Position numbers and translations under genes: made by a program. 64,000 bases of DNA from Solirubrobacterales bacterium (GTDB taxonomy: Bacteria; Actinomycetota; Thermoleophilia; Solirubrobacterales; JACPNS01), in assembly GCA_016185345.1 (NCBI GenBank), contig JACPNS010000022.1, forward strand, positions 62,001 to 126,000, read 5' to 3'. Numbering within the stretch: the stretch's first letter is position 1; the number at the start of each line of letters is the position of its first letter. Below, in pieces: positions 1-64,000 of this stretch. The notes beneath the pieces were generated by a model that was given only the letters and a program-made list of their open reading frames with translations, ran no database searches and was not told the origin of the DNA.

Positions 1-398
1 TCGTGGAGGGTCCGACCTCGCTGTTCCAAGGACTCACCGGCCCACTCGGCAGCCTGCAGCGCTTCGTGACTGAGCTTCGGTGGGTCAAGCCGCTCGAGCT
101 GGGCGAGCAGGGCGCCCGCCAGCCCGCGCGAAAGCCGCTCGCCGTGGTTCAGGCGAGTGAGTAATTCTCTGGCCGCTTCGTCGACAGGGGAAGCGGCGAC
201 GGTGGCGCCTGCGCGCTGCGCCTTCCGAATCACGCTCGCTCGGTCGAACGGCGCTTCTGCCCTTGATGCCGCGAGCGCGAGTGCGGTCTCGTCGAGCTCG
301 CGGAAAGTGGCAAGGGTTCGGCTGCGCGGACCCTTCGAAGTTGTGTAGGACTCGCGGATCTCCCACCCACCACGCCTGTTGCTGACAACCGATGCCAT
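1..398 (-). CDS. Unknown small protein, 3' end outside window
   Basis: I read this frame directly; it begins at ATG 398 and runs off the window at base 1, giving at least 132 residues. The N-terminus (MASVVSNRRGGWEIRES) and the following GPRSRTLATFRELD stretch look like a small conserved actinobacterial protein of unknown function. The rest is Ala/Arg/Glu-rich and predicted helical, with no membrane segment. There is no Shine-Dalgarno sequence. A TATACT -10 box lies 7 nt before the ATG, so the mRNA is probably leaderless. It lies downstream of the rpoC terminator and is therefore transcribed independently. No function is assigned. Confidence 0.7.
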   Translation of the reverse strand, partial: MASVVSNRRGGWEIRESYTTSKGPRSRTLATFRELDETALALAASRAEAPFDRASVIRKAQRAGATVAASPVDEAARELLTRLNHGERLSRGLAGALLAQLERLDPPKLSHEALQAAEWAGESLEQRGRTLH

Positions 399-419
399 AG
401 TGGGCAGTATACCCACTAT
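397..419 (-). promoter_or_regulatory. Palindromic operator over a leaderless promoter
   Basis: On the plus strand ATAGTGGG (397-404) and CCCACTAT (412-419) form a perfect 8-bp inverted repeat with a 7-nt spacer. On the minus strand the -10-like TATACT (406-411) lies inside it. Exactly 7 nt separate this box from the ATG at 398, as expected when transcription starts at the start codon. A repressor on the palindrome would block the promoter; autoregulation is an inference. Confidence 0.5.
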
Positions 420-447
420 AAGCCGAACGCGTGGAACTTAAACGAAA

Positions 448-473
448 AGCGCCGGGGCTCTCACCCCGGCGCT
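448..473 (-). terminator. Intrinsic terminator of rpoC
   Basis: A perfect 10-bp GC-rich stem (AGCGCCGGGG / CCCCGGCGCT) with a 6-nt loop lies 33 nt beyond the rpoC stop. On the minus strand it is followed by TTTTCGTTT. It closes the rpoBC transcript ahead of the unknown gene at 398. Confidence 0.85.
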
Positions 474-505
474 CTCGAAACAGCGCGATCAGATGACTCA
501 GCGAA

Positions 506-4519
<4,014 letters not shown>

Positions 4520-4555
4520 GTGTTTGCTTTCTCTACGTACGTGGTCTGGGCGTGA

Positions 4556-8107
<3,552 letters not shown>

Positions 8108-8382
8108 GGTAAAACAACTCCTGGTTTGGTTGGCTGGCGAAGGTATGTGCTCACGCTTGCCGGGCGTGAGTCATTGTTGGATACGGCGTTTGGGGGAGCG
8201 CAGCGACGTGCAAACTGCGCTTGAAAATGGTGGACACGAACCCTCACGGACCCCGGGCAATGTGCGTTAGGCACCTGTCTTTTTTGAAAAGACTGAATTG
8301 CGCGGCTGCGGATATAGGCGTTCGAACGATCAACTATAACACGAGGGTTGACGGAAGTGGACGGTTGCCCGGTTCTTGCACG
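8108..8382 (-). promoter_or_regulatory. rpoB upstream/leader region with stem-loops
   Basis: This non-coding stretch lies between the T-tract of the structured RNA and the rpoB TTG. Two hairpins are clear: 8150-8170 (CTCACGC / GCGTGAG, 7 bp) and 8277-8293 (GTCTTTT / AAAAGAC, 7 bp, 3-nt loop). A TATAGT box at 8333-8338 could be the rpoB -10 element, but no convincing -35 accompanies it. No conserved ORF is seen here. Confidence 0.4.
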
Positions 8383-8523
8383 AAAAAAGGCACGGCAGCT
8401 GCCGACCACCGCGCTTTCACGCGGCGGTCAGCGCCCCACTGCCGTTCCAGCGCGCCTTTGCTGGAAAAGTCGCCGCACGTAAGTGCGACCTGCCCGGGGC
8501 GAGTCTCCGCGAACGGAGTCTCG
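8383..8523 (-). ncRNA. Candidate structured RNA, copy A
   Basis: This segment shares ordered sequence blocks and helices with 13981-14114. Read on the minus strand they are CGAG..CTCGCCC around a hairpin (here CTCCG-TTCG-CGGAG), then GGCGCGC, then the core ACGGCAGTGGGGCGC, then a variable stem, then CGGCAGCTGC. The variable stem here is 9 bp (ACCGCCGCG / CGCGGTGGT) and differs in sequence from copy B, so the pairing is kept while the bases change. The core ACGGCAG can pair with CTGCCGT just before a six-T run (8383-8388), which looks like an intrinsic terminator. It follows the protease terminator and precedes rpoB, so it could be a free small RNA. I do not recognise the class. Confidence 0.55.
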
Positions 8524-8542
8524 AAAAGTCCCTTCATATAGA

Positions 8543-8569
8543 CAATGCGATTGGCGTAGTTTCTATGCG
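8543..8569 (-). promoter_or_regulatory. Bipartite CGCATA-N14-CGCATTG motif, copy 1
   Basis: On the minus strand CGCATA is followed after 14 nt by CGCATTG. The same two boxes at the same spacing occur at 13927-13953 and 14135-14161. This copy ends 20 nt before the 5' edge of structured RNA copy A, a distance that suits a promoter or a regulator site close to one. Confidence 0.5.
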
Positions 8570-8577
8570 AAACAAAA

Positions 8578-8604
8578 AACGGCCCGGCGAATGCCGGGAC
8601 CGTT
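8578..8604 (-). terminator. Terminator of the RTX protease gene
   Basis: The stem AACGG-CCCGGC / GCCGGG-CCGTT has one bulged base and a 4-nt loop, and is followed on the minus strand by TTTTTTG. It lies 31 nt past the protease stop and separates that gene from RNA copy A. Confidence 0.85.
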
Positions 8605-8634
8605 TCGGAATGCTTTCACGTCGACCGACTCGAA

Positions 8635-11600
8635 TCATGGACGGCTGACCGTCTCACAGTCGGCATTCACCGGGTCAAACGGCAATGCATCTGCCGTGAC
8701 CGAGTCAGTTCCGTCACCACAAGTGAGCGACGGGTCGTTGTCGCCGACTCGCATCATCAGCGAGTCATTGCCCGCCAGGCCTGAAACCGTGTCCGCGCCG
8801 GCGCCGCCGGTGAGCACGTTCGCGAGAGCGTTTCCGGTGATCGTGTCTGCACCATCACCGCCTATCGCATTCTCGAAATCCCCGGAAACGAACGTGGACT
8901 CACCGGATTCACCATTGCCCGATCCCGCGTTCAGATTGATCGACACCGGGTTGGTGCGATCGGAGTAGGTCACCGTGTCGGTGCCTGCCCCGCCATAGAT
9001 CGCGTCACTCCACGAGCCGCCCTTCAATCCCGGGTTCACCGTGTCGTCCCCGTCACCGGCGTTGATCAGGTCGCCGCCGAGACCTCCATTGATCGTGTCA
9101 CCACCAGCAAGACCATTGAAGACGTTCAACGAGTTGTTTCCGGTGAGCGAGTCGGCTTGGTTTGTGCCGGTGACAGTCTGGATCCCGGACGAGACCTTGT
9201 CGTTCTCGCCTGGGGCACCATCGTTCGCGAGCGCGTCGAGCGTGACGCTGACGCTGGCACTCCGCGCCGAGTAGTCAAGCGTCGTCGACGTTGACGCGAA
9301 GTACGTGTCTGCGCCGGGCTCGGCGTAAAGCACCTCGTTCGAGCCAGCCGAACGAATCGTGTCGTCTCCATTTCCGCCGTCGTACGAGTTCAGGCCATTA
9401 CTCATGGTGTCCTCGTCGATTGCTCCTCCGACAAGGGTGTCGTTCCCGTCGTTGCCGGTGAGCGAGTCTGCACTCTCACCGCCGTCGAGGTAGTTATCAG
9501 AGTCGTTACCGATCATGGTGTCGCTCCCGCCCCCGCCGATCGCCCGCTCGAATCCACTTGAGATGTAGTCGCCCTCACCGGGAACTCCATTCGCAGAACC
9601 CGGGTTTAGGTCGATACGAACGCCCGTGGCACGATTTGCGTACGTGACGGTGTCGGTGCCGCTTCCTCCATACATCGAGTCCGACCACTGGCCCGTCGAT
9701 CCGCCGTCGTCGACTATGTCGTCGCCGTCCTCGCCGTTCAGATAGTCACCCCCGGGCTCGCCGTCGAGGGTGTCGTTGCCGGCGCGGCCCCAGAAGTAGT
9801 TGATGCCGCCGTTCCCGGACAACGTGTCATCCCCCTGAGAGCCAATCACTGACTGAACCTGATTCGTGACGTTGTCACCTTCGCCCGGCGATCCATCGTC
9901 GGCCGTGGAGTTGAGCGAAACGCTGACTCCGCTCGTGCGTGCCGAGTAGTCAACCGTCGTGGTTGCGCCCTGGTATTTGTCGGCACCGGGCTCGGCGAAC
10001 ATAGTCTCACTCGAGACCGCAGTGATCGTGTCGTTGCCGTTTCCACCGTCGTAGGAGTTGCTTCCGTTGCCGGCGATATCCTCGTCGGTTGCGCCGCCGA
10101 TGAGCGTGTCGTTGCCGTCCAGACCAGAGAGCTGGTCGGCGCCCTCCTTGCCCTCGAGCTTGTTGTCGGAGGTGCTCCCGGCCAGCACGTCATTGAAATC
10201 GCTGCCGATCACGTTCTCGGTGGTCGCAGCAACGTACGAGTTCTCTCCAGCCTGACCGTCATTCTGTGAGTAGTCGAGGCTGATGTTCACGCCACCGGTA
10301 CGTGCCTGGAAGCTGACGGTGTCGTTTCCGTTGTCTCCGTAGTAGCCAGAGGGCCACGCGGTGGGTGACGGGGCCCATATGCCTGCCTTCAGCGTGTCGT
10401 CGCCGTCATCACCGTGGAGGATCGTCCAGCCGTTGTTTCGACCGGTCAGCGTGTCATTTCCGGCCGCGCCGAGCAGCGATACGACCCCGGGACCAGCGGT
10501 CAGGGTGTCATTTCCGCTTCCTCCCTGGATCACGTAGTACGTCCCCGTGACCTTGTCCCCTTCGCCAGTGGCGCCGTCATCGGCATTGCTGTCGATAGTT
10601 ACGTTGGTATCCGTTGAGCGAGCCGAGTAGCTGAGCGTTGTGTTGCCCTTGGCACCGCCGATGTACGTGTCCGCACCGGGCTCGGCGTCGAGCTGCATGA
10701 TCTGGTTACTGGCCTGTAGAACATCATCGCCGTTTCCACCGGTGATCGTCTCGTCATCGAGTCCGGTGTCGCCCTCATCCGTTGGTCCAGCGATCACCGT
10801 GTCGTTTCCGTCGAGCCCATTGATCTGGTCAGTCCAGTAACTGCCGTCGAGGCGGTTATCGCCGGCGCTACCGGTCAGCGTGTCGCTGCCCCATGTGCCG
10901 TTAATGTTCTCGACGTCGGTCTTGACGTTGTCGGACTCCTGCGGATACCGGAGGCCGTCGTTCGCGACGCCGTCGATCGAAACGTTCACGCCGTCCGAGA
11001 CGAGCCCGTTGGCTGCGTCTTCCCATGAGTAGTGCTTCCAGTAGTCAACGGTGTCGGTTCCGTTACCGCCGTTGAAGACGTCGTTGCCGAGGTTGCCGAC
11101 AAGGGTGTCGTTCGCGTCGCCGCCGTTCAACATGTCGTTGCCGGCTCCACCTTCAATCCGGTTTGCAGCGGCACCGCCGGTGAGCGTGTCAGCTCCCGAT
11201 CCGCCCGTCAGATTCTCGATGTCGGTCTTGACGTTGTCTGTCTCGCCGCCGATGCCGTCGTTGGCAGTTCCGTCGATCGTCGCCGTAACGGCAACGGTGC
11301 GGGTCGAGTAGCTCGCGGTGTCCGTACCGCCGAGACCGTTGAAGACATCGTTTCCGGTGCCGCCGTCAAATGTGTTGTCGGCAGAGCTGCCAGTCAGCGC
11401 GTCGTTACCTGACCCCGAGCGAATTGACTCGACGTCGGTTTTGACATTGTCAGCTTCACCACTAACGCCGTCGTCGGCCGTGTTGTTGAGCGTCACGGTG
11501 ACCGTCGCTGTGCGCTCTGAGTAGTCGGCGGTGTCGATGCCCGAGTCGCCGTTCAGAGTGTCGACGCCGGTGCCCGGCCGCAGTGAGTCGTTGCCCGCGC

Positions 11601-13842
11601 CGCCCGAAAGCACATTGGCTCCGGACGTTCCGGTGAGCGTGTCATTGTCGGAGCCGCCGACGAGATTCTCGATACTTGAGCCGATTGAGTCGTTCTCGCC
11701 GGCTCCGCCGTCATTGGCCACGCCATCTATAGATATCGAGACGCTGCTCGAGCGGTCGGAGTAGGACGCGGCGTCCACGCCGTTTCCACCATCGAGAGTG
11801 TCAGTTCCGAGGCCCGGGAGGATCGTGTCGTTGCCGTCACCGGATACGAGCGTGTCATTTCCGGAGTTGCCGGTGAGCACATTGGCCGCGGTGCTACCGG
11901 TGAGTGAGTCGTTGCCGGAGCCGCCGATCACGTTCTCGATATCGGTCTTGACATTGTCATTCTCGGCCGCCTCGCCGTCATTGGCGGTGCCATTGATAGT
12001 TGCGGTCACCGCGCTCGAGCGAGCCGAGTAATCGACACTGTCAACTCCTCCGGAACCGTTGAAGGCGTCGGCGCCAGGGCCGCCGTCAAACGCGTCATTG
12101 CCCGCGCCACCCGTGATCGTGTCGTTTCCGGATCCGGCGAACACGGTCATCGGGGTTGCCGCGCTGGACGAAATCGTGTCGTTCAGATCACCCGTGCTCG
12201 CCGAGATCGAAGTGACACCTGAGCTGGAGCAGGTTGCCTGTTGCGAACTGACAATCGTGCACCCTGCGCCCGCGGTGAGCGTTGCCACTGAATCGCTCAC
12301 TGTATATGTGCCGGAGCTGAGCGAAATTGTCACGTTGTTCGCCGCGGCGTTTCCCGCAGTGAAGGTCAACCGACCAGCACCGATCTGCACCTTTGCAGTT
12401 CCATCAGCTGGGCGAAGTCCCTCGACTGCGTTGGCAACATTCAGTCTTCCGCCAGAGACCGTCTTACCGGACAGCGCGGCCAACGGGTCCGTTGTGCTCA
12501 GCAGGGCGTCTTTGATCCGCGCAACGCTGGCGGTCGGTTCGAACCCGCGAAGTAGACCGGCCGCGCCGGCGACATGCGGAGTCGCCATCGAAGTTCCGCT
12601 GTAGTACGCGTAGGAATTGTCCGGGGTTGTGCTGTAGACGTTGGACCCTGGAGCCCCCAGGTCCACCCTGGTCGCGCCAATGTTGGAGAAGGATGAGAGC
12701 TGATCCTTCGAGGTGGTTGCGGCAACGCACACAACATTCGGCTCATCGAATGAGCACGGGTACGCGGGGTTTACCTCATTGTCGTTGGTGTCGTTGCCAG
12801 CCGCGAACACATAGAGCGTCTGGGGGTTGCTGCTGATTGCGTCCCGTTCTGCCTGGGAATAGCCGTAGCCGCCAAAGCTGCCGTTTACGACACCGGCATT
12901 CCTACCCGCATAAACGAGTGCGGGGACGATCGAGGCGTCCGTACCGGAGCCCTCGTTGTCGAACGCCCGGACCGGCACGATCGATGCTGCCCAGTTGATT
13001 CCTGCAACGCCAACGCCGTTGTTTCCTGCAGCCCCGATCGTTCCGGCAACGTGGGTGCCGTGACCGTTCACATCCATCGGATCGTTGTCGGGTGCCGGTG
13101 CCGAGAGGGTCGCGCCCACGAAGTCCCAGCCGCGGACGTCGTCTGCGTAGCCGTTGCCGTCGTCATCGATGTTGTTGGTCTCTTTGCCACCGCCAGACTC
13201 CCCGGCGTTGGTCCAGATGTTCGATGCGAGATCTTCGTGGTTGTAGTCCACGCCGGTGTCGATCACCGCGACGCGATTGGCGGCGGCGCCGGTGTAGCGG
13301 TCCCACGCCTCGGCGACATCACTGTCTGCATCTGCATTTCCAGTGACCGAGTTGATCGTCTGACCGGTGTTGTTTAGTCCCCAAAGCTGTGAGTAGCCCG
13401 GATCGTTTGGTGTCGCCGCGACCGAATAGATGTTGTTGGTTTGCGCGTACGAGACCGCCGACTCCTTGTCCAGCTCCGACGCGACCGAACGCTCATCGCT
13501 GCCTGTGGGCAGCGCGGTGAGAACCAGACCAGGTACCGGCAATACCTTGCGTTTCTTGAGTCCGTGCTTCTTGAGTACCTTGCTGCGCTCATAGGCTGAC
13601 GAGCTCGACTTGAACCTCACCAGCAACTCGTCCGGGACGAACTTGTTCTTCGTTTTTTCGGGCCTGTTCGCCGGAGGTATGAACCTGTTTACCTCCGCCA
13701 TCTTGACGCGATCGACCGGCGACAACTGTCCGTTGAAAGAGCGAGTTGGCGAGTCTGACGAAGCCATGAGACCTAGAAAGTTCGCTGCCGCGACCACGGC
13801 GGCTATCACCGCTGAGATGTGAATGAGTTGCTTCGAGCGCAT
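8635..13842 (-). CDS. Secreted S8 subtilisin-like protease with RTX repeats
   Basis: This is a 1735-residue exported serine protease. It has an N-terminal signal/anchor helix (residues 8-28) and a propeptide-like segment (about 65-140). The subtilase triad is present as D195 (VAVIDTG), H261 (GHGTHVAG) and S418 (GTSMATPHVAG), with N350 as the likely oxyanion residue. From about residue 560 the chain is a long calcium-binding RTX region with more than 35 GGxGxDxx nonapeptides. These are interleaved with 11 copies of a module of about 36 residues shaped DYSxR...NDGxxGExDxV. RTX regions fold on binding extracellular calcium. Its upstream DNA holds RNA copy B and two bipartite motifs. The substrate is unknown; activity on cell-surface or environmental protein is inference. 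Confidence 0.9.
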   Translation of the reverse strand: MRSKQLIHISAVIAAVVAAANFLGLMASSDSPTRSFNGQLSPVDRVKMAEVNRFIPPANRPEKTKNKFVPDELLVRFKSSSSAYERSKVLKKHGLKKRKVLPVPGLVLTALPTGSDERSVASELDKESAVSYAQTNNIYSVAATPNDPGYSQLWGLNNTGQTINSVTGNADADSDVAEAWDRYTGAAANRVAVIDTGVDYNHEDLASNIWTNAGESGGGKETNNIDDDGNGYADDVRGWDFVGATLSAPAPDNDPMDVNGHGTHVAGTIGAAGNNGVGVAGINWAASIVPVRAFDNEGSGTDASIVPALVYAGRNAGVVNGSFGGYGYSQAERDAISSNPQTLYVFAAGNDTNDNEVNPAYPCSFDEPNVVCVAATTSKDQLSSFSNIGATRVDLGAPGSNVYSTTPDNSYAYYSGTSMATPHVAGAAGLLRGFEPTASVARIKDALLSTTDPLAALSGKTVSGGRLNVANAVEGLRPADGTAKVQIGAGRLTFTAGNAAANNVTISLSSGTYTVSDSVATLTAGAGCTIVSSQQATCSSSGVTSISASTGDLNDTISSSAATPMTVFAGSGNDTITGGAGNDAFDGGPGADAFNGSGGVDSVDYSARSSAVTATINGTANDGEAAENDNVKTDIENVIGGSGNDSLTGSTAANVLTGNSGNDTLVSGDGNDTILPGLGTDTLDGGNGVDAASYSDRSSSVSISIDGVANDGGAGENDSIGSSIENLVGGSDNDTLTGTSGANVLSGGAGNDSLRPGTGVDTLNGDSGIDTADYSERTATVTVTLNNTADDGVSGEADNVKTDVESIRSGSGNDALTGSSADNTFDGGTGNDVFNGLGGTDTASYSTRTVAVTATIDGTANDGIGGETDNVKTDIENLTGGSGADTLTGGAAANRIEGGAGNDMLNGGDANDTLVGNLGNDVFNGGNGTDTVDYWKHYSWEDAANGLVSDGVNVSIDGVANDGLRYPQESDNVKTDVENINGTWGSDTLTGSAGDNRLDGSYWTDQINGLDGNDTVIAGPTDEGDTGLDDETITGGNGDDVLQASNQIMQLDAEPGADTYIGGAKGNTTLSYSARSTDTNVTIDSNADDGATGEGDKVTGTYYVIQGGSGNDTLTAGPGVVSLLGAAGNDTLTGRNNGWTILHGDDGDDTLKAGIWAPSPTAWPSGYYGDNGNDTVSFQARTGGVNISLDYSQNDGQAGENSYVAATTENVIGSDFNDVLAGSTSDNKLEGKEGADQLSGLDGNDTLIGGATDEDIAGNGSNSYDGGNGNDTITAVSSETMFAEPGADKYQGATTTVDYSARTSGVSVSLNSTADDGSPGEGDNVTNQVQSVIGSQGDDTLSGNGGINYFWGRAGNDTLDGEPGGDYLNGEDGDDIVDDGGSTGQWSDSMYGGSGTDTVTYANRATGVRIDLNPGSANGVPGEGDYISSGFERAIGGGGSDTMIGNDSDNYLDGGESADSLTGNDGNDTLVGGAIDEDTMSNGLNSYDGGNGDDTIRSAGSNEVLYAEPGADTYFASTSTTLDYSARSASVSVTLDALANDGAPGENDKVSSGIQTVTGTNQADSLTGNNSLNVFNGLAGGDTINGGLGGDLINAGDGDDTVNPGLKGGSWSDAIYGGAGTDTVTYSDRTNPVSINLNAGSGNGESGESTFVSGDFENAIGGDGADTITGNALANVLTGGAGADTVSGLAGNDSLMMRVGDNDPSLTCGDGTDSVTADALPFDPVNADCETVSRP

Positions 13843-13926
13843 TGTTGTGAGCCTTCCCCCTGCTGCACGCCGAGTTGGGCGTGAGTGCGGCCGCCTTCGA
13901 CGAGCGGCGATTAACTGTCAACTCAT

Positions 13927-13953
13927 CAATGCGTGTGCATGACGTTTTATGCG
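13927..13953 (-). promoter_or_regulatory. Bipartite CGCATA-N14-CGCATTG motif, copy 2
   Basis: This is the second copy of the two-box motif with identical spacing. It lies 85 nt upstream of the protease ATG and downstream of RNA copy B, so it may set transcription of the protease itself. Confidence 0.5.
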
Positions 13954-13980
13954 CAAGAAGTTTGAGAAGTAGAGGAGTTG

Positions 13981-14114
13981 AGCAGCTGCCGTTCGCCGTA
14001 ACTACTGGCACGACGACAGGCGCCCCACTGCCGTCCCTGGCGCGCCGACACCGGGAGAATTGCTGGCCGATGCGCACAGCCCTTCTCGGGCGAGTTTCCG
14101 AAACTGGGATCTCG
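13981..14114 (-). ncRNA. Candidate structured RNA, copy B
   Basis: This is the partner of 8383-8523, with almost the same core length (134 nt against 133). It shares a 15-nt identical core (ACGGCAGTGGGGCGC), the GGCGCGC block, the GGCAGCTGC block, and a 27-nt 5' hairpin region with 20 of 27 bases identical. The variable stem here is TCGTCG / CGGCGA with a 12-nt loop, again followed by an unpaired CGG and then CAGC. There is no T-run after it, so here it may be part of the protease 5' UTR. The reading frames of the two copies do not match through the core, which argues against a shared peptide. Confidence 0.55.
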
Positions 14115-14134
14115 TCGATGCCCCGTCACCAGTT

Positions 14135-14161
14135 CAATGCGCGAGCGAGGACGTTTATGCG
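14135..14161 (-). promoter_or_regulatory. Bipartite CGCATA-N14-CGCATTG motif, copy 3
   Basis: This third copy lies 20 nt upstream of RNA copy B, the same geometry as copy 1 before RNA copy A. It starts only a few bases after the stop codon of the upstream secreted protein gene (14169). Confidence 0.5.
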
Positions 14162-14168
14162 AAAAGAA

Positions 14169-16934
14169 TTACGGGCGCACTCGCACTGCGATCGATTTCG
14201 AGACGCCAGTCTCGTAAGGCCAGCCCGTCGACTTGACGCGCGCATGGAAATAGACCGTCGTCGGGCGGCGTGCAGAGGTCGGAGACCACTTCGCCGTGAA
14301 GCGACCCTTCGACGTGGTTGAAGGTACGCCGACCGTTGGCATCCACCTTCCGTTGCTGAAGAATTCGATCGACACGTCCTTGCCGCCCACCTGGAGACTG
14401 TCACTTCCGCTGGCAAGGCGTCCAGTGAACCGAACCGTCCTGCCGACCTTCACAGCCCGCGTCGAAGCGCGCAGGCTGACTACGGCGCGAACGCGCAGCC
14501 GTACGAGTTGCTCGGACTGTCCTTCCGTGCGGTCACCGGCGAACCGAATCGCGATATTTCGTGACGGACCTCGTGGAATCGGGATTGTGTAGCTGCCGTC
14601 GGATCTGGTCGTCGCGGAGTAGCGCTTCGTGGTATCCGTGTTCACGATCTCCGCAGACGCCGTCACTTCGCGGCGGGCAAGAACTTCGCCGCGGCTATCG
14701 CGTAGCCGGCCGACGATGGCCACTTCGCGGCCGTAGCTGATTCGCCTGAAACTGCTCGCCGAAGATACATCTGGCTGGCCCCGTTTGACAAACGCGATGG
14801 CGGCGGTGATACGACTCGCCGGGCGCAAGGGCAGGTCGAGCTCGAGATAGCCAGGCGAACCCGCGCCGGGCGAAACCGCATTTCCGGCGAGATCTCGTGC
14901 ACACACGCGAACCGCGTAGCGACCAGGCGGAAGATCGTTCTCGGGGATCGTGCGAGCCAGTGATTTGGCTCCGTCACCACGGAGGCGATCGACCTCACCA
15001 ACGCTCGTCCATCCGAGGAAAGGCCCCAAACGTCGGATCTCGACCCAGGCGCTGTCAAGTCCGGATGCGGCATCTGAGGCAGTTGCGATCAGCGCCAGTG
15101 GGTTCGACGGATCCCGACCCTCGAGGACGGCGCTGGGAGATGTTGAATCTACGAGTACACGCCGCGAAACCCAGTCGCTCGCGTTCCCCGCTACATCGAC
15201 GGCTCGAGCCTGAAGGTCATATTCGCCGTCACTGAGAACCAGCGTCGCCTGATCTCCGCTCACATTCGTTGTCGCCCCAGCGAGCCCGAAGCGATACTGG
15301 ATCGTGGCGATGCCCGACGTTCCGTCATTTCCGTTGATGCTCACGGAGGCAGGGCTGACTGACCATCCCTCTCGGGATGCACCACTGAAAGTGATCGTGG
15401 GCAAGTCGCCGTCAATGTTCAGCTCCTTGGTGTCGGTAGCCGAAGCCAGCCCCGAGCACGCGACCGATCGAGCATGCACGAAATGGCGGCCCGCTCCCAG
15501 ACTTTTCGGAATCGCAACCGACGTACTGCTCACCAATTCATCCATGTCGATTGCTGGAATCGCGTCGCGATCGTCATCAAACTGCACTGCGTAGCCGCAG
15601 ATGCCGGACTCAACGTTGGCGATATCCGGAGCTGTCCAAGTCTGCACGAGACCTTGATCGAGTGCCGCCAGTGTCTTCCATCCAGTCGGCATCAACGCAG
15701 GCGGGCCGGGGGGCGTCTTGTCGTAGGTCACATCGATCTTCTCGCGGGCGCCGACATTCCCCGCACCGTCCACTACCCATACTTGAACGCGCCAACTGCC
15801 TTCGCTGGGCAAAGAGATGTCGCCTGTCGAATTGTTGTAGTTCGCGATCTGGAAGGGCGGATCTGCGAGTCCGTCGTCGAGCGGATCGACGTCGAAGTAC
15901 GAGTACTCGACACCCGAGCCCGCGACGTTCACAGGATCTTCGGTGACGTCGTCGAACGCGATGTCAATCACCGAATCGAGCACGACATTCCCTTCACCGT
16001 CTGGCTCCACGAGCCGAAGATTCTTCGGCTTCGGCGGAGGCGTACCGTCGATTTTCAACGTCGCGATCCACGGGTCGGCCCCGGGCTCTCCAGCCCCATT
16101 CACATTCGTGAGCCTGAACTCATACACGCCGTCAGTGATTCCCGGCAGAGGCAGCGGCCCCGTGCGAGAAATGACGAGTGGGCAGACCATCAGCGACGAC
16201 GGGGGCGTGCTTCCGACGCACTGATTCGCCGCGCTCCAGATTGTCTGGCCGCCCACGGTCGCCTTTGCAGAGCGAACGCCGGACTCGTAGTCCTCGAACG
16301 AAAAGTCAGCCTCAAGCCCGTCCGGCCGGACCCAGGTCGAGTAGTCGGGATTCAGCGCAAAGGTCGGAGTCGAGCTGACCCACGGCGCTCGAGTGATGTC
16401 GTCATCGGCGAGAATCTCGATGCGGTTGATGTTCATGCTCGAAGTGCGCGTACACGAATCCACTACGCATTTGGCCTCCAAATACAGGCCTCCGGTCCCC
16501 GAGAACTGCGCGTCGACCCGCACGGTTGTGCCCGCCGGTGTGGCGTAGAAGGCCTTCGCAGGTGCACATTCGTAGCAACCGCGGACCGAATACTCGATGT
16601 CACCGCTCGTATCGCCTCCAGTCACATCGAACGACACCGATTTGATCTTTGACGAGGACCGAGTGTTGAGCGATGCAAAGCCGAGCTCATTGCGAACGGC
16701 ATACGGCGACGGACCCGATCCGGTCGGCATGTTCAGTTGGATGCCGGAAGGGCAGTTGTCGACCGCTTGGATGTGGCTGGAGCTGACTTCCCAGAAGCTC
16801 GTTTCAAACGGATACTCGATCGGCGTCGAACACCCATTCACGGCGTACTCCCCGGCCGACGCCGGCGCAGGCGAGAGCAGCGCTCCGACCAGCGAAAGAG
16901 CAACGGCGAAGACTGCGACGTTCAACCGCATCAT
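14169..16934 (-). CDS. Secreted multidomain Ig-like protein (921 aa)
   Basis: The protein has a clear signal peptide (MMRLNVAVFAVALSLVGALL, then PAPASAGEY). A Cys-containing N-terminal domain, possibly jelly-roll or lectin-like, covers roughly residues 30-180. Several Ig-like/Big-type beta domains follow, with VDGAGNVGAREKIDVTYD-type linkers, and the C-terminal part consists of repeated carboxypeptidase-regulatory-like and filamin-like sandwiches. No catalytic motif is seen. It is a paralogue of the preceding gene, whose stop overlaps its start by 4 bp (16931-16934). It is the last gene of the sigma-factor operon. A surface or secreted role is inferred; the ligand is unknown. Confidence 0.8.
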   Translation of the reverse strand: MMRLNVAVFAVALSLVGALLSPAPASAGEYAVNGCSTPIEYPFETSFWEVSSSHIQAVDNCPSGIQLNMPTGSGPSPYAVRNELGFASLNTRSSSKIKSVSFDVTGGDTSGDIEYSVRGCYECAPAKAFYATPAGTTVRVDAQFSGTGGLYLEAKCVVDSCTRTSSMNINRIEILADDDITRAPWVSSTPTFALNPDYSTWVRPDGLEADFSFEDYESGVRSAKATVGGQTIWSAANQCVGSTPPSSLMVCPLVISRTGPLPLPGITDGVYEFRLTNVNGAGEPGADPWIATLKIDGTPPPKPKNLRLVEPDGEGNVVLDSVIDIAFDDVTEDPVNVAGSGVEYSYFDVDPLDDGLADPPFQIANYNNSTGDISLPSEGSWRVQVWVVDGAGNVGAREKIDVTYDKTPPGPPALMPTGWKTLAALDQGLVQTWTAPDIANVESGICGYAVQFDDDRDAIPAIDMDELVSSTSVAIPKSLGAGRHFVHARSVACSGLASATDTKELNIDGDLPTITFSGASREGWSVSPASVSINGNDGTSGIATIQYRFGLAGATTNVSGDQATLVLSDGEYDLQARAVDVAGNASDWVSRRVLVDSTSPSAVLEGRDPSNPLALIATASDAASGLDSAWVEIRRLGPFLGWTSVGEVDRLRGDGAKSLARTIPENDLPPGRYAVRVCARDLAGNAVSPGAGSPGYLELDLPLRPASRITAAIAFVKRGQPDVSSASSFRRISYGREVAIVGRLRDSRGEVLARREVTASAEIVNTDTTKRYSATTRSDGSYTIPIPRGPSRNIAIRFAGDRTEGQSEQLVRLRVRAVVSLRASTRAVKVGRTVRFTGRLASGSDSLQVGGKDVSIEFFSNGRWMPTVGVPSTTSKGRFTAKWSPTSARRPTTVYFHARVKSTGWPYETGVSKSIAVRVRP

Positions 16935-19642
16935 GGCGTCACCGTCACATCGATCGAATCAGACTGACCACGCTCAAACGGCCAGAACTGCTCGGCGGGG
17001 GCGACCGCCCGGATGCGAAATGTGACCGCCTTGCTGCCGCGATTGATGTATCGGAAGCGATAGACGAAGCGCCCGTCATCCGACGCGTGCAGGGTCTTTC
17101 GAACAGAGCCATACCGGCCGCCAGCGCGCCACTGAAGCACGATGCGTTTGCCGTTTTCTGGTTGGGCGAAAGGCGTGCCGGAAACGCGACCACGGAGATT
17201 CAGTGTCTCGCCGCTTCGAATCTGTTGCCGCCGAGGGAGCAGCGTTAGCCGAGCGGCGGTCAAGACGCGGGCGACCGCGCTCGTAGGCGCGACCGTGGCG
17301 TCGCCGAGAAAGCGCGCTCGAATTGTTCGGTTCTGGCCGCTCTTCAGGTTCACGCGCCAACTACCGTCGGCCAGGGTCGTGGTCGTGATCGGCTCGCCCT
17401 CGATTCCCTGCTCGGGCGTGGCTGCGACCTCGATGCTTCGGCCCGACAGAGCTGAACCATCCGCGGACTTGAGTGTCCCGCGCGCAAGGAACCCCTCACC
17501 CCACCGCCCGAACGCCAGCGTTGTCCAGCGCTTTTTGCCAGTTGAAGCAGACACCGAAAGCTTGAGGTTTGCCGATTTACGGAGCGGCGCCGTGAAGCGA
17601 GCTGTGGACCCGTCGGCAAACGAGGTGATCGTTGTCGCGTGCCCTGCCTTGTCATACGCGACCAGGGCCAACGGATATTCCCCGGCGGGTAGGCCCTCTG
17701 GCAGCTGGGCCGCGATTCGGAAGCTCTGTGCTCCGCCTCTGGTCTCGCCGATTCGGCGCCAGACACCCGTCTGGTCCCGATATTCGAGGCGCGCCTCCGA
17801 GATGCCGGAGTCGCTGTCTTCGACGACGGCTGCGATCGATCGTGGGTCCTGCGCGTCGCGTTGCTCGAATGCCCCGGTCGGCGCCGAGGCGTCGACGTTG
17901 ACTGCGAACGTCGACGGTTCAGAAAAGTTTCCGGCACGATCTGTAGCGGTCGCCGTCACCGTGTGTCGGCCGGGACCCAGCTGGAGTGATTGCTGTTCCG
18001 CGTCGGAGAAAACGGCTGCGGCGCCGTCCACCGAGTACTCGAGCGACGCGATTCCGGAGTTTCCGCCGCCCTGAACTGGATCTACGGCCCTAAGTCGGAA
18101 AATGTCTGTTTCACTGAGCCACTCGGGTCCAGCATGTGCTGAGACCGTGGGCGCGCCGAAGTCGATCAAAACCGGCACGTGCGCGATCGCACCCGCAAGA
18201 CCCGCGCAACTGAACGACCGAATGTGCAGCGACACGTCGCCCTGGGGTAGCGCTTCGAGCTCGGATGGGGCGAGGTCGTAGCTGTCGAGATCGCCTTCAG
18301 CACTCAGGTCGTCTGGATCCTCCCCGGGGTTGAAGCTTGCCAGCCGGCTGAATGCGAGTTTTGCCCCGCAGATCCCCGATGGTCCAGCGTTGTAGTTCGA
18401 CCAACTGACCCCTCTGCCCCCAGCGAGGTCCGTGCGATTGAAAGGCGCGATCGAGTCCACCAAGGGTGGATTGGGTACGTATGTGTCGAGGTTCAGCGTT
18501 AGGGGCGTGCGTTCACTCTCATTGCTAGCGGCGTCAACCGTCCAGATCGAGAGGTTCACGGTCGAGTAGCCAGTCAATCTCACGCCGATCGAGTTCGTCG
18601 CGCCAGCGATGTACCGCGGTGGTGGGTCGCTGGAGAAGTCCGGACCCTCGATGTCGTAGTAGGTGCCAGCAACACCCGATTCAGTCGTCGACTCGTCTTG
18701 GCTCTCTGAGTACGGCCAGTCGAGGTCTACGACACCTCGATTGACCCAGCCGTTCCGGCCGGGTGTCACGACCACGTCATCTGGAGCGGGCGGCGACGTC
18801 GAGTCAACCTTGAAGGTGCGCGTGACTTCGGACCGTTCACCCGCGTAGTCGGTGACGACAAATCGAAGTGTGTAAGCGCCGTTCGGCAGGTCCGACGCGA
18901 GGATGTCAAGACTGGATGCATTCAACGGCGGACAGAAATCCCAGAAATCCGGAAACTCAGCGATGCCACATTCAAGTAAAGGTTCCTCGATTCCGTCAAT
19001 CGATAATCGCGCAGATGCGATTCCGGCGCCTGGGTCCTCGGCCGAGTAGGAGACAGGAACGTTCTCCTTTTGCCAGCCCTGAGGTACTACCAGTGAAACG
19101 ACCGGTGGGTTGTCGTCGCGATACGTGATCTCGATATCCGAAAAATGCAGCGCGGCACCCGGCTGACAAATGCCTGGGCCCATACAGTCGCCCACAATCA
19201 TCACTCGGCGGGCGCCAACCGGAAGCCCACCATTTTCGACCGTCAGTTCGAAGTCTCCAGATCCCACTCCGTTTGGGCCGCTGACCGTCACGATCCTCGA
19301 GAAGTCGCACACTGCGGCGCAAACCAAGAATCCTTGACGAGTCAAATTTGATGTGCCGTTCGATCCCCACATCTTCACGCGGACAGATTCGATTGGCTTG
19401 CCGTCGGAGACTCCGTACACATAGTGGCCGTAGTGCTGTCCGGGGGACGTCGGGACCTGAAGAGAGAGGTCCATCTGGTCCGGGCAATTGTTCTCCAACT
19501 CGAAATAGCTGGTGATTTCGGCTTGCTCCCAGGGATACCCCTCGATGCAGGCGTTCTCAACGTAGGTGCCAGCGAATGCTGTCGCGGGAGCCACCGCCAA
19601 AGCTGCGGCAATCAGGGTAAACAAGATCAGAAGGCGCTTCAC
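16931..19642 (-). CDS. Secreted multidomain Ig-like protein (903 aa)
   Basis: The signal peptide is MKRLLILFTLIAAALAVAPA followed by TAFAG. The layout is the same as in the 921-residue paralogue: an N-terminal Cys-rich domain (GTYVENACIEGYPW...), central Ig-like domains with DYAGERSEVTRTFKVDS-type linkers, and C-terminal beta-sandwich repeats rich in Arg. The ATG at 19642 overlaps the sigma-factor stop by 4 bp, and its own stop overlaps the next gene by 4 bp. The three genes are therefore translationally coupled. No enzyme motif is visible. Confidence 0.8.
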   Translation of the reverse strand: MKRLLILFTLIAAALAVAPATAFAGTYVENACIEGYPWEQAEITSYFELENNCPDQMDLSLQVPTSPGQHYGHYVYGVSDGKPIESVRVKMWGSNGTSNLTRQGFLVCAAVCDFSRIVTVSGPNGVGSGDFELTVENGGLPVGARRVMIVGDCMGPGICQPGAALHFSDIEITYRDDNPPVVSLVVPQGWQKENVPVSYSAEDPGAGIASARLSIDGIEEPLLECGIAEFPDFWDFCPPLNASSLDILASDLPNGAYTLRFVVTDYAGERSEVTRTFKVDSTSPPAPDDVVVTPGRNGWVNRGVVDLDWPYSESQDESTTESGVAGTYYDIEGPDFSSDPPPRYIAGATNSIGVRLTGYSTVNLSIWTVDAASNESERTPLTLNLDTYVPNPPLVDSIAPFNRTDLAGGRGVSWSNYNAGPSGICGAKLAFSRLASFNPGEDPDDLSAEGDLDSYDLAPSELEALPQGDVSLHIRSFSCAGLAGAIAHVPVLIDFGAPTVSAHAGPEWLSETDIFRLRAVDPVQGGGNSGIASLEYSVDGAAAVFSDAEQQSLQLGPGRHTVTATATDRAGNFSEPSTFAVNVDASAPTGAFEQRDAQDPRSIAAVVEDSDSGISEARLEYRDQTGVWRRIGETRGGAQSFRIAAQLPEGLPAGEYPLALVAYDKAGHATTITSFADGSTARFTAPLRKSANLKLSVSASTGKKRWTTLAFGRWGEGFLARGTLKSADGSALSGRSIEVAATPEQGIEGEPITTTTLADGSWRVNLKSGQNRTIRARFLGDATVAPTSAVARVLTAARLTLLPRRQQIRSGETLNLRGRVSGTPFAQPENGKRIVLQWRAGGRYGSVRKTLHASDDGRFVYRFRYINRGSKAVTFRIRAVAPAEQFWPFERGQSDSIDVTVTP

Positions 19643-20868
19643 GGTGCGAGCCCACCCACTTCGGGCGCGGCATCTGCTGGCGCGGTGGCCGGCGGTAGAT
19701 CGTTGGGATCTCCGGATGCGTAGTCGGTGTCGCCTCCAACTTCTCCACCGCGAGTTGATGCGGATTCGCCCGAATCACGGACCGAGGCGCGCGCCTCGCG
19801 CTTGGATGAACGCTTCGATGAGGTCTTCGCTTTGGGGCGCTCGACCTCGCGCTCAGGCGTCTGAGCGGCAGCCTCCGAACTGGCTGGCGCCACGGGTGCA
19901 ACCGTACGAGTGCCACGTGGCTGCTCAGATCCATCATCCGCAGCGTGGTTTGCGGCGACCCCTCCGCCGACCAACGCAGCAACCACGGCTCCCAACGCGG
20001 CAATCTTCTTCGCAGTGAGGACATCGGCACCGCTGGCCGACGCGGCTCCCGCAGGGCCAGCGATCCGCTCATAGACAGAGTTCCAGCCGACGGCGAGTTG
20101 ATCGATGATACGCCCGAACAGGCCACTCGACTGCGTTCCTCCCACGGCTAGCGGCATAGCGATCGCGAGCTCCTTCGGCGCAACACGCATTTCTCTGAGT
20201 GTCGCTCGACATGCGAGGCAATGCTCCAGGTGGTCTTCGGCCTCGGCCTGCTGATCGGCGGCTCCCTCGCCGTCGGCGAGCATCGAGAGGACGGGAAACA
20301 TTCGCGAGCACTCAGCTCCGGACTCGATCAGCCCGACTCGGACTCTCAGAGCCTTTCGGCCTTCGCTTAGTAGACGGTTCACCTTGGCGTACGAGAAGCC
20401 GGTGATACCGCAGATCTCGGGGTAGTCAAATCCATCTGCGCGCAACAACAGGCACCGCGTTTGGTCTGGGCGCAATCGCTTCAGTGCCTCGCGAGAGACG
20501 CCATACGACTCGCCGTCGACCACGGAGTCCTCGGGAAGTGCCTTGTCTCCCGCGACGCCGGACATGATCGCGTCGAACTCGCCATCAAATTCGCGCTTTC
20601 GTGAGCGCGCGATCTGAAACGCCTCGTTACGGATGACCGTGTGCATCCACGCGGCGATGCCTTCGGCGTTCTGCTCGGTCGGCGGACTGGTCAGCAGCGT
20701 CTCAAGCGCGCGCTGATAGGCATCCTCGGCGTCTCCCGGGCTGGGGCTGTTGCGTCGTGCGGTCGCCAACCATTGATTTCCGTATCGCTCGACGAGCTCT
20801 TCGATCTGCAGTTGATCCGACTCCGCTGCAAGATCGACGAGGTCGCGAGCGTTCCTGTGAACTGCCAA
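19639..20868 (-). CDS. ECF sigma factor fused to membrane-anchored zinc-finger tail
   Basis: The protein has 409 residues if TTG 20868 is the start; GGAAG precedes it closely, and longer versions only read antisense through the neighbouring gene. Region 2 of sigma-70 covers about 20-95 (GDAEDAYQRALETLL, AAWMHTVIRNEAF). Region 4 covers about 125-178 (LRPDQTRCLLL, FSYAKVNRLLSEGRKALR). H213, C217 and C220 form an HxxxCxxC site as in zinc anti-sigma factors. A transmembrane helix lies near 287-306, and a Pro/Ser/Lys-rich, presumably external, tail follows. Regulator and inhibitor are thus in one chain. It heads an operon with the two secreted proteins, probably its targets. Confidence 0.85.
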   Translation of the reverse strand: MAVHRNARDLVDLAAESDQLQIEELVERYGNQWLATARRNSPSPGDAEDAYQRALETLLTSPPTEQNAEGIAAWMHTVIRNEAFQIARSRKREFDGEFDAIMSGVAGDKALPEDSVVDGESYGVSREALKRLRPDQTRCLLLRADGFDYPEICGITGFSYAKVNRLLSEGRKALRVRVGLIESGAECSRMFPVLSMLADGEGAADQQAEAEDHLEHCLACRATLREMRVAPKELAIAMPLAVGGTQSSGLFGRIIDQLAVGWNSVYERIAGPAGAASASGADVLTAKKIAALGAVVAALVGGGVAANHAADDGSEQPRGTRTVAPVAPASSEAAAQTPEREVERPKAKTSSKRSSKREARASVRDSGESASTRGGEVGGDTDYASGDPNDLPPATAPADAAPEVGGLAP

Positions 20869-21069
20869 GAAGCTTCCGAGCCTTAGATTCTCATGGGACT
20901 CATCGCCACGGCGCTGGCGTCTGGTCCCCCCACCAGATATGCAGCGAGGGTACAGAAAATGAGTAGCTATTCCAAGCGGATCTTGAAGCGCTGGTTCTAC
21001 CCGTGAGTAACTCCAAGCCCGCTCTGTAGGATCGATCCTCGCGTATCCCGCTGGGACGCGAGCCTGTCC

Positions 21070-22938
21070 ATGACACGTTCCAACCCGGAAACAGACGCGA
21101 TCGCCACCGACGCCATCGGCCAAAGTCGGCGCGCCCTGCTCGACGCGATCGGGCCGGCCCCGGAGATGACTTTGATCCGCCCGTTCGGAAATTACGGCGA
21201 CGAGCTGATCTGGGCGGGCACCCGCGAGCTCTTGCGCGGTCGCATCTACCGTGAGATCGGGATCGATCAGGTCGCATCGTCCAGCGGCGAACTCGCGGTG
21301 ATCAGCGGCGGCGGTGCTTGGAGTCGTAGGTACAACGAGATGATGCCCGAGGCTCTCGCGATCGCCGAGCTTCGCTTCGAGCGAGTGATCGTGCTGCCCT
21401 CGTCGTTCGAAGTTGCCGAGGATCGTGTGCGCGCGGCGCTCGAACGGACCAGCGCGACGGTTTTTGCCCGGGAGCGCGAGTCGTTCGAACAGATTCGCGA
21501 GCTCTGCCAAGCGCGCCTGGCGCACGATTGCGCATTCTTCGCCGACTTCTCGCGCTACGACGCGCCCGGCGAGGGAGAACTGAATGCCTTCCGGGTGGAC
21601 GGCGAGCGCCTTGGCATACGTGCGATCCCGGCGGACAACGTCGATATTTCAGACGAGGCCGAATCGCTCGACGACTGGCTGCGCACGATTGAGCGGCACG
21701 CCGTGATCAACACCGACCGCGCTCACGTGATGATTGCCGCGGCGATGCTCGGCAAAGCGGTTCGGTACGCACCAGGCAGCTACTTCAAGGTCGAGGCGCT
21801 CGCCGAGTTCGCGCTCGGCGATTTCGATGTTCGACCGATCGCAGGGCCCGCTGACCCGGTTGAATCTGCCCCCACCCCAGCCACCAACGCAACTCTCGAT
21901 TCCCCGTCGCGCGTGACGATCGCTGTGCTCAGCCGAGATCACGGTGAACAAGCCGTCGAGGCGATCGACTCGGTCATGAGCGACCCCGCCGACAAGCGTG
22001 TGCTCCTGCTGGATCGCAACTCACGACCGCGGACGCGAGCTGCGCTGGAAAGAATGCTCGATCGAAACCCGCAGGTCGATTTTCGATTCTCCGATCACGA
22101 TTCAGGAGAGGCGTCGAGCGTGCGGCTGGCCACTGAACTTGCCAAGTCGGAGTACGTCATGTTCCTTGACGACCAGATGCAGCTCGAACCGGGTGCGCTC
22201 GAAGCCCTGATCGACGCGCTCGACGCGGATCCGAGCGCCTCGGCCGTGGCGCCATCGGTTGTTGACGAGCCCGGCTCAATCTTGCACTGCGGCGGATGGC
22301 CCGAGGTCGATTCTCAGAGCATCACCGTTGACGTGACTCGGAACGATGACTCGACCACGACGGGCTGGGTCCCGACGAAGGGGACGCTCTTCAGGCGCTC
22401 AGTTCTCGACCAACTCCCGTTCGCGGACGACCTCGATCTGCCCTGCCAGAACGCTGACTGGACTCTGCGCCTCGAAGAACACGTGCCGGGCAGCCTTCGC
22501 CGCTGCCCGGAGGCGCGAGTGCGAACTCGGGCGGGCGTCGAGGCGCCGCACGGATCAAGCCTCGCCGAGCGCGCCCTCGCGATTCGCTCCTTGCCCGCCC
22601 ACGGCAAGTTCTTCGCCGCTCACGGGCTACTGGTCTCAAACGCCCTGCTCGACCTTGTGCCCGAGCTTCGAGATCCAGACGGCAGTCTCAATGCGCAGGC
22701 CGCAAGGCTGCTGCTTGCAGTAGTTGAGGCACGCGGCACCGATTGGACGCTGATGGAGTGGATGAACGGCGGGCTCGAGCTACTGCTCGAGCGCCCGGCA
22801 GACATCGAGCCCGAACTCTCAGACGCGCAACGCGAGCACATCGCCTGGCTCGAGGCCCGCAACGCAAGCCTCATCGGGATCGAGAATGGCGGCTGGTGGA
22901 AGCTGCGCGGCAGGCTGCGAAAGATCATCGGGCGATGA
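21070..22938 (+). CDS. Polysaccharide pyruvyl transferase-like / GT2 fusion
   Basis: The protein has 622 residues. Residues about 30-265 resemble the polysaccharide pyruvyl transferase fold (IRPFGNYGDELIWAGTRELL, VISGGGAWS, and VINTDRAHVMIAAAMLGK near the end). Such enzymes add ketal pyruvate to surface sugars. Residues about 275-480 form a family 2 glycosyltransferase with the donor/metal motif FLDDQMQLEPGALEAL. Both catalytic domains in one protein suggest assembly and decoration of a cell-surface glycan. The stop TGA overlaps the ATG of the next gene (ATGA), so the pair is coupled. It is divergent from the sigma operon. The substrate is unknown. Confidence 0.8.
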   Translation: MTRSNPETDAIATDAIGQSRRALLDAIGPAPEMTLIRPFGNYGDELIWAGTRELLRGRIYREIGIDQVASSSGELAVISGGGAWSRRYNEMMPEALAIAELRFERVIVLPSSFEVAEDRVRAALERTSATVFARERESFEQIRELCQARLAHDCAFFADFSRYDAPGEGELNAFRVDGERLGIRAIPADNVDISDEAESLDDWLRTIERHAVINTDRAHVMIAAAMLGKAVRYAPGSYFKVEALAEFALGDFDVRPIAGPADPVESAPTPATNATLDSPSRVTIAVLSRDHGEQAVEAIDSVMSDPADKRVLLLDRNSRPRTRAALERMLDRNPQVDFRFSDHDSGEASSVRLATELAKSEYVMFLDDQMQLEPGALEALIDALDADPSASAVAPSVVDEPGSILHCGGWPEVDSQSITVDVTRNDDSTTTGWVPTKGTLFRRSVLDQLPFADDLDLPCQNADWTLRLEEHVPGSLRRCPEARVRTRAGVEAPHGSSLAERALAIRSLPAHGKFFAAHGLLVSNALLDLVPELRDPDGSLNAQAARLLLAVVEARGTDWTLMEWMNGGLELLLERPADIEPELSDAQREHIAWLEARNASLIGIENGGWWKLRGRLRKIIGR

Positions 22939-24431
22939 TGACGACAAAAATCCGACTTCATGAACCCGTCGTCCGCGGCAATTCGGTGGACTTCTCCTGG
23001 ACGATCTCGCCCGACGAGGGCTTCTATCTCGACCCACGATTCACGCTTGAATTCCCTGAATCGGTTCAGGTGAGCGCTGTGCCTGAAGGCGTCTGGCTTC
23101 GCGTGATGATGATCTGTCTCTACTCGCACTGGGTCGTCTTGCGTCCCTGTCGCGTTGTGCTTCCGCGTCGCCTCCCTTCTGGCGAGCGCGAATTCTGGTT
23201 GCGAATGATCGACGCCGCGGCCTGGACGCTCGAGAACGATCAGGATCGAGTGGGCGGGCCCGATTTCGCAGAACGAACGGCGCGCGAGGTCGAACTGGTC
23301 GAGACGGGGCCGCGGACGGAGCAACTCACTGCCGCACCCGATCGATCGCGGGTGGTCACGAGTTTCAGCGGCGGCCGCGACAGTCTCACGCAGGCGGGGA
23401 TCCTGGACGAACTCGGCCGCTCGCCCCTGCTTGTCACGACGGTTTCCAGGCGCGAGGGGAGCATCGAGTTCGAGACCCCGCGCTTTCGCCACGTGCTCGC
23501 AGAGACGCAGGCGCGCACAGGACTCGAGCTCGTTGAAATCAAGTCCGACATCCGAACGTGTTTCGACAACTTCCATCCTGCCGTCGCCCGCTACGGGATG
23601 GCCGTGAGCGAATTCACGGACACGTTGCTCTACTTCACTTCTTGCTGGGTAACCGCCTGCGCTCGCGGAGGTGGCAGCATTTTCCTCGCGTCCGAGGCCG
23701 AGGTTCAGGAATCGTCACGCCGCGACGGCGTGGTCGTGCAGATCGAGCACTTCGGATACACCTCGGCAACTCAACGGGCGCTCAGCGCCCTGATCGCCCC
23801 GACGGGAATCTCATACTCGGGCCTGACCGCGCCGCTGGAGCACTTTCAGATCCAGAGGATTCTCGACAAGCGCTACCCCAAGCTGCGGGACCTTCAGTAC
23901 ACGTGTTACTCACAGGCGCCGGGCGAGGACGCCTGCAGCAACTGCTTCAGCTGCCTGAAGGGGGCGCTGCACAAAATCTCCGATGACACCACTCCGTCGG
24001 AAATCGGAATCGATCTTGACCGGGTGCTCACGGCGCGCTCTGATTGGAGCCCGAGCGATGACGGCGAGAAGGCCCGTGGGAGCGTCGCGGCCGGTTACGG
24101 CGAGCGCATGAACAACCACCTGGTTCGCGTGCTGCGCAACCTCGATGCAGAGCGGGTCTCCGAGTTCGCGCCCGGTGGCAAGCTCTCCGAACCGGCTCTG
24201 GCCGGATTCGCGAAACTGCGCGCGACGGCCCTCGCCGCTCCGGACCCTCCCGACGAACCCGGCTACCGCGAAGGCTTCCTCGATCTACTCGAGGAGCCAC
24301 TTCGCGGCGAGCTTGATTCATTGCTTGGCGAACACTTTGCGGCTGAACCGCCGGAGCGCCACGCGCAACTGCTCGAGAACACGCTGGTGATCTCGGACTG
24401 GATCGCAGCGCCGCTCGCGCGGCGCAGCTAG
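22935..24431 (+). CDS. PP-loop ATPase-like protein
   Basis: The protein has 498 residues, starting at the ATG that overlaps the upstream stop. A PP-loop signature FSGGRDSL near residue 145 indicates an ATP pyrophosphatase/adenylating fold. A cysteine group (CYSQ...CSNCFSC, about 325-345) could bind metal or an Fe-S cluster. The N-terminal 130 residues form an unrecognised domain. MurL-type muropeptide epimerases also combine an SGG.DS loop with cysteines, so a cell-envelope role is possible but unproven. Coupling to the pyruvyl/glycosyltransferase gene supports a joint role in surface polymer synthesis. Its end overlaps the convergent pckG stop. Confidence 0.65.
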
Positions 24432-26239
24432 CCCAGCTTGGCTTCGAGCGCGGCGATCTGCTGGTTCATCTCTTCCGGCAGACGCTCACCGAGCTTGGCA
24501 AGGAACTCCTTGACCTGCGGGAGCTCTGCCTTGAGGCGCTCGGTGTCAACCGTCAGCAGCTCTTCGAGAGTCGCATCGCTGATGTTGAGGCCTTCGGTGT
24601 TGAGGTCCGCTGCGTTCGGGACGAGACCGATCGGGGTCTCGACCGCGTCGACCTCGCCATCGAGGCGACGGCATACCCAGTCGAGCACGCGGCTGTTCTC
24701 GCCGAATCCCGGCCAGAGAAAGTGGCCCTGGTCGTCCTTGCGGAACCAGTTGACGTAGAAGATCTTCGGCAGCTTTGCGCCGTCGGTCTTGCCGATCTTC
24801 AGGTAGTGGTTGATGTAGTCGCCCATGTTGTATCCAGCGAACGGCAGCTGAGCGAAGGGGTCAAAGCGGAGCTGACCGACGGTGCCTGCGGCCGCGGCGG
24901 TCTGCTCGCTGCTCATCGTCGCGGCAAGGAACGTGCCGTGCTCCCAGTCAAAGGACTCACGGACGAGCGGCACGACGGTGGCGCGGCGGCCACCAAAGAG
25001 AATTGCGTCGATCGGCACACCGGCCGTGTCCTCCCACTCGGGAGCGATGCACGGAGCCTGTTCGGCCGGTACGGCGAAGCGGGCGTTGGGGTGCGCGGCG
25101 GTTGTTTCTGAACCGGGCTCCCAGTCGTTGCCCTTCCAGTCGATCAAATGGTCGGGCGCGCCCTTGGTCATGCCCTCCCACCAGATGTCGCCGTCGTCGG
25201 TCAGCGCGCAGTTGGTGAAGACTGTGTTCTTGGTGATCGTGTCCATCGCGTTCGGGTTTGTCTCGTAGGACGTGCCCGGCGCGACGCCGAAGAAGCCGGC
25301 CTCGGGGTTGATCGCGTAGAGGCGGCCGTCGTCGCCGAACTTCATCCAGGCGATGTCGTCGCCGACCGTCTCGACGGTCCAGTTCTCAAGTGTGGGAACG
25401 AGCATTGCGAGGTTGGTCTTGCCACACGCGCTCGGGAATGCAGCGGCGATGAACTTGACCTTGCCGGCCGGTGAGGTCAGCTTGAGGATCAGCATGTGCT
25501 CGGCCATCCAGCCCTCGTCGCGCGCCATCACGCTGGCGATGCGAAGGGCGAAGCACTTCTTGCCCAGCAGGGCGTTTCCGCCGTAGCCAGATCCGTATGA
25601 CCAGATCTCGCGGGTCTCGGGGAAGTGGACGATGTACTTGGTCGTGTTGCACGGCCATGCGACGTCTTCCTGGCCTTCGGCCAGCGGAGCACCAACGGAG
25701 TGAACTGCGGGGACGAACTCGCCGTCGTCGCCGAGTTCGTCAAGCACCGGGCTGCCGATGCGGGCCATGATCCGCATACTGGCCGCAACGTAGGGCGAGT
25801 CGGTGAGCTCGATACCGATGTGCGACTTGTCGGATCCGACCGGTCCCATGCTGAAGGGGATCACGTACATCGTGCGACCGCGCATCACGCCGTCGAAAAG
25901 CGGATTGAGGGTGCCGCGCATCTCCTCGGGGTCCATCCAGTTGTTGGTCGGACCGGCGTCGATCTCTTCTTCTGAGCAGATGTAGGTCTGGTCCTCGACA
26001 CGCGCCACGTCGGACGGGTCCGAGAAGGCTGCGTAGGAGTTCGGGCGCTTGGCCTCGGAAAGCTTTGTGAAGACGCCCTTGTCGACGAGCATCTGACAGA
26101 GGGCGTCGTACTCCTCGGCGGATCCGTCAAGTACCTGGATCGCGTCGGGTTTGGTCAGCTCGGCGATCTGCTCGACCCACGCTTTCAGTTTGGAATGCGT
26201 GATCGAATCGATCGAAGAATCAATCGTTGAGTTGCTCAT
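24428..26239 (-). CDS. pckG: Phosphoenolpyruvate carboxykinase (GTP)
   Basis: This 603-residue cytosolic enzyme converts oxaloacetate plus GTP to PEP, GDP and CO2 in gluconeogenesis. The P-loop [13 protein letters not shown] lies near residue 270. [12 protein letters not shown] and the C-terminal nucleotide-binding segments match the GTP-dependent family at normal length. The ATG start is preceded by AGGAG at 12 nt. It is transcribed alone; its 3' end overlaps the convergent PP-loop gene by 4 bp. Confidence 0.96.
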
Positions 26240-26404
26240 GGCGAGAGAGTGCTCCTGCGAGTTTGAGATTGGCTTCGGTCCTTGGGGGGACGAGCCGCTG
26301 GAAAATGTGTCCGAATGAGGCGGCGAAACTGGGATGACAAGCCCGCCTCAGGTGTGCTGAGGATAGCCTGAAATCCGAGTAAACGTCAAAGGAGAGCCTT
26401 CCCA

Positions 26405-26800
26405 ATGCACAAGTTCCGAACTGCCGTAGAGGCGCGCGACTTCGACGCGATCCCCCCGATGCTCGCTGAGAACGCGATCTTCCGCAGCCCGGTTGTGTTC
26501 AAACCGTTCGAAGGCAAGTCTTATGTCTCTGCGGTGCTCTTGGCCGCTTTGCGTACTTTGCAGGACTTTCGTTACGAGACCGAGCTTGCGAGCGCCGACG
26601 GCCTGGACCACGCGTTGGTTTTCAAGGCGCAGGTCAACGGTCGAGAAGTTCATGGCTGCGACTTCATCCGCGAGAACTCAGACGGGCTGATTCAGGAGTT
26701 TGCTGTGATGATCAGGCCGCTGTCTGCGGTGCAGGCAGTTGGCGAAGAAATGGCCAAAGCGCTCGCGGTGACCAAGGATGAGCTGGGCGTCGAGGCCTAG
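26405..26800 (+). CDS. NTF2-like (SnoaL-type) small protein
   Basis: This 131-residue protein starts MHKFRTAVEARDFDAIPPML, a typical NTF2/SnoaL opening helix, followed by the curved-sheet pattern (YETELASADGLDHALVFKAQ, VHGCDFIRENSDGLIQEF). The fold forms a small pocket used by isomerases, cyclases or binding proteins; the substrate cannot be read from sequence. AGGAGA supports the ATG. It ends convergently, overlapping the hydroxylase gene by 4 bp. Confidence 0.75.
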   Translation: MHKFRTAVEARDFDAIPPMLAENAIFRSPVVFKPFEGKSYVSAVLLAALRTLQDFRYETELASADGLDHALVFKAQVNGREVHGCDFIRENSDGLIQEFAVMIRPLSAVQAVGEEMAKALAVTKDELGVEA

Positions 26801-27576
26801 CTCGCCTTCGCCTTTTTCTTGTCGTATGCGAGCGTTTCGACTCCGAGCGTGCGTGCCGTCGGTGACTTGGGGACGTCCTTCTGGTCCGGGAACGTCTTGA
26901 GGACGCGGTCGCCGAAGTTGCTGGTCACGCCCATCCAGTAGTCCTCGTGCTTGAAGTGGTGCAGGCGGTGCGAACGCCAGATGCTGCGGAAGAAGCGCGT
27001 CTTCGGGATGTACGGCGTATGGATCAAGAAGTGGCTCCACTCGTAGCGGTAGAGACCGACGTAGTTCCAGAGCAGTGACGAGAGGTAGACGGGGAGCAGC
27101 GCGCCGCCTGTCGGGAGCGCGACTACGAGCGCGATCAGCGGTGCTGACGTGATCGCGATCAGGAACATCGAGCCGAGAATCTCTTGTGGGTGAAGGAGCG
27201 TTTGGTCGATCACCGACGGTGCTTTGTGATGGCGACGGTGCGCTTTGGCCGTGTAGAGGTCGATCTTCTTGCCGGCGATCTCGAATGGCTTGAGGTGCAG
27301 CAGGTAGGTGTGGATGAACCATTCGACGAAGGGCTGGATCGCGAGGACGATCACGAGGGTCGCGACGTCGCGCCAGGTGAAGTCGCCAACTGCGACGCGC
27401 GACGCGCCGACGATCACAATCGCGGCTGCAACTGCCTGTCCGCTGAAGTGATGCATGAACTCGCGGTAGCAATTGCCGAGTGACTTGAGGTCGTCGCGCT
27501 CGCTGGTGAGACGATCGTTGTAATCGGCCGGGACGCTGGTGGCGTGCTCGTTCGGGTGTGCGTGGGCGTGGGACAT
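26797..27576 (-). CDS. Fatty acid hydroxylase / sterol desaturase family protein
   Basis: The protein has 259 residues from the ATG at 27576, which follows the GntR stop after one base (TGACATG). It shows the di-iron histidine clusters of the superfamily: HTYLLH, AHRRHHKAP, HFLIH and SHRLHHFKH. Several hydrophobic segments place it in the membrane. It probably hydroxylates or desaturates a lipid. Tight coupling to a FadR-like regulator suggests lipid-responsive control. Confidence 0.8.
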   Translation of the reverse strand: MSHAHAHPNEHATSVPADYNDRLTSERDDLKSLGNCYREFMHHFSGQAVAAAIVIVGASRVAVGDFTWRDVATLVIVLAIQPFVEWFIHTYLLHLKPFEIAGKKIDLYTAKAHRRHHKAPSVIDQTLLHPQEILGSMFLIAITSAPLIALVVALPTGGALLPVYLSSLLWNYVGLYRYEWSHFLIHTPYIPKTRFFRSIWRSHRLHHFKHEDYWMGVTSNFGDRVLKTFPDQKDVPKSPTARTLGVETLAYDKKKAKAS

Positions 27577-27577
27577 G

Positions 27578-28327
27578 TCAGGCGGTTTCCTTGATGGAGT
27601 CGTTCTGTTGTTCAAGATGCGCGATCGCCGCGTCGATCGCGGCGATCGCTCCACGCAGTGATGTGCGCGCAGCAGCTTCGGCAGCTGCTGAGTCCCCGGC
27701 CGCGATCGCCTCGGCGATCGAGATACGGAAGTCGGAGGACTCGAGCTCTTTGATCGTCCAACCGAGCTGAAGTTCGGGCGCTTGGGCTGCGCTGCGGATG
27801 AGGCTGTTGTAGGCGAGGCGGTACGCGATGTTGTCGGCGCCGTCGAGCATGCGCTCCCAGAAGCGGAGGTCTAGGGCGACGATGCTGGCGTCTTTGGGGG
27901 CGGCCTTGAGCTCGTGTGCGGTCGCGACGAGGTCGGCTTTTATGTGGTCGGATGCGCGGAGCGTGCAGAGTCGGGCGAGGTCCGTGCCGATCGCGGCGCG
28001 CATTTCAAAGCCGGCTCGCCACAGACGTGCGCCGGCGAGGTCCTCGGCTGCGTACTCGGCGAGGAGTGCAAGGGCATCGAGGCCCGCCGTGTGTTCGAAG
28101 TCCTGGACGGTGGTGCCCCCGCCCTGTCGGGATTTGACAAGTCCGACCTGTTCAGCACGCTTGGTCGCCTCGCGGATCACGTGGCGGTTGACGCCGTAGT
28201 CCTCGGCGAGCTGGCGCTCGGGCGCGAGGTTGCTGCCGACCGGGTAGGTGCCGTCGAGGATCTGGGACGCGATCTGCCGGAAGACGTTGTCGGCGAGCGA
28301 CTGGGATTTTGCTTCGCGCAGCGGCAT
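27578..28327 (-). CDS. FadR/GntR-family transcriptional regulator
   Basis: The start is taken at ATG 28327 (MPLREAKSQSLADNVFRQIA), giving 249 residues. An upstream in-frame ATG would translate the operators and promoter. The N-terminal winged helix shows the GntR pattern (LAPERQLAEDYGVNRHVIREATKRAEQVGLV). The C-terminal all-helical FCD-type effector domain is rich in Ala. It sits directly upstream of the lipid hydroxylase gene, and its own promoter carries two FadR-type palindromes. Autorepression and an acyl or organic-acid ligand are inferred. Confidence 0.85.
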   Translation of the reverse strand: MPLREAKSQSLADNVFRQIASQILDGTYPVGSNLAPERQLAEDYGVNRHVIREATKRAEQVGLVKSRQGGGTTVQDFEHTAGLDALALLAEYAAEDLAGARLWRAGFEMRAAIGTDLARLCTLRASDHIKADLVATAHELKAAPKDASIVALDLRFWERMLDGADNIAYRLAYNSLIRSAAQAPELQLGWTIKELESSDFRISIAEAIAAGDSAAAEAAARTSLRGAIAAIDAAIAHLEQQNDSIKETA

Positions 28328-28366
28328 TGGTTGGACCAATGTAGCAGTTGGTTGGACCAATTGCAA
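28327..28366 (-). promoter_or_regulatory. Promoter with two FadR-type operators
   Basis: On the minus strand, -35 TTGCAA (28361-28366), a 17-bp spacer and -10 TACATT (28338-28343) form a good sigma-70 promoter. Two copies of TTGGTCCAACCAA lie at 28348-28360 (inside the spacer) and 28327-28339 (after the -10), 21 bp apart. Each is a TTGGT-N3-ACCAA palindrome fitting the FadR-subfamily consensus TGGTNNNACCA. The predicted transcript start is about 4 nt from the ATG, so the mRNA is almost leaderless. Confidence 0.75.
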
Positions 28367-28405
28367 GTGGGTGGCCGGGGAGGGCTGTGCGGTAACTGGC
28401 CTTGA

Positions 28406-29128
28406 TCAGCGGTTGATGTGGCTGGGAATGCCTCGGCGGATTGCGCGAGTTGCAGGTCGCGATTGCTTGGCTGCGCGGTTGGCGATCTTGTTTTCGAGGG
28501 CTGCCATTCCCTCGGTGGCGATGTAGTGGGCGTATTTATCTCGCTCGCCGTCGAAGAACCAGAGGCCTGAATTGACGTCGAGCCAGCCGGGCGTTCGTCT
28601 ACGACCCAGGTAGTAGTCGTGGCTGGAGAACTCGTATTTGTCGCGCTTGACTTCATGGTTGAGCGTCACGTAGCCCATCGCAAATTTCCCTTGACGACTG
28701 CCATTTATCTTCGTGGCAGTGAATGCTTCGCGAAAGACCGGGACGTTTTCTCGGCCGTACTTGGCATTGAAGTACTTGCCATAGGACCCGAGTACCGATC
28801 GCATTAGGCGCATGGTTCCGTGGATACTGAACTGGCGAATCAGCAGGTGATAGTGATTGTCGAGCAGGCAGTAAGCCACTAGCGATGCCTCGCCGCGATA
28901 GCTCGGGAACATCCTCCGCCGATTCGGATCGCGTTGCGGTTCCGTAGATAGATGACGTGCGAACCGTGCGAGGAACTCGCCCTTGTCCTGGCGGTCGCTG
29001 AAGCAATGCAGGTCATCCAGCGCTCGGGCGGTCAGATGAAACATCCCCTGCTCAAAGCGACCGAGCTCCGACGGCCGCAATCGCTCCGCCTCCAACTGCT
29101 CGATCTCGTACAACCATTCGCGTCCCAT
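28406..29128 (-). CDS. RAYT / Y1 (IS200-like) transposase-family protein
   Basis: This 240-residue protein has the HUH motif of Y1 single-strand DNA transposases (DNHYHLL, H92 and H94) and the downstream tyrosine segment YGKYFNAKYGR (about 116-126). A single gene without IS ends, close to paired palindromes at 29227-29271, fits REP-associated tyrosine transposases, which are usually domesticated. It lies between the rplL terminator and the GntR gene, within the accessory insert that splits the ribosomal/RNAP series. Confidence 0.8.
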   Translation of the reverse strand: MGREWLYEIEQLEAERLRPSELGRFEQGMFHLTARALDDLHCFSDRQDKGEFLARFARHLSTEPQRDPNRRRMFPSYRGEASLVAYCLLDNHYHLLIRQFSIHGTMRLMRSVLGSYGKYFNAKYGRENVPVFREAFTATKINGSRQGKFAMGYVTLNHEVKRDKYEFSSHDYYLGRRRTPGWLDVNSGLWFFDGERDKYAHYIATEGMAALENKIANRAAKQSRPATRAIRRGIPSHINR

Positions 29129-29226
29129 AAGTGGTTAAGAGATCAGCGCCAAATGTTTACCCCCTTCTCGCTGATTCTTTTTGAATCTCCACCATCCCCA
29201 TCCCATGCCTAAGCCAAAAACCGCGT

Positions 29227-29271
29227 CAACGTACAGACGTTGTCGCGCACCAACGTCCGCACGTTGTCGCG
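29227..29271. repeat. Paired palindromes next to the RAYT gene
   Basis: Two hairpins repeat with a 24-bp period. CAACGTACAGACGTTG (29227-29242) and CAACGTCCGCACGTTG (29251-29266) each have a 6-bp stem and 4-nt loop and are each followed by TCGCG. They resemble REP-type targets of RAYT proteins. Other genomic copies cannot be checked from this window. Confidence 0.5.
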
Positions 29272-29289
29272 GAAAAGGGCTTAAGCACG

Positions 29290-29321
29290 CGAAAGGCCCC
29301 ACATTGCTGCGGAGCCTTTCG
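29290..29321 (-). terminator. Terminator-like hairpin after rplL
   Basis: CGAAAGGC / GCCTTTCG form an 8-bp stem, extended inside by CCGCA / TGTGG, 24 nt past the rplL stop. No long T-run follows on the minus strand, so it may act with another factor or protect the 3' end. Confidence 0.6.
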
Positions 29322-29344
29322 GGGTACTACGGGTGTTGCGAGTC

Positions 29345-29725
29345 TTACTTGAACTCGACGGTTCCGCCAGCTTCTTCGATCTCAGCCTTGAGCTTGTCGG
29401 CTTCGTCGCGCTCAATGCCTTCCTTGACGGCCTGCGGTGCGTCGTCGACGATTGCCTTGGCTTCTTTGAGGCCCAGGCCGGTTGCCGCGCGGACAACCTT
29501 GATGACCTGGATCTTCTTGTCGCCACCACCGGTGAGGATGACGTCGACGGTTGAGGACTCTTCCTCAGCTGCCTCGCCTCCGCCGCCACCGCCGGCCGGA
29601 GCGGCTGCTGCCACTGCGGTCGCCGAGACGCCGAACTCTTCTTCGAGGGCCTTGATGCGCTCGGAAAGCTCGAGCACGGAGATGCCCTTGAGCTCGTCGA
29701 TCCAATCTGCTGTTGATGTTGCCAT
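29345..29725 (-). CDS. rplL: 50S ribosomal protein L7/L12
   Basis: This 126-residue stalk protein recruits translation factors to the ribosome. It has an N-terminal dimerisation helix, a hinge rich in Ala, Gly and Glu ([19 protein letters not shown]), and a C-terminal domain with [14 protein letters not shown] and [21 protein letters not shown] precedes the ATG by 8 nt. It is co-transcribed with rplJ, and a hairpin follows it. Confidence 0.97.
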
Positions 29726-29774
29726 CTGTGTTTCTCCTTAGGTCTTGCTGATTCTTTGAAAGGTCTGGAAGCGG

Positions 29775-30437
29775 CTATTCGCCGGCCTCTTCGTCTGCGG
29801 GTGCGTCTTCTTCAGCCTCAGCGGCCGGAGCTTCTTCGTCGCCATCAGCTTCGGGGGCTTCTTCGGCCGGAGCCTCTTCAGCAGCAGGCGCAGGCGCAGG
29901 CGCCTCTCCGCTGACAAGACCCTGGTCGCGGATCGCGCCAAGCTGGATCGCGAGGCCACCCAGAAGGCCGTTGAGGCCTCGCACAACACCGATGATCGGC
30001 GATGCGAGCATGCCGACCAGCTGACCATTGAGGACATCGCGACTCGGGAGCTTGGTCAGCGCCGCGAACTGGTCAGTCGAAATGATCTGACCCTCCATGA
30101 CGCCGCCCTTGAACTCGAGCAGCTCGTACTCCTTCTTGAAGTCCGCGATCGCCTTGGCGGCCATGGCGATGTCGCCACGGACGTAGGTGAAAGCGGTCGG
30201 CCCGTTGAGGAACTCTTTGAGGTCGACGCCGCCCGGGGCGTTGGCCTTGTCCAAGGCGAGCGAGGTCAGCGTGTTCTTGACAACCTGAAAACTCGCGTCG
30301 GCCTCACCGAGCTTGCCACGCAATTCCGCAACCTGAGACACGGTGATTCCGCGATAGTCCACGGCGAAAATCGCCTCGGACTCAGAAACGCGTCCTGCGA
30401 CGTCGTCAATGAATGCGGCTTTCTGATCTCTGTTCAC
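29775..30437 (-). CDS. rplJ: 50S ribosomal protein L10
   Basis: The protein has 220 residues from GTG 30437 (MNRDQKAAFIDDVAGRVSES), with GGAG 11 nt upstream. The conserved L10 core (VDYRGITVSQVAELR, FQVVKNTL, SPIIGVVRGLNGLLGG) is followed by an unusually long acidic Ala/Glu/Pro tail of about 45 residues. L10 anchors L7/L12 to 23S rRNA and autoregulates through its leader in many bacteria. The leader probably lies in 30438-30600. Normally it follows rplA; here it is separated from it by about 11 kb. Confidence 0.96.
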   Translation of the reverse strand: MNRDQKAAFIDDVAGRVSESEAIFAVDYRGITVSQVAELRGKLGEADASFQVVKNTLTSLALDKANAPGGVDLKEFLNGPTAFTYVRGDIAMAAKAIADFKKEYELLEFKGGVMEGQIISTDQFAALTKLPSRDVLNGQLVGMLASPIIGVVRGLNGLLGGLAIQLGAIRDQGLVSGEAPAPAPAAEEAPAEEAPEADGDEEAPAAEAEEDAPADEEAGE

Positions 30438-30665
30438 GTTAAGTGGTTCTCCTGTGTTTAACCGCCCGGTTGATGACGAATGCAGGAGCACACAATCGTG
30501 AGCGGCAGATAAAGCCGCGAACAATTAGCACTGCGCCTGGCCGGGAGTTGTGCGGCGAGAACTGACTTGCCGCGCCCCGTCGTCTTGGGCGAGAAAGCGA
30601 ACTTTACCAGCCTTGATGCCTTCGTCGCTAAAGCGCACACGTTTCGCCGTCGATCTCTCGGTCAG

Positions 30666-32360
30666 ATGCGAGCACCCTTCCGAATGCCTGTGGCGCTGCT
30701 GGTCACGACGATCGCAATAGCGCTCGCCGCCAGCCCGGCCGTTGCAGCGCCACCCGCCAACGACGACTTTGCCAATGCGCAGGTGCTGTCCAACGATCGC
30801 GGCATGGCGTACTTCGACCTCTCGGAATCGACCACTGAAGCAACCGAGCCACTGGCCGTCGGCGCGATCGCTCGAACGATCTGGTTCAGCTACACCCCGT
30901 CAACCACGGGGCTCGTGAAGTTCTCTGTTTGCAGCCCCGACCCAGGTCTCGCGATCGCCGGCGCAAACCTCAGCGCGTTCTCCGGCCCAAGCCTCGATGC
31001 GCTCGTGAGCGAAGCGAATTCGAGTGGGAACTGTCCGGTCGATCAGGTCAACGCCGAGATCGCGCAGCTCTCCGTGAATGCAGGCATCACCTACTCACTT
31101 CAGCTCGGCTCGACTGCGGACACCGAGATTCTCGGCGGCTCGCTGATCTACGACTTCAACTCTGCACCACCCGCCAACGACGACTTCGCCGACGCCACCG
31201 AGATCACTGGAGCCCTGCCCCAGACGATCGACGCAGACAACGGACTCGCCACCCGCGGGTTGGATGAGCCGGGCGACGATTTCTGGGGGCCCTGGAACTC
31301 GCTCTGGTATCGCTGGACATCTGACTTCGACGGCGTACTTTCGATCGACACGTGCTCGACCAGTTCGAATGGCGAGACGGCAGTCGACTCACGGGTGAAC
31401 ATTTACACAGAGGACGGCGCGCCCGCGGAATTGTTCGGCCTGAGCCTGTTCGGTACGGCAGGGGACGGCTGCCAGCAGCCGAAGACGCTACTCAGCCACG
31501 AGTACTTCTATGTCACCAGCGGGACCGAGTACTGGATCAACCTCTCAAACGTCGCCGATCAGTTCGGGCACGATTACAAGCTGCGCCTGCGGCGCGTTGT
31601 CGATCCAGAGACAACAGCCGACCCCTACATCTTCCCGAACGGCGGGCAACCGCAGGTTGGCGGGACATACTCGATCGGCGATTACGAGTGGGCTGCGGAC
31701 CCAGGCATAGGCGCCTTCGAATATCAGTGGCTGCGATGCGACTCCGACGGCAACGGATGCTCTGAAATTGACGGGGCGACGACCGTGTCATACGTGGTCC
31801 AGGCCGTCGACCTCGGATACCGACTCCGTGCACGCATAACTGCGCGGAACGGCGTGGCAAGTACGGCCGCGACTTCGGCCGCGACGGAGCTCGTCGTGGA
31901 CACACCCCCGCCACCGGCCGACGCCGGCGGCACGCCCGGTTCGCCGCCGCCGGCCCCGGCAGTTGACCCCTTCCCCACACCAAATCCGTTCGCGAAGTCG
32001 CTCGGGAAGCTCAAAGTCACAAACAAGAACAGACTCAAGCTCTCGAAGCTGAATCTGGACTGCGGCGCAACCGCCACCGGACCGTGCGTCGGAACACTGA
32101 CGATCAGGACTGCGAAGACGAAGACCAAAGTCAAAGGCAGGTCCACGACGATCAAATCCGTCACGCAGCGTTTCAAGCTCAGCGTGGCACCGGGCTCCAA
32201 GCTGCTCACCACCTTCAAGCTGAATTCCGCTCTGGTGAAAGCAATCAAGCTCGCCAGGTCTTTGAAGACTTCGATCGCGATCAAGCTCGGCGCACCGGGC
32301 TTCAGCGTCAAGTCGCTGAGCACTGGCGCGACGCTCTCGCTCAGATTGGAAGCCCGCTAG
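30666..32360 (+). CDS. Secreted protein with paired sandwich domains (564 aa)
   Basis: The signal peptide reads MRAPFRMPVALLVTTIAIAL followed by AASPAVAAPP. Two domains begin with PPANDDFA (about residues 30 and 160) and carry an LWYRWT-type strand, resembling prepeptidase-C-terminal-like sandwiches. An Ig-like QWLRC...C module follows. The Pro-rich linker (about 415-440) leads to a Lys-rich C-terminal domain with a GxCxGT cysteine pattern. The same domain set occurs in the 2138-residue protein beyond topA. No catalytic motif is seen. The end overlaps the topA stop by 4 bp. Confidence 0.75.
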   Translation: MRAPFRMPVALLVTTIAIALAASPAVAAPPANDDFANAQVLSNDRGMAYFDLSESTTEATEPLAVGAIARTIWFSYTPSTTGLVKFSVCSPDPGLAIAGANLSAFSGPSLDALVSEANSSGNCPVDQVNAEIAQLSVNAGITYSLQLGSTADTEILGGSLIYDFNSAPPANDDFADATEITGALPQTIDADNGLATRGLDEPGDDFWGPWNSLWYRWTSDFDGVLSIDTCSTSSNGETAVDSRVNIYTEDGAPAELFGLSLFGTAGDGCQQPKTLLSHEYFYVTSGTEYWINLSNVADQFGHDYKLRLRRVVDPETTADPYIFPNGGQPQVGGTYSIGDYEWAADPGIGAFEYQWLRCDSDGNGCSEIDGATTVSYVVQAVDLGYRLRARITARNGVASTAATSAATELVVDTPPPPADAGGTPGSPPPAPAVDPFPTPNPFAKSLGKLKVTNKNRLKLSKLNLDCGATATGPCVGTLTIRTAKTKTKVKGRSTTIKSVTQRFKLSVAPGSKLLTTFKLNSALVKAIKLARSLKTSIAIKLGAPGFSVKSLSTGATLSLRLEAR

Positions 32361-35008
32361 GAAGTCTTCTTGGCGGCGGGCTTCTTCTTTGCCGCCGGCT
32401 TCTTCTTCTTGGCCGGCGCCTTCTTCTTGCGCGGGCCAGCTGCTCGGCGATCTGCCAACAACTCGATCGCCCGTTCCCAGGTGAGGGTCTCAACGTCGTC
32501 GCCCTTGCGCAGCGACGCGTTGGTCTCGCCGTCGGTGACGTAAGGGCCGAAGCGCCCGTCCTTCATCACGATCGGCTTCTCGTTTGTGGGATCGGGTTTG
32601 TCAAAGGACTTCAGAGGTGGCTTGGCCTGACGCCCATACTTCTTGGGCTCGGCGTAGATCTTCAGCGCGTCTTCCTCGGTGATCGTGAGCAACTGTTCCT
32701 CGGTCTCGAGCGAACGTGAGTCCGTGCCCATCTTCAGGTACGGGCCATAGCGGCCGTTCTGAGCGGTGATTTCCACGCCATCCGCGCCCTTGCCGACGAC
32801 GCGGGGCAGGCTCAGGAGCTTGATCGCATCTTCGAGCGTGACGGTGTCGAGGTCCATGTCCTTGAAAAGGCTTGCGGTGCGCGGCTTGTCTGCCTTTTTC
32901 GCGCCCTCGGGCAGCGCCTCGGTGATGTACGGGCCAAAGCGGCCGTTGCGGGCGGTGATCAGAAGGCCAGTGTCGGGGTGCTTGCCAAGCTCGCGCTCGA
33001 CGCCGGCCGGCTTCAGAAGCAATTCCTTCGCCACTTCCAGAGTCAGCTCGTCGGGCGGCATGTCCTCGGGCACGTTCGAACGCGTCGGGACTTCTTCGCC
33101 CTTGTCGTTCTTGACCATCGGCAGGCCCTCGACATACGGGCCGTAACGGCCAACGCGCACGTTGACACCATCGCCGAGCGGGAAGGTTGAAAGGTCTCGG
33201 GCGTCAATGTCGCCGAGGTCCTCGACCAAGTTCTTCAGGCCAGTGTCGCCTTCGCCCTCGCCAGACCAAAAGCTTTGGAGGACGTCGATGCGCTGCTCGT
33301 CGCCGCGCGAGACCTTGTCGAGCACGCTCTCGAGCTCGGCCGTGAAGTCGTAGTTGACCAGGCGCCCGAAGTGCTCTTCCATCAGACGCGTCGCGGAGAA
33401 CGCGATCCACGCGGGAACGAGCGCCGTGCCCTTCTTGTAGACGTAGCCCCGGTCCTGGATCGTCGAGACGATCGAGGCGTAAGTGGAGGGACGACCGATC
33501 GAGCGCTCTTCAAGCTCCTTGATCAGGGAGGCCTCGGTGTAGCGGGCGGGCGGCTTGGTCTCGTGGCCGACCGATTCGAGATCTGAAGCTGTGACGGCGT
33601 CGCCCTCGTCGACGTTCGGGAGCTTGGTCTGCGTGTCGTCGCTGGCGTCGCCCTCGGACTCTTCGACATAGGCCTTGAGGAAACCGTGGAAGGTGATCGT
33701 GCGGCCGCTCGCGCCGAACTCGGCGTCTTCGCCGGTGGCCGCGGTGGCTGCGATGCGGATCGAGACGGTGTTGCCCTTGGCGTCCTTCATCTGCGAGGCG
33801 ACGGTGCGCTTCCAGATCAATTCGTAGAGGCGCTGCTCGTCGCCGTGCAAGCCAACTTCCTTGGGCGTGCGGAAGTTCTCGCCGGCCGGGCGGATCGCTT
33901 CGTGCGCTTCCTGGGCGTTGGCGCTCTGGCCGGAGTAAACGCGCGGCGAATCCGGCAGGTATTCGCCGCCATAAAGCTCAGTGACCTGCGCGCGCGCGGC
34001 GCGCACAGCGGTCTCGGAAAGCGTGACCGAGTCGGTACGCATATAAGTGATGTATCCACCTTCATACAGGCGCTGGGCGACCTGCATTGTGCGAGCTGGC
34101 GAGAAGCCGAACTTGCCGGATGCCTCGTGCTGCAGGGTGGTGGTGCGGAAAGGCGCGTACGGCTTGCGCGAGTACGGCTTGCTCTCGACCGAACGGATCG
34201 AGAAGTCCTGCTCCTTCAGGCCGGCGGCGAGCTTTGAGGCCGCGGCCCCGTCGAGATGCGCGACGCCTTCGGCAGTCAGTTCTCCGGCGTTGTTGAAGCT
34301 CGATCCGCTGGCGACGCGTTTGCCGTCAACTGCGACCAGCTTGGCGACGAACGCGCGTGGGTCGTGGCCCTCGCCGGCGTCGAAGGTGGCTTCGAGATCC
34401 CAGTAGGAGGCAACGCGGAAGGCAATCCGAACGCGCTCGCGCTCGACGACCAGGCGGGTGGCAACCGACTGCACACGGCCGGCGGAAAGACCACTCATGA
34501 TCTTCTTCCAGAGCACCGGGCTGACCTCGTAGCCGTAAAGACGGTCGAGGATGCGGCGGGTCTCCTGCGCGTCGACGAGGTGCATGTCGACATCTCGCGG
34601 ATTGGCGATCGCGTGCTGGACGGCCTCTTTGGTGATCTCGTTGAAGACGATTCGGCGGACCGGAACCTTGGGCTTGAGCTCGTCGAGCAGGTGCCATGCG
34701 ATCGCCTCGCCCTCACGGTCCTCATCTGTTGCGAGTACGAGTTCGTCCGCGTTCTTCAGCAGCGACTTCAGCTTGGCGATCTGCTTCTTCTTGTCCGCGG
34801 AGACGACGTAGATCGGCTCGAAGTTCTCGTCGATGTTGACGCCGAGGCGAGCCCAGGGCTTGCCTGCGTAGGCGGCCGGAACTTCGTCGGCGCCACGCGG
34901 AAGATCGCGGATGTGGCCAACGGAAGAGTCCACCACGTAGTCTTCGCCGAGGTACCCGGCGATGCTTTTGACCTTGTTTGGTGATTCAACGATTACGAGC
35001 TTTGACAC
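32357..35008 (-). CDS. topA: DNA topoisomerase I (type IA)
   Basis: The protein has 883 residues from GTG 35008 (MSKLVIVESPNKVKSIAGYL). The Toprim metal motif ATDEDREGEAIAWHL lies near residue 96. The catalytic tyrosine lies in GGYITYMRTDS near 320. The C-terminus lacks zinc fingers and has four GRxGPY repeats and a Lys/Ala/Pro-rich tail, the actinobacterial form. It relaxes negative supercoils. It lies on the minus strand between two related secreted-protein genes, inside the split ribosomal series. Confidence 0.97.
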   Translation of the reverse strand: MSKLVIVESPNKVKSIAGYLGEDYVVDSSVGHIRDLPRGADEVPAAYAGKPWARLGVNIDENFEPIYVVSADKKKQIAKLKSLLKNADELVLATDEDREGEAIAWHLLDELKPKVPVRRIVFNEITKEAVQHAIANPRDVDMHLVDAQETRRILDRLYGYEVSPVLWKKIMSGLSAGRVQSVATRLVVERERVRIAFRVASYWDLEATFDAGEGHDPRAFVAKLVAVDGKRVASGSSFNNAGELTAEGVAHLDGAAASKLAAGLKEQDFSIRSVESKPYSRKPYAPFRTTTLQHEASGKFGFSPARTMQVAQRLYEGGYITYMRTDSVTLSETAVRAARAQVTELYGGEYLPDSPRVYSGQSANAQEAHEAIRPAGENFRTPKEVGLHGDEQRLYELIWKRTVASQMKDAKGNTVSIRIAATAATGEDAEFGASGRTITFHGFLKAYVEESEGDASDDTQTKLPNVDEGDAVTASDLESVGHETKPPARYTEASLIKELEERSIGRPSTYASIVSTIQDRGYVYKKGTALVPAWIAFSATRLMEEHFGRLVNYDFTAELESVLDKVSRGDEQRIDVLQSFWSGEGEGDTGLKNLVEDLGDIDARDLSTFPLGDGVNVRVGRYGPYVEGLPMVKNDKGEEVPTRSNVPEDMPPDELTLEVAKELLLKPAGVERELGKHPDTGLLITARNGRFGPYITEALPEGAKKADKPRTASLFKDMDLDTVTLEDAIKLLSLPRVVGKGADGVEITAQNGRYGPYLKMGTDSRSLETEEQLLTITEEDALKIYAEPKKYGRQAKPPLKSFDKPDPTNEKPIVMKDGRFGPYVTDGETNASLRKGDDVETLTWERAIELLADRRAAGPRKKKAPAKKKKPAAKKKPAAKKTS

Positions 35009-35129
35009 GTGGTGGACCGTAGCGCCTGGCCCCGCGGCAAGCGGAACCACTGGTTTCGCAAGTGCTCCGATCCTTACTTTTGTCTAGCGCGATTCAAGCG
35101 TCATTACTCATCGGTCGATCCCATTTTCA

Positions 35130-38100
35130 ATGAGATTTCGCAGGTTCTTCGCCACTTCCGTGCTGGCGATGGGAATTGGCATGTCCATGGGGGCAGTGCC
35201 GGCGTCCGCAGCACCTTCATCCGACACTTTTGCGAGTGCCGGAGCGATCGATATCGCCGGGACCCGCGGGACCACGGCCTCAGATCTGGACACCGGAACA
35301 CGCGAAACCGGTGAGCCCACAGTGCCAGGTTCGAGCACCGCGTTCACCAAGTGGTGGCGGTACATACCTGCGAGCAACGGATTCGTGCGCTTCTCCACCT
35401 GCTCGCCGACTGGAATGAATCCGGTTCCGGGAATGTCGCTCGGTCTTTACACCGGCACCCAGGTCAACCTACTTACGACTGTCTCCCAGGCGACCAACAA
35501 CTGTCCGGCCGGCTACGAGAACGCCGTGCTTGGGCCAGTGGCGGTCACTGCGGGCACCTACTACTACCTGCAGATGGGCGGCGCCAGCACGATTCCGGTC
35601 GGCGAGGGCGACTTCAACCTCACGCTCGACTTCAACACCGCCGTTCCAGCCAACGACAACTGGGCCAGCGCGACTGTGATCAGCGGCGGCCTCCCGCAGA
35701 ACTTCTCCGCGAACAACGGACTTGCGACCGTCGAGGTGAATGAGCCTCGCTCGGATGCGAACAACGAGCGCCAAACGCTCTGGTATCGCTGGACGGCTAC
35801 GGCCAACGGCACCATCTCCGTGAACAACTGCAGCTCGGTCCCGGAATCGAATATGGACTCACGGATCAGCGTGTTCACCGGCTCATCGCCCGTGGTCGCC
35901 ACTGACATGTCATTCGTGGATGACAACGACAACGGCTGTACCGGGGCTGCATCAAACATGAGTCGCGTGTACGTGCCGGTGATCAACGGCACGAGCTACT
36001 GGATCAAGCTTTCGAACAATGGGAGCGTGAACTACGGCTTTCCGTACTCGCTTCAGCTCAAGTGGGTCACGACCCCCGAGAACGGCTTGGTTCCGTCGAT
36101 GTACCCGACACGCTTCAAGCCTGGGACGACCGTGAACGTCGACTTCGATGGAGCCTGGGGCGGCTTCCCCACCCCGACCTACGCACGCCAGTGGCGCCTC
36201 TGCGACGCGGCAGGGGCTTCCTGCGCGAACATCTCCGGCGCGACGGGCACGAGCTACACGCCGGTCGTCGGCGACATCGGCAAGACGCTCGTCCTACAGG
36301 TCACGGCAACCAACAGCAACGGTTCAACGAGCGCGTCGAGTGCGCCTTCCGAGGTGATCGACAACACGCCGGCCAACGACCTCTGGGCCAACCGCGTAAA
36401 TCTCGGCACTGGCTCGACGATCAGCTATTCGGACGACAACAACTGGGCGACCAACAGCGAGTCCGGCGAGCCGGCGATCGGCATATTCGCCGCGCGCAAC
36501 ACCGTCTGGTATCGCTGGACCCCGGCGACCAGCGGCGACTACGTGATCAACAACTGCCTGGGCGGACCGCCCGGCCTTGACTTTCTCGATCTGATGATCG
36601 GAATCCGCACCGGCACGACTTCGTTGGGCACGACAACCGAGGTTGGCTCGAAGGACGACGGTTGCGGCCCTTCGCATCCCTACCGCACATCGATGCTCTT
36701 CTCGGCGACCGCTGGCACGAACTACTCGATCGAGGTCGCGAGCAAGTCCGCGGGCATGACCGGCGCCTACACGCTTTCGATAGCGCCGGTCGGCGATCCC
36801 GTAGTGACGGTCCAGCCGTCCGTCACTGGAACCGCGGCGCCCGGCGGAAGGCTGAATCTTGACGTGGGCGACTGGATCAGTCCGAGCAACATCGTGCCCG
36901 AGATCCACTGGTTCGCATGCAATGCTTCCGGTCTCAGCTGCGTGGACACGGGCTTGTCCGGATCGGCCTTCGACGTTCAGGGATCTCACGCGGGTGGCAC
37001 GATCAAGGCGACGGTCACCCTGAGCAATCCGTACGGGACAGTAACGTCCTCCGCGCTCTCTGATGTGATCGCGCAGGACACGGACGGTGATGGAATTCTC
37101 GACGGCTCAGACACCTGCCCGAGCGTCGCGGGCACCAAGCCCAACGGCTGCCTACCCAGCGACATCGTCGGCACCGCGGTTCCGACGATCAGTGGGAACC
37201 TCGTGACGGGCCAGACATTGACTTCGAGCACCGGAACCTGGACCGTGAACAACGATCCGCTCGGCTACACGCTGGCCTACCAGTGGCAGCGCTGCAGTGA
37301 CGCGACACCGGGGAGTTGCTCGAACATCGGCGGTGCGACCAGCCCAACCTACGTGCTCGTGACCGGAGATCTTGCGAAGACGATCCGCGTGGCGGTGACC
37401 GCGACCAACGCAGATGACACTGCACAGCAATATTCCCTCAACAGCGGTTTTGTCACTGCGCCGCCTGCGCCGCCGGCCAACACGACGCCGCCTGCCGTGA
37501 GCGGAAACAAGGTGGTCGGCCAAACGCTTTCGACCACGAACGGCACCTGGACTCCGGCCGGGGTGAGCTTCACCTACGAGTGGCTGCGCTGCAACGACAC
37601 GACTATCGGCTCCTGCTTGGCGATCTCAAGCCAGACAGGCAACACCTACACGCTGGCAGCATCCGACCTTGGCAGGTACATCCGCTCGCGCGTCACCGGC
37701 GCAAACGTCTCCGGATCTCTGCCGATCGCCTCGGCCGCCACCGCGATCGTTCTCGGTGACGCTGACGGCGACGGCGTTCCCGACGTGAACGACGACTGCC
37801 CGACCGAGGCCGGTCCGCGAGCGAACGGCTGCCTGCCGAGCGACATCGTCGGTGCAGGCATCCCGACGATCGCAGGCCCGCCCACAGTCGGACAGACTTT
37901 GAACAGCAATGAAGGCAGCTGGACCGTGTTGCATGATCCGCTCGGATACACCGCGAGCTACCAGTGGCAGCGCTGCGAGGACGCGACTCCCGCGAGCTGT
38001 TCGAACATCGCCGGGGCGGCTTCCAACACGTACGTGTTGGTCGGCGCTGACTTCGGAAAGCGCGTGCGCGTGAACGTCACCGCGACGAACGCTGACGACA

Positions 38101-41100
38101 CCGCGATGCAGTCTTCGGCCATCTCCAATGTGATCTCTCAGATCCCGGGCAACACTGTTCTTCCTGTGGTTTCAGGCACGCCGCGCGTGACTGCAACTCT
38201 GAGCACGACACAAGGGACCTGGGTTCCCCTCGGTGTGCCACTGACCAACTCTTGGCTGCGCTGCAATGACAGCGTCTCGGTGGTTTCGTGCTCGTTGATC
38301 CCCAGTCAGACCGGTGCGACTTACACGTTGGTTCCCGCCGACAATGGCAAATACATTCGCTCACGCGTGACCGGCAGCAACGGCGCCGGCACAACGGAGG
38401 CCGAATCGCCGCCGAGCGCGATCGTGATAACTGACGGCGATGCCGATGGTGTACCCGACGGATCCGACATCTGCCCCGCCCAGGCAGGGACGAAGCCGAA
38501 CGGCTGCCTGCCGAGCGACATCGTTGGCACCGCTGCTCCGACGCTGAGCGGCACGCTGACCGTCGGTCAGACGATTGCTTCGGGCCCGGGCTCCTGGAAC
38601 GTTCTCAACGATCCGCTCGGCTACTCGCTCGGCTATCAGTGGCAGCGCTGTGACGACGCAACAACCGCCAGCTGCTCAAACATCTCGCTGGCGACCGGCG
38701 GCACCTACGTACTGACCGCCGCTGACTACGGCAAGCGCGTGCGAGTGATCGTCACCGCGTCCAACGCCGACGACATGGCTGTCCAGTCCTCGGCGATCTC
38801 CAACGTCGTTTCACAGGTTCCCGCCAACATTGGCGCGCCGACCGTGACCGGCTCGGCCATCGTGGGGCAGGTTCTCACGGCCAGTCAGGGAACGTGGACG
38901 CCCGGCGATGCGGCACTCACGAACGCCTGGCTACGCTGCAACGACACGACCATCGGATCGTGCTCTGTGATCGCAGGTCAGACCGGAACGACCTACACGC
39001 TCGTTGCGGCAGACGACGGCAAGTACATCCGTATCCGCGTGACCGGCACGACTTCCGCGAGCAGCGTGGATGCGAACTCGGTGTCGACGGCCCAGGTGAT
39101 CACGGTTCTGGATGGCGATGGGGATGGCAACCCGGACTCGACCGACGTGTGTCCCACGGAAGCGAGCGCAAGACCGAACGGCTGCCCACTGTCCGACATC
39201 GTCGGCAACGGAATACCCACCGTCAGCGGCACACTGAAGGTCAGCAACACCGTCAGCTCCACGACCGGAAGCTGGACGGTCCTCTACGACCCGCTCGGCT
39301 ACACGCTCACGTATCAATGGCAGCGCTGCGACACCGCTTCAACAGCAAGCTGCACGAACATCACCGGCGCAACGGCCAGCACACGCGCGCTCGTCGCTGC
39401 CGACTACGGCAAGAGGGTGCGTGTGAACGTGACCGCCACCAACGCGCACGACACCGAAACGCAGGCTTCTGCGATCTCAAGTGTGATCTCTCAAGTACCC
39501 ACCAACTCGGTGCTGCCTTTGGTCACTGGAACCACGCGCGTAGGCAACGCCCTGAACGGCAGCACAGGAACCTGGACCCCGGCCGACGCGTCATTCGCCC
39601 GCCAGTGGCTCCGCTGCACAACAACTTCGATCGGATCGTGCTCGCCGATCGGCAGCGCGACGAGCGCCAGCTACACACTGGTTGCCGCCGACAGCGCCAA
39701 CTACATCCGTCTTCAGGTCAGCGGCACCGCCGGGACAGACACAGTCGCGGTCACTTCAGCGGCCACCGCTCAGGTGTTCACCGACAGCGACAACGACGGC
39801 GTCGTTGATGCTTCGGATGCCTGCCCGGCCGAAGCCGGCACCAAGCCCAACGGCTGCTTGCCCAGCGACATCGTTGGCGCTGGCATCCCGACGATCAGCG
39901 GCGTCCTTGCGACCGGGCAGACGATCAGTTCGACGCCCGGCAGCTGGAACGTCCTGAACGATCAGCTCGGGTACACCCTCAGCTACCAGTGGCAACGCTG
40001 TGACGACGCAACAACCGCCAGCTGCTCAAACGTCTCGCTGGCGACCGGCGGCACCTACGTACTGACCGCCGCTGACTACGGCAAGCGCGTTCGCCTCAAC
40101 GTGACCGCCAGCAACGCCGACGACACCGCGATCCAGTCTTCAGCGATTTCCGGACTCGTCTCGCAAGTGCCGCTCAATGGTGCGCTGCCGACCATCTTGG
40201 GAACCGCACGCGTCGGTCAGACGCTGACCGGAGTGCAGGGCAGTTGGACTCCTGCGGACGCCACGCTCGCAAACCTCTGGCTGCGCTGCACAACAACTTC
40301 GGTCGCTTCCTGCTCGCCGATCGCAGGCCAGACTGGGAATACCTACACGCTGGTCGCAGCCGACGACGGCCAGTACATCCGCATCAGGGTGACCGCGACG
40401 ACAATCGCTGGCTCGGTCCTGGCGAACTCAAATCAGACCAGCCAGATCGTGACCGACAACGACAACGACGGCGTCGTAGACGGCTCCGACGCGTGCCTCG
40501 GCGAAACCGGCACCAAGCCCAACGGCTGCTTGCCGAGTGACATCGTTGGCGCCGGCGTGCCGACGATCAGCGGCGACCTTGTCGTTGGTCAGACGATGAG
40601 TTCGACCAATGGAACTTGGAACGTCCTGTATGACCAACTCAGCTATACGCTGACCCGTCAGTGGCAGCGCTGCGACGACGCGACCGCAGGGAGCTGCTCG
40701 AACATCGGCGGCGCAACCGCAGCCACCTACGCGCTGACCGCGAGCGACCTCGGCAAGCGCGTACGTGTGGTCGTCACTGCGACAAACGCAGATGACACCG
40801 CGAGCCAGTCCTCAACGATCAGCTCAGCCGTAATCGCGGCGAACTCGCCGCCCGTCAACAACGTCGCCCCAGCGATCAGCGGTACGGCCGAGGTCGGCAA
40901 GAGCCTGACGGCCGAGGGCACGAGCGACGACTGGACACCCGCTAGCGCCACCCTCGCCTACGCCTGGTTGCGCTGCACCGACAACGCGAGCGAAGCCAGC
41001 TGCTCGGCGATCGGATCGGCCGCCACTTCAACCTACGCACTCGTTGCGGCAGATTCCGACAACTACATTCGGGTTCGTGTGACGGCAACCGCCAATGCGC

Positions 41101-41546
41101 TCACAACCGAGATCGTCTCGGCCGCCAGCGCGAAGATCGCCACCCCGACAATCGTCGCCCCGCCGCCAGCCACGCCGCCGCCGGTCGGCCCGAACCCGGC
41201 GACGATCAGCGGCCCCACAAGCCTGAAGTCCCTCAAGCCGAGCAGGACCGGCGTGGTCACGTTCTCGAAAGTCTCGGTCTACTGCGGATCGAAGTCAACC
41301 GGAAGCTGCACGGGCACCGCTGTCCTGACCGGAAAGATCGGCGGCAAGGCAAAGACTCTCGGCACACTCAAGCTCTCGAATCTGAAAGGTGGCGGTCGCA
41401 TCATCGCCATGAAGCTGAGCAGGGCCGCGCAGAAGGTTTTGAAGAAGAAGCCGATCAAGGCGCAGCTCGCGATCACCTACACCGCGCCCGGCTTCACCCC
41501 GCTCAACTATACGGGCAAAGTCACGCTAAAAAAGCCCAAGAAATAG
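35130..41546 (+). CDS. Giant secreted repeat protein with TSP3-like and Ig-like modules
   Basis: The protein has 2138 residues with a signal peptide (MRFRRFFATSVLAMGIGMSM, then GAVPASA). The first 660 residues hold sandwich domains with LWYRWT and VWYRWT strands, related to the 564-residue protein. From about residue 650 come six repeats of 224-227 residues. Each holds a thrombospondin-3-like calcium loop (DTDGDGILDGSDTCP form), the phrase NGCLPSDIVG, and two Ig-like modules with QWQRC...C and WLRC...C cysteine pairs. The end is a Lys-rich domain with GSCTGT. No LPXTG or membrane anchor is present. It is probably an extracellular adhesin or wall protein; the ligand is unknown. There is no clear Shine-Dalgarno sequence. 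Confidence 0.85.
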   Translation: MRFRRFFATSVLAMGIGMSMGAVPASAAPSSDTFASAGAIDIAGTRGTTASDLDTGTRETGEPTVPGSSTAFTKWWRYIPASNGFVRFSTCSPTGMNPVPGMSLGLYTGTQVNLLTTVSQATNNCPAGYENAVLGPVAVTAGTYYYLQMGGASTIPVGEGDFNLTLDFNTAVPANDNWASATVISGGLPQNFSANNGLATVEVNEPRSDANNERQTLWYRWTATANGTISVNNCSSVPESNMDSRISVFTGSSPVVATDMSFVDDNDNGCTGAASNMSRVYVPVINGTSYWIKLSNNGSVNYGFPYSLQLKWVTTPENGLVPSMYPTRFKPGTTVNVDFDGAWGGFPTPTYARQWRLCDAAGASCANISGATGTSYTPVVGDIGKTLVLQVTATNSNGSTSASSAPSEVIDNTPANDLWANRVNLGTGSTISYSDDNNWATNSESGEPAIGIFAARNTVWYRWTPATSGDYVINNCLGGPPGLDFLDLMIGIRTGTTSLGTTTEVGSKDDGCGPSHPYRTSMLFSATAGTNYSIEVASKSAGMTGAYTLSIAPVGDPVVTVQPSVTGTAAPGGRLNLDVGDWISPSNIVPEIHWFACNASGLSCVDTGLSGSAFDVQGSHAGGTIKATVTLSNPYGTVTSSALSDVIAQDTDGDGILDGSDTCPSVAGTKPNGCLPSDIVGTAVPTISGNLVTGQTLTSSTGTWTVNNDPLGYTLAYQWQRCSDATPGSCSNIGGATSPTYVLVTGDLAKTIRVAVTATNADDTAQQYSLNSGFVTAPPAPPANTTPPAVSGNKVVGQTLSTTNGTWTPAGVSFTYEWLRCNDTTIGSCLAISSQTGNTYTLAASDLGRYIRSRVTGANVSGSLPIASAATAIVLGDADGDGVPDVNDDCPTEAGPRANGCLPSDIVGAGIPTIAGPPTVGQTLNSNEGSWTVLHDPLGYTASYQWQRCEDATPASCSNIAGAASNTYVLVGADFGKRVRVNVTATNADDTAMQSSAISNVISQIPGNTVLPVVSGTPRVTATLSTTQGTWVPLGVPLTNSWLRCNDSVSVVSCSLIPSQTGATYTLVPADNGKYIRSRVTGSNGAGTTEAESPPSAIVITDGDADGVPDGSDICPAQAGTKPNGCLPSDIVGTAAPTLSGTLTVGQTIASGPGSWNVLNDPLGYSLGYQWQRCDDATTASCSNISLATGGTYVLTAADYGKRVRVIVTASNADDMAVQSSAISNVVSQVPANIGAPTVTGSAIVGQVLTASQGTWTPGDAALTNAWLRCNDTTIGSCSVIAGQTGTTYTLVAADDGKYIRIRVTGTTSASSVDANSVSTAQVITVLDGDGDGNPDSTDVCPTEASARPNGCPLSDIVGNGIPTVSGTLKVSNTVSSTTGSWTVLYDPLGYTLTYQWQRCDTASTASCTNITGATASTRALVAADYGKRVRVNVTATNAHDTETQASAISSVISQVPTNSVLPLVTGTTRVGNALNGSTGTWTPADASFARQWLRCTTTSIGSCSPIGSATSASYTLVAADSANYIRLQVSGTAGTDTVAVTSAATAQVFTDSDNDGVVDASDACPAEAGTKPNGCLPSDIVGAGIPTISGVLATGQTISSTPGSWNVLNDQLGYTLSYQWQRCDDATTASCSNVSLATGGTYVLTAADYGKRVRLNVTASNADDTAIQSSAISGLVSQVPLNGALPTILGTARVGQTLTGVQGSWTPADATLANLWLRCTTTSVASCSPIAGQTGNTYTLVAADDGQYIRIRVTATTIAGSVLANSNQTSQIVTDNDNDGVVDGSDACLGETGTKPNGCLPSDIVGAGVPTISGDLVVGQTMSSTNGTWNVLYDQLSYTLTRQWQRCDDATAGSCSNIGGATAATYALTASDLGKRVRVVVTATNADDTASQSSTISSAVIAANSPPVNNVAPAISGTAEVGKSLTAEGTSDDWTPASATLAYAWLRCTDNASEASCSAIGSAATSTYALVAADSDNYIRVRVTATANALTTEIVSAASAKIATPTIVAPPPATPPPVGPNPATISGPTSLKSLKPSRTGVVTFSKVSVYCGSKSTGSCTGTAVLTGKIGGKAKTLGTLKLSNLKGGGRIIAMKLSRAAQKVLKKKPIKAQLAITYTAPGFTPLNYTGKVTLKKPKK
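37080..41150 (+). repeat. Six tandem coding repeats of about 675 bp
   Basis: The GGCTGC of NGCLPSDIVG recurs at 37146, 37827, 38502, 39180, 39852 and 40524, giving spacings of 681, 675, 678, 672 and 672 bp. The 90-bp stretches 38651-38740 and 40001-40090 differ at one base, although the units are otherwise diverged, indicating recent exchange between repeats 3 and 5. Confidence 0.9.
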
Positions 41547-41761
41547 CTTCGCGCAAGCGTTGTATCCACTACTTCACGGGATCAGAACAAGCGACAGGCG
41601 ACTCGGCGGAAATATGACCCCAGAGTTTCCCAGCAGGCACCACCTGCGTCGCAATTGGCCAGAAGTCTCGACGGGCTATCTACCGTGTCCCAGCCCGGAC
41701 AGCCGCCGAAGCGACCGAGGTGGTTCGTTTTGGAAAGCTGCGGCCGCCCCTGGGCAAGGGG

Positions 41762-42478
41762 TTAGGCCGCGGCCTCTTCGCCGATGATGTCGCGGACCTT
41801 GCTGGTGTCGACGCGGATGCCAGGACCCATCGTCGTGGTCAGCGTGATTGTCTCGAGGTACTTGCCCTTGGCCTGTGAGGGCTTTGCGCGGACGATCTCC
41901 TCGATCAGCGTGGCGTAGTTCTCCAGGAGAGCTTCAGCGGTGAAGGAGGCCTTGCCGATCGAGCTGTGCACGATGCCGTGACGGTCCGTGCGGTACTCGA
42001 CCTTTCCGGCCTTCGCGTCTTCAACCGCCTGCTTGACGTTCGGAGTGACGGTGCCGACCTTGGGGTTCGGCATCTTGCCCATCGGCCCGAGCACGCGGCC
42101 GAGCCCACCAACGACCGGCATCATGTCCGGCGCGGCGATCACCACGTCAAAGTCTGAAAGACCCTCTTCCATCTGTTTGGCGAGGTCTTCGGCGCCGACG
42201 TAGTCTGCACCAGCAGCCTCGGCGTCAGAGGCAGCGTCGCCCTTGGCGAACACGGCGACCTTGACCTCTTTGCCCAGGCCCTGCGGGAACGTGATCGTTC
42301 CGCGCAGCTGCTCCTCGGCGTGACGGACGTTCAGACCGGTGCGGATGTGCACTTCTACGGTCTCGTCGAACTTCGCGCGCTGGAAGTCCTTCACACGACT
42401 GATCGCGTCAGCTGGGTCGTATTCCTTCTCGCGGTCAAATGACGCGTACTTCTCGTTGTAATTCTTTCCGTGAGCCAT
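41762..42478 (-). CDS. rplA: 50S ribosomal protein L1
   Basis: This 238-residue protein forms the L1 stalk at the ribosomal E site. It shows DMMPVVGGLGRVLGPMGKMP and the family C-terminus TTTMGPGIRVDTSKV. The ATG directly follows the rplK stop, so the two are coupled. The 215 bp downstream, up to the giant secreted gene, contains only a weak 5-bp hairpin beside the stop and no gene that I can support. Confidence 0.97.
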   Translation of the reverse strand: MAHGKNYNEKYASFDREKEYDPADAISRVKDFQRAKFDETVEVHIRTGLNVRHAEEQLRGTITFPQGLGKEVKVAVFAKGDAASDAEAAGADYVGAEDLAKQMEEGLSDFDVVIAAPDMMPVVGGLGRVLGPMGKMPNPKVGTVTPNVKQAVEDAKAGKVEYRTDRHGIVHSSIGKASFTAEALLENYATLIEEIVRAKPSQAKGKYLETITLTTTMGPGIRVDTSKVRDIIGEEAAA

Positions 42479-42901
42479 CTAGACCACATCTACTCCCATA
42501 GAACGAGCGGTGCCGGCGATGATCTTCGCTGCGGCATCGACGTCGTTTGCGTTCAAATCTTGCATCTTTGTTTCGGCGATCGTGCGGATCTGGGCTTCGG
42601 TGATCGTGCCGACCTTCTCGAGGTGCGGCACGCCTGAACCCTTCTGCAGGTTGATCGCCTGCTTGATCAGCACCGCTGCCGGCGGCGTCTTCGTGATGAA
42701 GGTGAATGAGCGGTCCTCGTAGACGGTGATCTCCACGGGGATCGTCGTTCCGTTGTCCTGCTGCGTCTGGGCGTTGAACGCCTTGCAGAAGTCCATGATG
42801 TTGACGCCGTGCTGACCCAGGGCCGGACCGACCGGCGGTGCCGGGTTGGCCTGTCCGCCAGGGACCTGCAGCTTGATCAGTGTCATTACTTTTTTGGCCA
42901 T
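42479..42901 (-). CDS. rplK: 50S ribosomal protein L11
   Basis: This 140-residue protein binds the GTPase-associated region of 23S r[23 protein letters not shown] and the C-terminal [11 protein letters not shown] are diagnostic. Its ATG shares one base with the nusG stop (TAATG), and its stop abuts the rplA start. Confidence 0.97.
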
Positions 42902-43476
42902 TAGGAAACTTTCTTGACTTGGTCGTAGCCAACCTCGACCGGAGTCTCACGGCCGAAGATGGAGACGAGCACCTTGAGCTTGTGCGCGTCCTCGTTGATT
43001 TCGGCGATCTCGCCTGAAAAATCTGACAGCGGACCGGAGACGACCTTGACGGTCTCGCCGATGCTGAACTGCGGGGCCACAGGTTGCGACTTCGCGGCTG
43101 CGCCGCCTCCACCAGAGCCCGCACCCTGAGTGCTGCTGGCCTGAACGTTTGCGTTGGCGAGCAGGCGGTCAACCTCGGACTGTGCCAGCGGCACCGGGTC
43201 AGTCTGGTTGCCAACGAAGCCGGTCACGCCGGGCGTGCCCTTGACGACGCCCCAGGAGTCTTCGTTGACCTCCATGTTGACGAGCAGGTAGCCCGGCATT
43301 GTGCGGACTTCCTTGTCGACCTTCTTGTTGTCTTTGACCTCGGTGACGGTCTCGGTCGGGATCACGATACGGCGGATGGCCGTGCGCTGGTTCATCGAGA
43401 CGATGCGGTGCTCAAGGTTCTGTTTGACCTTGTTCTCGTGACCGGAGTATGTGTTTATTGCGTACCAGGAAAACAT
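42901..43476 (-). CDS. nusG: Transcription termination/antitermination factor NusG
   Basis: The protein has 191 residues. The NGN domain ([20 protein letters not shown]) binds RNA polymerase, and the KOW domain near the C-terminus ([19 protein letters not shown]) binds S10 or Rho. A Ser/Gly/Ala-rich linker of about 25 residues separates them. It lies between secE and rplK, coupled to rplK by a 1-base overlap. Confidence 0.97.
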
Positions 43477-43491
43477 TTGGGGGCTCTCTAC

Positions 43492-43929
43492 TTAGAAGAC
43501 GAGGAAATCGACGATTTTGTTGGCTACGAAGTCGATCGCGCCGAGGTATGCGCCGGCGAGAATCACGAAGCCGATGACGATCGTCGTCATCGTTGACATC
43601 TGCTTGCGGTCCGGCCACTGAACGCGGCGGAGCTCGGCCCAGGAAGAACGAAGGAATGTACGCAGGCGGCCCTTTTCCTTGACGGGCTTGTCTTTCGCGC
43701 CCTTGGGCTGCGACCTGGCCGGCTCGGGCTTGAGCTTGGCCGTGCGCTTGATCTCTTCGGTCGCCTCGACGGACGCGGCTGCCTTTACGGTTCCTTCGTC
43801 GCTCGGCGGTGCGCCGACCGGATCAACAGCACCGGGATCCGGCGCGCCGTTCGCGGGCACGCCAGATTTGGCGGCGTTCGCGTCTTGGCGAGCCTTGCGC
43901 TGCTTTGCTTTTTGGCGGTTACGCGCCAC
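43492..43929 (-). CDS. secE: Preprotein translocase subunit SecE
   Basis: The protein has 145 residues from GTG 43929. The long, low-complexity, charged N-terminal extension (about 85 residues) precedes the conserved amphipathic helix (SSWAELRRVQWPDRKQ) and a single transmembrane helix (IVIGFVILAGAYLGAIDFV). It clamps the SecY channel. It lies 6 nt after the rpmG stop. Confidence 0.94.
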   Translation of the reverse strand: MARNRQKAKQRKARQDANAAKSGVPANGAPDPGAVDPVGAPPSDEGTVKAAASVEATEEIKRTAKLKPEPARSQPKGAKDKPVKEKGRLRTFLRSSWAELRRVQWPDRKQMSTMTTIVIGFVILAGAYLGAIDFVANKIVDFLVF

Positions 43930-43935
43930 GAGGGA

Positions 43936-44100
43936 CTACCTCGTCTCCTTGTGGGGGCGTTGACCGCCGCACCAGCGGCAGTACTTCTTCATCTCGATTC
44001 GGTCCGGATTGTTCCGCTTCGATTTATTTGTTTGGTAGTTGTGACGCTTGCACTCTTCGCAGGCGAGCGTCACAGCGATTCTTACGTCTCCGCGTGCCAT
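43936..44100 (-). CDS. rpmG: 50S ribosomal protein L33
   Basis: I read this 54-residue protein directly. It starts [20 protein letters not shown] and ends HKETR. Two CxxC pairs (CEEC and CRWC) form the zinc ribbon of the Zn-binding L33 type, which suggests that a zinc-free paralogue may exist elsewhere. It opens the rpmG-secE-nusG-rplKA operon. No tRNA gene is found beside it. Upstream (44101-44357) is a short palindrome with a T-run, not a convincing terminator. Confidence 0.95.
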
Positions 44101-44296
44101 ATCTCAATCGGTCCAGACTTATTTAAAGGCTAAGTTCGTGATGGGAGTCTGCCGGAACGATCGTGCCGTGCATGAAACGACGATGCACAAGGCGAGAAAG
44201 GGCAGACATCAAAAAAACACCCCGGCCGGGTAGGGACGAGGTCAGCGAAGTTTAGCGCGAAATATTTGGTCCCTCGGACGGAATTGAAAGCGGACT

Positions 44297-44319
44297 GTAC
44301 GTTGTGACGTACATATGTA
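44297..44319 (+). promoter_or_regulatory. Palindromic site before the methyltransferase
   Basis: GTACGTTGTGACGTAC (44297-44312) is a 6-bp inverted repeat with a TGTG centre, and TACATATGTA (44310-44319) is a perfect palindrome overlapping it. They lie 39-61 nt before the methyltransferase ATG in AT-richer DNA. Possible operator or promoter; no regulator is encoded beside it. Confidence 0.4.
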
Positions 44320-44357
44320 TGTTATGATGCCGATCCGACTACCAAAGGGGCGCCCCG

Positions 44358-45011
44358 ATGGCACCGCACGACTGGAATGCAGAGGATTACGACCGCACCA
44401 ACGCTGGCGTGATTGCGCTCGGTCATGAGGTGCTCGAACGGCTCTCGCTGACGGGGAATGAAACGGTTCTCGACGCAGGCGCCGGCACCGGGGCCGTCAG
44501 TCGGGCACTCGCAGAGCGCCTGCCCGATGGTCATGTGATCGCATTGGACGCGGCGCCGCAGATGGTCCAGCACGCCCGCGACCGATTCAAGGGCACCCCG
44601 AATGTCGAGGTGTTGCAGGGCGATCTCTGCGCGCTTGACCTCGGCGGCCGGATGATCGACGCGGTCTTCAGCACCGCCACATTCCACTGGGTGAAAGACC
44701 ATGTTCTGCTCTGGCGCAACTTGCGTACCGTCCTGAATGACGGCGGACAGCTCGTCGCACAGTGCGGCGGCGAGGACAACATCGAGAGCGTGAGCCGCGC
44801 ATACTCAGAGGTCGCCGCGCGTGAGCCGTTCGCCGAGTACGTCGGCGACTGGCACCCGACGCATTTCGCAAGCCCGGAAGACACCGAGCGCCTGATGACC
44901 GAAGCCGGTTTCGGGACGGTCCACGCCTGGCTCGAGCCGCGACCGGTCTACCCCGATGATCCGGGTAAGCACCTGCGCGAAGTGATCCTCGGCGCGCACA
45001 ACGAAGCCTAA
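44358..45011 (+). CDS. Class I SAM-dependent methyltransferase
   Basis: The protein has 217 residues. SAM motif I is VLDAGAGTGAVSRALAERL, motif II is VIALDAAPQMVQHA, and a D residue follows in EVLQGDLCAL. FSTATFHWVKDH and GGQLVAQCGG match trans-aconitate methyltransferase-like enzymes. AAGGGG supports the ATG. The substrate is not known. It ends directly against the convergent gene at 45012. Confidence 0.85.
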   Translation: MAPHDWNAEDYDRTNAGVIALGHEVLERLSLTGNETVLDAGAGTGAVSRALAERLPDGHVIALDAAPQMVQHARDRFKGTPNVEVLQGDLCALDLGGRMIDAVFSTATFHWVKDHVLLWRNLRTVLNDGGQLVAQCGGEDNIESVSRAYSEVAAREPFAEYVGDWHPTHFASPEDTERLMTEAGFGTVHAWLEPRPVYPDDPGKHLREVILGAHNEA

Positions 45012-45260
45012 CTAGGCCGGGGCCAGCGCGTCTTCTTCTTTTGCGAGATCGAGGGAGGAGGCGCGCACGGTCTCGAGGTGCTTCTCCTGGGTCGGAAGCG
45101 CCCAGTCGACGATCTCCTGCAGTGCGTCGTCGCCGAGGTAGGCCTGCATCATCTCGGTCGCCTCGCCCCTGGTCTCGCGGGCAGCCTCCAGAATCGCAGT
45201 CTTCTTGCCGTCGAGAGTTCCTGCGTAGTCCGTTGCACGCTTCTCAGTCTGGACGGCCAT
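45012..45260 (-). CDS. Small hypothetical helical protein
   Basis: The protein has 82 residues from ATG 45260 (MAVQTEKRATDYAGTLDGKK). It is charged and predicted helical throughout, without cysteines or membrane segments. No family is recognised. It lies between the methyltransferase (tail to tail) and the Rieske gene upstream, from which it is 84 bp away. Confidence 0.5.
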   Translation of the reverse strand: MAVQTEKRATDYAGTLDGKKTAILEAARETRGEATEMMQAYLGDDALQEIVDWALPTQEKHLETVRASSLDLAKEEDALAPA

Positions 45261-45344
45261 TGTTTCTTCCTGTCGGTTGGGTGCAGATGTCGCGTGGAGG
45301 CACGCTCTGACCACATACCCCGGACCGCCGACCGCCTCACACTC

Positions 45345-46751
45345 CTAGGCGCCGGCGAGGCCCTCGATGTCCTTGGTCGCCGGGCCCTGGATCACGTGAC
45401 CTTCGGGGTCAAAGCGCGATCCGTGGCACGGGCAGTCCCAGGAGTCCTCGGAATCGTTCCAAAGCAATTTGCAGCCCATGTGCGTGCAGGTCGGCGCGTC
45501 GTGATGCATGACGTGATCCTTGACGAAATGCTCGGTGAACTTGAATCCACCTTTCGCGAGCTCGGCGACCTGCCTGACCGAGACCCGCCATGGATTGAAG
45601 ATCGCTTTCCAATGTGGCTCTTGGCCAGCGAACATCCGGTCGATGTCGATCGCCGCGGCGCCCGCCGTGACCAGGCCCCACTTGTTGAAGCCGGTAGCGA
45701 CCATCACCTTGTTGCTCAGCGGATGAAGCGAACCGACCATCGGCATGCGATCGGATGTCATGTAGTCCTGAGACGACCAGCGATTGGTCACCTCGCGGAC
45801 GCCGAAGTGCTCCTCGGTCCATTCCGTCAAGCGCCCATACGGCGAACCCGAGTTGCTCTCGCCGACGCGGTGCCCCTCGCCGCCGACGATCAGCAGCCGG
45901 CGACCGTCGCGTGGGTGAACTGCACTGCGCAACGATCGCGTCGTCGAGCCGGCCGAGATGTACATGCCCTCCGGTACATCGCCCTCGATCTCGAAGGCGA
46001 CGCAGTAGGAGCGCTGTGGTGCGAGCCGGGCGAAGAAGCCGCCGCGATCGGCGAACGGAATGTGGGTCGCGATCACGACGCGGCCGGCGCGCACCTCTCC
46101 GTGCTCGGTGGTGAGCCCGATCCCGTGACCCTTCTCCTGAAGACCCGTGACCCGCGTGTTCTCGTGGATCCGCACCGAGCCCTCTCGCTTGAGTGCGCGA
46201 GCCAGGCAGTCCACGAACGCCGCCGCGTTCAGCTGCGCCTGATCAGGCAGACGAATGCTTCCCCAGTTGTCGAGCGGGAGACCGTTGTCAACTTCGCGGG
46301 AGACGGACAGCCCCGCAGCCCCCGCAGCTGCCAGCTCTTCGGTGATCCTCTCGCCATCTTTCTCGGTGGTTGCAAACGTCCAGGCGTCGCGGCGCTCGAA
46401 GCCGCACGCGATTGAGTGGGCATCAACGAGTTGCTCGATCAGCGCCAGCCCGGCGAGACTCGCGTCGGCGTAGAGCGCGCCGTGCCGCGCGTCGCCGATC
46501 TCTGAGTAAGCCGTCTGCTGCAGCGCCGAGAGCTTGCCGGTCGTGTTACCGGTCACGCCGCGTCCGACTCGACCCGATTCGAGCACCATCACGTCTGCAC
46601 CGCGCGCAGCGAGGCGCTCGGCGATGAGCAGTCCCGCTATTCCGCCGCCTACCACCGCGACGTCGGCGGCGGCGTCTGCGCTCAGCGGCCGAAACTTCGC
46701 GCCGCGAAGCCCCTCCAGCCAGATGCTTCCTGCCGGTCCGAAGGCGCCCAC
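45345..46751 (-). CDS. FAD-dependent oxidoreductase with C-terminal Rieske domain
   Basis: The protein has 468 residues if GTG 46751, four bases after the DJ-1 stop, is the start; TTG 46793 is the alternative. An N-terminal FAD-binding Rossmann motif (VAVVGGGIAGLLIAERLA) begins the DAO fold. The last 60 residues hold a Rieske 2Fe-2S site (CTHMGC and CPCHGSRF). Such fusions are redox enzymes with unknown substrates. It is co-transcribed with the DJ-1/PfpI gene, which suggests stress or aldehyde metabolism. Confidence 0.85.
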   Translation of the reverse strand: MGAFGPAGSIWLEGLRGAKFRPLSADAAADVAVVGGGIAGLLIAERLAARGADVMVLESGRVGRGVTGNTTGKLSALQQTAYSEIGDARHGALYADASLAGLALIEQLVDAHSIACGFERRDAWTFATTEKDGERITEELAAAGAAGLSVSREVDNGLPLDNWGSIRLPDQAQLNAAAFVDCLARALKREGSVRIHENTRVTGLQEKGHGIGLTTEHGEVRAGRVVIATHIPFADRGGFFARLAPQRSYCVAFEIEGDVPEGMYISAGSTTRSLRSAVHPRDGRRLLIVGGEGHRVGESNSGSPYGRLTEWTEEHFGVREVTNRWSSQDYMTSDRMPMVGSLHPLSNKVMVATGFNKWGLVTAGAAAIDIDRMFAGQEPHWKAIFNPWRVSVRQVAELAKGGFKFTEHFVKDHVMHHDAPTCTHMGCKLLWNDSEDSWDCPCHGSRFDPEGHVIQGPATKDIEGLAGA

Positions 46752-46755
46752 AGAA

Positions 46756-47325
46756 TCAGCCCACGACGCTGCTGCTGTTGCGCGCCGCCGCAAACTGCTC
46801 GACGATCGCTGCGTTGAACGCCGGGAGGTCGTCGGGATTACGGCTGGAGATCAGGCCGCCGTCAACCACCACTTCCTCATCGACCCATTCCCCACCGGCA
46901 TTGCGGATGTCGGTCTTTAACGAAGGCCATGAGGCGAGTTTGCGCCCGCGCACAACGTCCGCCTCGACCAAGGTCCAGGCCCCGTGGCAGATCACGCCGA
47001 TCGGCTTGTTCGTGCGAACGAAGTCGGCGACGAACTGGACTGCGTCGGGATCAGAGCGAAGCTGGTCGGGATTGGCGACTCCTCCGGGCAGCACGAGCGC
47101 GTCGAACTCTCCTGCGCTGACGTCTGCGACCGCACTGTCTGCGGCAAAGACGGCCCCCTTGTCGAGATGGTTGAATGCCTGCACCGGCCCGGCCTCGAGC
47201 GAGACAAGAACGGCTGTGCCGCCGGCCTCTTCAACGGCCTTTCGCGGCGCTGTCAGTTCTATTTCTTCTACGCCTTCGTTGGACACGAGAAAGGCGATCT
47301 TCAGGTCTTTCAGTTCAGTGCTCAT
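46756..47325 (-). CDS. DJ-1/PfpI family protein
   Basis: This 189-residue protein has the nucleophile elbow VICHGAWTL with C113 and H114, and the family opening IAFLVSNEGVEEIEL. Relatives (YhbO, PfpI) act in stress protection or glyoxal/protein repair and sometimes as peptidases; which applies here is open. It is upstream of, and coupled to, the Rieske oxidoreductase. Confidence 0.88.
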   Translation of the reverse strand: MSTELKDLKIAFLVSNEGVEEIELTAPRKAVEEAGGTAVLVSLEAGPVQAFNHLDKGAVFAADSAVADVSAGEFDALVLPGGVANPDQLRSDPDAVQFVADFVRTNKPIGVICHGAWTLVEADVVRGRKLASWPSLKTDIRNAGGEWVDEEVVVDGGLISSRNPDDLPAFNAAIVEQFAAARNSSSVVG

Positions 47326-47390
47326 CGCACACTCCTTCAGTTCGCGGGTATTCGCTGCCTACCCACGCGCGCATGAGTGCCAAACGCGAA

Positions 47391-47777
47391 TTATTGCGAA
47401 GCGACGACCGTCCCTTGGTGATAGACGACCTGCCACTGCCCTGGCGAATTGGTCCATATCGTTGACCGCCGGGTGACCCGCGTCTCATGCCCGTCGGGCT
47501 GACTGAGTGTGTAGGTCGCGAGATACATATTCGGCGCGATCTGGCGTACCGCGAAGTCCTCGATCTCGTACTCGACAGCTGGCTCCTCGCGGTCGTAGCG
47601 GTCGACGACGGTGTCGATCACGCGCTCGCGCGAGTAGATCCGGCCCGAGCCTCCAACTTCGAAGTAGTCCTCGGCGATGAGCGCTTCGAGATAGACACGA
47701 TCCGCATTCGGCGGGTCATTGTGGAAGATCGGCTCGCGCTCGGTCAACGTGGCAAGGACTTCGGCAGGGACGTGCAT
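47391..47777 (-). CDS. SnoaL-like / DUF4440-type NTF2-fold protein
   Basis: The protein has 128 residues. The pattern LIAEDYFEVGGSGRIYSRERVIDTV, then VRQIAPNMYLATYTL, then RRSTIWTNSPGQWQVVYHQGT matches the DUF4440 branch of NTF2-like proteins. No catalytic residue is assigned. It lies 9 bp downstream of hemW on the same strand. Confidence 0.8.
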   Translation of the reverse strand: MHVPAEVLATLTEREPIFHNDPPNADRVYLEALIAEDYFEVGGSGRIYSRERVIDTVVDRYDREEPAVEYEIEDFAVRQIAPNMYLATYTLSQPDGHETRVTRRSTIWTNSPGQWQVVYHQGTVVASQ

Positions 47778-47786
47778 GGCGTCAGC

Positions 47787-48998
47787 TTAGGCAGAGAGAT
47801 CGACTGTGACGGGATCGGCCATCAGCCTCCCCTTCAGCGTGAGTACCGCTCGGCCCTCGGCGTGATCGGCACGTTCGAGCATCCCAGCCTTCAAGTTCTG
47901 CTCGGCGGCGGCGCGGCCCTCATCGGTCAGCACATCCAGCGGGACGCCGCCGCGCAACCGCAGCCCAAGCATCACGGCCTCGAGCCGTTGCGCTTCCTCA
48001 TTCGGGGACTCACGTGCGGCCGCCGGCGAGATCCCGTTTTTCGCCTTCTCGCTCCAGGCGCGCGGGTGCAGCACGTTCCACCACCTGACGCCGCCGACGT
48101 GACTGTGCGCGCCGGGGCCGACTCCCCACCAGTTGCCGCCCGACCAGTAGCCGAGGTTGTGGCTACAGTAGGCGTCAGGGCCGGTCGCCCAGCTGCAGGT
48201 TTCGTACCAATCCATGCCGGCCTCTGTGAGTACGCGCTCTGCAGTTTCAAAACGATCGACGATCACTTCCTCGCCGGGCACGATGAGCTCACCGCGCTCG
48301 ACCTGGCCCGCCATCCGAGTGCCGGGTTCCACGATCAGCGAGTACGTACTGATGTGATCGGGCTCGGCCGCGAGCGCGGCCTGAACGCTCGCGAGCCAGT
48401 CGTCGGCGGTCTCGCCGGGAGTGCCGTAAATCAGATCGAGACTGACCTGCTCGAATCCAGCGGCGCGCGCCTCCTTCACCGCCTCCTCGGGGCGGCCGGG
48501 CGTGTGGACGCGGTCAAGCGTCTTCAAAACCGAGGGGACGGCCGACTGCATCCCGAGCGACACGCGTGTGAAACCGGCCTCGCGGAGCGCTTCGAATTTG
48601 GCCGGATCGACCGACTCCGGATTGGCCTCGGTCGTGACCTCTGCGCCGTTTCGCAATCCGAAGCGCTGGCGCACCGCGCCCAGCAGTCTGGCGAGATCTT
48701 CGGCCAGGAGGATCGTCGGAGTGCCGCCGCCGATGAACACGGTGTCAACGCTTGGGGCGTGGTCGCCGAGGACGCGCTGCGCGAGGTCGAGCTCGGCGAT
48801 CGCCGCATCCATGTAGCCTGATTGCGCGGAGCCGTCCTCGCCCGGGACGTAGGTGTTGAAATCGCAGTACCCGCATCTCGTCGAGCAGAACGGCACATGC
48901 AGATAAATGCCGAAGGGGTGGGCTTTCAGCCCCGTCAGCGCCTTGGCTGGCAGCGCGCCGTCGCGCGGCGCCGCGTCTCCTTCGGGCAGTCGAGCCAT
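47787..48998 (-). CDS. hemW: HemW-like radical SAM protein
   Basis: The protein has 403 residues from ATG 48998 (MARLPEGDAAPRDGALPAKA); longer frames upstream run antisense to the nucleotidyltransferase gene. The radical SAM cluster is C38, C42 and C45 (CSTRCGYCDF), and FIGGGTPTIL and the C-terminal HemW domain follow. HemW proteins bind haem and are thought to hand it to haem proteins; older names call it oxygen-independent coproporphyrinogen oxidase. Confidence 0.93.
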   Translation of the reverse strand: MARLPEGDAAPRDGALPAKALTGLKAHPFGIYLHVPFCSTRCGYCDFNTYVPGEDGSAQSGYMDAAIAELDLAQRVLGDHAPSVDTVFIGGGTPTILLAEDLARLLGAVRQRFGLRNGAEVTTEANPESVDPAKFEALREAGFTRVSLGMQSAVPSVLKTLDRVHTPGRPEEAVKEARAAGFEQVSLDLIYGTPGETADDWLASVQAALAAEPDHISTYSLIVEPGTRMAGQVERGELIVPGEEVIVDRFETAERVLTEAGMDWYETCSWATGPDAYCSHNLGYWSGGNWWGVGPGAHSHVGGVRWWNVLHPRAWSEKAKNGISPAAARESPNEEAQRLEAVMLGLRLRGGVPLDVLTDEGRAAAEQNLKAGMLERADHAEGRAVLTLKGRLMADPVTVDLSA

Positions 48999-49039
48999 GG
49001 GATCGAGTCTAGGCTGGCCGCCGATCGCGCGAGCGGGAC

Positions 49040-50695
49040 CTAAGACGCGCTGATGGTCAGCTCGCCGAGGCCGATGCCAATCTCTCGCAGGTCCGGAGCG
49101 AGACCGAGCTCGGCCGGAACTCCAGTCTTGTCGACTACGAAATCGATTTCGATCCCGCGTTTGCCTGCCAGCGCCTCGGCCGGGATCGGAATCGTCGTCG
49201 AAGTGGTCGGGTGCTCTAGGTCCAGCGTCAGGTGGGCGAGCCTGAATTCGTTGACGACCACGTCGACTACGACCTCCGGATGGCTCTCGGCGAGCGGCGC
49301 TCGAATACCGAAGGCAAGGGTCGCGCCGCCCTCGAGCGGACATCCCAGTCCCAGTCGGACGCGCGAGATCTCCCCACGCGACCAGACGCCGAAGTCCTCG
49401 GGAAACCACCATCCGTTGACCAGGAACTCGCCGCGCGCCTGCTCGCCGCCAAGCCTGATCTCGCTGCCCAGCTCATAGCGCGGCCAGCTTTCCGCGTCGG
49501 CCCCGGGGCCAGAGGAACGGCCGACGAGCGCGCGCAGCTTGCGCCGCGTTCGCCACGGGCGCCCAGCTGCGACAAACGCCAGTTCTCCCGCCAGCTCGCG
49601 CCGCCGGCCGAGCCCCTGCCTGCGCACAAAAAAGTCAGCGAAATCACCGACACCGGTTTTCGCGCCGAGTGGCGCACGGTCGGCGATTTCCATTTCGTAG
49701 TCCTCGATCACGCGGGCCAACTTTCCCGCGACCGCGGGCGTTCCATCTTCGGCTGGCTTTCGGCGCCTGCGGGCACGCACCGCAAGCGGAACCGGACACG
49801 CGGCGAGCGCCCGGCGCGTCTCGGCAGGAAGCTCGACCTCCGCGACGTCCGCGAGGTATTCAAAGGCCTCAAGCATCTGGTGCGCCAGCCGCCAGTCGCG
49901 CCCGCGCGAGGCGAAGAGCCCCCAATCGATCTCCTGCTCATGGCCGCGCACAAGCAACACGCAGTCGCCGACCCAGCGCTCGCGGATGTCGCGCCAGGGA
50001 TCGGCAGCGTGTGCGATCGTGACCGCAAGCAGATCGGCGCGGCCGAGCGCGCGGCATTCGGCGCCCGCGATCGTGCACGGAACTGCATGTTCGCTCAGCC
50101 TCGCGGCGAGTTCGGGCCGCCGCATCGAATGCAAGGCGCTCCAATGCAGATCGATCGACACTCCCTCCCCGCGCGAGAACTCTTCGCCATGCTTCATCGT
50201 GATCAGCCGCGGCTCACCCTTTCGCAGGCCGGCCGCGTCGCGCGCCTTGAAACCGCGATCAATCAGCAGCCCGGCTGCTTCAGAAATTTTGTCGGGACTG
50301 ACGAGCACGTCCACGTCGAACATCGGCCGCAGTCGAGCCGGAACGCCGTGCCCGTAGACCAGCGCCCCACCCTTCATCAGCACCGGATCGCAGCCCGCCT
50401 CGCGCAGGTCACCGATCGACGGCGCGATCATCCGCGCGTGCGACTCGGTGCGAAGCCAGGTCACGCGAGAGACGTTGGTGATCTGCGCGGCGAGCTGCTC
50501 ACCGATCGGAAGCGGGTCGGGCCGAGCGGTGAGCATCGGCAGCAACTGGACTGATCCGAAATCAAGCGTGTCGAGATCGACGGCGTCGGCCCACGCCTCG
50601 GCTGCTCGCTCGGCGACTTCGCGATCGGGATGCAGCGCGGCACGCAGAAGATTGTCCTGCAGCGCCGGCGGCCGCATCAGCGGTGCGCGCCTCAA
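49040..50695 (-). CDS. Nucleotidyltransferase family protein (NTP_transf_5-like)
   Basis: The protein has 551 residues. The start TTG overlaps the glycosyltransferase stop (TTGA), with GAGG 7 nt upstream. DPVLMKGGALVYGHGVPARL and RPMFDVDVLV give the [KG]G...DxDxxV signature of the uncharacterised nucleotidyltransferase family often found with PqqD- and HPr-kinase-like genes, including some lasso peptide clusters. The C-terminal 200 residues form a separate, apparently beta-rich domain. It ends the five-gene operon. The substrate is unknown. Confidence 0.8.
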   Translation of the reverse strand: MRRAPLMRPPALQDNLLRAALHPDREVAERAAEAWADAVDLDTLDFGSVQLLPMLTARPDPLPIGEQLAAQITNVSRVTWLRTESHARMIAPSIGDLREAGCDPVLMKGGALVYGHGVPARLRPMFDVDVLVSPDKISEAAGLLIDRGFKARDAAGLRKGEPRLITMKHGEEFSRGEGVSIDLHWSALHSMRRPELAARLSEHAVPCTIAGAECRALGRADLLAVTIAHAADPWRDIRERWVGDCVLLVRGHEQEIDWGLFASRGRDWRLAHQMLEAFEYLADVAEVELPAETRRALAACPVPLAVRARRRRKPAEDGTPAVAGKLARVIEDYEMEIADRAPLGAKTGVGDFADFFVRRQGLGRRRELAGELAFVAAGRPWRTRRKLRALVGRSSGPGADAESWPRYELGSEIRLGGEQARGEFLVNGWWFPEDFGVWSRGEISRVRLGLGCPLEGGATLAFGIRAPLAESHPEVVVDVVVNEFRLAHLTLDLEHPTTSTTIPIPAEALAGKRGIEIDFVVDKTGVPAELGLAPDLREIGIGLGELTISAS

Positions 50696-51342
50696 CCGTC
50701 GGCCTCACGTCTGGCATGGATTGCGGCGCGCGCCGACAGCACGTACTGCCGCCGAATCTCATCGCGATCGACGATCGTCAAGTTCGCTCCATGGATGCGG
50801 CGCTCGAGCACGATGTGGTTGACCTCCGGCACGGGACCGAGGCGCTGCATGAAGCGAAAGAGATCATGAATCCCGTCCGTTTCTTCGAGTCCGCCGAGTT
50901 CTTCGAAGACCGAACGACGCACGAGCATTGCCATCGGACTTCCGTGCACGGGCTCTTTGGAAATCGCGAAGCGTGCCGCGAGTTCTTCCTCACGTCCCGG
51001 GTCGTAGAACTCGCGGACAAGCCCCTGGCAAGCGCTCGCCCCGCCGATCGCGTCAAGCAGCACCTGATTGCGATCGGGGGTATGTCGATCGTCACCGTCG
51101 AGAAAAGAGATGAACTCTGTGTCGATGAGACGTGCGCCGATATTGCGCGCGATCGCCGGGCCCTCACCCGGTCCGAACACCACCTCGACGTCGCGCTCGC
51201 GAGCAACGTCACCGGTGCCGTCAGTCGAGCCGTTGTCCACGACGACGATCTGCGAGGCCGGCAGAGTCTGCGCGAGAATCGAGTCGATCGCCTCGCCGAT
51301 GTACTGCGCCTGGTTGCGCACCGCGATCACGACGCCGATCAT
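50692..51342 (-). CDS. Family 2 glycosyltransferase (216 aa)
   Basis: This is a short GT-A fold enzyme with MIGVVIAVRNQAQYIGEAID at the start, VVVDNGSTDGTGDVA, and the DxD-type FLDGDD motif. It has no membrane segment. Its start and stop each overlap a neighbour by 4 bp. It probably transfers a sugar from an NDP donor to the product handled by this operon. Confidence 0.88.
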   Translation of the reverse strand: MIGVVIAVRNQAQYIGEAIDSILAQTLPASQIVVVDNGSTDGTGDVARERDVEVVFGPGEGPAIARNIGARLIDTEFISFLDGDDRHTPDRNQVLLDAIGGASACQGLVREFYDPGREEELAARFAISKEPVHGSPMAMLVRRSVFEELGGLEETDGIHDLFRFMQRLGPVPEVNHIVLERRIHGANLTIVDRDEIRRQYVLSARAAIHARREADG

Positions 51343-52004
51343 GCTTCGTGGCTCCCGATCTTGCCGCGGCGCTCGAGCGAATCCTTCAGGCGGTGAACGA
51401 TCGCCGGCCGATTGACCGCGCGGTCGCGGGTCAGCGATCCCGGTCTCATTCGATAGTTAAAGGCGACCTGGTCAACGTGCACCGCCCTCAGCCCCGCCTC
51501 CTTCATGCGCATCACCCAGTCAACGTCCTCGCCGTGAACGATCGATTCGTCGAGCTCGCCGACGCAATCGATCACCGTGCGCGTGACGAAGATGCTCGGA
51601 ATCGACACCGCGTGGGTCGGGTCTGAAAAGGGGTTCGGGGGATTGCCCATCAGCACCTGGACGCGCGCGAACGCGACGTCGGCGCCGTCCTCGATCGCGA
51701 CGCGGCGCTCGTCGGGCGAACCGGCGACCCAGATGTCGTCGGCATCGAGAAAGCCGATGATCGAGCCGCTCGCCGCCCGCATGCCGGCGTTGCGCGCAGC
51801 TGAAGGTCCGGCGTTGGCCTGCCGAATCAGCGTGATCGGGCCGGGCATCGATTCGACAATCTCCGCGCTGCGGTCGGCCGAGCCGTCATCTACAACGATC
51901 AGCTCGAGCAGGCGGTCGGCGTTCTCAACGACGCTGCGGACCGCGTCCTCAACCCACTGCTCGCAGTTGAACACCGGCATGATCACCGAAAGGTTGTTGC
52001 TCAT
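51339..52004 (-). CDS. Family 2 glycosyltransferase (221 aa)
   Basis: The GT2 core is evident: MSNNLSVIMPVFNCEQWVED, VVDDGSADRSAEIV, RNAGMRAASG and FLDADD, with the acceptor-side EDVDW near residue 165. It is soluble. It overlaps the kinase gene upstream and the second GT2 gene downstream by 4 bp each, so all are coupled. Confidence 0.9.
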   Translation of the reverse strand: MSNNLSVIMPVFNCEQWVEDAVRSVVENADRLLELIVVDDGSADRSAEIVESMPGPITLIRQANAGPSAARNAGMRAASGSIIGFLDADDIWVAGSPDERRVAIEDGADVAFARVQVLMGNPPNPFSDPTHAVSIPSIFVTRTVIDCVGELDESIVHGEDVDWVMRMKEAGLRAVHVDQVAFNYRMRPGSLTRDRAVNRPAIVHRLKDSLERRGKIGSHEA

Positions 52005-53005
52005 GCCGCGCTCCTGACCGCACCGAGTTCGCCGATCACGTCGGGGATCCGCTCGAGGTCAGGGCCGACTTCAAGCGTGTAGGCGGGGAGCCGTTCGAGC
52101 AGCTCGCGCAGTGCCGCGAGCGAGCGCTGCATCGCGCCGGTCATCACAGTCATGCTGCCGCCCGTGAGCCGGCGAAGCGCCTCGGCGGGAGCGAGCGGCG
52201 TGGCCGCGCCCGTGCGCGCTGCAAGCTCGGGCAAGACGATTGCGCGCACTTCTTGCGAGCGCGTGATCCGCGAGCGCAGGTCCATTCGGTGCTTGCCACG
52301 CCAGTCGCGACCGGCCGCTTCGCCAAAGTCCGCGAGGTCGGGGAGCAGCTCGAGCGCCGCGTCGGTCACCTTGATGCACGAGTAGACGCCGTGCGCGACG
52401 GGCCGCTCGCCCAGGGAGACAACGCTGAAGTCGTCGGATGTGAAGTCAAGCCCGGCCAGCGCGCAGTTCAGCGAAGTCGTGGACTTCCCCGCCCCGCCCG
52501 GTCCGCCGATCAGCACGCCACCGGCGGTCGCGAGGTGCAGCATGTGAGCACCATTCGCGCCCATCGACCAGCGCAGAAGATTGCGCAGCGGCGCGCCGCC
52601 CTCGCCCGGCGCCACCTGCCCGCCATCGCGAAACCACTGCACCCCTGCGGCGGCATCCTCGTCGTAGTAGGCAAGCGTCGCGTGCTCAATGTCGTAGACG
52701 GCGAGCTGCGGCGGATCGGTGAACCCCGGGATTTCCTGGCGCGGTCCCTTGAAGCTCTGCGCCGGCCAGGGCGGTTTGGGCGGCATGACCCCAGAGGACG
52801 CGCTCTCGAACGCAAAGATCCGCGCGGCGGGATCGGGGGCCGAATCCTCGCAGGCGAGCAGGCCGCGCTTCAGCGTCGCGATCACATCTTCGCCGATCAA
52901 TTCGACCCGCACACGGAGATCACCGGCCGCGACATCGATCGCCTCCCCGGGGACGCGCTCGCGCGCAGTCTCAGCAGCAGCGACGAAGTCCGCTACCGAC
53001 GTCAC
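52001..53005 (-). CDS. HPr kinase-related P-loop kinase
   Basis: The protein has 334 residues if GTG 53005 is the start; this overlaps the PqqD-like stop (GTGA), matching the 4-bp overlaps elsewhere in the operon. TTG 53026 is an alternative. The Walker A motif GGPGGAGKSTTS is near 167-178, followed by D191-D192 (TSDDFSVV), as in HPr kinase-like proteins. Homologues in lasso peptide clusters phosphorylate the precursor C-terminus. The target here is unknown; no PTS genes are in view. Confidence 0.82.
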   Translation of the reverse strand: MTSVADFVAAAETARERVPGEAIDVAAGDLRVRVELIGEDVIATLKRGLLACEDSAPDPAARIFAFESASSGVMPPKPPWPAQSFKGPRQEIPGFTDPPQLAVYDIEHATLAYYDEDAAAGVQWFRDGGQVAPGEGGAPLRNLLRWSMGANGAHMLHLATAGGVLIGGPGGAGKSTTSLNCALAGLDFTSDDFSVVSLGERPVAHGVYSCIKVTDAALELLPDLADFGEAAGRDWRGKHRMDLRSRITRSQEVRAIVLPELAARTGAATPLAPAEALRRLTGGSMTVMTGAMQRSLAALRELLERLPAYTLEVGPDLERIPDVIGELGAVRSAA

Positions 53006-53412
53006 GCGGCTGGCGCCACCGGCCAACCATCGGCGTCGAGGTCGATGTCGTGGATCGGGTCGAGCATGAGCAGTTCCTGCATGTCTGTGAACTTCTCGAT
53101 CGTCGGGTCGCCGCCAACTTCGGCGCGCTGCTCGGCCGGCCCGGCGTCCACCCCGCCCGAGACCAGCAGGCCCTCTGCCTTGAACTGCGCGACGAACGCC
53201 TCGATCGACTCCTCGGTCGCGTCACTGCTTGCAAGCAGCGAGCGCGCGCTGCGGCCGTCGGCACAGAGATTCCAGAGCACGGTGGCCGCCGGGCTGAGCG
53301 CGTAGTAGCAACCGTTGTCGAGGTTTACAAGCACGGCCTCGCCGTCGAAGGTCTCGTCGATGACGTCTGGGCGATTGGGACGAAGCGGCGCGTCCATGAT
53401 GCTGCTTTCCAT
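53002..53412 (-). CDS. PqqD-like (RiPP recognition element) protein
   Basis: The protein has 136 residues; the first ATG is 53412 and a second in-frame ATG lies 15 bp later. The PqqD fold pattern is clear: RPNRPDVIDETFDGEAVLVN, LDNGCYYALSPAATVLWNL, EAFVAQFKAEGLLV. Such proteins bind peptide leaders in RiPP pathways. The tail of about 40 residues after the domain is acidic. It opens the five-gene operon, 22 bp after the ABC-F stop. Confidence 0.85.
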   Translation of the reverse strand: MESSIMDAPLRPNRPDVIDETFDGEAVLVNLDNGCYYALSPAATVLWNLCADGRSARSLLASSDATEESIEAFVAQFKAEGLLVSGGVDAGPAEQRAEVGGDPTIEKFTDMQELLMLDPIHDIDLDADGWPVAPAA

Positions 53413-53434
53413 GGCCGGGATATTACTTGGCGGT

Positions 53435-55252
53435 TCAAAGCTCGTCTGACAGCTCCAGCCACTCCAGCTCGAGCGAGTCTTTGCGCTCGATCAGCTCGTT
53501 CAGCTCGCCCTGCAGCGGTGCGAGCTGCTCGAAGTCCGAGGCGTGCACGGTCAGCGCCTCGTGCAGTTCGACCTCGCGGGTGGCGACCTTTTCGAGTTCG
53601 CGCTCGACGCGCCGCATCTCCTTCTCGATCCGTTTGACCTCTTTGCGGTCGGCCTTCATCCGGGCACCCGGTGTGAGCTCGCTCGAGCCGCCACCTGGCG
53701 CCCAGTCGGCTTCGCCCTCAGACCCGGCCGCACGGCGCTCCTTGACGTATTGATCGATCCCGCCGGGTAGGTGGCGCAGCCCGCCATCCCCCATCAGCCC
53801 ATAGACGTTGTCGGTCACGCGCTCTACGAAGTAGCGATCGTGGCTGACCACGATCAGCGTGCCGGGCCAACTGTCGAGCAGATCTTCGAGCGCCGTGAGC
53901 GTGTCGATGTCGAGGTCGTTGGTCGGCTCGTCGAGCAGCAGCACATTCGGCTCGCGCATCATCAGCCTCATCAGTTGCAGCCTGCGGCGTTCGCCGCCCG
54001 AGAGCTTCTTGACCGGCGTCCTTCCGCGACCTCCGCGAAAGCCGAAGCGGTCGCAGAGCATTCCGGCGGTGATCTCGGTTCCGTCGGAGAGATTGGAGAC
54101 GAGCTTTGCGTCCTCGAGGGATTCGAGCACGCTGCGATCTTCGTTCAGCTGCTCGGCGTGTTGGCCGAGCTGGGCGGTCCGGATCGTCAGGCCCTGCTTC
54201 ACCGAACCCTTCTGGGGCGGAAATTCTCCGGCCATCAGCTTGAGCAGCGTCGTCTTGCCCGCGCCGTTCACCCCCACCAACGCGCTGCGCTCGCCGGGGC
54301 CAAGCCGCCAGGTGACTTCTTCGAACAGCGGCGGCGCGCCGTCATATCCGGCGGTGACGTTGATCGCGTCGATCACCCGGTTGCCCAGGCGCGCGGTCGC
54401 GAATTTCAACAGCTCGACATCGTTGCGCGGCGGAGGCTCGTCGGCGATCAGCTCGTTCGCGGCGTCGACGCGAAACTTGGCCTTGACGGTGCGTGCCGGC
54501 GGGCCGCGTCGGAGCCACGCGAGCTCCTTGCGAATCAGCGCTTGGCGGCGAGTCTCCTGCGCGGACTCCTGGCGATCGCGCTCGGCGCGAGCCAGAACGT
54601 ACGCTGCGTATCCGCCCTCGTACTGATGGACCGCTTCGCTTTCGACCTCCCAGGTCTGCTCAACGACAGCATCGAGAAACCAGCGATCGTGGGTCACGAC
54701 CAGAAGCGTTCCGTTGCGAGCGGAGAGGTGGCGCGCGAGCCAGTCCACACCCTCGACGTCCAGGTGGTTTGTCGGTTCGTCGAGCAACAGCAGCTCGGGG
54801 TCATCGATCAGTGTGCGGGCAAGCGCAACGCGCCTGCGCTCGCCGCCAGAGAGCGTGCCGACCGGAGTTTCAAGTCCTTCGGGAAACCGCGTCAGGTCCA
54901 CCCCGCCGAGCAGACCGTCGAGCACGTTGCGGAACTTCGAGCTGCCTGCCCATTCGTGTTCTGCACGACCGCCGATCAGCACGTTCGCGACTGTGTGCCC
55001 GGGATCGAAGTCGTCCCGCTGGTCGAGCAGCGCGAGTGTGAGACCAGATGTGCGGGTGACGCTGCCGCGGTCGGGAGTCTCGTCGCCAGAGATCAGTCGC
55101 AGCAGAGTGGACTTGCCCTGACCGTTGCGTCCGACAAGCCCGATGCGCTCCCCCGCGTTCAGGCCGAGCGTGACGTCAGTGAGGATCGGCCGACTGGCGT
55201 ACTCCTTCGAGGCGTCTTTGAGGTTGACGAGATTTCGTGGGGCTGCTGACAT
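53435..55252 (-). CDS. ABC-F family ATPase (Uup-like)
   Basis: The protein has 605 residues from ATG 55252 (MSAAPRNLVNLKDASKEYAS). It has two ATPase modules (GRNGQGKST and GVNGAGKTT) with two LSGGERRR signatures and DEPTN Walker B motifs, and no membrane domain. The C-terminal 80 residues form a Lys/Glu coiled coil as in Uup, which acts on ribosomes or branched DNA. Ribosome-protection resistance cannot be excluded. It is divergent from the S15 peptidase. Confidence 0.92.
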   Translation of the reverse strand: MSAAPRNLVNLKDASKEYASRPILTDVTLGLNAGERIGLVGRNGQGKSTLLRLISGDETPDRGSVTRTSGLTLALLDQRDDFDPGHTVANVLIGGRAEHEWAGSSKFRNVLDGLLGGVDLTRFPEGLETPVGTLSGGERRRVALARTLIDDPELLLLDEPTNHLDVEGVDWLARHLSARNGTLLVVTHDRWFLDAVVEQTWEVESEAVHQYEGGYAAYVLARAERDRQESAQETRRQALIRKELAWLRRGPPARTVKAKFRVDAANELIADEPPPRNDVELLKFATARLGNRVIDAINVTAGYDGAPPLFEEVTWRLGPGERSALVGVNGAGKTTLLKLMAGEFPPQKGSVKQGLTIRTAQLGQHAEQLNEDRSVLESLEDAKLVSNLSDGTEITAGMLCDRFGFRGGRGRTPVKKLSGGERRRLQLMRLMMREPNVLLLDEPTNDLDIDTLTALEDLLDSWPGTLIVVSHDRYFVERVTDNVYGLMGDGGLRHLPGGIDQYVKERRAAGSEGEADWAPGGGSSELTPGARMKADRKEVKRIEKEMRRVERELEKVATREVELHEALTVHASDFEQLAPLQGELNELIERKDSLELEWLELSDEL

Positions 55253-55302
55253 GCGGCCATGGTCGCAGCCCGCGATCGCCATACCCAAAATCGGTTTACA
55301 TA

Positions 55303-55320
55303 AGTAACTCTTTGGTTACT
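55303..55320. promoter_or_regulatory. Inverted repeat in a divergent promoter region
   Basis: AGTAAC-TCTTTG-GTTACT is a 6-bp inverted repeat with a 6-nt spacer, in AT-rich DNA between the divergent ABC-F and S15 genes. The size fits a dimeric MarR/TetR-like regulator; none is encoded nearby. Confidence 0.4.
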
Positions 55321-55427
55321 AATAAAGCAGTAATCTACCCCCCGGTTAGAGAAATAGACCCGGCATCAACGCATCGAGAGTTCGGAACTCTTCGCGGTGA
55401 GCCACTTTCATCGGGGAGATGATTCAT

Positions 55428-57944
55428 ATGCGCAAGAGCCTCATGCTCATCTGTGGCGTTCTGATGGCACTTGCAGTGCCAACGACCGCCAACGCAGCCA
55501 TCAGCACTGTCTTCAACGACGCAGCAGCGCCGTTGTCATGCACCGTGCAGCCAACGACCAACTACCGCTTCTGCGGCACTTCGGCCGGCACAACTGTTCC
55601 AAGCTTCGACGGCACGCCGATCGACGTCTCGGTCTCATTCCCGGCGGACGCCGGCGGGGCCGACAACAACTTCCCGCTCATGGGGATCTACCACGGTTGG
55701 GGCGGAACCAAGATCCTCCCGTCCAGCTCGCAGACCTCACGTTGGCTCGCACAGGGCTACGCGGTGGTCAGCATCACCGACCGCGGTTGGGGTGGATCCT
55801 GCGGCGGCCCCAGCAGCACTCCAAAGGCCGCGCCGTGCACGAGTGGATACATCCACCTGATGAGCAACGCGTCCGAAGTTCGTGACGCGCAGTATCTGAT
55901 GGGCATGCTCGCCGATGACGGCGTGATCGACGGCCAGAAGATTGCCGCAATGGGCGGCTCATACGGCGGAGCGATGTCGGCTCAACTCGCGACGCTGAAG
56001 GACCGCACGCAGCTACCCGACAACTCGCTCGTGCCGTGGGAAAGCCCCGCGGACGGGCTGCCAATGACGATCGCGGCGGCGCTCCCGGAGTACACCTGGA
56101 GCAACCTGCCCCAGTCGCTCATGCCCAACGGCAGCGGGTTTGACTACGTCACTGCCAGCCCGTACCTCGGACCCAATGGCGACCGCCGCGTTGGCGTTGA
56201 CAAGCAATACTGGAACGGCCAGCTGAACCTGGCCGGCTCTCTGCTTGGTTACTACGCGCCAGAGACAGGACCGGGATTTCCCGACCAGACCGCCAACATC
56301 AAGCGCTGGTTCCAGTTGATCAGCACGGGTGGTCCCTATGACAACAACGCCGAAGTCGATGCGATGCTCAACGAGCTGCAGACCAACCACAGCTCGGCCG
56401 GCGTTGACGATTCGGTCGCGCCCGCACCGATGCTCTTGAGCAGCGGCTGGAACGACGACCTCTTCCCGGTCAGCGAAGCGCTTCGTCTTTACAACAAGGT
56501 CCGCAGCAACAACTCGACTACGCCGGTGAAAATCTACGGGATGGATTACGGCCACGCGCCGCGCTCGAACGGCCCGACCGTTGACGCCGCGGCATTCGGC
56601 GCCGACTTCGCGGGTCTGATGGCGGCGCAGAACGCCTGGGTCAACTATTACGTCCAGGGCATTGGATCCGCGCCCGCCGACCAGTTCGGCGGAGTGACGA
56701 TCGCAACCAGCAAATGCTCGGGAACCACCCGCGTTGCCGGTGACGTCTCGACTGCATCCAATTGGGCAAACCTCGCAGTCGGCGACGTGACGATCGCCGG
56801 TTCTGCTGCACAGACGATCGTTCCGGGCACAAACCCGGCGTCGCAGTTCACCAGCGGCACCGTCTGCGCCAACTCAGCAAACGCCAACAACACTGCTGGT
56901 GCTGCCACCTACGAGTCACCGGTTGTTTCGGGCGGCGGATACACGCTGGCCGGATCACCAAGCGTGGACGCAACACTCACGGTCAACGGTGCGAACGACC
57001 AGATCGTGTCGCGTCTCTACGACGTGGACACGACAACCGACCCGGTCAGCCAGAAGCTGATCGCGCGCGGCGTCTACCGCCCGGTCTCGGTTGGAGACGG
57101 CCCGTCACGCGAGTCGTTCCAGCTCTACCCACAGGCGTGGAAGGTCAACGACGGACACAAGCTCAAGCTCGAGTTGCTCTCCTCGGACTCGCAATACATG
57201 CGTCCGTCGCAGAATGTGACGCAGAAGCCGATCACGGTTCAGGACCTGACGCTGAACGTCCCGACCCTCGACGACGTCGGCGATGCTGACGGCGCCGTGG
57301 GCGAGCCGCAGCCAAGAACTCTTGCTGCCGGTTTCGACTTCACCGCTGACGCGTTGAACTCAGATGTGGTCGCACCGACCACGACCGACAACGTGCCCGC
57401 AACCAGCGCCACGCCGGTCAGCGTCACGTTGACGGGCTCAGACATCGGAATCTCCGGCGTCGCGGCGACCTACTACACGCTCGGCGCAGCGCCGGCCACG
57501 CCGACCAACGCCAGTGCGCTCTACAACCCGTTCAGCAAGCCAGTCCTACAGAACGGCGAGAAGATCAAGTACTTCTCGGTGGACCGCAGCGGCAACGTCG
57601 AAACGGTCAGGGAGTCGATTGCGGCATCGGTCGTTCCGGCGATTCCGGCCGTTCCGGTCGTGCCCGTCCCGGCGAAACTCTCGGTCACGGCCAAGCGCAA
57701 GGGCACTGTGAAGATCGGCAGGACGATCAGCCTGACGCTCAGCTCGAAGGCGGCCGGCGTGAAGGTCTCCAGCGTCAAGTACTCCTACAAGTGGACCGCG
57801 GGCAAGAAGACCGTCGGCAAGAAGTCGAAGCTCAAGCTCACCAAGAAGATGAAGGGCAAGAAGATCAAGGTTGTCGTCACGGCCAAACGGGCCGGTTACA
57901 AGACCGGCACCAAGACCGTCACGATCACTTCGAAGTTGAAGTAG
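55428..57944 (+). CDS. Secreted S15/CocE-type peptidase or esterase
   Basis: The protein has 838 residues. GGGGAG (55413-55418) lies 9 nt before ATG 55428, so that start is preferred over ATG 55419. The signal peptide is MRKSLMLICGVLMALAVPTT followed by ANA. The alpha/beta-hydrolase triad is visible as Ser in GGSYGG (near 177), Asp in GWNDDLF (near 340) and His in DYGHAPRS (near 375). The galactose-binding-like domain follows. The last 100 residues form a Lys-rich Ig-like domain, resembling the C-termini of other secreted proteins here. X-Pro dipeptidyl-peptidase or ester hydrolase activity is likely. Confidence 0.87.
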   Translation: MRKSLMLICGVLMALAVPTTANAAISTVFNDAAAPLSCTVQPTTNYRFCGTSAGTTVPSFDGTPIDVSVSFPADAGGADNNFPLMGIYHGWGGTKILPSSSQTSRWLAQGYAVVSITDRGWGGSCGGPSSTPKAAPCTSGYIHLMSNASEVRDAQYLMGMLADDGVIDGQKIAAMGGSYGGAMSAQLATLKDRTQLPDNSLVPWESPADGLPMTIAAALPEYTWSNLPQSLMPNGSGFDYVTASPYLGPNGDRRVGVDKQYWNGQLNLAGSLLGYYAPETGPGFPDQTANIKRWFQLISTGGPYDNNAEVDAMLNELQTNHSSAGVDDSVAPAPMLLSSGWNDDLFPVSEALRLYNKVRSNNSTTPVKIYGMDYGHAPRSNGPTVDAAAFGADFAGLMAAQNAWVNYYVQGIGSAPADQFGGVTIATSKCSGTTRVAGDVSTASNWANLAVGDVTIAGSAAQTIVPGTNPASQFTSGTVCANSANANNTAGAATYESPVVSGGGYTLAGSPSVDATLTVNGANDQIVSRLYDVDTTTDPVSQKLIARGVYRPVSVGDGPSRESFQLYPQAWKVNDGHKLKLELLSSDSQYMRPSQNVTQKPITVQDLTLNVPTLDDVGDADGAVGEPQPRTLAAGFDFTADALNSDVVAPTTTDNVPATSATPVSVTLTGSDIGISGVAATYYTLGAAPATPTNASALYNPFSKPVLQNGEKIKYFSVDRSGNVETVRESIAASVVPAIPAVPVVPVPAKLSVTAKRKGTVKIGRTISLTLSSKAAGVKVSSVKYSYKWTAGKKTVGKKSKLKLTKKMKGKKIKVVVTAKRAGYKTGTKTVTITSKLK

Positions 57945-57957
57945 TTCTGTTCGTGAG

Positions 57958-57985
57958 CCCGCTCGCGTCGCGAGGCGCGAGCGGG
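57958..57985. terminator. Bidirectional terminator-like hairpin
   Basis: CCCGCTCGCG / CGCGAGCGGG is a perfect 10-bp stem with an 8-nt loop, exactly between the convergent S15 gene and the small membrane protein gene. A T-run is lacking on both sides. Confidence 0.65.
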
Positions 57986-57986
57986 A

Positions 57987-58214
57987 CTACACGAGCAGTG
58001 AGATAGCAACGACGATCGCAAGCGCCGCCAGGAGGATCAGCAGGCCAAACGCCCTGAAGTCGCGGCGGGACGATCCTGCGTACGGCGGCGGATCCGGCCG
58101 CCGGGTCTTCGAGGACACGACGACGGGCTTGCGCCTGTCCTCCTGAACCGAATACCGGGGGTATTCCGGCTCTACTGAAACTATTTGTACTGGGGCCACG
58201 TATCGCTGTGTCAT
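57987..58214 (-). CDS. Small membrane protein (75 aa)
   Basis: MTQRYVAPVQIVSVEPEYPR starts a polar, Pro/Arg-rich N-terminal half, and FGLLILLAALAIVVAISLLV is a single C-terminal transmembrane helix, as in tail-anchored proteins. No family is recognised. The shared hairpin with S15 and the clean membrane segment support its being real. Confidence 0.6.
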   Translation of the reverse strand: MTQRYVAPVQIVSVEPEYPRYSVQEDRRKPVVVSSKTRRPDPPPYAGSSRRDFRAFGLLILLAALAIVVAISLLV

Positions 58215-58387
58215 GCGTTTGTTTTCGACGTGGCGCGTGGCGCGCCTGAGGCGGCCGTCGACGTTCCATGTAGACCCTTTGGAGATCCGATCGGACCGAG
58301 GCCAAGTGGTCGCGCAAGCAACTCTCCCGGGGCCGCAACGGCTGCCGCCAGGCCCATAGTCCGATTTCGATTCGTCACAATCTCCCC

Positions 58388-58843
58388 ATGAACCAAACTT
58401 ATGAAGAGATCGTCGCGGACGTGCTTGAACTTCCGCTGCATCGCGCGGTCGGGATTGAACTGATCGACTCCAACGACCCGGCGCGGGGCATCTTCGTCGA
58501 CACTGCCGAGCGAAACATCAATCCGCTTGGCTCGCTGCACGGCGGCGTCGTGCCGCTCCTGCTCGACGTCGCGAGCTACCTCGCCGCCGCTGAACTTTTC
58601 GAACCCGGCGCCAACGCCGTCACCGCGAGCAACAGTGTTTCGCTTCTGCGCCCGGTGCGCAAAAGCCAGCGCGTCAACGTGACTGCAGAGGTCGACCGCC
58701 TTGGGCGCAACGCCTTCTTCCTCACGGCGCGGGCGACTTGTGGCGACCAGCTCGTCGCAACCGGTCAGATCGTCAAGGCCGTCATTCAGGTCGAGGCCGA
58801 AGAAGGAGCCGTTGAAGCATCAGAGGTCTCGGCCACCGGCTAG
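58388..58843 (+). CDS. PaaI-type hotdog thioesterase
   Basis: This 151-residue protein has the hotdog signature NPLGSLHGGVVPLLLDVAS near residues 45-65, with the typical Asn/Gly and a downstream TASNSVSLLRPV strand. It probably hydrolyses an acyl- or aryl-CoA. It overlaps the 3' end of the convergent hydrolase gene by 24 bp. Confidence 0.85.
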   Translation: MNQTYEEIVADVLELPLHRAVGIELIDSNDPARGIFVDTAERNINPLGSLHGGVVPLLLDVASYLAAAELFEPGANAVTASNSVSLLRPVRKSQRVNVTAEVDRLGRNAFFLTARATCGDQLVATGQIVKAVIQVEAEEGAVEASEVSATG

Positions 58844-59560
58844 ATCCAGGGCCGCGACGAGAATCTCAGAAACCTCTTTGGGGTTGTCGAGCATCGTGAA
58901 GTGGTCGGAGTTTGTGACCGCGTGCGTGGTGACGTTCTCCTGGGCGACGATCTTCTCGATGTCCTCGCGGTCAAAGCCGATCGACTCGGCGTCGCCGCGC
59001 ACGTAGTGGATCTCTCCGCGCGCGTCGGCCAGGCGAGCCGCGAGCGTTCCGTACTGCTCGAGGTGATCGAAGTAGCCGTTGATCACGGCGCGGTTCTGCT
59101 CGGGCGGAGTCTTTTGCATGTCGGTGACGATCTCGTCGAGGCGCTCGGGGCGAATCAGCCCCTTCATCGATTCCGGAAAGCTCTTGGTCGTCGCGGCGTA
59201 GGCGCGCTTTGCCAGCGGAGGGACCCGCTCGAGGCGTCGCAGCAGGCGAACGCTGCGGTACTCATTGCGAAAGCGCAGGCAGGGATCGAGCAGGACAATC
59301 GGCCCGGTGAAGTTGTTGCGGGCGGCGACCTCGATGAGGATGTTGGCGCTGAGCGAGTGGCCGGCGAGCATGTCGATGCGCTCTGCCGCTGCGAGCCTTT
59401 CGATCAGCTCGGCGTATTCGGTGGTTGCGTAGGTGAGGCCGGGTGGCGGCGCGTTCTGCGCGAAGCCCGGCGGGTTAGCGGCGAGGGTTGTGACTCCGTC
59501 GAGTTCAGCGACGAGATCTACGTAAGTCATCGCCGTACAGAAACCGCCCGGCAGAAGCAA
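58820..59560 (-). CDS. Alpha/beta hydrolase
   Basis: The protein has 246 residues. The nucleophile elbow is GHSLSAN, the acid lies in VRGDAES and the His in NSDHFTML. The frame stays open upstream (GTGGSRVLLLPGG) but offers no ATG, GTG or TTG before the yjdM stop, so TTG 59560 is the practical start, though it cuts close to the first strand. The substrate is unknown. Confidence 0.75.
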   Translation of the reverse strand: MLLPGGFCTAMTYVDLVAELDGVTTLAANPPGFAQNAPPPGLTYATTEYAELIERLAAAERIDMLAGHSLSANILIEVAARNNFTGPIVLLDPCLRFRNEYRSVRLLRRLERVPPLAKRAYAATTKSFPESMKGLIRPERLDEIVTDMQKTPPEQNRAVINGYFDHLEQYGTLAARLADARGEIHYVRGDAESIGFDREDIEKIVAQENVTTHAVTNSDHFTMLDNPKEVSEILVAALDLAGGRDL

Positions 59561-59639
59561 TACGCGACTACCCCCGGTCCCTCGCTCAAAAAGCTCAAAC
59601 GCTCCCGAAATCCTCCTGTCGCCGAGCTCCGGCAGCGGC

Positions 59640-59990
59640 CTAAGCCTTCTTTACGACGCTCGACTTGAGCTGCATCGGTCCGAACCCATCGACCTTGCAG
59701 TCGATGTCGTGGTCGCCGACGCCATTCACGAGGCGGATGTTGCGCACCTTGGTGCCGCGCTTGATCGGTCCGCCCGCGCCCTTGACCTTGAGGTCCTTGA
59801 TCACAGTGACGGTGTCGCCGTCGGTCAGCGGCACGCCGGCGGCGTCCTTGATGACTGGCTCACTCGCGGCGGGCCCATCGGTTGCGATCAGCGACCATTC
59901 GTGCGAACACATCGAGCAGACCTGAAGGCCATTCAGCTCGTAGGTGTATTCGCTCTGGCAGGAGGGGCATGTCGGAGCTGTTTGATTCAC
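59640..59990 (-). CDS. yjdM: YjdM/PhnA-type zinc ribbon protein
   Basis: The protein has 116 residues. The N-terminal zinc ribbon is [21 protein letters not shown], followed by the conserved [20 protein letters not shown] and a [17 protein letters not shown] end. The family was once linked to phosphonate use, but its role is unclear. It is upstream of the hydrolase gene on the same strand. Confidence 0.9.
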
Positions 59991-60086
59991 GGCGTAAGAG
60001 TAAATGAAGCAAATATCGCGATTTCACGCCGTAAATCGAGATTTGCAGTAATCGCAATCGCGAGTAACGGTGCTCAGGCAACTGCT

Positions 60087-60541
60087 TTTGGCTGGCTAAA
60101 TGTATTCCGAAGATTCACCCACATACTGGCCGGTACGTGGATATTGGAATCGGCGTTGATAGGAAATCAGGGAGCAAGTACGGGACCTACTGGACGATGG
60201 TGCTCGGCGGGAACAACCCCGCGGCGCCGAAGGTGACCGTCACCTGTCCGTACTCAGAGCTTTATGCCGCCCCGGTGCCCGTTGCTGAGGCGCCCGGTGC
60301 TGACGCTGGAGCGAAGACCGCCATCGTGACTCAGGTGAAGCGTCGCGGTGGTGGTCGTTTCAAGGTGGTGGGCAAAGTGACGCCGGCCGCGAAGGGCACG
60401 CGAGTCAAGCTCACGGTTAGGCGTGGCAAGAAGTCGCGTAGCTACACGGTGAAGACGGATTCGGCTGGGACCTTTAGTAAGACTGTGCGGGCGCCGGGTG
60501 GTTCGGGGAAGGTTCGGGTTTTGGCGAAGCCATTGACGTAA
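60087..60541 (+). pseudogene. Decayed CAP/SCP-domain secreted protein remnant
   Basis: One frame reads FGWLNVFRRFTHILAGTW, like the GWxNSxxHRxNIL part of CAP domains. The next frame continues VDIGIGV...GTYWTMVLGG, the typical CAP ending. The break lies at ACGTGGATATTGG near 60135. After it come about 100 residues of an Ala-rich linker and a basic Ig-like tail (VKLTVRRGKKSRSYTVKTDS). The signal peptide and first half of the CAP domain are missing. An intact product from GTG 60137 would be a 134-residue fragment only. Confidence 0.6.
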
Positions 60542-60557
60542 CGCGCGGCCACCCTCC

Positions 60558-63500
60558 TCATGCCACCGCAACGCTCCGCGCAATCTCAAACAGCTCCTCA
60601 GGCATTGGCCGAGGAAGCCTCCAAGTGAACTGAACAGGCCGCTCCCCCGAGTGGCGGACGTAGGTCGCCGGCCCCAGGAACGTGTACGGAAGAGTCCTGA
60701 ATGCGTTCTTCTTTCGCTCCCGCACGAACAGCAAGATGCTCGAGTCTCGTTCCGCATGGTTGATGTATCGCTGAACGGTCGGAGTGCCGGGGTGCTGAGA
60801 CGACTGCGACTCCCAATGGAACAGCGAACGATTGATCGCAAAATCTCGATAGAGCGTGGTTGGCGAGTAATCCTTCTCGTTCTTTTTAAGGTCGATGAAG
60901 AAGGCATCCGCGTTCGAATTCTTCGACCAGAGAATTCCCTCGCGCGTCGGAGGTGGCGAAACCTCACTTCCGTACGCGAGCGCGGCGACGATTTCGTTTC
61001 GTGTGTATTGCGCATGGAGCGTAAGTGGGATGTCGGCACGGAGCCCGGATGGCTGACCGAGAGTTGCCGAGCGAGCATCCAAGAGCTCAAGAATGCTGAC
61101 CAGCTCTTCTCGAATCGCTTGCTCACTCCAGAACGCGCCTGCGAAATCCTGCATCGAGTCAAATCCACTGTCGCCCGAACCGAGCCCCCAGGCCAACATT
61201 GTGAACAGCCTTCGGTCGCGTTCGTCGAGTCTCTTGAGGAACGGGGGTGCTGAAGATCTAAGCCATTTGGAGTACTTCGCGACGCGCTCGGGATCGTCGA
61301 TGTGAAGAAGGCTTCTAGCTGTCGAGTCGAACTTGCTCTGAATCGCCGACAGCGCTTCACTGCCGGCTAGCCCTGCATCGCGACGAAGCTTCGCCCAGGA
61401 ACCGCGGCGATACAGATCCTCAGGCTCTATCGCCTGCTGGGCGAGAAAGTCGCCGAGCTCGACTTCGGGACTGCGTTTGAGCTCCGCAACGAGCACGGCC
61501 CATTTCGTGCGGCTCGCAGCCTGCTTCAAGTTCTCGACAACCAGCTCCGTGCTCTGCCTGTCGAAGTCAATTGTGCACCCGGACGGCAAGAACGGAAATC
61601 CAGACTCGACCTGTTCTCGCATCGGGCCATGCCGCACGTCCACAATCGCGCGCAGACGATCGTCAAACCGAAACTCACGTCGCTGCTGCCCGATCATGTC
61701 GATCACGGTCAGGTGGCTCTTGCCGTCGGCGGTGCGAAGGCCTCGTCCCAGCTGCTGGGTGAACACCGTCGCGGACGACGTGGGTCGAAGCAAAAAGATT
61801 GTGTCCACGTCCGGCACATCGACCCCCTCGCCAAGCACGTCGACAGAAAAAACGCACCGGATACTCCCTGCGCGCAGTCCGGCGAGAACCTTTGCGCGTT
61901 CTTCCTGCGGAGTGTTTCCGTCTACCGAAACACTCGGCAATCCGGCGTCTGTGAACTCTCGAGCCATGAACGCAGCATGTTCGACAGACACGCAGAACCC
62001 GAGCGCGCGCATCGTCTCCGGCTTGTACACGATTCGCTGGATCGAGTTGAGCAACTTGGAAACGCGCGCCTTGTCGCCGGTGTATACATCGCTCAGCTCG
62101 GCCGCGAGGTAGCCGCCACGCCGCCAGGTCACCGACGACAAGTCCGTGCCATCGGCAATGCCGAAGTACTGGAACGGGACGAGAAATCCCTCGTCGATGG
62201 CCTCCCACAGGCGCAACTCAACCGCGATTCGATTGTCGAACCATTCCGTCACGTCTTGACCGTCCATGCGCTCTGGAGTCGCGGTGAGACCAAGCAACTC
62301 GCGCGGTTCCAAGTGATTCAGTAGTCGTTCGTACGAAGGTGCTTTTGCGTGGTGGAACTCATCCACGATCACAACGTCGAATTCCGTTGGATCGATACTC
62401 GCCAGCCGATCTTTGCCGAGCGAGTTGATCATTCCGAAAACGTGGCGACCAGATACGCGACGGCCGCCCCCGTGGATGCCGCCAAATGAGCCATCACGCA
62501 GCACGGCTCGAAACGTCGCCAACGACTGCTCGATGATCTGCTCGCGATGGGCCACGAACAGGAGCGAGAGATCCTCGCCGTACTGAGCGCAAAGCTGCTT
62601 GTAGTCAAGTGCCGCGACTACCGTTTTGCCGGTTCCGGTGGCCGAGACGACCAGGTTCCGGTGGCGATCATGTCGAGTCCGCTCCACCGTCAACGCCTCG
62701 AGCATCCGCTCTTGGTAATCGCGCGGGATGACATCGAGGCCGGCGAACGAAATCGGAATCACCTCGCCACTGGCGCGCCGCAAGTTGCCGTCCAATGCCT
62801 TTTCGAACTGCTCGCCGTTGACCTCGGGGTCGTAGTCGACGAAGTACTCGGATTCCCAGTGGCTTTCGAACGTCATCTGGATGCGGTCCAGAAGATGTCC
62901 GGCGTCGGTTTCGGAGAGCCGAACGTTCCACTCAAGCCCGTCGAAGAGAGCTGTGTGCGAGAGATTCGAAGAGCCGACGAAAGCCGTGTTCAATCCGCCT
63001 TCGCGATGGAGCAGCCACGACTTGGCGTGAAGTTTCGTAGTACGGGCATCCATCGCAACCTTGACCTCGGCCCCGACCTCAACCAGCGCATCGACGGCGT
63101 CCTTCTCTGTCGCCCCCATGTAAGTGGTGGTGATCACTCGCACTCGACCGCCCCTGCTTACGAGCTCCTCAAGCGCGGGCCGGATGTGTCGAACGCCTGA
63201 CCAAATCACGAACGCGCAAATGAGGTCTACGTCTTTCGCCGACTCGAGCTCCGCCTTGAGCTCGGATCCAAAGTTGGGCTGCCCGGACGCGTTAACGAGC
63301 AGATCGCTCTGACTGAACGGTGTAGCCGGAAGCGCCGGGAGTGGCTCGAAATCTCCCAGCGGAGACTTCCGCTTGATTCCGACGAGCTTGGCCGGAGGTA
63401 CTTCGACGCCGTCCTCGGGACCCAGCTCGGGGACCTTGTCCAGCAACTCGTTTACAAGGGTTGCGATCGCCGCCGGATCCTCATCCAAATCGATGAGGAT

Positions 63501-63659
63501 TCTGCGCAGCTCATTCTTCAAATGAATGGCAAGTCGCTCCGGCGCCTCGGACTCGCCCAGGGGCGACTCGACTACGGCGTCTGCGTCCATTGAGGCAAGA
63601 ACGCGGCGAAGGCGGCGGGTGACGAGCTCGTCCCGAGGCCCTGGACTTAGCGACTCCAT
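60558..63659 (-). CDS. PLD-domain SF2 helicase with DUF3427-like C-terminus
   Basis: The protein has 1033 residues. A phospholipase-D-like nuclease domain with an HxK motif (KLHAKSWLLH...GSSNLSH) is near 210. The helicase core has GTGKT (near 342), VDEFHHAKAPS (near 433) and GLTATPERMDG. The C-terminal 400 residues match the DUF3427-type region (FIDLKKNEKDYSPTTLYRDF). It is likely a DNA-processing enzyme in repair or defence; the neighbours are not defence genes. Confidence 0.85.
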   Translation of the reverse strand: MESLSPGPRDELVTRRLRRVLASMDADAVVESPLGESEAPERLAIHLKNELRRILIDLDEDPAAIATLVNELLDKVPELGPEDGVEVPPAKLVGIKRKSPLGDFEPLPALPATPFSQSDLLVNASGQPNFGSELKAELESAKDVDLICAFVIWSGVRHIRPALEELVSRGGRVRVITTTYMGATEKDAVDALVEVGAEVKVAMDARTTKLHAKSWLLHREGGLNTAFVGSSNLSHTALFDGLEWNVRLSETDAGHLLDRIQMTFESHWESEYFVDYDPEVNGEQFEKALDGNLRRASGEVIPISFAGLDVIPRDYQERMLEALTVERTRHDRHRNLVVSATGTGKTVVAALDYKQLCAQYGEDLSLLFVAHREQIIEQSLATFRAVLRDGSFGGIHGGGRRVSGRHVFGMINSLGKDRLASIDPTEFDVVIVDEFHHAKAPSYERLLNHLEPRELLGLTATPERMDGQDVTEWFDNRIAVELRLWEAIDEGFLVPFQYFGIADGTDLSSVTWRRGGYLAAELSDVYTGDKARVSKLLNSIQRIVYKPETMRALGFCVSVEHAAFMAREFTDAGLPSVSVDGNTPQEERAKVLAGLRAGSIRCVFSVDVLGEGVDVPDVDTIFLLRPTSSATVFTQQLGRGLRTADGKSHLTVIDMIGQQRREFRFDDRLRAIVDVRHGPMREQVESGFPFLPSGCTIDFDRQSTELVVENLKQAASRTKWAVLVAELKRSPEVELGDFLAQQAIEPEDLYRRGSWAKLRRDAGLAGSEALSAIQSKFDSTARSLLHIDDPERVAKYSKWLRSSAPPFLKRLDERDRRLFTMLAWGLGSGDSGFDSMQDFAGAFWSEQAIREELVSILELLDARSATLGQPSGLRADIPLTLHAQYTRNEIVAALAYGSEVSPPPTREGILWSKNSNADAFFIDLKKNEKDYSPTTLYRDFAINRSLFHWESQSSQHPGTPTVQRYINHAERDSSILLFVRERKKNAFRTLPYTFLGPATYVRHSGERPVQFTWRLPRPMPEELFEIARSVAVA

Positions 63660-63689
63660 TCGGCGGAGCCTACCGACGCATCGTCCGCC

Positions 63690-64000
63690 TCATCGCTTGA
63701 CAGTAAGAACCACCGTACGATCAACTCGCACGCCACCGATCGCAAGCATGGTCTTCACGAGGTGCGTCCCGTAGCGAGCACTCTTTCCAACTCGAAGCGT
63801 GACCGTCACAGTCCTGGAGGACCCTGCCGAAATCGACTTGACGCTGGTTGAGAGTCGCCTCGCTGAATCGAGCGAAGCCGGAATCGACGACGTGAGCTTT
63901 GCGCCGCTCAGCGGTCCAGCTGTGTCGTTCGTCAACACGAACCGCAGTCGAACCTTCGCTCCGCGCTTGGCGGAAACCTTTGACGTGCGTGCGGTCAGCG
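63690..64000 (-). CDS. Secreted repeat-domain protein, C-terminal part
   Basis: This open frame enters from beyond base 64000 and ends in a TGA at 63690, so the start is outside. The visible part of about 103 residues (TSKVSAKRGAKVRLRFVLTN, SISAGSSRTVTVTLRVGKSA) is a DUF11/CARDB-like Ig fold, as in cell-surface proteins of this window. Function unknown. Confidence 0.6.
   Translation of the reverse strand, partial: LTARTSKVSAKRGAKVRLRFVLTNDTAGPLSGAKLTSSIPASLDSARRLSTSVKSISAGSSRTVTVTLRVGKSARYGTHLVKTMLAIGGVRVDRTVVLTVKR

Follow-up and report, generated by a model that had tools for sequence, protein, structure and literature searches.

A lasso-leader-like tail on the PqqD-family protein of a recurrent kinase, nucleotidyltransferase-family and glycosyltransferase cassette

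Described systems and the locus studied here

In pseudomycoidin, PsmK carries out phosphorylation and the NTP5-type protein PsmN adds hexoses to the phosphate (phosphoserine) (reviewed in PMC9266682). Linear polyphosphorylated peptides (LPP) have been described as restricted to the Bacillota, with precursors that carry the motif YxxPxVLxHQxIxFETxxS (Nat Commun 2026, PMC13381572). Here we analysed an operon for a PqqD-family protein (RRE), an HprK-like kinase, two GT2 glycosyltransferases and an NTP_transf_5 protein (NTP5) in a 64,000-nucleotide stretch of DNA, referred to as the window.

The cassette shares with LPP loci a discrete RRE, an HprK-like kinase, an NTP transferase, the lack of a cyclase, a recognition motif of the [Y/W]xxPx[L/V] type and loci often rich in glycosyltransferases, and part of its relatives also have an MsbA-like exporter. 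However, LPP pathways have a separate precursor and a SpI signal-peptidase-like protease, whereas in the cassette the RRE itself carries the leader-like peptide and the window operon holds no protease; GT2s are core members, many phyla are represented, and the tail motif differs from that of LPP precursors. As in pseudomycoidin and paeninodin tailoring (PsmK-PsmN, PadeK), the kinase has kept its His-Lys-Asp-Asp residues and has an NTP_transf_5 partner, which bears out the link to paeninodin-type tailoring drawn in the original prediction, but B2 and cyclase are missing, no precursor gene (C-terminal Ser type) lies near the operon, and dedicated GT2s are present instead. The RRE fold, Pro/Leu pocket residues and leader motif are common to TbiB1 (5V1U/5V1V), PbaB1 (9X90) and TfuB1/FusB1 (6JX3), in which the leader is a separate peptide and not the C-terminus of the RRE protein.

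The HPr-rel-A system (TIGR04352, TIGR04353) likewise combines an HprK-related kinase with a PqqD-family chaperone. The window kinase matches TIGR04352 (HprK_rel_A) only weakly in NCBIfam (1.3e-4, 21 bits, far under the 200-bit cut-off), and TIGR04353 gave no match to the window PqqD and weak matches in 6 of 67 cassette members. A difference from HPr kinase/phosphorylase is that the gene for its substrate HPr (PF00381) is absent from the organism's own genome. RREs are also tied to GT2 domains (PF00535), mentioned in excerpts of PMC12710340 and PMC7470986 as domain fusions only, without the gene set or tail. The Caulobacter hvyA operon was dropped as a parallel, its description including neither PqqD nor HPr. 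Overall, the cassette comes near to the LPP family and to pseudomycoidin tailoring, yet it lacks features by which LPP, paeninodin-type lasso and HPr-rel-A systems are defined. A search of open-access (as opposed to subscription) papers found no description of the gene set.

The operon and its enzymes

The PqqD/HprK/GT2/GT2/NTP5 operon is real (Table 1). Each of the five genes originally placed at 49040-53412 was recovered as an ORF at its coordinates on the minus strand, and all five frames are open. The genes had been said to overlap by 4 bp at each junction; this holds for PqqD/HprK (GTGA), HprK/GT2 (ATGA) and GT2/GT2 (ATGA), and for GT2/NTP5 (TTGA) only if NTP5 starts at its TTG and not at the ATG 18 nt further in. 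An ABC-F gene lies 22 bp upstream and HemW ~40 bp downstream, all on the same strand. Neither an exporter nor a protease, including any of the SpI signal-peptidase-like type, is among the operon genes.

Table 1. Features of the operon, in window coordinates
Feature	Position	Strand	Remarks
PqqD-family RRE protein, 136 aa	53002..53412	-	RRE domain ~14-88, variable linker, leader-like C-terminal tail
Leader-like tail of PqqD, residues 100-131	53020..53115	-	GGDPTIEKFTDMQELLMLDPIHDIDLDADGWP
HprK-like kinase	52001..53005	-	GTG start 53005; longer ORF from TTG 53026
GT2 glycosyltransferase, GT-A type, DAD motif (D87-A-D89)	51339..52004	-	PF00535 1.2e-26
GT2 glycosyltransferase, GT-A type, DGD motif (D82-G-D84)	50692..51342	-	PF00535 3.6e-25
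NTP_transf_5 protein	49040..50695	-	PF14907 1.1e-28; start TTG 50695 or ATG 50677
NTP5 C-terminal beta-sandwich, carbohydrate-binding-module-like, low confidence	49046..49369	-	AF2 + fold matches

The PqqD gene matches PF05402 above the cut-off (3.5e-7). A Pfam search of the window kinase gave no match, nor did the kinase alone as a query of the genome contigs; FomB and HPr(Ser) kinase identities had weak matches only and were not adopted. The kinases of the tail cassettes, including that of the window, which sits on a long branch, form one clade (support 99/91) apart from the lasso and radical-SAM types. An S26-type protein is present in loci of the radical-SAM type. The kinase His, Walker-A Lys and Asp-Asp are conserved in a 42-member alignment, as are the KG, R, DxD and H of NTP5; at the level of sequence, the catalytic motifs of kinase, NTase and GT2 are shown to be intact. 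AF2 predicts an NTase-like core for NTP5 residues 1-300 (pLDDT ~93), followed at 437-544 by strands of lower confidence (pLDDT ~50-75) whose fold matches are CBM36, CBM35, CBM6 and BcsB.

The C-terminal tail of the PqqD protein

The conserved PqqD C-terminus has the consensus [FY]xxPxLxK[YF]TDMQ[DE]LLxLDP[IV]H[ED]V..GWP. The motif is carried by 74 loci in the first gene calls and the tail is kept in 70 of the 72 distinct loci; it is common to six class-level cassettes, where it is better conserved than the PqqD domain. Position 109 (codon 53086-53088 in the window) is Thr or Ser in 97% of members and Asp, Asn or Glu in three. Beyond the leader part, the segment is likewise conserved between phyla, which a typical RiPP core is not.

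The tail resembles lasso leader peptides in sequence. A lasso-leader HMM was too weak for E-values, and we turned to a position matrix, combined with shuffles, that was built from 10 lasso leaders only. Its best window falls in register on the tail in 66/72 loci, and comparison of the tails with the C-termini of other proteins gave a Mann-Whitney P of 6e-41, computed on rows that are non-independent (the tails being mutually homologous); for a single tail, the shuffle P is only ~0.01.

The nearest solved relatives of the window PqqD are TbiB1, PbaB1 (9x90) and TfuB1, and the best PDB fold matches of its AF2 model (mean pLDDT 86.9) are 5v1v, 5v1u and 6jx3, the TbiB1-leader and TfuB1-leader complexes. 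The tail is ordered in the model, with a strand at 105-108 and a helix at 111-115 (pLDDT ~91 over residues 101-110), and is predicted to bind as a beta-strand in the leader groove of its own RRE, as a lasso leader does on B1. As the model is of a monomer, the tail may instead reach the groove of another copy in trans. The role of Thr109 may be no more than that of a helix N-cap.

Loss of the groove residues had been named as a finding that would speak against the original prediction. Most of the PqqD groove residues for the leader Pro/Leu are kept and the pocket-2 residues of the RRE are conserved; pocket 1 is partly deleted in the window copy, which is atypical: the pocket-1 stretch is missing from its RRE, and Gly replaces the Phe/Tyr of the other tails. 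The pocket-1 residue Y69 is missing in three members, including that of the window, and all three are without an aromatic first tail residue (p 0.0007, post hoc). Similarly, Tyr/Trp in the tail pairs with Asp/Glu at its binding residue (p 0.002, post hoc). An unbiased scan for mutual information between RRE and tail columns showed no enrichment at the pockets (p 0.8).

A precursor scan that was positive in 12 of 17 lasso loci gave three weak matches in 76 tail loci and, within contig C22, no short leader-like ORF near the window operon. The neighbourhood survey for a conserved short ORF, suggested with the original prediction, came back empty: no short-ORF family recurs in the tail loci (~70 relatives), whereas nine control lasso loci form one cluster. 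An Asn-synthase-like macrolactam cyclase is not found in the operon and PF00733 is absent from the genome (96.7% complete), as is PF13471 (Transglut_core3) of the B2 transglutaminase-like leader peptidase. The operon had been described as having no RiPP core, and it does lack a cyclase, B2 protease and stand-alone precursor, but that description missed the leader-like peptide at the PqqD C-terminus.

Distribution, proposed pathway and alternatives

A genome scan with the PqqD protein identified 71 loci in at least 12 phyla. Within 8 kb in the 72 distinct loci of the survey, where several misses are contig ends, we counted HprK in 62, NTP5 in 59 and GT2 in 65 (two or more in 56); all three occur together in 52, an MsbA-like ABC transporter in 24 and HprK-GT2 fusions in 15. 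These fusions had led a first HprK profile to absorb GT2s, so the profile was rebuilt. PqqD, HprK and NTP5 recur jointly within the class and the full set is found in at least 12 phyla, thus the association exceeds chance. The cassette is absent from the four congeners examined, and in genome G004 the ABC-F gene occupies the same place with the cassette missing, which we take as evidence of transfer. Its GC content is 67% versus 63%; foreign composition was not used as a sign of transfer, as GC3 is like that of the rest of the genome. The cassette appears to be a widespread, patchily distributed and apparently undescribed bacterial gene set.

Given the conserved gene set, the leader-like tail, the intact motifs and the lack of a separate precursor nearby, we propose that the operon is a copy of a cassette that derives from RiPP parts, carries its recognition peptide in cis and relies on the RRE to guide phosphorylation and glycosylation, a reading that we regard as evenly poised between right and wrong. 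The tail, in the RRE groove, is predicted to present the conserved TDMQ..DPIHEVD.GWP segment. The HprK-like kinase would phosphorylate a hydroxyl group, either of the RRE-bound peptide or of a partner, NTP5 would move a hexose (less likely a nucleotide) onto that phosphate in the manner of PsmN in pseudomycoidin, and the GT2 enzymes would extend the sugar chain. The product may be exported by the MsbA-like transporter that a third of the relatives have. The most economical candidate acceptor would be the tail itself, in which case the RRE protein would serve as a self-presenting carrier of glycans. That the kinase phosphorylates Thr109, NTP5 then caps it with a sugar and the GT2s build on from there is a tentative and rather unlikely proposal. 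By analogy, PsmK/PsmN provide a direct precedent for phosphorylation followed by glycosylation as originally envisaged (PMC9266682), and the reuse of RiPP-type parts with glycosyltransferases was likewise anticipated; the fused leader-like peptide and the conserved cassette were not.

The tail may alternatively be a docking or self-blocking element, and the RRE protein a scaffold on which kinase, NTase and GT2s are held together. The whole would then be a surface-glycan system assembled from RiPP parts, its true substrate being a small molecule, a lipid carrier or a glycan. Relatives often lie among genes for NAD-sugar epimerases, SDR, GT4 and sulfotransferases, the C-terminus of the window NTP5 is CBM-like, and both the conservation of the post-leader segment, atypical of a RiPP core, and an N-cap at Thr109 would fit. 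However, the HprK-like/NTP5 pairs known to go with a discrete RRE modify peptides (PMC9266682, PMC13381572), and 97% Thr/Ser at position 109 exceeds what an N-cap requires; we consider this alternative possible but doubtful.

An LPP-like or lasso-like pathway with a precursor encoded elsewhere in the genome is improbable. RRE, HprK and NTP5 are common to LPP and paeninodin-type clusters (PMC13381572) and the precursor search in this genome was confined to contig C22, but the relatives show no recurrent short ORF where control loci yield one, Transglut_core3 and Asn_synthase are absent from the genome, and a leader-like sequence is already present in cis. It is very improbable that the window holds a decaying, inactive cassette with an altered RRE groove, as the deleted pocket-1 stretch, the lost aromatic tail residue, the long kinase branch and the absence from four congeners might suggest, given the five open, tightly coupled frames, the kept catalytic motifs and the loss in both partners of the predicted contact, which looks compensatory. 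Finally, it is scarcely credible that the genes are neighbours by chance or form a housekeeping operon together with the adjacent same-strand ABC-F and HemW genes: the survey contradicts this, since neighbours vary while the cassette stays (it adjoins a map/ribosomal operon in locus L010, and across at least 12 phyla it occurs with neither ABC-F nor HemW), and ABC-F in G004 stays put without it.

The results suggest that RRE-guided pathways with a leader-like sequence inside the recognition protein form a class that spans phyla. Mining tools that seek a small precursor gene would therefore miss it. Such a class could explain many separately annotated PqqD, HPr kinase and 'nucleotidyltransferase family' genes in glycan loci, and bears on whether NTP_transf_5 proteins are glycosyltransferases acting on phosphate, a question since pseudomycoidin. 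If the RRE protein is indeed a carrier, it would be a peptide-borne counterpart of lipid-carrier glycan assembly in more than 10 phyla.

The operon and its genomic setting

We confirmed that the proposed operon is real, with its five ORFs at the stated coordinates. Four match Pfam families (PqqD, GT2, GT2 and NTP_transf_5, here NTP5); HprK-related models recognize the kinase only weakly, although an alignment (42 relatives) shows it to have kept the His, Walker-A Lys and Asp-Asp. The 4-bp overlap noted for every junction holds for three, but the fourth overlaps only with a TTG start. The C-terminus of NTP5 is predicted, at low confidence, to form a sandwich resembling carbohydrate-binding modules.

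Coordinates of features in the window and in relative loci
Feature	Position	Strand	Observation
ABC-F gene		-	22 bp upstream of PqqD
Cassette	49040-53412	-	PqqD, HprK-like kinase, GT2, GT2, NTP5
HemW gene	47787-48998	-	Starts ~40 bp after NTP5
Predicted 2125-aa protein	35169-41546		Matches AIR9-type Ig and thrombospondin type 3 repeat; probably a surface protein
PqqD protein	L012:6071-6478		Divergent tail YTPPALTSYSDMEDLLTSDPPLPAAYTPRP; neighbours ABC, HprK, NTP5; perhaps transitional between cassettes of the lasso and tail types
Lasso-type precursor	L072:11726-11908		Long C-terminus with Cys and His (KFGEYSCGS...), unusual as a lasso core
Lasso-type precursor	L095:13998-14180		As above (KFCEYSCPS...)

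The host genome (2.43 Mb, 22 contigs, 96.7% complete) carries one PqqD and one NTP5 gene, and searching it detected no Transglut_core3, Asn_synthase domain or HPr. The cassette kinase was not found in four same-genus genomes. In the congener G004 the rplA-to-ABC-F block is syntenic, and other genes occupy the stretch that holds HemW and the cassette in the window. Thus, the cassette is an accessory block. No match to the window HemW reaches E 1e-60 in four congeners, so this gene seems to belong to the same variable block.

Relatives within the class

An NTP5 hit passes the cut-off in 94 of the 299 class genomes, and gene maps of 46 loci revealed three main arrangements: lasso clusters (Asn synthase, the leader peptidase B2, PqqD, HprK, NTP5, ABC); radical-SAM clusters that also encode an S26-type peptidase and an MsbA-like ABC; and the window type (PqqD, HprK, two to three GT2s, NTP5). 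Six radical-SAM loci (L065, L067, L068, L069, L070, L071) encode two radical SAM proteins, PqqD, an HprK-like kinase, the peptidase, NTP5 and the ABC protein. They are like clusters for linear polyphosphorylated peptides (LPP), but have radical SAM enzymes and occur outside Bacillota. At L059, L060 and L061, HemW on the opposite strand adjoins the HprK and PqqD genes; L059 also encodes a B2-like Transglut_core3, a DUF2079 membrane protein and NTP5, with no Asn synthase seen.

The C-terminal tail of the PqqD protein

In all six window-type loci (6/6), the PqqD protein carries a variable linker followed by a tail (window residues 100-131) better conserved than the PqqD domain. The tail resembles lasso leaders, as illustrated by L011 (YEAPILERYTDMQEYL) and the L085 lasso precursor (YDAPTLVRYGDLDELT); a matrix built from 10 lasso leaders places its best-scoring stretch in register on 66 of the 72 tails. 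The original observation that a precursor peptide is missing stands for stand-alone genes, as no recurrent leader-like ORF was detected in window-type loci by a procedure that recovers lasso precursors, but the PqqD tail is a candidate for the peptide.

An AlphaFold2 model of the window protein, with 67 relatives as input, has a mean pLDDT of 86.9 (~91 for residues 101-110), with a strand at 105-108 and a helix at 111-115, and its top solved-structure matches are RRE-leader complexes. By sequence, its nearest solved relatives are TbiB1, PbaB1 and TfuB1. In PbaB1 numbering (PMC13381572), the leader-Leu pocket (Y39, L41, F83, L87, L92) is conserved across the tail family, reading Y, L, F, F, L in the window. 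Pocket-1 Y69 is absent in three members, one of them the window copy, and all three also lack the aromatic tail residue (p 0.0007); Tyr/Trp tails pair with Asp/Glu at the aromatic-contacting residue (p 0.002), both tests being post hoc and chosen with the data in view. A blind mutual-information scan found no enrichment at the pockets. Given these post hoc tests and the null scan, we consider it likely, and no more than that, that the tail binds the RRE, in cis or in trans between copies. The tail is likely a self-leader.

Distribution and proposed chemistry

A cross-phylum scan with the PqqD alignment, using one genome per species, recovered 71 loci. They span at least 12 phyla: Thermodesulfobacteriota, Bacteroidota, Cyanobacteriota, Chloroflexota, Nitrospirota, Planctomycetota, Verrucomicrobiota, Ignavibacteriota, Gemmatimonadota, Acidobacteriota, Pseudomonadota and Actinomycetota. 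The gene set also occurs on a Crinalium epipsammum plasmid, and the tail is rare within any single group (8/299 class and 6/396 phylum genomes). Within 8 kb of 72 distinct tail loci we found the kinase (62), NTP5 (59), GT2 (65) and all three together (52), none of these being part of the query; nor was the MsbA-like ABC, found at 24/72. HprK-GT2 fusions occur at 15/72. In a kinase tree of this sample, tail-cassette kinases form one clade (support 99/91), separate from the lasso and radical-SAM types. Large GT2 arrays are present at L098, L115, L130, L131, L141 and L166; they include a triple-GT2 protein as well as HprK-GT2-GT2 fusions (730-855 aa).

In pseudomycoidin, the kinase PsmK and the NTP5-type PsmN phosphorylate the terminal Ser and then place hexoses on the phosphate, a nucleotidyltransferase role also being left possible (PMC9266682). 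LppK, from a system with a discrete RRE, phosphorylates a linear peptide (PMC13381572). By analogy with both, the cassette kinase, NTP5 and GT2s would build a phosphate-linked sugar chain; we infer the acceptor, with tail Thr109 as a candidate. Thr or Ser occupies position 109 in 97% of members, and Thr109 lies at the helix start in the window model. In HPr, Ser46 is at the start of helix B, a placement that Thr109 resembles. In three members the residue is instead Asp, Asn or Glu, which would suit a helix N-cap equally well.

The window system lacks defining features of paeninodin-type lasso clusters, LPP and HPr-rel-A, though it probably acts in part as they do. The open-access literature searched yielded no description of this gene set; two papers mention RRE-GT2 fusions (PMC12710340, PMC7470986). 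We have high confidence in the family-level architecture of the cassette, and the operon is more interesting than first noted because its "missing" peptide now has a candidate.
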